From positions 1 to 39,462 of the forward strand of contig JAIPCC010000014.1 in NCBI GenBank assembly GCA_021738405.1: DNA of 39,462 bases. The letters run 5' to 3'. The position numbers were made by a program, and so were the translations under genes. Shown in pieces: positions 1-39,462 of the stretch. Each line of letters starts with the position of its first letter. The stretch's first letter is position 1. Under the pieces are notes generated by a model. That model saw only the letters and a list, made by a program, of their open reading frames with translations, made no database searches and had not been told where the DNA came from. This DNA comes from Crocinitomicaceae bacterium (GTDB lineage Bacteria > Bacteroidota > Bacteroidia > Flavobacteriales_D > Crocinitomicaceae).

Positions 1-1863
1 CTGACGCTTTTATCCTCACTGAATAGCGCGTACCCGACATCATCATACGATAAATGCTTGCAATTGAGCAATTTTGCCAATCAGTCTTCATCAATTGGAA
101 CGCGTGGCATTCAGATGTCGGTGAATACAACTGGTTATACATCCGTTGTGTTGAATTTCATGCAGCGGGCTTCAAACCAAGCATCGCGTTGGGCGCGGAT
201 TGACTACAGTACCGATGGCAGTACGTGGAACACCGGTTTTTGGATCAATGCAGGGAGCCTCAGCCCAGATGGGCAATGGCAATCATATTGTGTCAATTTT
301 GGCACTGTGAGTGCTGCTGAGAACAATCCGAATTTCAAAGTGCGCATTGTATCGATTTTCAGTCCTTTGGCCTTTGATCAGTCCGACCAAACGAGCACTA
401 ATGCTGCCAATACCGCCTACATGATTGCTGCGAACTCCGCCGTTTTTTCACCTTCTTATAGCAACAACAGCAGGAATTATTCCACAAGTGGTGCATGGCG
501 CTTTGACAACATTAGTTTTGTAGCGCAAGCCATTCCCGTGTGGGCCAATACGCAGTTGGCAAGTCCCATGACAAGTACGTATGGAACACCTTCTTTGGGG
601 GTGGCTTATTCCCTGGCACTAGCAAACAGCTCGGTTCCAATAACGGTTACGCCTATTTTAGGTTTTGAAATATTTCAATGAGTCACTGGGCAATTGGCAA
701 GAGATTACAGATGCCCAAACGCCAATTGTTGTAGGGAAGGGCTATTTTGTGCAAAGTGCACAAGACGATACACTGGTATTCAATGGCGCAATGCTCAATA
801 ACGGCAGCTATACGATTCCTTGTACACGAACTGGCACCACCAATTATTACCGCGGATTTAACCTCGTGAGCAATCCTTATGCGTCTTACCTCGATTTCGA
901 TGCAGCAGTGCGAACCAATTTATTGCCAACTATGTGGTACCGAACGGCCGACGCTTTGCAAACCATGGTTTCGATACCTACAATGCGCAAAGTGGCTTGG
1001 GGACGAGTTTGAGCGGTATACCAGTTAGCCAATATGTGCCGCCGTTGCAATCCTTTTGGGTTAAAATTCCGGATGGCCATACAACGGGAAGCATTGGTTT
1101 TACAAATGCCATGCGCTCACATTTCACGAGCGGTTTTGAGGGCTTGAAAAGCAACGCTATAGACTTTACGGCCTTTGTAAGGCTCAATTTAGAAGATGGC
1201 CTCCGCAAAGACCAATTGCTTATTTATTTGGATCCGCAAGTAAGTTCGCAAGTCGATGGTTTTGATGCCGAAAAAATGTTGGTTGTCAACTACCCGCAGT
1301 GCTACACAATCGTGAATGGCAAGAAATTGGTGATCAATGCGCTCAAGTTGAGCAAAGCTCAAAATCAGACCCCACTCATTTTAGAGTTTCCGCAAGCTAA
1401 AGCTTATACGCTCAATGCGGTGGAGTTGAATATAGCTAATGGACTGATTCTTTTAGAGGACAAACAATTAGGTGTGTTTCAAGACCTCACGCTCGAGCCC
1501 AATTATACTTTCTTTGCGAGTAGCGGTGTCAATTCAACCCGTTTTGTGCTACACTTGAATGTGCCACTTAGTAATCCAAATAATCCTTTATTGGAGCCAG
1601 TTATTGCGGCGCAAGAAGTGGGTGTAAACATTGTTGTTTCGCTTACTTACGACACCCAAAACGATATCGCAATCGAGTTCGATCAAGCCTTTATGCCACA
1701 AGGCCTTCTAGAGCTCTTTGATCAAAGCGGCAGATTGGTCAGTCAAAAACAGATCGAACAGCATTATGAGCATTTACCTGCGCCTATGGTTAGTGGCTAT
1801 TACTTGCTCAGGGCAACAATGCAAGGTCAGGTTTATACACAGTCAATCATTATCAATCGTTAA
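1..1863 (+). pseudogene. T9SS type A sorting-domain surface protein, 3' part, frame-disrupted
   Basis: The reading frame is open from base 1, so the 5' end lies outside the window. Coding runs in frame 1 to about 660-680, continues in frame 2 from about 662 to about 950, then returns to frame 1 up to TAA at 1861-1863. The pieces fit one protein. The first holds a beta-rich domain ending in a YGTPS...ITVTPILGFE stretch typical of Bacteroidota adhesin modules. The second reads FNESLGNWQEIT, VGKGYFV and FNLVSNPYASYLDFD. The third continues with FDTYNAQSG, PPLQSFWVKI and a C-terminal sorting domain (LFDQSGRLVSQ, then SGYYLLRA, ending QSIIINR). Type A domains direct export through T9SS and surface anchoring. 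The frame changes could be sequencing or assembly errors, or real decay. At the first junction several dozen residues of the GFE-type domain also seem to be missing, so a collapse of repeats or a deletion is possible. Confidence 0.8.
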
Positions 1864-1873
1864 AAATCCAAAC

Positions 1874-2035
1874 ATGAAAAAGCAAAGTAAACCAGCGCCT
1901 ATTCAAGGGCCAGCAAGCAAAAAGCCATATGTTGCAGCGCAAGTGACAAGGGTTCAAATAGACCATGAAATCTCTTTAGTGATGAGCTCCGAAAGCCCCA
2001 TACCACCGCCGGAGTTCATCCGTTTGATCATGTAG
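1874..2035 (+). CDS. Small hypothetical protein, 53 aa
   Basis: The ATG lies 10 bases after the stop of the preceding surface-protein gene. The product is 53 residues: a lysine-rich start (MKKQSK), a KKPYVAAQVTRVQI centre, and a proline-rich tail (SPIPPPEF) ending RLIM. Short Bacteroidota peptides of the form K-K-x-Y-x-x-P-x-V-x-x-x-x-I-x-x-E are common, often have no assigned role, and often lie near surface-protein genes; this one resembles that pattern. I see no signal peptide and no membrane segment. A strong hairpin terminator follows within 45 bases, so it is probably the last cistron of the surface-protein transcript. The longer frame starting at 1718 lies inside the upstream gene and is not the likely start. 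No function can be assigned. Confidence 0.55.
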   Translation: MKKQSKPAPIQGPASKKPYVAAQVTRVQIDHEISLVMSSESPIPPPEFIRLIM

Positions 2036-2075
2036 CGGCAGGCTGATCCACTCATCCGTTCTGTTTGCTACACAA

Positions 2076-2103
2076 AAAAGGCCCATCAAACGATGGGCCT
2101 TTT
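2076..2103. terminator. Bidirectional intrinsic terminator
   Basis: GGCCCATC at 2080-2087 pairs with GATGGGCC at 2092-2099 around a 4-base loop. An A run (2074-2079) precedes the stem and TTTT (2100-2103) follows it, so the hairpin has a U-tract on either strand. It sits between the convergent 53-aa gene (+) and the PorP/SprF-like gene (-) and can terminate both. Confidence 0.85.
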
Positions 2104-2127
2104 CTATTGAATAGACTTGATCTTTTG

Positions 2128-3150
2128 TTACTTCATGCGCGACTGCGCATTGAATTTCTTGAAGTTCAGTAAAGATTTGAAATAGATTTCTACGCCGCCT
2201 ATGCCACCAGTTGCTTGGTTGAGCTTAGAGGTGTTGGCGTCAAAGGATAAGCCAAAACGGAATTGCGATACTTTCATGCCGAAAGTAGCAACCACTGCAT
2301 CGCCATGACGGTAGTAAACGCCGTAATTGACGCAGTTTGATTTGTTGATACCAGTGATTTTAGAACCTTCTTTGATGGTATTCTCAAAAGTAACACCTGC
2401 GGTAAGGCTGTTGGTGTTGCTGGTGCGGAAGAATACAAAATTGGGTTGGATGCGAAAGTCTGGGTTTTTGGTTGCCAAATCGGCACCACCTTGCAAGACC
2501 ATTTGCATGTACATTTTGTCGCCGCTGAAAGACCAAGCCATTTTGGGTTTGATCAGGTGATTGAGCGCATAACCTGCATAGAAGGAAGAGCGGTTGTTGA
2601 TTTGGTGCTGAAAATAGATACCTGTTCCGAGGTCCATGGTGGCGTAACTGCCGTTGATACTGTTTTCTACAGAGGTAGCAGGATTAAATACAGAACCATC
2701 CCATTGGTTTTCCCAAGTCTGACCCGAACGATCTGAAGCTTGCTGAATAAAACCTGGTGCAACCCCGATGCTGAGTTTATTTTGGCGATCTAGGGCCAAA
2801 GTATAATTCAACGGAAGCGACACGCTTAGGGTAGTTAGGTTGGCAGCACCTGTTTGGTCTGAGAGGATGCTGAAACCTACACCAAAGTTGTTGCGATTGG
2901 CCAAGCCTTCTTCTTTGATTTTGAATTCGCCGTTGATGAAGTTGCTGCGCATGCCAACGCCTGCTTCCGGAACGGTTAGCCATTGGGAGCGGTGATTGGC
3001 AAAAAAGCTCATGTCTCCGGGACCAGTAGCTACTGCTCCGGGGTTGTAGATCATTTGCGATTGCGACCAATTAGAAATAATGCGGTCGTGCTGTGCGGTG
3101 GCGCTGAAGGCACCTGCAAAAGTCAGGGCTAAGTATAGTGTGCGTTTCAT
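2128..3150 (-). CDS. PorP/SprF family T9SS outer-membrane protein
   Basis: The product is 340 residues. It has a signal peptide (MKRTLYLALTFAGAFSATAQ) followed by the PorP/SprF hallmark region: QHDRIISNWSQSQMIYNPGAV, then SFFANHRSQW near residues 50-58. The remainder alternates short hydrophobic and polar stretches, as expected of an outer-membrane beta-barrel (YFQHQINNRSSFYAGYALNHL, RFGLSFDAN). Characterised members help export or anchor particular T9SS cargo; SprF, for example, is needed for SprB. The gene upstream, only 4 bases away on the same strand, encodes a type B T9SS substrate. Cargo and partner barrel are therefore probably co-transcribed. I cannot tell whether this is the core PorP or a cargo-specific paralogue; the pairing favours a paralogue. 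Confidence 0.9.
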   Translation of the reverse strand: MKRTLYLALTFAGAFSATAQHDRIISNWSQSQMIYNPGAVATGPGDMSFFANHRSQWLTVPEAGVGMRSNFINGEFKIKEEGLANRNNFGVGFSILSDQTGAANLTTLSVSLPLNYTLALDRQNKLSIGVAPGFIQQASDRSGQTWENQWDGSVFNPATSVENSINGSYATMDLGTGIYFQHQINNRSSFYAGYALNHLIKPKMAWSFSGDKMYMQMVLQGGADLATKNPDFRIQPNFVFFRTSNTNSLTAGVTFENTIKEGSKITGINKSNCVNYGVYYRHGDAVVATFGMKVSQFRFGLSFDANTSKLNQATGGIGGVEIYFKSLLNFKKFNAQSRMK

Positions 3151-3154
3151 GTGC

Positions 3155-4099
3155 TTATCTGAATAGGGTAACGTTTCCTTTGCGCGAACCTGAGCGGCCG
3201 TCGATGGTGCGGAAGTTGAGAATATAAGTGTAAGTAGCAGGGTTCATGGCCTTGCCTTTGTAGGTGCCGTCCCAGCCTTCTTTGACGTCGGTAGTGCGGA
3301 ATACTTGCTGTCCGTAGCGATTGAAAACGCGCAGGTCGATTTCTGCCAAAGCACCACCTTCTTCGTAGCCATTGGCAAAGTTGCCATCTGCATCTACGTT
3401 GGACAACACGCGGAAGAAATCGTTTTCGCCGTCGTCGTTCGGAGAGAAGGAATTCGGAAGTTCAATTTTGACTTGGTTGGCAAAATTGACAGTAACCAAT
3501 ACGGTGTCGTAAGCAAAGCAGCCATTGAGGCCGTACTGAACAACATAATAAGTCGTGTAAAAAGGCGTGACAGTTAGCGAATCGCCAGCAATACAAGTTG
3601 TGCAACCCGGGATGCTATCTGCAGCCACGCCACTCGGATACCAAGTCAGGTTGCCGCCAAAAGGAGCACCTTCTGCATATAAGTAGGCTTCTTGGAACAT
3701 ATCGATGGTGGTGTCTGGAATCACGACATACACACCAGCAAGTGTATCAGAAATTGTGCTGCTTACAGTTGGCATCGGAAGAACCGTTACAAATTGCGTA
3801 ATGGTACTCACGGCGCCTTGCGCATTGGTGGCTGTTAACGTTATGGCAAACGGACCAGTTGTGCTGGCAGTATTGAAACAAATTGGACCTGGGTTTTGAC
3901 CTACAAAAGTAGCTGGCGTGGCATTTTGGAATGTCCAGAGGTAGGCGAGGTCGTCGCCGGTGGAGTTATTGACCACGTAAATACAGTCTCCTTGACAGAG
4001 GATGTTGTCGGGGTCAGAAACCGTAAAATTAGCAGATGGGGCCTGTGCATAGCTGAGCCACGCAAAACAGGAAATAAAAAATAAAGATAAAGCTTTCAT
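3155..4099 (-). CDS. Secreted PKD-like protein with T9SS type B (gliding-motility) C-terminal domain
   Basis: The product is 314 residues from the ATG at 4099 (MKALSLFFISCFAWLSYAQ), which begins a clean signal peptide. An in-frame ATG seven codons upstream (4120) would only add a short charged extension. Residues about 20-105 look like a PKD-type immunoglobulin fold (LAYLWTFQNATPATF, FAITLTATNAQG). The last 95 or so residues are the CHU_C/type B sorting domain: LPNSFSPNDDGENDFFRV, IDLRVFNRYGQQVFRT, WDGTYKGKAMNPATYTYIL and RKGNVTLFR. This domain targets proteins to T9SS. Four cysteines lie in the middle region (CQGDC and CTTC). It is the first gene of a two-gene operon with the PorP/SprF-like gene. 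Its ligand or surface role is unknown. Confidence 0.9.
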   Translation of the reverse strand: MKALSLFFISCFAWLSYAQAPSANFTVSDPDNILCQGDCIYVVNNSTGDDLAYLWTFQNATPATFVGQNPGPICFNTASTTGPFAITLTATNAQGAVSTITQFVTVLPMPTVSSTISDTLAGVYVVIPDTTIDMFQEAYLYAEGAPFGGNLTWYPSGVAADSIPGCTTCIAGDSLTVTPFYTTYYVVQYGLNGCFAYDTVLVTVNFANQVKIELPNSFSPNDDGENDFFRVLSNVDADGNFANGYEEGGALAEIDLRVFNRYGQQVFRTTDVKEGWDGTYKGKAMNPATYTYILNFRTIDGRSGSRKGNVTLFR

Positions 4100-4125
4100 A
4101 CGCTTGTTAAAGATGTACAATCATA

Positions 4126-4133
4126 CGAAAGTA
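4126..4133 (-). promoter_or_regulatory. Possible -7 box of the type B substrate/PorP-like operon
   Basis: On the minus strand this reads TACTTTCG, one mismatch from the Bacteroidota -7 consensus TAnnTTTG. It lies 26 bases upstream of the ATG at 4099. No convincing -33 element was found. Confidence 0.3.
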
Positions 4134-4149
4134 CGCAAAAAAGTTTCAA

Positions 4150-5022
4150 TTAATGCAAATCTTGCGCTCCTAACAAGAGAATCAGCTCTTTGGCAGCCGC
4201 TACATCGTGCACCCGAAAGAGCCGTGCGCCTTTGGTGTAGGCAAGCGTATTGAGGATGCTCGTGCCGTTGAGGGCCTCGTCTGCACTACAATTGAGCACT
4301 TTTGTAATCATAGATTTTCTAGATACACCAACGAGCAGTGGCGCGCCGAGTAAATGCAGGTGCTCGAGTTTTTGCAGCAATTCGTGGTTTTCAGCAAGGC
4401 TCTTGCCAAATCCAAATCCTGGGTCAATGATGACGTCTGTGCAGCCAAGCGCTTGTAGGGCAGCGCGTTTTTCAGAAAGAAACGAAAGCGCATCGCTCAC
4501 AATTCCTTTTTCTTTGAGAAAAGATTGGGCGGTATTGTTTTGCTCTGCGCGGTTGTAATTGAGGATGTACGGAATTTTTGCTTGCGCCACCACTGGCCAA
4601 AGCGTAGGGTCGAACTGACCCGCCGAAATATCGTTGATCAGATCCGTGCCTTGGTCGATGCCGAATTGCGCCACCTCACCATAATAGGTGTCTAAGGAAA
4701 GTAAAGTGTCGGGAAAGGCTTTTTTAAGCAGTAAAATGGTGTCTGCCAAACGGTCTATTTCTTCTGGTGCTGTAGCAATTTGTGCGTTGGGGCGGGTAGA
4801 GCTCGCGCCGATGTCTAAGATGTGTGCGCCAGCAGTGATCATGGCGCTTGCGCGTTCGAGGAGTTGGTCAGGATGAATGACACGGCTTTGCGCATAGAAG
4901 GAATCGGGCGTCATATTCAAAATTCCCATTATCTTTGGTTGACCAAAATCGTGGAGTTGCCCTTTGATGTTCAAAAAGCGACTTTTCTGAAATACGGTAC
5001 TTTGTTCCTTAGCTTGACTCAT
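4150..5022 (-). CDS. folP: Dihydropteroate synthase
   Basis: This enzyme joins p-aminobenzoate to hydroxymethyl-dihydropterin diphosphate in folate synthesis. The product is 290 residues, a normal length. Family motifs occur in order: IMGILNMTPDSF (31-42), ILDIGASSTRP, LSLDTYY, LINDIS, IIDPGFGFGKS, GVSRKSM and FRVHDV. These keep the expected pterin, phosphate and pABA contacts: the Asp of LDTYY, the Asn of NDIS, the Asp of DPGFGFG, the Arg of STRP, Ser-Arg-Lys, and Arg-His of RVHD. Two segments are atypical. The usual DSFSDGG loop reads DSFYAQS, and the usual MHM stretch reads LNYN. The minus-strand ATG at 5022 overlaps the start codon of the divergent DUF1599 gene. A good -7 box lies 23 bases upstream, inside that gene. 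Confidence 0.95.
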   Translation of the reverse strand: MSQAKEQSTVFQKSRFLNIKGQLHDFGQPKIMGILNMTPDSFYAQSRVIHPDQLLERASAMITAGAHILDIGASSTRPNAQIATAPEEIDRLADTILLLKKAFPDTLLSLDTYYGEVAQFGIDQGTDLINDISAGQFDPTLWPVVAQAKIPYILNYNRAEQNNTAQSFLKEKGIVSDALSFLSEKRAALQALGCTDVIIDPGFGFGKSLAENHELLQKLEHLHLLGAPLLVGVSRKSMITKVLNCSADEALNGTSILNTLAYTKGARLFRVHDVAAAKELILLLGAQDLH

Positions 5023-5560
5023 GACACAAACGCAAATTCAATACACAAATGTAATGACTATTTGTCGAGAGATTTTCGAAAAAAAAACACTCGACTACGG
5101 CTTGTCTTGGCGCATTTTACGCCCAAGTTCCCTGACCGATCAATTATTCATCAAAGCACAGCGCATCCGCACCATTCAAGAAACCGGTAAAAACCTGGTT
5201 GGCGAATCCTTTGAAGACGCATTTCAAGCCATTGTCAATTATTGTATCATGGCTATTATCCAAGTGCGCGAGCCTGCTGGTCTTCAAGACACCATGCAAG
5301 CCCAAGAAGCTATTGCGCGCTACCACCAAATTGCCGCCGAAGCACAAGCGCTGATGGAACGCAAAAACCACGATTACGGCGAGGCCTGGCGCGACATGCG
5401 CGTGAGTTCTCTCACCGACCTCATTCTAAGTAAAATTCTGCGCATCAAGCAAATCGAAGACAACGCAGGTGCTACTCAAGTTTCAGAAGGGGTAGAGGGC
5501 AATTATTTTGACATGCTCAACTACAGCGTTTTTGCGCTCATTCACTTAGAAAATTGTTAA
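5021..5560 (+). CDS. DUF1599 domain-containing protein (tandem-repeat fold)
   Basis: The product is 179 residues with two copies of the DUF1599 motif. The first is KKTLDYGLSWRILRPSSLTD followed by KAQRIRTI; the second is KNHDYGEAWRDMRVSSLTD followed by KILRIKQIED. Each copy is followed by a helix of the type FQAIVNYCIMAII or FDMLNYSVFALI. To my recollection the family has been linked to nucleotide modification or metabolism in comparative genomics, but no reaction is established. In Bacteroidota it commonly lies beside folP and upstream of a DoxX-type gene and tpiA, as here. The ATG at 5021 fits the family N-terminus, although an in-frame ATG at 5054 is possible. The start overlaps that of folP on the opposite strand by two bases, so its promoter must lie inside folP. 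Confidence 0.88.
   Translation: MTQTQIQYTNVMTICREIFEKKTLDYGLSWRILRPSSLTDQLFIKAQRIRTIQETGKNLVGESFEDAFQAIVNYCIMAIIQVREPAGLQDTMQAQEAIARYHQIAAEAQALMERKNHDYGEAWRDMRVSSLTDLILSKILRIKQIEDNAGATQVSEGVEGNYFDMLNYSVFALIHLENC
5046..5053 (-). promoter_or_regulatory. -7 promoter box for folP
   Basis: On the minus strand this is TACATTTG, a full match to TAnnTTTG, 23 bases upstream of the folP ATG. It lies inside the divergent DUF1599 coding region, so the folP leader would be antisense to the start of that gene. Confidence 0.5.
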
Positions 5561-5622
5561 GAGGCTGTTAAAGTGCGCTATCTTCTCGTCCTGACACCTA
5601 AATTTACCTCAAAACGAACCCT

Positions 5623-6711
5623 ATGCAACCAATAGAACGTTACCTTCCCTGGACCATCCGCATCTTAATTGCAGGTCTTTTTCTCGTCTCGGCCTATGGC
5701 AAAATTTATCCGGACCCCTCGGCTTACGGCACCATTTCTATGTTTGAAATCAAGCAGCTCTATCCGATGGGGTTCTCTGTGGAGTTGGCCAAAATCTTTT
5801 CGCGCGCTTTAATTGGCGTCGAGTTTGGTCTCGGCTTGCTCTTGCTTTTTCCTTTTGAGCTCAAAAAATGGGTTATTCCAGCACTCATTGCCATGTTGGC
5901 TGTGTTCGTCATCCACCTCTCTATAGAAATTATCAACACCGGTAACAAAGGCAATTGCGGTTGCTTTGGCGCCCTTTTACCCATGACCCCTTTAGAAGCT
6001 ATCATGAAAAACGTCCTCTCTATCGGCCTTTTGGCCATTCTCTGGAAACGCTACGGCGCCCACCTCCCTGAACGCTCCAACATTTGGTTTTTGACCACCA
6101 TTTTAAGTGTTTGTATGTTGCTGATGTTTGTCTTCATTCCAACGTACAAGGCCGCAACTGTTGTCGATAATTCAAGCACAACAGAAACGCCCGCACCAAC
6201 AAATTCAGCGCCTCAAGCTACTGCTGGCCCCGATACCACACAAGCGGTGAAGACGCCAGCGGGCAAAGACACCACCAAAGTCGCCAAGCCCAAAGATTTA
6301 GGCCCTAAACCCAAAAAATCGGGCTACGAAAAATATTTTGCCAATATCAACGAAGGTAAAAAACTGCTTTGCTTCTTTGCCCCGAGCTGTGATCACTGCC
6401 GCGCCACTGCCAAGCAACTGACCGCACTTAAAAACAGCACGCCTGGTTTCCCTGAAATTCAAATCCTATTCATGGACGAAGCCGCAGAAGAAATCCCGGA
6501 CTTCTTTAAGTTTGCTGGTGCTTCTTATTCGCATAAAGTTCTTGATATTATTGAATTCTGGAGCGTTTTAGGCGGTAATCGCGACGTGCCTGGTGTGGCT
6601 TATTTGTGGAATGGCAACTTAGTTAAAATGTATCATGGCCCTGAGGGTGCAGACGCTTTCAACAAAGAAGACTTGAAAACCCAATTGCAAAAGCAAAAGT
6701 TGCGCAATTAA
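5623..6711 (+). CDS. DoxX/MauE-like membrane protein with C-terminal thioredoxin-like domain (BT_3928 type)
   Basis: The product is 362 residues. The N-terminal half has about five membrane helices in the DoxX/MauE pattern (WTIRILIAGLFLVSAYGKIY, then FGLGLLLLFPF, WVIPALIAMLAVFVI, AIMKNVLSIGLLAILW, FLTTILSVCMLLMFVFI). It includes a GNCGCFG motif at the end of the third helix, like the cysteine pair of MauE-type proteins. A Thr/Pro/Lys-rich linker (about 185-240) leads to a thioredoxin-like domain with the redox-type motif C256-D-H-C259 (FFAPSCDHCRATAKQL). The likely role is moving electrons or handling disulfides across the inner membrane, by analogy with MauE and thioredoxin partners. That is inference. 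It sits 62 bases after DUF1599 and 18 before tpiA, the usual Bacteroidota neighbourhood. Confidence 0.85.
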   Translation: MQPIERYLPWTIRILIAGLFLVSAYGKIYPDPSAYGTISMFEIKQLYPMGFSVELAKIFSRALIGVEFGLGLLLLFPFELKKWVIPALIAMLAVFVIHLSIEIINTGNKGNCGCFGALLPMTPLEAIMKNVLSIGLLAILWKRYGAHLPERSNIWFLTTILSVCMLLMFVFIPTYKAATVVDNSSTTETPAPTNSAPQATAGPDTTQAVKTPAGKDTTKVAKPKDLGPKPKKSGYEKYFANINEGKKLLCFFAPSCDHCRATAKQLTALKNSTPGFPEIQILFMDEAAEEIPDFFKFAGASYSHKVLDIIEFWSVLGGNRDVPGVAYLWNGNLVKMYHGPEGADAFNKEDLKTQLQKQKLRN

Positions 6712-6717
6712 AAGTCT

Positions 6718-6725
6718 TATTTTCG
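6718..6725 (+). promoter_or_regulatory. Possible -7 box just before tpiA
   Basis: TATTTTCG, one mismatch from TAnnTTTG, ends 4 bases before the tpiA ATG. If used, transcription would start at or next to the ATG, giving a leaderless mRNA. The same spacing occurs before two other genes in the window. Confidence 0.35.
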
Positions 6726-6729
6726 TTCC

Positions 6730-7473
6730 ATGCGAAAAAAAATCCTCGCGGCAAATTGGAAAATGAATTTGACGCAACAACAAGTGACAAACTGGTTTGG
6801 GGAATTCAATGACCTCAATTGGAAAAGTCCACATACGGAATTACGTATTTATCCATCGTCAATTTACCTTAAAGAATTGGTGTCCTCGGGTGTGCATACG
6901 GGTGCACAAAATGTGTATTTCGAAGCCAGCGGCGCCTACACAGGTGAGCTCTCTATTGAACAGCTTCAAAGCATTGGTGCACAGTCTGTACTGATCGGTC
7001 ATTCCGAGCGCCGGCAACTATTCAATGAAGACGACGCACTCCTTGCTCAAAAAGTGAACGCTTGCGCAACAGCCAGTTTTCCGTTTGTACTTTGCTGTGG
7101 CGAGGTCATTGATACCAGAACAGCTTGTGCACATATAGAATTTGTGTTGGCCCAACTTTCTGAAAATCTGCAACGCTTGTCTGCAACAGACCTCCATTTA
7201 CTGGTGGTGGCTTATGAACCCATCTGGGCTATAGGCAGCGGTTTAAGTGCCGACCTCGAACAAATCACTGAAATGCATCAAGCCATTCGAAACCATTTGG
7301 TTGGCCTTTACGGTGCAGCGGGCGAGCAAGTGCCTATTTTGTACGGTGGTAGCGTCAATGCGGCTAATGCGCAAGCAATTTTCAGCTGTCCGAACGTCGA
7401 TGGCGCATTGGTTGGCGGCGCGTCGCTCGACCCACTTATTTTTAATCAACTTTGGCAAGCACTTCAAGCATGA
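6730..7473 (+). CDS. tpiA: Triose-phosphate isomerase
   Basis: The enzyme interconverts dihydroxyacetone phosphate and glyceraldehyde 3-phosphate in glycolysis and gluconeogenesis. The product is 247 residues, close to the usual 250. The start AANWKMN carries catalytic Lys11. LIGHSERR holds the catalytic His, and VVAYEPIWAIGSG is the active-site motif with the catalytic Glu and the start of loop 6. The phosphate-binding segments YGGSVNAAN and DGALVGGASL close the barrel. There is no sign of truncation. Its stop overlaps the prmA start (ATGA), implying coupled translation. Confidence 0.97.
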   Translation: MRKKILAANWKMNLTQQQVTNWFGEFNDLNWKSPHTELRIYPSSIYLKELVSSGVHTGAQNVYFEASGAYTGELSIEQLQSIGAQSVLIGHSERRQLFNEDDALLAQKVNACATASFPFVLCCGEVIDTRTACAHIEFVLAQLSENLQRLSATDLHLLVVAYEPIWAIGSGLSADLEQITEMHQAIRNHLVGLYGAAGEQVPILYGGSVNAANAQAIFSCPNVDGALVGGASLDPLIFNQLWQALQA

Positions 7474-8312
7474 ACTACTACGAACTTCAAATCACAATCG
7501 GCTCTTTTGATGAATGGCACGATATCCTTGTGGCCTATCTCGCCGAGCTCGACTACGAGAGTTTTGTAGAGGAGACACCGATACTCAAAGCCTATATTCA
7601 AGAGGCGTACTACGATGGTCAAAAATTACAGACCTTATTGAAAGAAATGAACGAGAAAGGCGCACCAATTGCTACTTTTGAGCTCGCCTTATTGCCACAG
7701 CAGAACTGGAACGCTACTTGGGAGGCACAGTTTGAGCCGGTCATCATCAATGACAACTTGCGCATTGTAGCTCCTTTTCACACTTTAGCGCCAACAGACG
7801 GCATTGAAATCAAGATTTTGCCCAAAATGAGTTTCGGAACAGGTCATCATCAGACCACCCACCTGATATGCGAAAACATGCTGGCTTTGGAGCTTCAGGG
7901 CAAAAAAGTCCTGGACATGGGTGCTGGTACAGGCGTTTTGGCCATTTTGGCGGAGCGCTTGGGTGCAGCGCAAATAGATGCGATCGAAATCGAGGAGTGG
8001 TCTGCGGAGAATATCCTTGAAAATATTGCGCTCAATGGTAGTAATCATATTACAGCGATCCACGGCGGTGCACCTGAAATTCCATCGGAAGGTTACGAGG
8101 TGATACTCGCAAACATCAACAAAAACGTATTGCTCGACCAACTTCCGGTTTACGGCAGGGTTATTGCCCAACAAGGGCTACTGATGCTCAGCGGCTTTTT
8201 TGTAACCGATGCCCCAGACCTGATTGCAGCTGCTGCCAGAGTTGGTTTTGAATGGGTGAGAACCGATGCTCGCGAAAATTGGGCTGTAGTGCTCCTAAAA
8301 AAAATACCATGA
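7470..8312 (+). CDS. prmA: Ribosomal protein L11 methyltransferase
   Basis: The product is 280 residues from the ATG at 7470, which shares ATGA with the tpiA stop. An upstream in-frame start at 7452 lies inside tpiA and is less likely. PrmA methylates ribosomal protein L11 using S-adenosylmethionine in the cytoplasm. The N-terminal part (MNYYELQI...YLAELDYESFVEE) is the substrate-recognition domain. The catalytic domain carries MSFGTGHHQTTHL, the SAM-binding motif VLDMGAGTGVLAI, the acidic ribose-binding segment DAIEIEEW, and a VILANINKNVLL motif corresponding to the NIxxxxL active-site signature. It is translationally coupled at both ends: tpiA upstream, and the 1502-aa gene downstream, also through ATGA. 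Confidence 0.95.
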   Translation: MNYYELQITIGSFDEWHDILVAYLAELDYESFVEETPILKAYIQEAYYDGQKLQTLLKEMNEKGAPIATFELALLPQQNWNATWEAQFEPVIINDNLRIVAPFHTLAPTDGIEIKILPKMSFGTGHHQTTHLICENMLALELQGKKVLDMGAGTGVLAILAERLGAAQIDAIEIEEWSAENILENIALNGSNHITAIHGGAPEIPSEGYEVILANINKNVLLDQLPVYGRVIAQQGLLMLSGFFVTDAPDLIAAAARVGFEWVRTDARENWAVVLLKKIP

Positions 8313-11300
8313 AATCTTTCCTTTATTTGTTGTTTGGCTTGCTGCTAGCGTTGCCTTCTTTCTTTGCTCAAACTTTTCCTTTAGACCGCGATAAATTTGT
8401 CAAAACCTGGCAGCAACTTGTCGTGGAAGAAAGCGCACAAGCGTACCTCAAAGACCAGTTGCCACAACTCATCAAAGGTTCTACCCTCAACGATACCCAA
8501 TTCAAAAAATTGCAAGAAAACTGCAATCTGCTTCAAGCCAAAGATGTACCCACTTTTCCTGAGTTATTTGACTTTTTACAAGCAAGTATTGCCATTGTTC
8601 AAAATAAAATCAACCCTGAGCTCGCCAACCCCTGGACAAAATATGTTTTTGACTACGCCGCTAGCCCAGATGAGCAGCTGACGCAATTCCTCGATTTTTC
8701 TGTCGATTTTTTCAAGTATGGTGCCCTCTACAAAGAGCGCGATTTTTTGTGGAAAGCACAGGGCGGAACCCTGCGTTGGGTCGAGACCAAAAAATTATAC
8801 ATCGAGGCCACCGGTGTTGCCCTAAAATGCATCAAGTACGACGACAACAAGCGTCCTGAAGATTCAATTGTGGTTTACAACACCTCCGGCACCTTCGATA
8901 TGCAAACCAAGCGCTGGGAAGGTAAAAATGGAACGCTCACCTGGGAGAAGGTCAATTTGCCAAAATCCGAAACCTTCGCCACGCTCAAAACCTATAAAGC
9001 AGATTTATTGACGGCCAAACTCAAGGCCGATTCCGTTGCGTTATCCACGCCTTATTTTGCCACGCCTATTTTGGGCAAACTTTCCGACCTCACCACTTTA
9101 GATTTAGCTGAAAAAGAGTCGGCGCCACAATTCACTTCTTATGAAAAGCGCTTAAAAATCAATGAGTTGCGTCCGCAAATGGATTACGACGGCAGTTTTA
9201 CTCTTGAAGGCGCAGATTTCATCGGAAAGGGAGCGAGTGGCAAACCCGCCATGCTCTTGTTCAAGTGCGAAGGCAAAGTCCTCTTTGAAATCAGTGCCGC
9301 TGGTTTTGAGATGTCGCCACAGCAAATTTTGGCCAGAGGAGCGCGTGCGGTGCTGCGCTATAAAAACGGCGATTCCCTCAGCATTCAAGAGTGCTTCTTT
9401 ACCTTTGATGAAAAGCAACAGCAATTGCGTTTGGCAGCGGCTCAACGCGGCACCGACTACTTTCCATTTGTAGACAGCTACTTCAAATTGTATTGCTACG
9501 CGCCGGTACTCACCTGGAAAAAAGGCACCGCCGATCCTTATTATACTTTCGATGTCGGTACGGCCCAAGAGCGCAAAATGGCCCGCTTTGAATCCATGAA
9601 TTACTTTGACAAAGCGCTCTATTCTCGTTTTGCAGGGGCAGGGGCCAACAATCCGTTCCCTGTTTTTGCGCAATTAGTCGACAAACAAGGCAAAACGCTG
9701 TTCACAGAAGGCGAGTTGGCCAACGCGCTCAAGAAAACAATTGACCAAGTCAAGCCTTTATTTGTCGACCTCAGTGCAGCTGGTTTTCTGAGCGTCGATC
9801 CGGTGCAAAAGAAATTGCTGGTCACGCCCAAACTTTTGGCCTATGCTGCAGCCACACAAGGTAGCGGAGACTACGACAACCTCTTGGTGGTTTCCGACCT
9901 CAGAAAAGTGCAAACCACAGCCTATGCCAGTATTTCGTTAGACAAACAAGAGCTCATTTTCAGGGAGGTGGAGCAGATTACGCTTTCCGAAGCCCAGCAG
10001 GTGCGCATTTTCCCCGACACGAGTGTCGTGTACATGTATCAAAACAGAGACATCGGGTTTTCGGGGTGGCTCAAGGCCGGCAAATGCGAAATCCAAACCA
10101 ACTTCTCGAAGTTCGATTACGAACAGTTTTTGGTCAATTTACTCACCACCGAAAACACTGCTTTTCGCGTCAGACCGCTCAAAAAAGAAGACGGACAAGA
10201 ATCTATTCTGCTACTCAGTGAACTCAAGGGCGTGCGCGGAACACTCCGCATAGATGATCCGGATAACAAAGCCGGGAAAGCCACAGGCAATACGCATTTT
10301 CCGGTACTCAGTACAGTTGCACCGGGCAAGATTTTTTACAATGACCCTTCCATTCTCAAAGGCGCTTATGATTCTACACGGTTTTACTATGAGCTCGCCA
10401 TCTTTGAACTCGATAGCTTAGATAATTTTGCAGAAGCAACTTTTCAGCTCGATGGGCAATTGGTGTCATCGGGTATCTTCCCCAAAATGCAAGTTCCTGT
10501 ACGCATCATGAACGATTACTCGCTGGGTTTCATCACTACGGCGCCAAGTGAAGGTTATCCTTTCTATGAAACGAGTTCGCGCTACAAAAATCAAATTTAT
10601 TTGTCTCACAATGGCTTACAAGGTGCCGGAACCATTCAATTTTTGCACACCACAGCCATATCTAAAAAACTGACCTTTTTGCCCGATTCAACCATCGGTT
10701 TGGTGGCATTTTCAGGCCCTGAGCAAAAGACCGGTGTGCGTTATCCGCTGGCCAAATCAGAAAAAGCATACATGAGTTTTGAGCCGCGTCAAGAAAAGCT
10801 CAAGATTGCCAGTTACGGCAATGAACCCTTACTCATTTTTACGGAGGATGTATTGGTCGACGGTCAACTTTTGCTCGATAAAAAAGGCATGACCGGCAAG
10901 GGAACGTTGTTCTACAAAGAAGCCCAACTGGCAGCCCGCGACTTTGAATTCACGGACGTAGACATTCGCTCGCAAAATGCATCTTTTGCGCTGCGCAACC
11001 GCTTCTCAAGCTATGGAGAAAATCCTTTGGCTATACAGTCCGACGAAATGAAAGCCCACATCAGTTTTGCCAACCGCATCGGTGAATTTTCCTCCAACGG
11101 CACCAAACGCATCATGTTCCCTGCCAATGAATACTATTGTCAGATGGATAAATTTACCTGGTTCATCGATGGCGAGTCTCTAGACTTCAAGAAAAACAAA
11201 GGCGGCGAAACAACCTTTGAGAGTGGGGCGGACCTCGCGCGCAACAACTTCTATTCCACAAATGCCAAACAAGATTCACTGCAATTCAAGTCGCTTAGCG

Positions 11301-12817
11301 CCAAATACGACCTTAAAACCCAACTGATACTCTGCGATGCTGTCGAGTATATTCAGGTTGGCGATGCGCGCATCTTCCCAGATTCTTCTCGGGTGCGCAT
11401 CCGCAAGGCCGCTGCAATGGATACGCTTAAAAATGCAAAAGTCTTGGCCAATTACATCACGAAGTTCCATCAGTTTGAACAAGCCACACTGCACATCGCA
11501 GGGCGTTTGGCGTATGATGGCAATGGTGTTTATCCGTATTACGACCGCGACAGCAGCAAAAGCCTCATTGGCATTAAATCCTTGAGTTATGTGCAAACCA
11601 AAACGGTGGCCAAAGGAGAGATTCCAGAAAACGCGCAGTTTCAGCTCAGTCCTGAGTTCGCTTATTTTGGAAAAGTTCAAATTGAGGCCAATCATCCGGG
11701 CTTGCTGCTAGAAGGTTCCACTAAGCTTTCACATCCTTGCCAATACGACAAATCCTGGATGAGCTTCAAGGACACCATTTTAGCCAAACAAATTCAGATT
11801 CCTATCCCCGAAAAACCTACAGATGCCAAAGGCAATAGCTTGGCGCTCGGTTTTGTTTGGCGCGCCACCGAACGTGCGGATAGCATGCGCATTTATCCTG
11901 CCTTCTTATCGCAGCAAATTGGCGTAGCAGACCCGGGGCTTTTCCGCGTCTCGGGTTACCTCCAATACGATCAGCAAACCAAACAATTTGAGGTCGGTAG
12001 CAAAGCGCGCCTGGAACGCACGGACTCACTGAGCAATTTGTTGGTGTTGGCAGTTGAAAGCTGTGGTTTGTCAGGTTATGGCCACATCGATTTAGGCATC
12101 GCAACAGGTGAGGTCGATATCGATTTGTATGGCAAGATCAGCTATGATTCCGAAAAAAGAAAGACCCGAATAGCAGCCAATGCAAAAATTACGATGCCGC
12201 TAGACAACGCGGTCTGGACAGAAATGGCCAACCAATTCAAGGCTGCAGAAACGGCGCCCGAATGGAATATCAAAAAACCAATGGATGCTTTACTAAACAG
12301 CCTTACAGCGTGGTCTAACCCGAAAGATGCCCAAGAAGTGTTTAAAGATTTTGACGAAGAAAAATTGAAGAAAATGCCGAATACGCTTGAGCAAAGTCTG
12401 ATCTTGAGCGGAATCGTTCTCGAGAATTTCGGAAGCAATAAACCAAGTGCTAACAAGCAAGCAAAAGGTCTCATGAGCGAAGCCCAAAGTGTAGGCCTCA
12501 TCTCGATCAACGGTACGGCAATTGTGCAGCCCGTGACGCTCACGCAAGCTTATGTGCAAAGTTTTGGCGACGATGCCAATACAGCCTTTTATTGGTCCTT
12601 AGAAGCCTTTGACGGCACGAGCTATATCTTGGGTTATTCGCAGGAGAAAAAAGACGGCTTGCTGAGTGTGTATTCCACTAATGTCAAGCTATTGGCAGCT
12701 ATTGACGGCATCAAACCCGATAAAAGAAAGACCCGAAATTTCAATTACGAGAGCACCCAAGAACAGGAAGCTTCAAAAATTTTAGCTAAATTGAGGGCTT
12801 ATTTGCTAAATAAATAA
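8309..12817 (+). CDS. Very large exported protein of unknown function, 1502 aa
   Basis: The ATG at 8309 overlaps the prmA stop (ATGA) and begins a signal peptide (MKSFLYLLFGLLLALPSFFAQ), so the earlier in-frame start at 8252 is rejected. The mature protein has no further obvious membrane segment. An alpha-helical region (about 20-150) is followed by more than 1000 residues of beta-rich sequence with modules of the type G-x-L-x-(Y/F)-x-x-x-x-x-x-F. One module looks duplicated: VRIFPDTSVV near residue 564 and ARIFPDSSRV near 1019, each followed by a similar L-x-x-A then F-x-x-F-E pattern. The style recalls long beta-stack envelope proteins, but no catalytic motif, sorting domain or OmpA/SPOR anchor was recognised. 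A helical, Lys-rich C-terminus ends SKILAKLRAYLLNK. I do not recognise the family, though the gene looks intact. plsY follows after 5 bases. Confidence 0.85.
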   Translation: MKSFLYLLFGLLLALPSFFAQTFPLDRDKFVKTWQQLVVEESAQAYLKDQLPQLIKGSTLNDTQFKKLQENCNLLQAKDVPTFPELFDFLQASIAIVQNKINPELANPWTKYVFDYAASPDEQLTQFLDFSVDFFKYGALYKERDFLWKAQGGTLRWVETKKLYIEATGVALKCIKYDDNKRPEDSIVVYNTSGTFDMQTKRWEGKNGTLTWEKVNLPKSETFATLKTYKADLLTAKLKADSVALSTPYFATPILGKLSDLTTLDLAEKESAPQFTSYEKRLKINELRPQMDYDGSFTLEGADFIGKGASGKPAMLLFKCEGKVLFEISAAGFEMSPQQILARGARAVLRYKNGDSLSIQECFFTFDEKQQQLRLAAAQRGTDYFPFVDSYFKLYCYAPVLTWKKGTADPYYTFDVGTAQERKMARFESMNYFDKALYSRFAGAGANNPFPVFAQLVDKQGKTLFTEGELANALKKTIDQVKPLFVDLSAAGFLSVDPVQKKLLVTPKLLAYAAATQGSGDYDNLLVVSDLRKVQTTAYASISLDKQELIFREVEQITLSEAQQVRIFPDTSVVYMYQNRDIGFSGWLKAGKCEIQTNFSKFDYEQFLVNLLTTENTAFRVRPLKKEDGQESILLLSELKGVRGTLRIDDPDNKAGKATGNTHFPVLSTVAPGKIFYNDPSILKGAYDSTRFYYELAIFELDSLDNFAEATFQLDGQLVSSGIFPKMQVPVRIMNDYSLGFITTAPSEGYPFYETSSRYKNQIYLSHNGLQGAGTIQFLHTTAISKKLTFLPDSTIGLVAFSGPEQKTGVRYPLAKSEKAYMSFEPRQEKLKIASYGNEPLLIFTEDVLVDGQLLLDKKGMTGKGTLFYKEAQLAARDFEFTDVDIRSQNASFALRNRFSSYGENPLAIQSDEMKAHISFANRIGEFSSNGTKRIMFPANEYYCQMDKFTWFIDGESLDFKKNKGGETTFESGADLARNNFYSTNAKQDSLQFKSLSAKYDLKTQLILCDAVEYIQVGDARIFPDSSRVRIRKAAAMDTLKNAKVLANYITKFHQFEQATLHIAGRLAYDGNGVYPYYDRDSSKSLIGIKSLSYVQTKTVAKGEIPENAQFQLSPEFAYFGKVQIEANHPGLLLEGSTKLSHPCQYDKSWMSFKDTILAKQIQIPIPEKPTDAKGNSLALGFVWRATERADSMRIYPAFLSQQIGVADPGLFRVSGYLQYDQQTKQFEVGSKARLERTDSLSNLLVLAVESCGLSGYGHIDLGIATGEVDIDLYGKISYDSEKRKTRIAANAKITMPLDNAVWTEMANQFKAAETAPEWNIKKPMDALLNSLTAWSNPKDAQEVFKDFDEEKLKKMPNTLEQSLILSGIVLENFGSNKPSANKQAKGLMSEAQSVGLISINGTAIVQPVTLTQAYVQSFGDDANTAFYWSLEAFDGTSYILGYSQEKKDGLLSVYSTNVKLLAAIDGIKPDKRKTRNFNYESTQEQEASKILAKLRAYLLNK

Positions 12818-12822
12818 AATTA

Positions 12823-13455
12823 ATGACGCTCTTATTTGTTTTATTCACCGCTTATTTGCTCGGTAGTATCCCAACTGCTGTATGGGTTGGCCGCTATTTT
12901 AAAGGTATTGACATCCGCGAACACGGCAGTAAAAACGCCGGTGCAACCAACACCTTTCGCATCCTAGGCAAACGCTTTGGCTGGATGGTACTGCTCACCG
13001 ATGTCATCAAAGGCACTACCGCTGCTTGCTTACCCTATTTTTTAGCCCAAAGTGCTTTTAGTGGTTATAAAGACGAGTTTTTGATCTTGCAATTAGTGGG
13101 TGGTTTTAGTGCTGTAGTGGGTCATGTCTTCCCCATCTTTGCACAATTTAGAGGCGGCAAAGGCGTGGCTACTTCGCTCGGGATCGTCATTGGCATCAAT
13201 CCGCCAGCAGCTGCGGTTTGCTTGTCTTTGTTTCTGCTCGTCTTTCTCTCTACGCGTTATGTTTCGCTTGGCGCAATCATTTCTGCACTCTGCTTTCCGT
13301 TGGTTTCTTATTTTTTCATCCACAACGACACCCGTATCATGATCATCTTCACGATTGTACTCGGAACACTCGTCATTTGGGCACATCGAAAGAATATTGA
13401 GCGCTTGCTCAAAGGCACCGAAAACCGCATGAACCTTTTTGCCAAAAAATCGTAA
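12823..13455 (+). CDS. plsY: Glycerol-3-phosphate acyltransferase PlsY
   Basis: PlsY transfers an acyl group from acyl-phosphate to glycerol 3-phosphate at the inner membrane, the first acylation of phospholipid synthesis. The product is 210 residues with about five membrane helices. All three conserved cytoplasmic motifs are present: YLLGSIPTAVWVGR, HGSKNAGATNTFR, and GHVFPIFAQFRGGKGVATSLG. The C-terminus is basic (RKNIERLLKG, AKKS). It lies 5 bases after the 1502-residue exported protein gene and 23 before the 1600-residue gene, suggesting one transcript for lipid and envelope functions. Confidence 0.96.
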   Translation: MTLLFVLFTAYLLGSIPTAVWVGRYFKGIDIREHGSKNAGATNTFRILGKRFGWMVLLTDVIKGTTAACLPYFLAQSAFSGYKDEFLILQLVGGFSAVVGHVFPIFAQFRGGKGVATSLGIVIGINPPAAAVCLSLFLLVFLSTRYVSLGAIISALCFPLVSYFFIHNDTRIMIIFTIVLGTLVIWAHRKNIERLLKGTENRMNLFAKKS

Positions 13456-13478
13456 GCCTATAGGTTATTCTACTTATA

Positions 13479-16400
13479 GTGCGCACAAAAAGGCTCATTT
13501 ATTTCGTTTTCACTGTTTTGTTATTGGGGCAAAACCAAAGCGCTTTGGCACAAAGTCAGAGCAGCCTTGAGAAACGTGCCGCACAAGCCTTTGCGCAACA
13601 AAATTATAGCGCAGCCCTTGTAGATTATCGCCAATTACTGGCCAAAGACCAACAAAACCCAAACTTCAATTACCATTATGGCGTCTGCCTTTTTGAAGTA
13701 GACAATCACTTTGAAGCCGCCAAATATTTCGATGTAGCGCTAGGCCTCAAGCAAATTTCCGACCCCTTACTGTATTACTACCGCGCACAAATCTTTCAAG
13801 AACAATATTTCTTCGCGCAAGCAATTAAAGCCTACGAAAACTATCAACAGCTCAGTCAGCAAGCGAAAACACCACGAGATGTCAGCCGTCAAATTGCCGA
13901 ATGCCAGCGTGGCTTAAAAGAAGTATCGGCTTTCATCAGGCTACCGCTGCTCTCGCTACAGACAACAAAGAACCCCAAATTTTATTCAGCCTATCCATTT
14001 GCTCCGGATGATTATACCTTTTACGAGGCGCCTGAGGTGCACAGCAAGAATAACGCAAAGCACGCGCATGTGCCCGTTTATGCCTACAAGCGCGGAATGA
14101 AATACAGAATTTTAGCGTCGTATGGTCCAAAAGGCACACAGCTCGATTTATATATCCAAAAGAAAGACGCCAACAACAACTGGGGTAGCCCTCAGCTCAT
14201 CGGAGGTGGTGTCAATGACCCTTTAAGCAATGAGTCTTTTGGTTTTTATGATGCTGCCTCCCAAACACTCTATTTCAGTTCTACCGCGCAAAGCATTGGT
14301 GCACACGACTTATTCAAGGCCTCTTTTGAGCTCACGACCAACACGGCATCGGCAATTGAAAAAATGCCGTATCCCTACGCAAGCCCGAGCGATGACCTCT
14401 TTTATGTCTGCGATGCCGCGCAAAATCAGGCTTACTTTGCGACCTCCAGACAAGGCGTTGTGGGGCAGTACGAAATCTATACCTTGCAACTCGACGCGCC
14501 CGTTCGGTCCAACTTTGTATTTGCAGGCTTTTTTACAAATGAACTCCAACCCGAATCTAAAGCGCTGAGTCTTCAATTTACAGACCTGCTCACCAGCGAA
14601 GTCTATGGGCCTTTTGTTTCTGATGCCACGGGCGCATATCAAGTAGCATTGCCTCAAAAAGGTGATTTTTTACTCGAAATACAAGTAGACGGCGCTTCAA
14701 AAGTTTATCAAACGCGTTTCAGCATCCCCAACCTACAGCCGCAAACCATATTGCAACAACAAGTGCTGTATTTCAGCGACGAACTAGGCAAAGAACAGTG
14801 GCAGGTCCGCAACCAACTCCTCGAGCAAGATCCGGCCACCCAATTGGCAGGCTTTTCCAAACTCCAAATGAATGTCGCAAAAGGTGGGCTTCTGCAAGCC
14901 AAGACCTCAGCGCTCGAAAGCTCCAAGCCATTGCAAGTCTCTTTGGCCGCAACATTTGGTTTTGCTGCCCAAGATACCGCAGCGTTTGTCACTCAAATGA
15001 TAGACACCTTGCTGGCCGCCGAGGTAAGTCTGGAAAACCAAGTGCGCCTCATGGAGCTTTTACGCCAAGATTTCGAACAACAGCTCGATGTCCGAGAACA
15101 ACTCCTCGCCAAGTTAAGTCAGGCCATCACACAGCCTAGTTCTGCAAGTGAACGCGAAGAACTGCTCCAAGAATTAGCCGCGGTAGAAAGCGCATTGGCA
15201 TTCAATCAACGCTGGATCCAAATCAATCAGGCCGCCAATATTCCAGATTTGGTGCTCCTAGATACCCTGCGCGCCTTGAACGAACGCCATCAGGCTTTGC
15301 TACTTTCCGGTGATTCCCTTGGCTTACTCGCTGGCTGGACCCAACAACAAGCCGCCCTCCAACAATATTTGGAAATCGCCGCTTTCGATGGAGCCAGCGC
15401 ACTTGAAGCCGCAGCACTCGAACAGAAGCGTAGCTTGCAAAAGCTCATCCAAGAAGAAGCCGCCATTAAAGCCCAGCAGCAGCAAGTCGCACAGCAAATC
15501 AAGCAACTGCAAACCGCCTTACCGCTCCAATCCAAAAAAGAACAGGCCCAAACGCAATTACAAATCGCTGCACGCGAGCGCGAAAGCAAAGCCCTAGACG
15601 CCACCGCCACCCAATTGCGCTCAGAACGCGAAGCCGCCGCCGCCGAACTTCAAGTTTTCGACCAATCCTCCCGCAAAGCGGCCTATCTCAAAGCGGCCGA
15701 AAATCAAAGTCTGCCACAAATCAATCTCCAAAGCTCCTACGACGAATTATTGGCCCAATATGCCCAACAACAAGACCTTTCCCAAAACCTCAAGTCTCAA
15801 CTTGCCACCACGGAAAATGAGAATGTTTCAACCGTAACCAATCCAATTTCTTCCGAAAATGGGAATGTTTCTACCACAACTCCTGAAAATGGGAATCTAG
15901 GATCGAACCAAGAATTGGGGAATTCGGAGATCATCAATTCAAATCGAACCTCCACGGAGAACGGAAATACAACCTCTACCAATCCAATATCCTCGGAGAA
16001 TGGGAATCTTTCTACCACAACCAATCCAATTTCTTCCGAAAATGGGAATGTTTCAACCATAACGAATCCAATTTCTTCCGAAAATGGGAATGTTTCTACC
16101 ACAACTCCTGAAAATGGGAATCTAGGATCGAACCAAGAATTGGGGAATTCAGAGATCATCAATTCAAATCGAACCTCCACGGAGAACGGAAATACAACCT
16201 CTACCAATCCAATATCCTCGGAGAATGGGAATCTTTCTACCACAACCAATCCAATTTCTTCCGAAAATGGGAGTGTTTCAACCGCAACCAATCCAAATTC
16301 TTCCGAAAACGGGAACGTTTCAACCACCACTCCTGAAAATGGAAATTTAGGATCGAATCAAGAATTAGGGAATTCGGAGATCATCAATTCAAATCGTTCC

Positions 16401-18281
16401 TCTACAGAGATCGGAAATACTACCGCTACCAATCCAATATCCTCGGAGAATGGGAATCTTTCTACCACAACCAATCCAAATTCCTCCGAAAATGGAAACG
16501 TTTCAACCACGACTCCAGAGAACGGAAATATCAACTCCATTAACCCAAATTCTTCCGAAAATGGGAATATTTCTACCACCACTTCAGATAATGGTAATCT
16601 AGGGTTGAATCAAGAATTGGGGAATTCGGAGATCATCAATTCAAATCGTTCATCAACGGAAAATAGGAATACAACCTCCACCAATCCGGAACTCATACAA
16701 GAACAAATTTCAAGATTTGAACAAGAACTATTGGCTATCTCGATGATGGGTGGCGATGAAATCCCGAAGACGCTTCCGAAGATAGAACGACTGGGGCTTT
16801 CGAATGAGGCACTTGAAAGTTTGGAGCAGCAATTGGTACTTCCAGTAATAGATGCTACTGAGCAAGGTGTTGATGTGGAGGCATATGTGAATTACGCGGA
16901 GCAGCGTCGGGTTTTTGAGCAAACGAAAATCGAGTTGCTGCGCAATCAGCAGGAGCTGAGGGCGATTGAAGAAGATTTTCGAGCTGAAAAGAAGGAACAG
17001 CTTGCGGCTTTGATTTTGGCTCAGGTGCAATTACAAGAACGTTTGAACGCGCAACAGCGCGCTTTAGTGGCCTTGCCGAATCAGGCCGTATACGAGGCGC
17101 TCTTGCAGCAAAATTACAGGCCTCAGGTGAGTGCGCAGGGTGAATTGGCGCAGGGCGTGGGTTCTGCTGCGGTGGCGGGAAGTGTTTTTGCGGTGCAAGA
17201 AAAACAGGCGCAAACGCAAGCAACACCTTTGCCAGTTGGTTTGCCTTGTCCGCAAGGGTTGGTATTTAGAGTTCAGGTAGGTGCATTTAGAAAACCGGTT
17301 CCGGCCGAGCGTTTTCGGGAATTTACGCCGGTTGATGGTCAGGTGTTAGCCAATGGGCTCACGGTGTATATGGCGGGGTATTTTAGCTCGTCTGCCGAGG
17401 CACTGCAACAACAGAAATTGATCCGCACGCTGGGTTATCCGGATGCGTTTGTAGTGGCTTATCAAAATTGCAGCCGCTTGAGTTTGGCGCAGGGTAGGGC
17501 TTTGGAAACTTCGACGACCTCACGACCACAAGAATTGGCAAGTAGTAGTCTTTTTGCCTCTCCCGGACAAGGATTGTATTATACGGTTCAAGTAGGGGTT
17601 TACAATAGGCCTTTGACTTCTGAGGCGCAAATTGGCCTGAGCGAACTCATTGAGGCCAAAACAGCTAAAGGACAATATAGGTATGCGAGCGGTAAGTTTG
17701 GGAACTTAAAAGACGCCAAGGCCAGACAGCAATTGGCCGTTGCAAAAGGCATTACAGACGCTTTTATTGTGGCTTATTATCAGGGCAAGCGCATCGATTT
17801 AGCACAAGCTAGGTTGTTGGCGCAATCGGGCATTGCCTTTGAGCAAAACTTTGAGCAAAATCAGGTGCCAGCGCTATCTGCTGAACTGCAGCAAAAATTA
17901 TTGGCCCTTGAGCTTCCTCAAACGCAGCCGCTGAAAATCCCGGATCCGGTGCTGCGCTACGAAACCAAATGTACAGATTGCCAAGCGGAGCTCAGCAGAT
18001 ACAACAGAGTAGGGGTATTTGTCTATGACCCGGAAAAAGATCTCATTATGTCGGCGATGCAAAAAGCGTCTGAATGGGATGTCGTGCAGCTGATGTACAT
18101 GAAAGAATTGCGCAAGAAAACACCGACTTTAAAAGGGGAGACACAAACGCTTGAATTGGACCTCAATGGTCTTGATGGCGCCTTTGTGGATTGGTTGCTG
18201 CGACAAGCAAATAGTTACGAGCTGAGCAAAGACCAGCAAGGCAATCTGCAGCTCAGGTTTGTACTGCCGTCAGTAGACTAA
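13479..18281 (+). CDS. Giant TPR / beta-propeller / coiled-coil / SPOR envelope protein, PorE-like layout
   Basis: The product is 1600 residues from a GTG start that gives a clean signal peptide (to about ALAQ, residue 25). Domains in order: TPR-like helices (30-150: YSAALVDYRQLL, EAAKYFDVAL, QAIKAYENYQQL); PD40-type beta-propeller blades (about 170-345: DPLSNESFGFYDAASQTLYF); a carboxypeptidase-regulatory-like beta-sandwich (about 349-420: VSDATGAYQVALPQKGDFLLEI); Gln/Ala-rich coiled coils (about 500-775); an Asn/Ser/Thr-rich repeat tract (about 777-1070); a second coiled coil (1073-1190); two SPOR-like domains (about 1260-1350, VFRVQVGAF; about 1366-1455, YYTVQVGVY); and a final 115-residue domain with a CTDC pair. 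SPOR domains bind peptidoglycan. TPR, propeller and regulatory sandwich in this order is the layout of T9SS component PorE, which ends in OmpA_C instead. A periplasmic or outer-membrane structural role is inferred. Confidence 0.85.
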   Translation: MRTKRLIYFVFTVLLLGQNQSALAQSQSSLEKRAAQAFAQQNYSAALVDYRQLLAKDQQNPNFNYHYGVCLFEVDNHFEAAKYFDVALGLKQISDPLLYYYRAQIFQEQYFFAQAIKAYENYQQLSQQAKTPRDVSRQIAECQRGLKEVSAFIRLPLLSLQTTKNPKFYSAYPFAPDDYTFYEAPEVHSKNNAKHAHVPVYAYKRGMKYRILASYGPKGTQLDLYIQKKDANNNWGSPQLIGGGVNDPLSNESFGFYDAASQTLYFSSTAQSIGAHDLFKASFELTTNTASAIEKMPYPYASPSDDLFYVCDAAQNQAYFATSRQGVVGQYEIYTLQLDAPVRSNFVFAGFFTNELQPESKALSLQFTDLLTSEVYGPFVSDATGAYQVALPQKGDFLLEIQVDGASKVYQTRFSIPNLQPQTILQQQVLYFSDELGKEQWQVRNQLLEQDPATQLAGFSKLQMNVAKGGLLQAKTSALESSKPLQVSLAATFGFAAQDTAAFVTQMIDTLLAAEVSLENQVRLMELLRQDFEQQLDVREQLLAKLSQAITQPSSASEREELLQELAAVESALAFNQRWIQINQAANIPDLVLLDTLRALNERHQALLLSGDSLGLLAGWTQQQAALQQYLEIAAFDGASALEAAALEQKRSLQKLIQEEAAIKAQQQQVAQQIKQLQTALPLQSKKEQAQTQLQIAARERESKALDATATQLRSEREAAAAELQVFDQSSRKAAYLKAAENQSLPQINLQSSYDELLAQYAQQQDLSQNLKSQLATTENENVSTVTNPISSENGNVSTTTPENGNLGSNQELGNSEIINSNRTSTENGNTTSTNPISSENGNLSTTTNPISSENGNVSTITNPISSENGNVSTTTPENGNLGSNQELGNSEIINSNRTSTENGNTTSTNPISSENGNLSTTTNPISSENGSVSTATNPNSSENGNVSTTTPENGNLGSNQELGNSEIINSNRSSTEIGNTTATNPISSENGNLSTTTNPNSSENGNVSTTTPENGNINSINPNSSENGNISTTTSDNGNLGLNQELGNSEIINSNRSSTENRNTTSTNPELIQEQISRFEQELLAISMMGGDEIPKTLPKIERLGLSNEALESLEQQLVLPVIDATEQGVDVEAYVNYAEQRRVFEQTKIELLRNQQELRAIEEDFRAEKKEQLAALILAQVQLQERLNAQQRALVALPNQAVYEALLQQNYRPQVSAQGELAQGVGSAAVAGSVFAVQEKQAQTQATPLPVGLPCPQGLVFRVQVGAFRKPVPAERFREFTPVDGQVLANGLTVYMAGYFSSSAEALQQQKLIRTLGYPDAFVVAYQNCSRLSLAQGRALETSTTSRPQELASSSLFASPGQGLYYTVQVGVYNRPLTSEAQIGLSELIEAKTAKGQYRYASGKFGNLKDAKARQQLAVAKGITDAFIVAYYQGKRIDLAQARLLAQSGIAFEQNFEQNQVPALSAELQQKLLALELPQTQPLKIPDPVLRYETKCTDCQAELSRYNRVGVFVYDPEKDLIMSAMQKASEWDVVQLMYMKELRKKTPTLKGETQTLELDLNGLDGAFVDWLLRQANSYELSKDQQGNLQLRFVLPSVD
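15837..16688 (+). repeat. In-frame 225-bp tandem repeat inside the 1600-aa gene
   Basis: Units start near 15837, 16062, 16287 and 16539. The spacing is 225, 225 and 252 bases, so one unit carries an extra 27-base piece and the last is partial. The segment around GAATTGGGGAATTCGGAGAT recurs at 15912, 16137, 16362 and 16614. Units 1 and 2 are nearly identical at DNA level; units 3 and 4 have drifted. Each 75-residue unit is built from smaller blocks such as NPISSENGNVSTTT and TPENGNLGSNQELGNSE. All lengths are multiples of three, so copy change keeps the frame. Confidence 0.95.
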
Positions 18282-19666
18282 TTACTGAACAATTGACTAA
18301 AGATGAGGTCGATGGTTTGGGTGCGCGCATTGGGTAAGGGCCCGAGCGCATCTAGGTAAAGCACTTTGAGTTGTGGATCGAGTAAGATATAAGCTGGCGA
18401 GCTTTTCCAATCTAATTGCTGCCACAAAGTTGCTGTTTTCGGTAGGTCTAAGCGCTGCCACTTGGCGCCTTCAAAGGCTTTGTTGTCGGCGTTGGTCCAA
18501 ACAGCATCTGCTTGCACAAACGTGATGATTTGCACCTTGTTTTTGTAGCGCTCGGCCAAACGTTTGAGGGCGGCCATTTCGGCGATGCATTTTTGATTGC
18601 CGGGAATATAGTGATGCAAATAAAGGTATTGATTGGGCTCTAGGCGCAAGCCCAGTTGCTTTTCGACATAACTCCGGCTCCAGGTTTGGCCATTCCCCAA
18701 TTTACTTTTTTCTAGCCAAAAATATCCTGCTGCATCGCGTAGCCCTTTCTGCTGACCTTCACTGGATAATTTCATCAGGAGTTCCAACGCCAGTTCTTTG
18801 GGGATGCGATTGGTTTGTTCACCCTCTATGATGATTTCTAGAGCTACAAACTCTGCCCAGGCAACATTGTAAATGTAGGGGTCTTGTTGGAGGGCCTTGA
18901 TCAAGCCGTCTAGGCTATTGGCTTGAATAGAGATGTCAATGGCATTGCGCACCTTGAGCTCGACTTGTGAGTCGTAGTTTTCATAAAAAAGTTGCGCGTA
19001 TTCGATGAGTTTGGGTTGGGTGTAGTCGACGCTATCGGTTTGGAGGTAAAAGTTGAATTTGTCGTCTTTGGAGGGGCCGCCAATGACCGAAAAGTTATCG
19101 ATGGTCAGGCCCACGCTGTATTTGATATAATCTCTCAAAACCGCGTTGCTCTCTTCACCGTAGACCATTGCGGTTTCGGCCTTGAAGGCGAGCACTTTCA
19201 AAATGAATTCATTGCTGCGGATGTCTTTAAGTTGGTAGATATCGGCGATGTAGTTGTCCATCCAGGCTTCAAAACCTAAAATGCGGTAATTGATGTCGTT
19301 GGTGTCGAGTTGGTAAAACAGCAATTCAACATCTTGTTGGTCCTGGTTGTAAAAGGTTTGTTGCTCCACTTCAGGCAATTCGATGAGGTAACGCCCCTTG
19401 GGTTGGGTATAGAAAAGCGCGCATTTGTTGCTGCCGCAAATTTGCAAAGTAGTAATTGCCTGGAGGTCTAGTTGCGCATTGAAAATTCCCATGGAGTCGG
19501 GACTAACACGCTGTAAAAAAGTTTTTTGCTGGCTAAGCTGATTGTCGATTTGATAAATATCGAGCGTGGTTTCATTCCAAAAGGAAAGGCCACGGAGTTG
19601 TACTTGGGCCTCAAAAGAGGAGCACAGTACGAGCATGCTCATGAAAAGAAGTTGCTTCACGTGCAT
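18278..19666 (-). CDS. Exported protein with C-terminal thioredoxin-like fold lacking CxxC
   Basis: The product is 462 residues from the ATG at 19666, which overlaps the coaD stop as TGATG; the TTG one codon upstream is unlikely. A signal peptide (MHVKQLLFMSMLVLCSSFEAQ) is followed by a beta-rich N-terminal domain like those of TlpA-type Bacteroidota lipoproteins, then a helical middle. The last 120 or so residues look like a thioredoxin fold: YLYLHHYIPGNQKCIAEM, VQIITFV, then SSPAYILLDPQLKVLYLDALG. Where TlpA proteins have WCxxC there is only GNQKC, one cysteine, so disulfide exchange is unlikely. It may bind or sense rather than reduce. The 3' end overlaps the convergent 1600-residue gene by 4 bases. 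It ends the DUF3822-rsmD-coaD series, and its true role is unknown. Confidence 0.75.
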   Translation of the reverse strand: MHVKQLLFMSMLVLCSSFEAQVQLRGLSFWNETTLDIYQIDNQLSQQKTFLQRVSPDSMGIFNAQLDLQAITTLQICGSNKCALFYTQPKGRYLIELPEVEQQTFYNQDQQDVELLFYQLDTNDINYRILGFEAWMDNYIADIYQLKDIRSNEFILKVLAFKAETAMVYGEESNAVLRDYIKYSVGLTIDNFSVIGGPSKDDKFNFYLQTDSVDYTQPKLIEYAQLFYENYDSQVELKVRNAIDISIQANSLDGLIKALQQDPYIYNVAWAEFVALEIIIEGEQTNRIPKELALELLMKLSSEGQQKGLRDAAGYFWLEKSKLGNGQTWSRSYVEKQLGLRLEPNQYLYLHHYIPGNQKCIAEMAALKRLAERYKNKVQIITFVQADAVWTNADNKAFEGAKWQRLDLPKTATLWQQLDWKSSPAYILLDPQLKVLYLDALGPLPNARTQTIDLIFSQLFSN

Positions 19667-20121
19667 CAAACGAGCAGTTCGTGGTTGGTTACGAAAGGCG
19701 TGATGTCAGCGCCATTTTGATACATTTCTCGGATGATACTCGAGTTGAGTGCGCTGTGGGCTTGTGCGGTCAGGAAAAAGACGGTGTCTATGCCCGAGAT
19801 AGCGTGGTTCATGTGGCCGATGCTGCGCTCGTATTCAAAATCTTTGGCGTCGCGCAAGCCGCGCACAATATGTGTCGCTGCGATATCCTTGCAAAACTCG
19901 ACTGTTAGCTTTTGAAAGGACGCAACACGTACCTGAGGCTGATCGAGAAAGAGCGATTGGATATGCGCTATTTTTTTGTCTGTGCTAAAAAGGCCTTGCT
20001 TTTTGGAGTTGATACCAACGCCAATGACCACTTCGTCAAACAAACTGAGCGTCTGATGTACTATGGCTTCATGGCCTTTGGTAAAGGGGTCAAAACTTCC
20101 GGGGAAAAGACAGCGTTTCAT
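19666..20121 (-). CDS. coaD: Phosphopantetheine adenylyltransferase
   Basis: The enzyme adenylates 4'-phosphopantetheine to dephospho-CoA, the penultimate step of CoA synthesis. The product is 151 residues, slightly shorter than the usual 155-165. The nucleotidyltransferase motif CLFPGSFDPFTKGHEAI is at residues 4-20, with the TKGH version of the (H/T)xGH signature. IVRGLRDAKDFEYERSIGHMN is the substrate-binding segment, and SALNSSIIREMYQNGADI corresponds to the ISSTxVR region. The ATG overlaps the rsmD stop by 4 bases (ATGA), and the stop overlaps the next gene's ATG. Confidence 0.96.
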   Translation of the reverse strand: MKRCLFPGSFDPFTKGHEAIVHQTLSLFDEVVIGVGINSKKQGLFSTDKKIAHIQSLFLDQPQVRVASFQKLTVEFCKDIAATHIVRGLRDAKDFEYERSIGHMNHAISGIDTVFFLTAQAHSALNSSIIREMYQNGADITPFVTNHELLV

Positions 20122-20663
20122 GTGGTGTGCTTGAAAAAACTAAAATACACATTTCCAAAATTGCGACAAGCATCGAATTGCGCTACGGCAGAAAAATCGT
20201 GTTGTTTGCCGTGTTCGATGATGACCAAGCCGTCTGGAGTGAGGAGTTGTTTCTCAAAAATGGTTTGAATGAGCTCTTCGTGAAAGCCCAGATGGTAGGG
20301 CGGATCTGCAAAAATGAGGTCGTACTGGACGTTTTTGGCGTTGCGGCAATAAATCACGCAATCGGATTTATACACTTGCATTGCTTCGGCAATTTGCAGT
20401 TGCTGAACGTTTTGTTTGAGGTATTGAACACAGCGCGGATGGCTGTCTATTGCTAAAAGATGCGCAGCCCCTCTGCTGACAAATTCAAATGAAATGTTGC
20501 CAGTTCCGGCGCATAAATCCAGTACCCTGAGGTCATCGAGGTCTACTGAGTTTTCTAACATATTGAAAAGCCCTTCTTTGGCGTAGTCAGTGGTGGGTCT
20601 AGAAGGAAAGCCCGGCGGTGTGGCAAAACGCTTGCCTTTTAATGATCCTCGGATGATGCGCAC
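20118..20663 (-). CDS. rsmD: 16S rRNA (guanine966-N2)-methyltransferase
   Basis: RsmD methylates G966 of 16S rRNA in the assembled small subunit. From the GTG at 20663 the product is 181 residues and begins VRIIRGSLKGKRF, matching the family N-terminus (typically MRIISGxxKGRxL). The frame is open back to a TTG at 20705, but that would add 14 atypical residues. Further motifs are RPTTDYAKEGLFNML, the SAM-binding VLDLCAGTGNISFE, AIDSHPRCV, and the catalytic FADPPYHL. It overlaps the DUF3822 gene upstream by 25 bases and coaD downstream by 4. Confidence 0.93.
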   Translation of the reverse strand: MRIIRGSLKGKRFATPPGFPSRPTTDYAKEGLFNMLENSVDLDDLRVLDLCAGTGNISFEFVSRGAAHLLAIDSHPRCVQYLKQNVQQLQIAEAMQVYKSDCVIYCRNAKNVQYDLIFADPPYHLGFHEELIQTIFEKQLLTPDGLVIIEHGKQHDFSAVAQFDACRNFGNVYFSFFKHTT

Positions 20664-21385
20664 AAAATTTGGTTTTGGTAGGTTGGGGTGTCGTAAAAAG
20701 TGCAATTGTAGTGCTCAAAATCTTTGAATTGACTGATGAGCGCAGCAAAGGCGGGGTATTCAAAACGCTCACTGGCGTCGTAGAGGTCTAGTGCGAGGTG
20801 CTGGGGCAACTGCAGTTTTTGTTGATGCGCCAGTAAGAAATAAAGGATATCTGTAATTTGTTGGTATTCATTGGCCGTGCAGCACAAAAGTTTGCTGTCT
20901 TTGAAGGCAATCAGTACAAAATGTGTGGCTTCTATCAAGAGCACTACTTTGTCTTTCGGATGCTGCGCACTCAGGTGCGCAAGTTGTAGCGCTGCGCTGT
21001 GCTGTACTTGTGGTGTGTGCAAATCGTATTTGGCAAAGTCATAGAGCCAAACCGGAATGCTGTAGATCAGGATGAGGTCGAGTGCAGGAAGCACTTGATG
21101 TGTGAGGTGCTGGTTTGCAGGGATTTCTCCTTGATTGAGTTGGTAATAAGCCGCCAATTGATTGGGGTCAAAAAGCGCTCTCGGAAACAAAGTATAATTA
21201 GGACTGAACCATAAAACGCGCTGCAGGGTGTGGCTTTCAAGTGCTTTTTTGATTGGGCCAGACATGCGCTCCCGGGCAAAAGGTTTGTCGGTTTCGAGTG
21301 GGAGGGTTTGCGCCACCACTTCTTCTTCTGCGTGTTCGAGCAGCAAGAGCGTAGAATCTGTATAGTGAAGTACCAAACGCGACAT
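20639..21385 (-). CDS. DUF3822 family protein
   Basis: The product is 248 residues without signal peptide or membrane segment. It resembles the Bacteroidota DUF3822 family, which regularly precedes rsmD and coaD as here. Visible features are a beta-rich first part (LVLHYTDSTLLLLE), LQRVLWFSPNYTLFPRALFD, the central DLILIYSIPVWLYDFAKY, HFVLIAFKDSKLLCCTANEY, and a C-terminal FEHYNCTFYDTPTYQNQ. Two half-molecules with similar strand patterns suggest an actin/ASKHA-like fold, but I cannot confirm that. No catalytic residue is assignable. The position implies a link to ribosome modification or CoA synthesis only by operon. Confidence 0.82.
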   Translation of the reverse strand: MSRLVLHYTDSTLLLLEHAEEEVVAQTLPLETDKPFARERMSGPIKKALESHTLQRVLWFSPNYTLFPRALFDPNQLAAYYQLNQGEIPANQHLTHQVLPALDLILIYSIPVWLYDFAKYDLHTPQVQHSAALQLAHLSAQHPKDKVVLLIEATHFVLIAFKDSKLLCCTANEYQQITDILYFLLAHQQKLQLPQHLALDLYDASERFEYPAFAALISQFKDFEHYNCTFYDTPTYQNQILCASSEDH

Positions 21386-21422
21386 GGCTTGTTTATAAGT
21401 CTTTGGGCTTAGCGCCTTAGTA

Positions 21423-21430
21423 CAAAGCTA
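21423..21430 (-). promoter_or_regulatory. -7 promoter box for the DUF3822-rsmD-coaD operon
   Basis: On the minus strand this is TAGCTTTG, a full match to TAnnTTTG, 37 bases upstream of the DUF3822 ATG. It lies back-to-back with a plus-strand box at 21438. Confidence 0.45.
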
Positions 21431-21437
21431 CAATATT

Positions 21438-21445
21438 TAATTTTG
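21438..21445 (+). promoter_or_regulatory. -7 promoter box for the helicase gene
   Basis: TAATTTTG is a full match to TAnnTTTG, 23 bases upstream of the helicase ATG. It is separated by only 7 bases from the divergent box at 21423-21430, so the two promoters may interfere with each other. Confidence 0.45.
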
Positions 21446-21468
21446 TTAATGCGCAGAACGCTCAAATC

Positions 21469-22860
21469 ATGAACCAAGCACTCACTTTTACTTTAGATCA
21501 AGAACAAGCGCTTGCGCAGTTTTTGGAATTTATCCGTGCGCGCCAAACGCGCAAGTTGTGGGTGCTCACGGGCTATGCCGGTACGGGAAAATCAACGCTT
21601 ATTGCACACCTCGTGCAGCAAATGCGCGCCGAAAACCTGCCTTTTAAATTGCTTGCCCCAACGGGTAGGGCAGCCAAAGTACTGTCTAACTATGCGGGTT
21701 TCCCTGCGAGTACCATTCACCGACATATTTATTTCTCCGGCGGAGAACTCAGTACGCAAGGGCTCTCGCTGGCCAAAAACCTGCATAAAAGCACTTTGTT
21801 TTTTGTCGATGAAGCCTCTATGCTCGCGGCGTCATCTGCCTATGAAGCCAACAACGTGCTCGAAGACCTACTGAATTATGTCTACAACGGCGAAAATTGC
21901 CACCTGATTTTCATCGGAGACCCCGGTCAGTTGCCGCCAGTGGGGCAAGAGCAGAGTTTGGCTCTAGAGCCTGAGCTTTTGGTCACAGCCTTCCCGACAC
22001 TGCACATTTGGCACAGCCACCTCACCCAAGTGGTTCGTGTCCATGAGAGCTCAGGTATTCTTACAGCCGCCACTTACCTGCGTCAAAAACAAGAATTTGA
22101 ACTCCCCTTATTTCCTAAACTGAGTCAGTTTACCGATGCGAGTGTCCAAGAAATCAGTGGTGCAGACTTTCAAGAAAGCCTCGAGAGTTCTATGGCACAA
22201 GTGGGTACAGACGAAACCATCCTCTTGACGCTGGCCAACAAACGCGCCAACCAATGGAATCTCGAAATCCGCAATCGCTTGTTTTACCGAGAAGAAGTAT
22301 TGGAAAAGGGCGACCTACTGATGGTGGTCAAGAACAATTACTTTTGGCTAGACCCGAGTTCAAAGATGGGATTTATTGCCAATGGTGAGTTGGCCCGCGT
22401 AGACCGCGTCCGAAAGCTCGAAGCGTATTACGGTTTTGAATTTGCCCAGCTCGATCTCTGTTTTGTCGATTACCCCGATCAAGGGCCCATTACCTGTATC
22501 GTGCACATCCAAAGTTTGTCTGACGAGGGGCCGAGCCTGAGTCGAGACGTTTTGCGTAAATTATTTTATGCCATTGAAGCCGAACACACCGACATCAAAA
22601 ACAAACAAAAACGCTACCGTGAGGTACTCAAAAATCCGTATTTCAATGCGCTGCAAATCAAGTACGCCCATGCCGTTACGGTTCACAAAGCACAGGGTGG
22701 CCAATGGGCACATGTCTATGTAGATTACGGCTATTTACCTGAAGAACGCAAAAATGCGGCTTATTTGCGCTGGCTCTATACAGCCATTACGCGGGCGAGT
22801 GAAAAACTTTTTTTACTGAATTTTCCGCCTGACTTTTTTGCACTCAACGCGCCCAAATAG
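21469..22860 (+). CDS. RecD/Dda-like superfamily 1 DNA helicase
   Basis: The product is 463 residues. It has superfamily 1B helicase motifs in order: Walker A GYAGTGKST (35-43); LLAPTGRAAKVLS followed by STIHRHIY (motif Ia region); Walker B FFVDEASML; motif III LIFIGDPGQLPPVG; and the C-terminal VTVHKAQGGQW followed by LYTAITRASEKLFLL. Such proteins unwind DNA 5' to 3' with ATP. The size is far below RecD2 and RecD, and no RecBC partners are in the window, so it probably acts alone like Dda. It is commonly annotated as an AAA family ATPase or exodeoxyribonuclease V alpha-like protein. Its 3' end overlaps the convergent M61 peptidase gene by 17 bases. Confidence 0.9.
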   Translation: MNQALTFTLDQEQALAQFLEFIRARQTRKLWVLTGYAGTGKSTLIAHLVQQMRAENLPFKLLAPTGRAAKVLSNYAGFPASTIHRHIYFSGGELSTQGLSLAKNLHKSTLFFVDEASMLAASSAYEANNVLEDLLNYVYNGENCHLIFIGDPGQLPPVGQEQSLALEPELLVTAFPTLHIWHSHLTQVVRVHESSGILTAATYLRQKQEFELPLFPKLSQFTDASVQEISGADFQESLESSMAQVGTDETILLTLANKRANQWNLEIRNRLFYREEVLEKGDLLMVVKNNYFWLDPSSKMGFIANGELARVDRVRKLEAYYGFEFAQLDLCFVDYPDQGPITCIVHIQSLSDEGPSLSRDVLRKLFYAIEAEHTDIKNKQKRYREVLKNPYFNALQIKYAHAVTVHKAQGGQWAHVYVDYGYLPEERKNAAYLRWLYTAITRASEKLFLLNFPPDFFALNAPK

Positions 22861-24562
22861 TGAGGGCTTTTTCTTGTGCTGCAATGGTTTCATTGGCCGC
22901 CACAACCGTATGGCTCACATAAAAATGACGGTCAACCTCCGGAATAAAACGCTCCAACAATTGGCCATTGCGGTCCAGGAGTAAAGTCTTGTTTTGGTTT
23001 TCGTGAAAAGCCAACCAGTTGTCTAGGCTGGGCCAAGCGCGCAGTCCATTGACGCCAATGATGAGGTCTCCGATGGCCAAACCGCCGGTGTCTGCCGGAG
23101 CACCTGGATAAATACTCAAGATTTGCCATTCTTTGCCAACCAAACTGACTTTCATACCCAAGCGCGCTTCGGCGTAGCTCTTACTTGGTGTCTGTTGGAG
23201 TTCGAGCCCAAAGAAGTCAAAAGCTTCTTGTAGCAGCGCTTCGTAGGCTGAGGTGCCGCAAACGTAATCCTTGAAGAAAGCGGCAAAAGACTCGCCAGAA
23301 AGGTTTTCTAGGGTCGTTTGGTAGTCTTGTAAGGTATAGCCTTTATTGCTCGCGCCAAAGTTGTAGTAGAGGTTTCTGATGACCTGTTCGATGCCGATTT
23401 TGTGGTTGGTCGCTTTGCGCAGTCTGTAATCGACGTAAAAGGCGAGTAGGCAACCTTCGGTATAGATAGACACCTTTCTGCCCGGAGCGCCCGGTACATA
23501 GCCATCCAGCCAGGTATCAAAAGATGCAGCAGCTACGCTCATGGAAAAACGCCCAGGGTTGTCGAGGTGTTTTTGCACTTGCTTACTGAGTTCTTTGAGG
23601 TATTGATCGAGGCTGAAAACGCCACTTTTGAGCAAATAGAGGTCGCCCATGTAGGTGGTGATGCCTTCGTAGATAAAGCCTGTAAGCGCATAGTTTTCGC
23701 GCTTGAAGTCGTAGGGTTGCATTTCTGCTGGCCTGAGTGCTTTGATATTCCAGGCATGGTAGAGTTCATGCGAACAAACGCCGAGTAATTCCGTATAAAG
23801 GCTCCCGAAAATGTCGCAAGAGGGGCCGAGTGCAATAACAGTAGCGTCCAGGTGCTCTACGCCATGATACGCTGCATAAGGCAAAGACTGGATCAAAAAA
23901 GTGTATTCAGAACTCGGAAACTCGCCAAAATCTTGGATCTGACGCTCCGTAAACTTAGAGAAGTCGTGTAGGACGCGCTCCCAAGGAATCATTGCCTGCT
24001 GATTGAAGCAAATATGAAAGGTGTAACCACTAACTTCATAACTGCGTCTATCGATGGCGGCGCTGCAGATGAATGGGCTATCTGCCAAGCGGTCAAAGTT
24101 GGCGATTGCTACGGTCTGATTTTCGTCAAAATGCAAAGCCGAGGCAATTTGCCACTGTGCAGGAATATGTAACTGCAATTGATACGGCTGCTCTGTGTTT
24201 TGGGCGTCGTAAAAAAAGCAATTGACCGGATTGATATAGAGCTGTTTGGGGTCTAAAAATGTAGAGCCCGCATTGAGTTCAGCTGCATAATAATTGTAAG
24301 TGATGGTAATTTGCGCATGGCCCTGTGTTGCAATTTGCCAGGTGTCTTTGGCTGTTTTTTCAAAGGGCAAAGCTTGTTTGTCGGCACCAAAAGCTTTGAA
24401 GCCCTTGATGTTTTTGGCAAAATTCCCGATTTCGTAACGGCCGGGTCTCCAGCTGGGTAATTCGAGTTGCAGTACGTCGAGTTCGGCAGCTTGTTCAAAG
24501 ATTGCGCTGAACTGAATGTAGCGCTGTTGGGCTTGTTCGCAACGGACTTGATAGCGCACCAT
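22844..24562 (-). CDS. M61 family (glycyl aminopeptidase-like) metallopeptidase with PDZ domain
   Basis: The product is 572 residues. The N-terminal beta domain starts with the family signature of long strands and LELPSWRPGRYEIGNFAKNI. The zinc site is H265-E-L-Y-H269 (SHELYHAWNIKALRP), with the downstream Glu299 in FIYEGITTYMGD as third ligand. A Y-T-E-G segment in the catalytic domain and a C-terminal PDZ domain (about 470-540, LSIYPGAPADTGGLAIGDLIIGVNG) complete the architecture. M61 enzymes remove N-terminal residues, preferring Gly/Ala in the characterised case. The start MVRYQVRCEQ has no signal peptide, so this copy appears cytoplasmic. It lies 3 bases after the ABC-F gene, probably co-transcribed. 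Confidence 0.93.
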   Translation of the reverse strand: MVRYQVRCEQAQQRYIQFSAIFEQAAELDVLQLELPSWRPGRYEIGNFAKNIKGFKAFGADKQALPFEKTAKDTWQIATQGHAQITITYNYYAAELNAGSTFLDPKQLYINPVNCFFYDAQNTEQPYQLQLHIPAQWQIASALHFDENQTVAIANFDRLADSPFICSAAIDRRSYEVSGYTFHICFNQQAMIPWERVLHDFSKFTERQIQDFGEFPSSEYTFLIQSLPYAAYHGVEHLDATVIALGPSCDIFGSLYTELLGVCSHELYHAWNIKALRPAEMQPYDFKRENYALTGFIYEGITTYMGDLYLLKSGVFSLDQYLKELSKQVQKHLDNPGRFSMSVAAASFDTWLDGYVPGAPGRKVSIYTEGCLLAFYVDYRLRKATNHKIGIEQVIRNLYYNFGASNKGYTLQDYQTTLENLSGESFAAFFKDYVCGTSAYEALLQEAFDFFGLELQQTPSKSYAEARLGMKVSLVGKEWQILSIYPGAPADTGGLAIGDLIIGVNGLRAWPSLDNWLAFHENQNKTLLLDRNGQLLERFIPEVDRHFYVSHTVVAANETIAAQEKALTIWAR

Positions 24563-24565
24563 GGC

Positions 24566-26780
<2,215 letters not shown>

Positions 26781-26781
<1 letters not shown>

Positions 26782-28037
26782 TAGGCTTGGGCTATTGATG
26801 CATGTGCGCCGCGGATAACGCCAAGGATTTGCCCTTGAAGCGAAAGATCTTTGAAAGGGCTAAAACGCCATTGTTCTGGGCGCATGTTGGGGCTGTAAGG
26901 CAAACTCGGGTCAAATAAGGTGAGTTCAGCAGGAGTACCCACCTCGATGGCATGGATCGCTAAATCAAGCACTTTTCTCGGGCCGATATTGAGCGCTTTT
27001 AAAAAGTGCTGCATGGCGTCGGGCTGCTGCGTGAAAAGCGCAGAGAATACGGTTTCTAGTTGCGGTGCACCAAAATTAGCGAGGTCGAATTCGAGTTCTT
27101 TTTCTTCGGGATCGCCGGGGCGGTGGTCACTCACAATGGCATCTAGGGTGCCATCGAGTACGCCAGCCCAAAGCGCTTCTTGATCTGCTTGGGTTCGGAG
27201 TACTGGTAATACTTTGAAGCGGGTGTCAAAACCGAGCATTTCCGTTTCGGTAAAACATAAGTTCATGAGGTGTACGTCGGCAGTGAGGTCGAGGCCTTCT
27301 TTTTTGGCGCTGCGAATGAGTTCAACGCCGGTAGCTGTGCTGATTCCGGAAAGGTGCATTTTGCCGCCTGTGTAGGCCAATAAACGCAAATTGCGCTCGA
27401 TTTCGATGATCTCAGAGACGTGCGGGTCTGCTTTGAGTCCTGTTCGGGTAGAAGCACTGCCTTCATTGACTTGCGCCTTAGCACTCAAAGACGCATTGCG
27501 GGCAAGAAGCGCTACGCGTCCGCCGAAATCTTTGGTGTAGAGTAAAGCGCGGTGCAGTAAGCCTGCGCTCACGCTGTGGCTGTCGTCGGTAAAAAGCCTG
27601 ACGCCTTGTTGGTAAAGCTCATACATCTCGGCGAGTTCTTCTCCAGCATTGCCTTTGGATAGCGCACCATTGACGCCCAGTAAAGTGGTGCTGTTCACGC
27701 TTTGCTGTTGCACATAGCTCACGAGCGCTTTGTTGTCGATGACAGGCTGTGTGCCCGGTTGGATATAAACACGGGTATAGCCACCTGCACTGGCCGCATC
27801 TAAGCCTGAAACGATTGTTTCTTTGTGTTCGTGCCCTGGGTCGCAGAAGTCTGCTTTGAGGTCTATCAAACCCGTGGTGAGGCAAAGATTGGGTGACTGC
27901 ACTTGCAGCGCATCGGGATGATCGAGTTTGGCGGCGATTTCAATAATTTGACCATCTGCGATGAGCACATCACAAGTTTGGTTGTTCCAGCTGGATTGCG
28001 GGTCTAGGATTGTTGCGTTGTTGAGTTGAATTTTCAT
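26781..28037 (-). CDS. Dihydroorotase homologue lacking the HxH metal motif
   Basis: The product is 418 residues from the ATG at 28037, which shares ATGA with the stop of the BatA-domain gene; the upstream frame to 28076 lies inside that gene. The fold is amidohydrolase. Type I dihydroorotases read D-x-H-x-H-x-R-x-P-G, but here the segment is DLKADFCDPGHEHKE, so both zinc-binding histidines are replaced (Lys61, Asp63). Other positions look kept: LFTDDSHSV, MHLSGIST, ADVHLMNL and AIVSDHRPGDPEEKELEF followed by GAPQLET. Bacteroidota often carry such divergent copies annotated pyrC. It may be a non-catalytic partner (PyrX-like) of aspartate transcarbamylase, or it may use altered metal ligands. 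A true pyrC would be expected elsewhere in the genome if this one is inactive. Confidence 0.85.
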
Positions 28038-30073
28038 TTCCACCATTTTAACAATGAGAGTTCGGCCAAAAGACAAAGGAGTCCAAACACGAGAAAGTAG
28101 CGCCAGTAGCTTTGGGTATCTTCGAGCTGAATGGCGGTCAGGCTTTGTCCTTCTTTGATTTGGTTAAAAGTACAATTTTTTATGCCGTTGGTTTCCAAAA
28201 GTTCGAGTAAAGCCGTTTGGTCAAGCAGCTCGAGCTTGGATTCTGAGCGGTTGTTGTTGAGTGCGAGTTGTGCCAGCACATCAGTGCTTTTGAGCGCATA
28301 GATGCCCGCTTTGAGTCTTTCCAAGGCTGCGCTACCGCCAATTTGAATGCGCAATTGATTGGGAGAGGCGCTGTATTGAGCAATGAATTCTGTTTGCTCG
28401 GATACAAAACGCAGCGGGGCTTCTTCTTGGTGCTTGGCGCGCACCTTGATTTGAGCATCTTTACCCAATATGGCATAAGCCGGGTAGCGCTCGCTCGCGT
28501 ATTCGCCACAGCGCAATAAAATAGTTGGGAACAAAGACTGATTGACAAGGCTGCCAAAGGAATTCTGAAGTGCGGTTGTAAAAAGAAAAGCAGTGTTGTT
28601 GGCACGTAGGAAAAGCGCTTGACCTGAGCGCGTAATGAGTAGGGGAGTAGCGCTGCTTTGGGCTTGATTTTGAATGCTGTAGGCTTTTTTGATCAGCGGC
28701 ACGTTCAGGCGCTCTTGTTTTTTCTCAAATACGCCTCTAAAAAAGGGGTCTTCGTCGTTGATGCGCTGCAGATTGAGTGCGGTGGTCTGAATCGGGCCAA
28801 GAGCAGGCAAGGAAAGCGCTGCAAGCAGGGGTTGGTAGTCGTTTTGGCGGATGTTTTCTCCTGGGATGATGAGGATGCGCTGTCCGTTTTGGTGGGCAGT
28901 GCTGAGTTCGTCGCGCAGCCCACTAGAGATTTCGTCGAGGCCATTGAGTACAATGAGGTCAGCCTCGACGAGGGTGTTGGAAGCGACTTCGCCCGGCGTG
29001 GTGGTTTGCACGTTGTAGCGCGCTTCTACCGCATAAGCTCTCGCTACATTGGGGCTGGAGCTCGCTTCTTCGATCAGATAGATGTTGGTCCGCTCCGGGA
29101 CTTCGTAAGAAAAATACCAGGTGTCGTCGAAATGAATTTGTTGGTCGTTGATCTGAATCTGCCCCTGTACAAACCCTTTGTTGGTTTCGTTGTAGGGAAA
29201 GCTCGCCGTTTGGCTATTGTTGGCGCCAATTTGCATGAACATGGTGCGCTTGAGCTTGCCAATTTTCACTTGTAGCTCTAAGCGTTTTTTGGCTTGGTCG
29301 CCAAAGTTTTGTACCCGCACCATCAGGGTTTGTTCGGTTTGGCGCTGATGGGTGGGTTTGGCAAACCAAATGCTATCGATGTAGGCATTTTGAATTTGCT
29401 GTGCCTTGAGCTGATACGCAAAGAAAGACTGGTTGGCTTGCGGCTTTTGGGCACTCAGTTTGGCTTGGCTTTGTTGAAAGTCAGAGATGAAAATCTGTTG
29501 AATCTGACCGAGTTTTTCTTTTTGAATTTGGTGTCTGTCGATCTGACGCTGTTGCCATGTAAGGACGTCATCGAGCGAGCGGCTAATGGCATAGATATCG
29601 AGCTTGTCTAGGTAGCGCAAGGCTTCGGCTTTGCTCTGAAAACGCTGTTCGGAATGGTTGAGTTGGTTGCTGCAAATCAAAACGCGCGTATCGGGCTTGA
29701 CTTGCCCGAGCATTCTTTTGGCCAGCTCTCTGCCTTCTGAGAAAAGCGAGCCCTCGGTGCCAATGGCACTCATCGAAAAGGAGTTGTCTAGGTAAATGAG
29801 CAAGGCGGGCTTGCCTGCATTAGCTGAAGCGGATTTTGGGGCCTGCGGCTGCGCAAAAGCAAATATAATGGCACAAAGCGCGAGAAGCCGTGTCAGTAAG
29901 ACCAATAAATGCTTGAGTTTTCTGGTGCTTTGCTGCTCTTTTTCAAGGAACTGGATAAAGCGCAAAGAAGAAAAATAGAGCGTCTTGCGTTTTCTGAAAT
30001 GAAAAAGGTGGATAACGATAGGAATCAGTAGCAAGAAAAGGAACCATAAGCGTTCTGGGTGTACAAATTCCAT
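28034..30073 (-). CDS. BatA-domain protein with VWA-like domain
   Basis: The product is 679 residues. The N-terminus is the BatA domain: MEFVHPERLWFLFLLLIPIV with a membrane helix, HLFHFRKRKTLYFSSLRFI, and a second helix about 55-75. A von Willebrand A-like domain follows with the MIDAS start D96-N-S98-F-S100. The middle includes a Rossmann-like segment (ADLIVLNGLDEISSG, ILIIPGENIRQ). A final membrane helix (YFLVFGLLCLLAELSLL) ends KWWK. The topology suggests a large periplasmic portion between the second and last helices. Members are common in Bacteroidota. Bat proteins were linked to aerotolerance and often associate with MoxR ATPases, but no MoxR gene is nearby. It is the first gene of a coupled trio. 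Confidence 0.87.
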   Translation of the reverse strand: MEFVHPERLWFLFLLLIPIVIHLFHFRKRKTLYFSSLRFIQFLEKEQQSTRKLKHLLVLLTRLLALCAIIFAFAQPQAPKSASANAGKPALLIYLDNSFSMSAIGTEGSLFSEGRELAKRMLGQVKPDTRVLICSNQLNHSEQRFQSKAEALRYLDKLDIYAISRSLDDVLTWQQRQIDRHQIQKEKLGQIQQIFISDFQQSQAKLSAQKPQANQSFFAYQLKAQQIQNAYIDSIWFAKPTHQRQTEQTLMVRVQNFGDQAKKRLELQVKIGKLKRTMFMQIGANNSQTASFPYNETNKGFVQGQIQINDQQIHFDDTWYFSYEVPERTNIYLIEEASSSPNVARAYAVEARYNVQTTTPGEVASNTLVEADLIVLNGLDEISSGLRDELSTAHQNGQRILIIPGENIRQNDYQPLLAALSLPALGPIQTTALNLQRINDEDPFFRGVFEKKQERLNVPLIKKAYSIQNQAQSSATPLLITRSGQALFLRANNTAFLFTTALQNSFGSLVNQSLFPTILLRCGEYASERYPAYAILGKDAQIKVRAKHQEEAPLRFVSEQTEFIAQYSASPNQLRIQIGGSAALERLKAGIYALKSTDVLAQLALNNNRSESKLELLDQTALLELLETNGIKNCTFNQIKEGQSLTAIQLEDTQSYWRYFLVFGLLCLLAELSLLKWWK

Positions 30074-30077
30074 ATCC

Positions 30078-30109
30078 CAAAGGTAGTAAAAATGTGCAAT
30101 GCGTTCAAA
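30078..30109 (-). promoter_or_regulatory. Promoter of the BatA-domain operon (-33 and -7)
   Basis: On the minus strand, TTTG (30106-30109) is followed after 20 bases by TACCTTTG (30078-30085), a full match to the Bacteroidota -33/-7 pair. The -7 box ends 4 bases before the ATG at 30073, so the mRNA would have almost no leader. Confidence 0.6.
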
Positions 30110-30137
30110 AAAAAACTGCCCGACTTGCGGGCAGTTT
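30107..30137 (-). terminator. Intrinsic terminator of the gyrA-TPR operon
   Basis: On the minus strand, AAACTGCCCG pairs with CGGGCAGTTT around a 5-base loop (30113-30137) and continues into an unbroken T run (complement of A at 30107-30115). It lies 18 bases after the TPR gene stop. Confidence 0.9.
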
Positions 30138-30155
30138 CAAAGGTGGAAAACGGTT

Positions 30156-31268
30156 TTAGTTTTTCAGAGCGTCTAAGCGCTTCTTGTATTCTTGCGCTTT
30201 GTCGATGTTACCGAGTTTCATGTTTGTTTTGTACAAGATGTCTAGAATAGATTTGTCGTCAGGGTTTTGACCTACGTATTTTTCTAGCGGCACTAACGCT
30301 TGCTTGAAGAGGTCCATAGCTTCAGCTTCTAATTTGATGGCCTTTGGATCTTTGTAATCGAGTTCGATGGTAGCGTTGCGTTTTTCTACAGCGAGGTTGT
30401 AGAGGTGCGCGCCCAATTGATAAAGTGCTTCGTTGTAAGAAGGGTCAATTTCGATGGCTTTTTGGAGCGCTGCGGTTGCCTTTTCGTTTTCTTTTTTGTC
30501 CATGTAGCTGGTGCCGAGGACATAGTAAAGCTGCTTGTTTTGTGGATCGAGTTCAAGCGCTTTGTTGATGTATTTTTCGGTAGCTGCTACATCGCCTTTT
30601 TGTAAGTTGATGTTGACCATGCTGATCAGGATATCGATGTTTTTAGGCATGGCCTCAGAGATTCTGCCTGCAAAAGCCAAAGCATCGTCGTATTTTTTAG
30701 CGGCGAGGTAGTCTTCTACGGCATAGTTGGCAGCCAAAGACGTATTCACTTCTGCGTCTTTGAAATCTTCTCCTAAAAACGTTTTGATTTCATGTGCAGC
30801 TAAAAATGCGTCGGCAGCAGCCTCGTATTTTTTGGCGTTGTAGGCTACGATACCTGCATTGAAAACGAAATCGGCGCGTCCGTTGATGAAGTTTTGTGCG
30901 TCTGCGGTGTAGGTTTTCTTAGGATCTTCTAAGACTTTTTTAAAGCTAGCCACAGACGTTTCTTTCCATTTTTGAGTAGTAGCTGCATCGGAAACACCTT
31001 TGTTTTCCATTGCGTTCACTTCAATTAAAGAATAGTAAACTTGGGCGCGGCAAAGATGCATTTTGAAGTCTTCGGCAGTCTCTGGATTGACTGCGGCGAG
31101 GTCGATGAAGCTCATGGCTTCGGTGACTATTTTTTTGTTGGCCGCGATATCGCCGGTTGGGTTGTATTTGCGCATCAAGAGGATGGCGTCGGTGACGTTT
31201 TTCTTCTGGGCAAATGTAGCTGTGCTCAAGACAAGACTCAGACCAGCTAGGAGGAGTTGTTTTTTCAT
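30156..31268 (-). CDS. Exported tetratricopeptide-repeat protein
   Basis: The product is 370 residues with signal peptide MKKQLLLAGLSLVLSTATFAQ. Several TPR units follow: YNAKKYEAAADAFLAAHEI, KYDDALAFAGRISEAMPKN, KGDVAATEKYINKALELDPQN and KENEKATAALQKAIEIDPSY, and finally GNIDKAQEYKKRLDAL at the C-terminus. TPRs mediate protein contacts; a periplasmic or outer-membrane scaffold is likely. It follows gyrA after 10 bases with no evident promoter in the gap, so it is read from the gyrA transcript and ends at the terminator at 30107-30137. This gyrA-TPR order recurs in Bacteroidota to my knowledge. No enzymatic function is visible. Confidence 0.88.
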   Translation of the reverse strand: MKKQLLLAGLSLVLSTATFAQKKNVTDAILLMRKYNPTGDIAANKKIVTEAMSFIDLAAVNPETAEDFKMHLCRAQVYYSLIEVNAMENKGVSDAATTQKWKETSVASFKKVLEDPKKTYTADAQNFINGRADFVFNAGIVAYNAKKYEAAADAFLAAHEIKTFLGEDFKDAEVNTSLAANYAVEDYLAAKKYDDALAFAGRISEAMPKNIDILISMVNINLQKGDVAATEKYINKALELDPQNKQLYYVLGTSYMDKKENEKATAALQKAIEIDPSYNEALYQLGAHLYNLAVEKRNATIELDYKDPKAIKLEAEAMDLFKQALVPLEKYVGQNPDDKSILDILYKTNMKLGNIDKAQEYKKRLDALKN

Positions 31269-31278
31269 AATTTAGATT

Positions 31279-33816
31279 TTATTCGCTTTGTGCTTCGTTG
31301 TTTTCAATTTCCGTGCCACTTTCTGTGTTTTCGTCGGTCGATTCTTCATCTTCGTCATCGGCGCGTGGTACGCGTGCAATGGCAGCGATTTCTGCGTTGG
31401 CTTTGAGGTTGATGAGCTTAACGCCTTGTGCGGCACGGCCCATGGTACGCAGTGTATCGATGTGCATGCGGATGGTGACGCCTGATTTGGTGATGATCAT
31501 GAGGTCGTCTTCGTCGAATACGTTTTGGATGGAAAGGAGTTTACCTGTTTTCTCGGTGATATTGAGTGTCTTGACACCTTTTCCGCCGCGGTTGGTGATG
31601 CGGTAAACTGGCTCTTTGTCTTCTGGGTCGTTGAGGAAGGTGCGTTTACCGTAACCTTTTTCGGAGACCACTAAGATGGTGGAGAAGATGTCCTCGACGC
31701 AGATCATGCCGATGACACATTCTTGATCAGAGCTGAGGTTCACGCCGCGCACACCAGAGGCATTTCGGCCCATCGGACGCACAGTAGATTCATTGAAACG
31801 GATGGCACGGCCGTCGCTGGTGGCCAATACGATTTCGTTGCTACCGTTGGTGAGTTTTGCTTCGAGGAGTTCGTCGTTGTCGCGGATGCCGATGGCGTTG
31901 ATGCCGTTGCTGCGCGGACGCGAGTAAGCTTCGAGTGAAGTCTTTTTGATGACACCTTGCTTGGTGCACATCACGATAAAGTTGTTCTCAACGTATTCTT
32001 TGTCGGTGAGGTCGAGTACCTTGACATAAGCTTTGACTTTGTCGTCGCCAGGAATATTGATGAGGTTTTGGATGGCGCGGCCTTTAGAAGTTTTGCTGCC
32101 TTCCGGAATTTCGTACACACGCATCCAGAAACAACGTCCTTTTTCGGTAAAGATGAGGAGGTAGTTGTGGTTAGTGGCTACAAATAAGTGTTCGAGGAAG
32201 TCTTGGTCTCGGGTAGCAGAGCCTTTGGAGCCCATGCCGCCGCGGTTTTGAACTTTGTACTCGGCTAAGTTGGTGCGCTTGATATAGCCTGCATGAGAGA
32301 TCGTGACCACCACTTCTTCGTCGGCGATGAGGTCTTCCATGCGCATTTCGCTGGAGTTGTATTCGATTCTAGAGCGGCGTTCGTCGCCGTATTTGGCGCG
32401 CACTTCGATGAGTTCATCGGTGATGATTTGCATGCGGCGCTCTTCGCGGTCTAGGATGTCTTTGAGGTCGGCGATGAGCTTCATGAGCTCGTCGTATTCT
32501 GCGCGTAGTTTGTCTTGCTCTAGGCCGGTGAGTTGGCGCAAGCGCATATCGACAATAGCGCGTGTTTGAATGTCCGACAAACCGAAGCGCTCAGCTAAGC
32601 GGTCGCGGGCTGCATCTGGACTTGCAGATGTTTTGATGATTTCAATGACTTCGTCGATGTTGTCAGAAGCAATGATCAGACCTTCTAATATATGTGCGCG
32701 CTCTTCTGCTTTGCGGAGTTCAAAGCGCGTGCGTCGGATCACGACTTCGTGGCGGAATTCAACGAACTCTTGAATGAGGTCTCTGACGTTGAGCAAGCGC
32801 GGACGGCCGTCTACCAAACAAATGTTGTTGACAGAGAAAGACGTCTGAAGCTGAGTGAACTTATATAATTTGTTGAGGACAACATTGGCTATGGCGTCGC
32901 GCTTGATTTCAAACACGATGCGCATCCCGTTGCGGTCAGATTCGTCGCGGAGGTCAGAGATGCCTTCGATTTTTTTGTCGTTGACCAAGTCGGCGATCTT
33001 TTTGATCATTTCGGCCTTATTGACTTGGTAAGGGATTTCGGTCACGATGATTTGCTCGCGGCCGTTCTCTTCTTCGATTTCAGCCTTTCCGCGGATCACG
33101 ACGCGTCCACGCCCGGTCAAGAGCGCATCGCGCACGCCTTCGTAGCCGTAAATGATGCCTCCGGTCGGGAAGTCTGGCGCTTTGATGTAGTTGAGGAGTT
33201 CTTCCGGCGTGATGTCGCGGTTTTCGATGTAGGCAATGGTGCCATCTACAACTTCAGTGAGGTTGTGCGGTGCCATGTTGGTGGCCATACCGACGGCAAT
33301 ACCTGCTGCTCCGTTGATCAGAAGGTTCGGGATTTTGGTTGGCATGACGGTCGGCTCTTGCAGAGAGTCGTCAAAGTTGGGGCGGAAGTCGACGGTTTCT
33401 TTTTCGAGGTCGTCGAGCATTTCTTCGGCAATTTTGCGCAAGCGGGCCTCGGTGTAACGCATGGCTGCAGGGCTGTCGCCATCTACAGAGCCAAAGTTAC
33501 CTTGACCGTCTACTAAAGGATAACGCAAAGACCACGGTTGGGCCATGCGCACCATTGTGTCGTATACAGAGCTGTCGCCGTGCGGGTGGTATTTACCCAA
33601 AACCTCACCGACAATTCTTGCCGATTTCTTGTAAGGGCGGTTAGAGAATACGCCGAGATCTTGCATTCCGTAGAGCACCCTGCGGTGAACTGGTTTGAAT
33701 CCGTCGCGTACATCTGGAAGTGCGCGTGAGACAATAACAGACATCGAATAATCGATGTATGCTGATTTCATTTCATCTTCGATGTTGATCTGAATGATTT
33801 TTTCGCCTTCAGCCAT
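31279..33816 (-). CDS. gyrA: DNA gyrase subunit A
   Basis: GyrA is the breakage-reunion subunit of the gyrase that adds negative supercoils. The product is 845 residues. The catalytic tyrosine is Tyr121 in [10 protein letters not shown]. The quinolone-resistance region [11 protein letters not shown] (77-87) keeps Ser82 and Asp86, equivalent to E. coli Ser83 and Asp87, so it looks unmutated at the main positions. The C-terminal domain has beta-pinwheel repeats and a GyrA-box-like segment, [13 protein letters not shown]. The acidic tail ([20 protein letters not shown]) is usual in the group. It is divergent from clpC with a 172-base gap, and a TPR gene follows in the same operon. Confidence 0.98.
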
Positions 33817-33854
33817 ATTTTTGAGTTAGTCTATGTATTCATTAAATAGAGTCT

Positions 33855-33862
33855 CAAAATTA
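33855..33862 (-). promoter_or_regulatory. -7 promoter box for gyrA
   Basis: On the minus strand this is TAATTTTG, a full match to TAnnTTTG, 38 bases upstream of the gyrA ATG. Confidence 0.5.
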
Positions 33863-33869
33863 ATAAAAT

Positions 33870-33887
33870 GAAGCCCCCTACGGCTTC
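33870..33887. other. Small inverted repeat in the gyrA-clpC intergenic region
   Basis: GAAGCC (33870-33875) and GGCTTC (33882-33887) face each other across 6 bases, immediately upstream of the gyrA -7 box. It could be an operator covering the gyrA -33 region. It has no U-tract on either strand, so it is not a standard terminator. Apart from this and the two -7 boxes I see nothing else in the 172-base gap. Confidence 0.3.
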
Positions 33888-33961
33888 CCTCCACTATTTT
33901 TTACTAACAAAATGAGTCCATAAATTGTGAATAAAACCGGATGCGTTGCAGAGATAAAAGT

Positions 33962-33969
33962 TATATTTG
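33962..33969 (+). promoter_or_regulatory. -7 promoter box for clpC
   Basis: TATATTTG is a full match to TAnnTTTG, 19 bases upstream of the clpC ATG. A TTG at 33946-33948 is closer (13 bases) than the usual -33 spacing. Confidence 0.5.
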
Positions 33970-33988
33970 TATCAAGCAAACGTAAACC

Positions 33989-36520
33989 ATGGAAGCCAAA
34001 TTTTCTCCACGTGTCAAAGACATGATCAGCTACAGCCGAGACGAAGCCGTTCGCTTGTCCAACGAGTTTGTGGGTGCCGAGCATTTGTTGTTGGGCCTCA
34101 TTCGCCTCAATGAAGGTACGGCAGTCCGCATTGTACAAGAATTCAAACTCGATCTCGCCGAACTCAAAGCAGAGCTCGAAAAAATCCTGGCGAAAAGCGC
34201 CGTCCGCGAATTAGTCAACCTCAACCTGCCGCTGCTCAAACAAGCGGAAAACATCATCAAGCAGTCTTATTTAGAAGCCAAAGAATTCAAACAAAATATC
34301 ATCGGTACAGAGCACTTATTGCTGACCATCCTCCGCTACGAAGACAGCGTAGCCTGTCAGGTCCTCAATAAATATGGCATCATGTACGAAAACGCACGAG
34401 ACGAATACGAACTTATGTTACAAGACAAACAACAACCTAGCGCCGAATTCCCAGGATCTGGCCCAGAAGAAGACGAAAACTTCGGTCAAGCACAGCGCAA
34501 AAGCGCAGACCCCAAATCCAAAACGCCCGTTCTAGACAACTTCGGTCGCGACCTCACCAAAATGGCTGAGCTCGGAAGACTAGACCCCATTGTAGGCCGC
34601 GAAAAAGAAATCGAGCGCGTCAGCCAAATTTTGTCGCGTCGCAAGAAAAACAATCCTATTCTCATCGGTGAGCCCGGCGTGGGTAAATCCGCTATTGCAG
34701 AAGGCTTGGCTTTGCGCATTGTACAAAGAAAGGTTTCGCGTATTCTCTTCAACAAACGGATCGTATCCCTAGACCTCGCTTCATTGGTCGCAGGTACTAA
34801 ATACAGAGGGCAGTTCGAAGAGCGCATGAAAGCCGTGATGCAAGAAATCGAAAAGAACCCAGACATCATCTTGTTCATCGATGAAATCCATACCATTATT
34901 GGTGCTGGAGGTGCAAGTGGTTCGCTAGATGCTTCCAACATGGTGAAGCCAGCACTCGCGCGCGGCGAAATGCAAGCAATTGGCGCCACAACATTAGATG
35001 AATACCGTCAGTACATCGAAAAAGATGGTGCACTCGAACGCCGCTTTCAGAAAGTGATCATCGAGCCAACGTCTATCGACGAAACCATCCAGATCCTCAA
35101 CAACATCAAAGAGCGCTACGAAGATCACCACAGCGTGCGCTATACCGACGAAGCACTCGCGGCTTGTGTCAAACTCACCGAACGCTACATCACCGACCGC
35201 CACTTGCCAGACAAAGCCATTGACGCGCTAGATGAAGTCGGTTCAAGAGTGCACATCACCAATTTGCATGTGCCAAAAGAAATCACCGATATCGAAGGTC
35301 AAATTGAGGGCTTAAAAGGTCAAAAAGCAGAGGTTATTCGCTCGCAGCAATACGAAAAAGCAGCCGAACTACGCGATGCCGAGCGCAAGCTCCAAGAAGA
35401 CCTCGAAACGGCCAAAAACAAATGGGAAGAAGAAGCCAAAAACAACCGTGTAGTCGTTACAGAAGAAAACGTAGCCGAGGTTGTTTCCATGATGAGCGGC
35501 GTGCCCGTGACCAAAATCTCTGAGTCTGAACTCGGCAAGTTGGTCAAAATGGCCGAAACCATCCGTGGAAAAGTCATTGGTCAAGACGAAGCCGTTGCCA
35601 AAGTGGTGCGTGCTATTCAGCGCAACCGCGCTGGGCTCAAAGACCCGAACAAACCAATCGGTTCTTTCTTTTTCTTAGGCCCAACAGGCGTTGGTAAAAC
35701 TCAACTCGCTAAAATCCTCGCTAAAAATCTCTTCGACTCAGACGACGCTCTTATCCGTGTCGATATGTCTGAATACATGGAGAAATTCTCGATTTCTCGC
35801 CTCGTAGGCGCTCCTCCGGGATACGTCGGCTACGAAGAAGGTGGCCAGCTCACCGAAAAAGTGCGCCGCAAGCCTTACGCTATTGTATTGCTCGACGAAA
35901 TCGAAAAAGCGCACCCAGATGTATTCAATTTGTTGTTGCAAGTCCTAGACGACGGCCACATGACCGACGGTTTGGGTCGCAAAATCGACTTCAAAAACAC
36001 CATCCTCATCATGACCTCCAATATCGGTGCACGCCAGCTTGCCGACTTCGGAACAGGCATGGGCTTTGGCACCAAAGCGCAGCAAGAGGCGCAGGAGCAA
36101 AATGCATTGTCGGTGGTTCAAAACGCGCTGCGCAAGGCCTTCTCTCCAGAATTCCTCAACCGCGTAGACGACATGATCATGTTCAAGTCGCTCAAACGCG
36201 AAGACATCCACCTCATTATCGATATCGAACTCGAAAAACTCCTCGAGCGCATTGGCAACTTAGGTTACCACGTGAGCTGTACAGAAGCGGCCAAGGACTT
36301 TATTGCAGAAAGAGGCTACGACGAAAAATTCGGTGCGCGCCCACTCAAAAGAGCGATCCAAAAATACATCGAAGATCCACTCGCCGAAGAAATCATCAAC
36401 TCCAATTTACAAGAAGGAGACACCATCGTGCTCGATTTTGAAACAGGTGCCGAACTATTAAAGTTGAGTATTGAAAAGGCGAAGCCTGCTAAGAAAAAAG
36501 CGGATCCTAAGTCGGAGTAA
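33989..36520 (+). CDS. clpC: ClpC AAA+ unfoldase of the Clp protease
   Basis: ClpC unfolds proteins and feeds them to ClpP. The product is 843 residues, normal for ClpC. In order: the Clp N-terminal repeat domain (MEAKFSPRVKDMISYSRDEA, AEHLLLGLIRL, TEHLLLTILRY); AAA+ domain 1 with Walker A GEPGVGKS (227-234) and Walker B ILFIDEIHTIIGAGG; a middle segment with a UVR-like motif (VIRSQQYEKAAELRDAERKL) that marks ClpC rather than ClpB; and AAA+ domain 2 with Walker A GPTGVGKT (564-571) and IVLLDEIEKAHPDVF. The C-terminal D2-small domain follows (YDEKFGARPLKRAIQ). The tail ends in a Lys-rich stretch. No ClpP gene is in the window. The gene converges on a nitroreductase gene 4 bases away. Confidence 0.97.
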   Translation: MEAKFSPRVKDMISYSRDEAVRLSNEFVGAEHLLLGLIRLNEGTAVRIVQEFKLDLAELKAELEKILAKSAVRELVNLNLPLLKQAENIIKQSYLEAKEFKQNIIGTEHLLLTILRYEDSVACQVLNKYGIMYENARDEYELMLQDKQQPSAEFPGSGPEEDENFGQAQRKSADPKSKTPVLDNFGRDLTKMAELGRLDPIVGREKEIERVSQILSRRKKNNPILIGEPGVGKSAIAEGLALRIVQRKVSRILFNKRIVSLDLASLVAGTKYRGQFEERMKAVMQEIEKNPDIILFIDEIHTIIGAGGASGSLDASNMVKPALARGEMQAIGATTLDEYRQYIEKDGALERRFQKVIIEPTSIDETIQILNNIKERYEDHHSVRYTDEALAACVKLTERYITDRHLPDKAIDALDEVGSRVHITNLHVPKEITDIEGQIEGLKGQKAEVIRSQQYEKAAELRDAERKLQEDLETAKNKWEEEAKNNRVVVTEENVAEVVSMMSGVPVTKISESELGKLVKMAETIRGKVIGQDEAVAKVVRAIQRNRAGLKDPNKPIGSFFFLGPTGVGKTQLAKILAKNLFDSDDALIRVDMSEYMEKFSISRLVGAPPGYVGYEEGGQLTEKVRRKPYAIVLLDEIEKAHPDVFNLLLQVLDDGHMTDGLGRKIDFKNTILIMTSNIGARQLADFGTGMGFGTKAQQEAQEQNALSVVQNALRKAFSPEFLNRVDDMIMFKSLKREDIHLIIDIELEKLLERIGNLGYHVSCTEAAKDFIAERGYDEKFGARPLKRAIQKYIEDPLAEEIINSNLQEGDTIVLDFETGAELLKLSIEKAKPAKKKADPKSE

Positions 36521-36533
36521 GCACTTAGTGCTT
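36519..36533. terminator. Possible hairpin at convergent clpC/nitroreductase ends
   Basis: AAGCAC (36519-36524) and GTGCTT (36528-36533) pair around TTA, which is the complement of the nitroreductase stop codon, while the clpC TAA provides the first stem bases. It is short and lacks a U-tract, so terminator activity is uncertain. Confidence 0.3.
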
Positions 36534-37250
36534 CTTCACCACTTCCTCATAAGGGACGCGCACGCGCTCTCCCCAAATACCAGGTTCGGTTCCGAGCCCA
36601 ACGGCAATGACCATATTGATTTCTGCGCGGCGCGGTAACTTCAGGTAGCGCTTGAGTCGTTTTTCGTCAAAGCCCTCGAGTGGGCAACTATGGAAACCTT
36701 CTGCGGCAATAGAAAGCATGAAAGTTTGTGCGGCGAGACCGCAAGATTTATGCGTAACCACTCTGACGGCTGAAGCGCCGCCCGTGCGGTAGAAAGGCTT
36801 GAACAAACCGCCAAAAAAGCTGACGGTGAGGCGTAAACCTGCTAACAAGCGGAGTGGGTCTGCGGCATAAAGCAAGGGCATGACTTTTCCGTAATATTGG
36901 AGCATCATTTTTTGTGCTTTGGTCGGTTCGCCCTTGATTTCGTTCTGAACCTGTGCGAGGTGCCAGTCTTTGCGCTGCTTCCAGAGGTCTGGCCGCGTTA
37001 CAAAAACAACTAATTCTTGTGCTGTTTTGGCTGCCGATTGGCCTAGGCAAAGCTCTGCAACAATCGCTTTTTCTTGAGGTGAGTTGATCCAGTGAAAACC
37101 CCAAAGTTGCATGTTGCTAGAATTGGGGGAGAGGATGCTTCTTTTGAGGCTGCGCTCAATGACTTCGGCGGGTACCGCCACATTTGGGTCAAACTTACGG
37201 TTGCTGCGTCTAAATTGGATAATTTGTTGGAAATTTTCTTGTTGAGTCAT
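36525..37250 (-). CDS. Nitroreductase family flavoprotein
   Basis: The product is 241 residues from the ATG at 37250 (MTQQENFQQIIQFRRSNRKFD); a longer frame to 37322 lies within the upstream gene. The FMN phosphate-binding pattern RRSNRKFDP is near residue 14. SPNSSNMQLWGFHWI corresponds to the S-x-x-N-xQPW segment, THKSCGLAAQTFMLSIAAEG is the dimer/FMN helix, and MVIAVGLGTE is the terminal strand. Such enzymes reduce nitro compounds, quinones or other substrates with NAD(P)H, and the true substrate cannot be read from sequence. An insert around 105-155 with hydrophobic helices (MPLLYAADPLRLLAGLRLTVSFFGGL) is longer than in typical members. It is 1 base after the TraB/GumN gene and co-transcribed with it. 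Confidence 0.88.
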   Translation of the reverse strand: MTQQENFQQIIQFRRSNRKFDPNVAVPAEVIERSLKRSILSPNSSNMQLWGFHWINSPQEKAIVAELCLGQSAAKTAQELVVFVTRPDLWKQRKDWHLAQVQNEIKGEPTKAQKMMLQYYGKVMPLLYAADPLRLLAGLRLTVSFFGGLFKPFYRTGGASAVRVVTHKSCGLAAQTFMLSIAAEGFHSCPLEGFDEKRLKRYLKLPRRAEINMVIAVGLGTEPGIWGERVRVPYEEVVKKH

Positions 37251-37251
37251 C

Positions 37252-38094
37252 TTAATTTTGTTTGATAGCGGTAACGGTATAGCCATTTGAACGCAAGAGC
37301 GCAATGACGCCTTCTGGGCCACTTAAATGTCCTGCGCCAACGGCAAAGAAGGTGCTTTCTTTTTGCATTTGCGAGCGCATGGGTGCGATCCAACTTTTAT
37401 TGCGTTGTACCAATAATATGTCATTGAATTCGGGGTAAGCTGCCGTTTCATCGGCCATGAGTTTGCCGAGGGTTTCGAGGTCTTCTTTGAGGTAGCAGGC
37501 TAGGAGTGTGTCAAAAGTTTTCAGGTCGCTGATGTAGTCTTGCTTGAGCATGTCCACTTGCGTTTGCATGGGTAATTGGTCGAAGAGGCCCAACTGAAAA
37601 TCGATGGTTTCGAGGCCGATGGTTTCTTTGTGTTTTTTCTTGGCCATTTTATTGAATTCCATCTCGTAAGAGGCCATATCCGACATGCTTTCTTGAATCA
37701 GGATGCTCGAGAAAAACATGGGCTTGAGTTTGCTGCTGCGCTCAAATTTACTCTCGCTCCACTTGAGGCTATCTATGCAGTACATCTTGAGTTGGGTGTA
37801 GTCTGGTGCGGTCATGAAATCTTTGAGCGTTTTGCCATCGGGCAACAAGACTTTTTGAGCAAGTGCAATTTTTTCGGCGCCGCTCATGTCGAGGTCTACT
37901 TCCATGGCAATTGTTTTGGAGGCTTCAAATGCGCGTTTGAGGCTGTTGCTAAGTTCAAACTTCTCCTTGGGTAGAATATGGATAGTGCCATATAAGTAGG
38001 AGGCTTCGGTGAGTCCGTTCCCTGTGATTTGATATAATAATTGGGCTTGGGAGAAGCTCGTGAGGAGCAGAAAATAGAGGAGTATTTTTTTCAT
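37252..38094 (-). CDS. TraB/GumN family (TIKI-like) exported protein
   Basis: The product is 280 residues with signal peptide MKKILLYFLLLTSFSQAQ. TraB/GumN family features are LYGTIHILPKEKF with the conserved GTxH near the N-terminus, an acidic AMEVDLD strand, KHKETIGLETIDFQLGLFD in the middle, and FFAVGAGHLSGPEGVIALL with the second conserved GxGH at the C-terminus. The animal TIKI relatives are metal-dependent proteases using such Gly-x-x-His motifs. Bacterial members are mostly uncharacterised, so a protease role here is inference. A -7 box ends 4 bases before the ATG, and the nitroreductase gene follows. Confidence 0.9.
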   Translation of the reverse strand: MKKILLYFLLLTSFSQAQLLYQITGNGLTEASYLYGTIHILPKEKFELSNSLKRAFEASKTIAMEVDLDMSGAEKIALAQKVLLPDGKTLKDFMTAPDYTQLKMYCIDSLKWSESKFERSSKLKPMFFSSILIQESMSDMASYEMEFNKMAKKKHKETIGLETIDFQLGLFDQLPMQTQVDMLKQDYISDLKTFDTLLACYLKEDLETLGKLMADETAAYPEFNDILLVQRNKSWIAPMRSQMQKESTFFAVGAGHLSGPEGVIALLRSNGYTVTAIKQN

Positions 38095-38098
38095 GTCT

Positions 38099-38106
38099 CA
38101 AAATTA
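38099..38106 (-). promoter_or_regulatory. -7 promoter box for the TraB-nitroreductase operon
   Basis: On the minus strand this is TAATTTTG, a full match to TAnnTTTG, ending 4 bases before the ATG at 38094. This implies a leaderless or nearly leaderless mRNA. Confidence 0.5.
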
Positions 38107-38141
38107 CACAAACTTTGGCTACTAAATTAAAACTGCTTTTT

Positions 38142-38155
38142 TGACACACGTGTCA
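38142..38155. other. Inverted repeat upstream of grpE-dnaJ, candidate operator
   Basis: TGACAC-AC-GTGTCA is a 6-base inverted repeat with a 2-base spacer, midway between the divergent TraB and grpE genes. It is not the CIRCE element (TTAGCACTC...GAGTGCTAA). A related half, TGTCA, is followed 9 bases later by TGCCA. It could bind a stress regulator for the chaperone operon. Confidence 0.35.
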
Positions 38156-38194
38156 GTAAATTTCTGCCAGCTTGTCTCAAAACTATGCTTGGTC

Positions 38195-38203
38195 TATTAT
38201 TTG
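38195..38203 (+). promoter_or_regulatory. Possible -7 box for grpE-dnaJ
   Basis: TATTATTTG resembles TAnnTTTG with one extra spacer base. A TTG at 38172-38174 lies 20 bases upstream, a suitable -33 spacing. The grpE ATG is 32 bases downstream. Confidence 0.3.
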
Positions 38204-38235
38204 TCTAATGCAGCTCAACGAATAAATAAGTAAAT

Positions 38236-38772
38236 ATGTCAGTCGAGAACGATCTACCAAACGAAGCACTTCAAAACGAGGAAGCGATGAACGAAGCACA
38301 AGCTGCAGCAGAAAATGAGCAGGAAAACGCACCGCAAGACGAGCAATTAGTCGACGAATACAAAGATAAGTTTGTACGCCTTTACGCCGAGTTCGATAAC
38401 TACCGCCGCAGAACCAACGAAGAAAAGTTGCAATTGATGGCTACTGCCGGTAAAGACGTGATCAGCACCATGTTGCCTGTTCTGGATAACTTCGAGCGCG
38501 CCATTGCCACCAATGAAAATTTGGACGACATCACCGCAATAAAAGAAGGGTTTCAGCTCATCTATAATATGTTAAAAGCTAATTTGGAGGCCAAAGGCTT
38601 GAAGTCAATGGAGTCCAAAGGTCAAGACTTCGACAGCGATTTACACGAAGCTATTGCCAATATTCCGGCGCCAGATGCAGCGCTCAAGGGCAAAGTAATG
38701 GATGATGTAGAAAAAGGTTATTACCTCAATGACAAAGTTTTGCGTTTTGCAAAAGTAGTTGTTGGTCAATAA
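38236..38772 (+). CDS. grpE: GrpE nucleotide exchange factor
   Basis: GrpE releases ADP from DnaK in the chaperone cycle. The product is 178 residues. An acidic disordered start (to about residue 35) leads to the long coiled-coil helix with the family motif YKDKFVRLYAEFDNYRRRTNEEK, then MLPVLDNFERAI, and the C-terminal beta-wing domain with HEAIANIPAP, GYYLNDKVLRFAKVVVG. The length is typical. It is followed 7 bases later by dnaJ. Confidence 0.97.
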   Translation: MSVENDLPNEALQNEEAMNEAQAAAENEQENAPQDEQLVDEYKDKFVRLYAEFDNYRRRTNEEKLQLMATAGKDVISTMLPVLDNFERAIATNENLDDITAIKEGFQLIYNMLKANLEAKGLKSMESKGQDFDSDLHEAIANIPAPDAALKGKVMDDVEKGYYLNDKVLRFAKVVVGQ

Positions 38773-38779
38773 ATAAAAC

Positions 38780-39462
38780 ATGAGTAACAAGCGCGATTAT
38801 TACGAAGTTCTGGGTGTTTCTAAAAATGCCGATGAGTCCGAAATCAAGAAGGCCTATCGCAAACTCGCCCTCAAGTATCACCCCGATAAAAACCCAGACG
38901 ACGCCAGTGCTGAGGACAAATTCAAAGAAGCAGCAGAAGCCTATGAAGTCCTGAGCAACGCCGAGAAAAAAGCGCAATACGACCGCTTCGGACACGCCGG
39001 AATGGGCGGTGCAGGTGGTTTTGGCGGCGGCGGCATGAACATGGACGACATCTTCTCACAATTTGGCGACATCTTTGGTGGCGCATTTGGCGGAGGTAGT
39101 TTTGGCGGCAGCCGAGGCGGCTCAAGAGTGGTCAAAGGCACCAACTTGCGCGTCAAAATGAAACTCACGCTAGAAGAAATCTCTGGCGGTGTCAAGAAAA
39201 AAATCAAGGTCAATAAATTAGTTCAGGCCGAGGACGTCACTTACAAAAACTGCCCCACGTGCCAAGGAACAGGTCGCATCACGCGCGTTGCACAAACCTT
39301 TTTGGGTGCCATGCAAACGCAGTCTGCGTGTCATGTGTGTCAGGGAGCAGGCAAGACCGTTGAGTCTAAGCCAGCCGATGCCGATGCGCAGGGCCCCAGA
39401 AGACAAGAAGAAGTCATCGAAATCGACATTCCTGCCGGCGTAGAAGAAGGCATGCAGCTGAG
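38780..39462 (+). CDS. dnaJ: DnaJ co-chaperone, 3' truncated by window end
   Basis: DnaJ delivers substrates to DnaK and stimulates its ATPase. About 227 codons are in the window, and the gene runs off the end with no stop. The J domain ([20 protein letters not shown]) carries HPD at 34-36 (YHPDKNPDD). A Gly/Phe-rich region with [14 protein letters not shown] follows. The cysteine-rich region has only two CxxCxGxG motifs, C158PTCQGTG and C184HVCQGAG, and then goes straight into the next beta domain ([17 protein letters not shown]). Canonical DnaJ has four motifs making two zinc sites. Here the inner pair (site 2) is kept and the outer pair (site 1) is absent. I recall this shorter form from flavobacteria. 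Confidence 0.95.

Follow-up and report, generated by a model that had tools for sequence, protein, structure and literature searches.

A PorE-related secreted protein with tandem SPOR domains in place of OmpA_C, apparently specific to one order of Bacteroidota

The window analyzed here, a stretch of 39,462 nucleotides from a Crocinitomicaceae bacterium (2.16-Mb assembly in 91 contigs, 99.7% complete), contains an intact open reading frame of 1600 residues with a GTG start, whose exact position is uncertain. The initial annotation had read its product as a relative of the T9SS component PorE, in which the peptidoglycan-binding OmpA_C domain has given way to long coiled coils and two SPOR domains. 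This raises the question of whether the protein is a substitute for PorE, a part of the T9SS, or a tether of another kind that reaches the cell wall through a different module. Whole-protein scans recovered TPR matches, a borderline SPOR match (20.0 bits) and a partial PorE match; the domain assignments were firmed up using 34–36 relatives and are collected, with the neighboring genes, in Table 1.

Table 1. Features of the 1600-residue protein and its upstream neighbors (window positions)
Feature	Position	Strand	Basis or remark
1521-aa secreted protein, conserved upstream neighbor	8252..12817	+	start more likely near 8309
PlsY glycerol-3-phosphate acyltransferase	12823..13455	+	between the 1521-aa and 1600-aa genes in many genomes
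1600-aa PorE-like/SPOR protein	13479..18281	+	ORF; homologues order-wide
Signal peptide ending ...SALA-Q, without lipobox cysteine	13479..13553	+	read by eye
TPR repeats, about residues 29-150	13563..13928	+	Pfam TPR families in relatives
Short PD40-type beta-propeller region, about residues 151-340	13929..14498	+	PD40 and PorE profile matches
Carboxypeptidase-regulatory-like domain, transthyretin-like fold, about residues 345-449	14511..14825	+	model; Pfam itself weak
Helix-prone linker 1, A/Q/L/E-rich	14826..15812	+	
In-frame tandem repeat, 225 bp x 3.1, 42-bp sub-units, N/S/T-rich	15813..16509	+	
Helix-prone linker 2	16728..17228	+	
SPOR domain 1 (SPOR1), residues 1257-1335	17247..17483	+	Pfam above cut-off
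SPOR domain 2 (SPOR2), residues 1361-1450	17559..17828	+	homology to SPOR1; structure matches
C-terminal domain, ~120 aa	17919..18278	+	present in members of the window's genus

The expectation that TPR repeats, a beta-propeller and a regulatory domain follow one another in the order seen in PorE was borne out, with the propeller shortened. Pfam TPR families matched most of 34 relatives, PD40 was matched in 15 of the 34, and the NF052230 (PorE) profile aligned with residues 237–338 of the 1600-residue protein (4.7e-8). The score with this profile, 31.8 bits, lies below its curated cut-off of 600, a strict threshold under which the canonical PorE of the same genome also falls (353 bits). Structure models built from shallow alignments were of low confidence (mean pLDDT 45–53), and Foldseek alone returned mostly noise for the front model; the regulatory domain was modeled with a pLDDT of about 76–85 and matched the transthyretin-like fold (Z 9.3). 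When a profile of the front half was compared with a profile of 31 PorE proteins, the match had a probability of 99.9% (E 1.4e-37), and, apart from a missing portion of the PorE propeller, the alignment was colinear from the TPR to within the regulatory domain. As judged from these profiles, PorE and the front half of the 1600-residue protein are homologous and follow the same linear order. No lipobox cysteine, which would point to N-terminal acylation, could be discerned by eye in the 1600-residue protein; since the canonical PorE of the window's genome likewise lacks one, the lipobox is a weak criterion for PorE.

The OmpA_C domain of PorE has been crystallized with a peptidoglycan fragment (PMC7192894). 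A Pfam scan detected no such domain in the 1600-residue protein, all 13 OmpA matches of the genome lying elsewhere, and its place is taken, as had been proposed, by two tandem SPOR domains. The first of these is recognized by Pfam itself (PF05036, 28–36 bits against a cut-off of 21), and the second, which scored 20.5 bits when searched alone and thus falls just below that cut-off, is recognized by homology: it aligns with SPOR1 at 32% identity (E 5e-12) and is its paralogue. When the RNP-like fold of SPOR was looked for, a low-confidence model of SPOR2 matched the SPOR domains of CwlC (Z 7.0), RlpA (6.1), FtsN (4.9) and DamX (4.5) in the PDB, with unrelated folds also reaching about 5, and Foldseek alone found no match to the C-terminal model at E <= 0.001, the SPOR of FtsN ranking fifth. 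Pfam SPOR was matched in 35 of 36 relatives, and every member scanned had at least two SPORs (range 2–4), with three or four in several members outside the window's genus.

SPOR domains recognize glycan stripped of its peptide stems; glutamine Q270 of RlpA contacts the glycan, and its counterpart in FtsN, Q251, is important (PMC6895207). With the FtsN positions located by eye through the G-x-F/V motif common to the domains, we observed the equivalent glutamine (1266 and 1371 in the 1600-residue protein) without exception in SPOR1 and SPOR2 of the 36 members. At the position of FtsN R285 a basic residue is found in SPOR2 of 36/36 members; in SPOR1 the 16 members from other families all have it, and the 20 belonging to the window's genus all lack it. 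The conserved contact residues support the predicted binding of glycan by the SPOR pair. It could alternatively be supposed that these SPOR-like domains have lost glycan binding and serve protein contacts, in keeping with the sub-threshold Pfam score of SPOR2 and the missing basic residue of SPOR1 in the window's genus; however, the invariance of the glutamine in both domains and the retention of the basic residue in every SPOR2 make this highly improbable. The present family shares a SPOR-type domain, and within it the conserved glutamine that contacts glycan, with FtsN, DamX, RlpA and CwlC. Its two to four SPORs and its PorE-like front set it apart from these; furthermore, the 1600-residue protein showed no enzyme domain and, the signal peptide aside, no transmembrane anchor.

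The long coiled coils anticipated ahead of the SPORs were upheld only in part. The linker is rich in A, Q, L and E and carries a weak heptad signal in two stretches, but heptad tests gave no support to long coiled coils, and the helix-prone segments are interrupted by the N/S/T-rich tandem repeat. The strong heptad signal inside the repeat was dismissed as an artefact of repetition, and a minus-strand ORF at 15797–16330 was rejected as a gene, being a by-product of the same repeat. The repeat units are near-identical, and the homologous genes of relatives often break across contigs at this point, so that copy numbers in the assemblies are uncertain. Among the members the linker varies from 564 to 1903 residues. 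Such very long and variable linkers, together with the extra SPOR copies of some families, which suggest avidity, would be compatible with a scaffold attached to the wall through a SPOR array that has no preference for the septum, its only task being to keep the outer membrane, or some complex, at a distance from the wall along the cell. Yet SPORs of known function track denuded, mostly septal glycan (PMC6895207), and we regard a scaffold of this kind as rather unlikely.

Whether the protein stands in for PorE was addressed by searching the genome for a standard PorE, as the initial annotation had advised. A canonical PorE of 732 residues is separately encoded on contig C69, accompanied in the genome by further PorE-like proteins with OmpA_C, and PorE is present in 57 of 60 relatives. 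Because a separate PorE coexists with it, the 1600-residue protein is PorE-related but not PorE, and the notion of a substitute was not sustained. Both have a wall-binding module towards the C-terminus behind the same series of front domains; in contrast to PorE (~700 residues), however, members of the present family span about 1400–3500 residues, with a shorter propeller and a linker of 560–1900 residues. The family is thus a genuine but so far unnamed version of the PorE-like tether, in which the wall anchor is of another type. It represents a swap from OmpA_C to SPOR in a PorE-related envelope scaffold and, if SPOR reads stripped glycan here, this would redirect the tether to sites of wall remodeling.

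The proposed membership in the T9SS did not find support either. The T9SS marker SprA was detected in 148 of 150 genomes of the order, and the two without it also lack the PorE-like/SPOR protein. SprA is thus present in 106/106 genomes with the protein and in 42/44 without it, the latter including 26 genomes from four genera of family f9 (families bear anonymous codes, such as f1 and f9), all of which lack the protein and keep SprA. Since SprA is so widely kept in its absence, the protein is unlikely to be needed for the T9SS, and this distribution argues against a core part. No PorP/SprF gene adjoins the 1600-residue gene, and the link to the T9SS or gliding is weak. An accessory role, in which the protein would serve as an alternative PorE-like anchor and fasten barrels of the PorP/SprF type, or the surface proteins belonging to them, to the wall, draws on the PorE homology of the front half, on the presence of SprA wherever the protein occurs, and on the proposal that PorE of P. 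gingivalis bridges PorP and peptidoglycan (PMC9143113). The window also holds a PorP/SprF gene beside one for a CHU_C type IX-sorted PKD protein (2128–4120, minus strand), about 10 kb upstream on the opposite strand, a hint that is suggestive only. Nevertheless, the coexisting canonical PorE, the genomes that keep SprA without the protein and the missing adjacent porP, unlike the PorP/PorE-like pair on contig C54, render an accessory role improbable.

At E <= 1e-60 the front half was recovered in 106 of the 150 order genomes. Each has a single copy, which in one case is divided between two contigs, and some of the absences go back to broken contigs, the break often falling at the tandem repeat. 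In the remainder of the phylum, which was sampled, the front matched only over the propeller and regulatory domain, with 167 bits at most against 526–530 for members, and matches to the SPOR array were far weaker. By these searches, the family is specific to one order of Bacteroidota. The named contigs with homologues are mostly MAGs labeled Crocinitomicaceae, Cryomorphaceae or Flavobacteriales. Searches of the open literature on SPOR in connection with the T9SS, with gliding Bacteroidetes, or with Flavobacterium or Bacteroidota, a scope that takes in few subscription papers, turned up nothing on the family.

This conserved, unnamed family is usually paired with an uncharacterized large protein. 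The 1521-residue protein encoded upstream is found in 141/150 order genomes and has no match in NCBIfam, the PDB or, for the window's protein, Pfam. The PorE-like/SPOR gene lies adjacent to and downstream of it on the same strand in 76 of the 104 genomes with both, the exceptions being mostly from family f9, where both genes are kept but apart; some further families of the class have the 1521-residue gene next to PrmA or PlsY and not to a PorE-like/SPOR gene. Given the separated genes of f9 and the wider spread of the 1521-residue gene, the adjacency may partly be inherited gene order.

We give about an even chance to the protein being a secreted, non-lipidated periplasmic tether that fastens a partner to glycan stripped by amidases, which is often septal. 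In this view the TPR, short propeller and regulatory domain of the PorE-related front would dock onto an envelope partner, for which the adjacent 1521-residue protein would be the first candidate, the long linker would provide reach, and the SPOR array would grip the denuded glycan enriched at the division septum. Targeting to the septum is plausible from SPOR biology and the conserved glycan-contact residues. The window's genome encodes an Amidase_3 protein (L016:622-1809) whose SPOR-like tail resembles SPOR1; this protein is a possible source of denuded glycan. The absence of the basic residue from SPOR1 of the window's genus, the low confidence of the structure models and the possible inheritance of the gene order count against the tether.

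Other combinations of these anchors were noted in the order. Several ORFs of ~700 residues (L157, L158, L159 and L162) combine about three SPORs with a TSP3 repeat and a front resembling a beta-barrel; proteins of this type occur in several other families of the order and resemble OmpA-type porins with OmpA_C replaced by SPORs, an apparent second swap. At L163:859-3772, contig C54 of the window's genome encodes a PorE-like protein of 648 residues, which shares a PD40 propeller, a regulatory domain and a SPOR-like tail with the 1600-residue protein but, unlike the latter, also has OmpA_C, shows no TPR by Pfam and adjoins a PorP/SprF gene. As scattered examples, the barrel-TSP3-SPOR proteins and the C54 protein suggest that SPOR acts in the order as a mobile module for anchoring to the wall. 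We consider it decidedly unlikely that SPOR arrays repeatedly replaced OmpA_C in the outer-membrane scaffolds of the order and, at the same time, that the 1600- and 1521-residue proteins constitute a septal outer-membrane-to-wall tether during constriction.

The C-terminal domain behind the SPORs had been overlooked in the initial annotation. An impression by eye that it is STN-like was dropped, as Pfam gave nothing, and in several other families its place is taken by a third or fourth SPOR.
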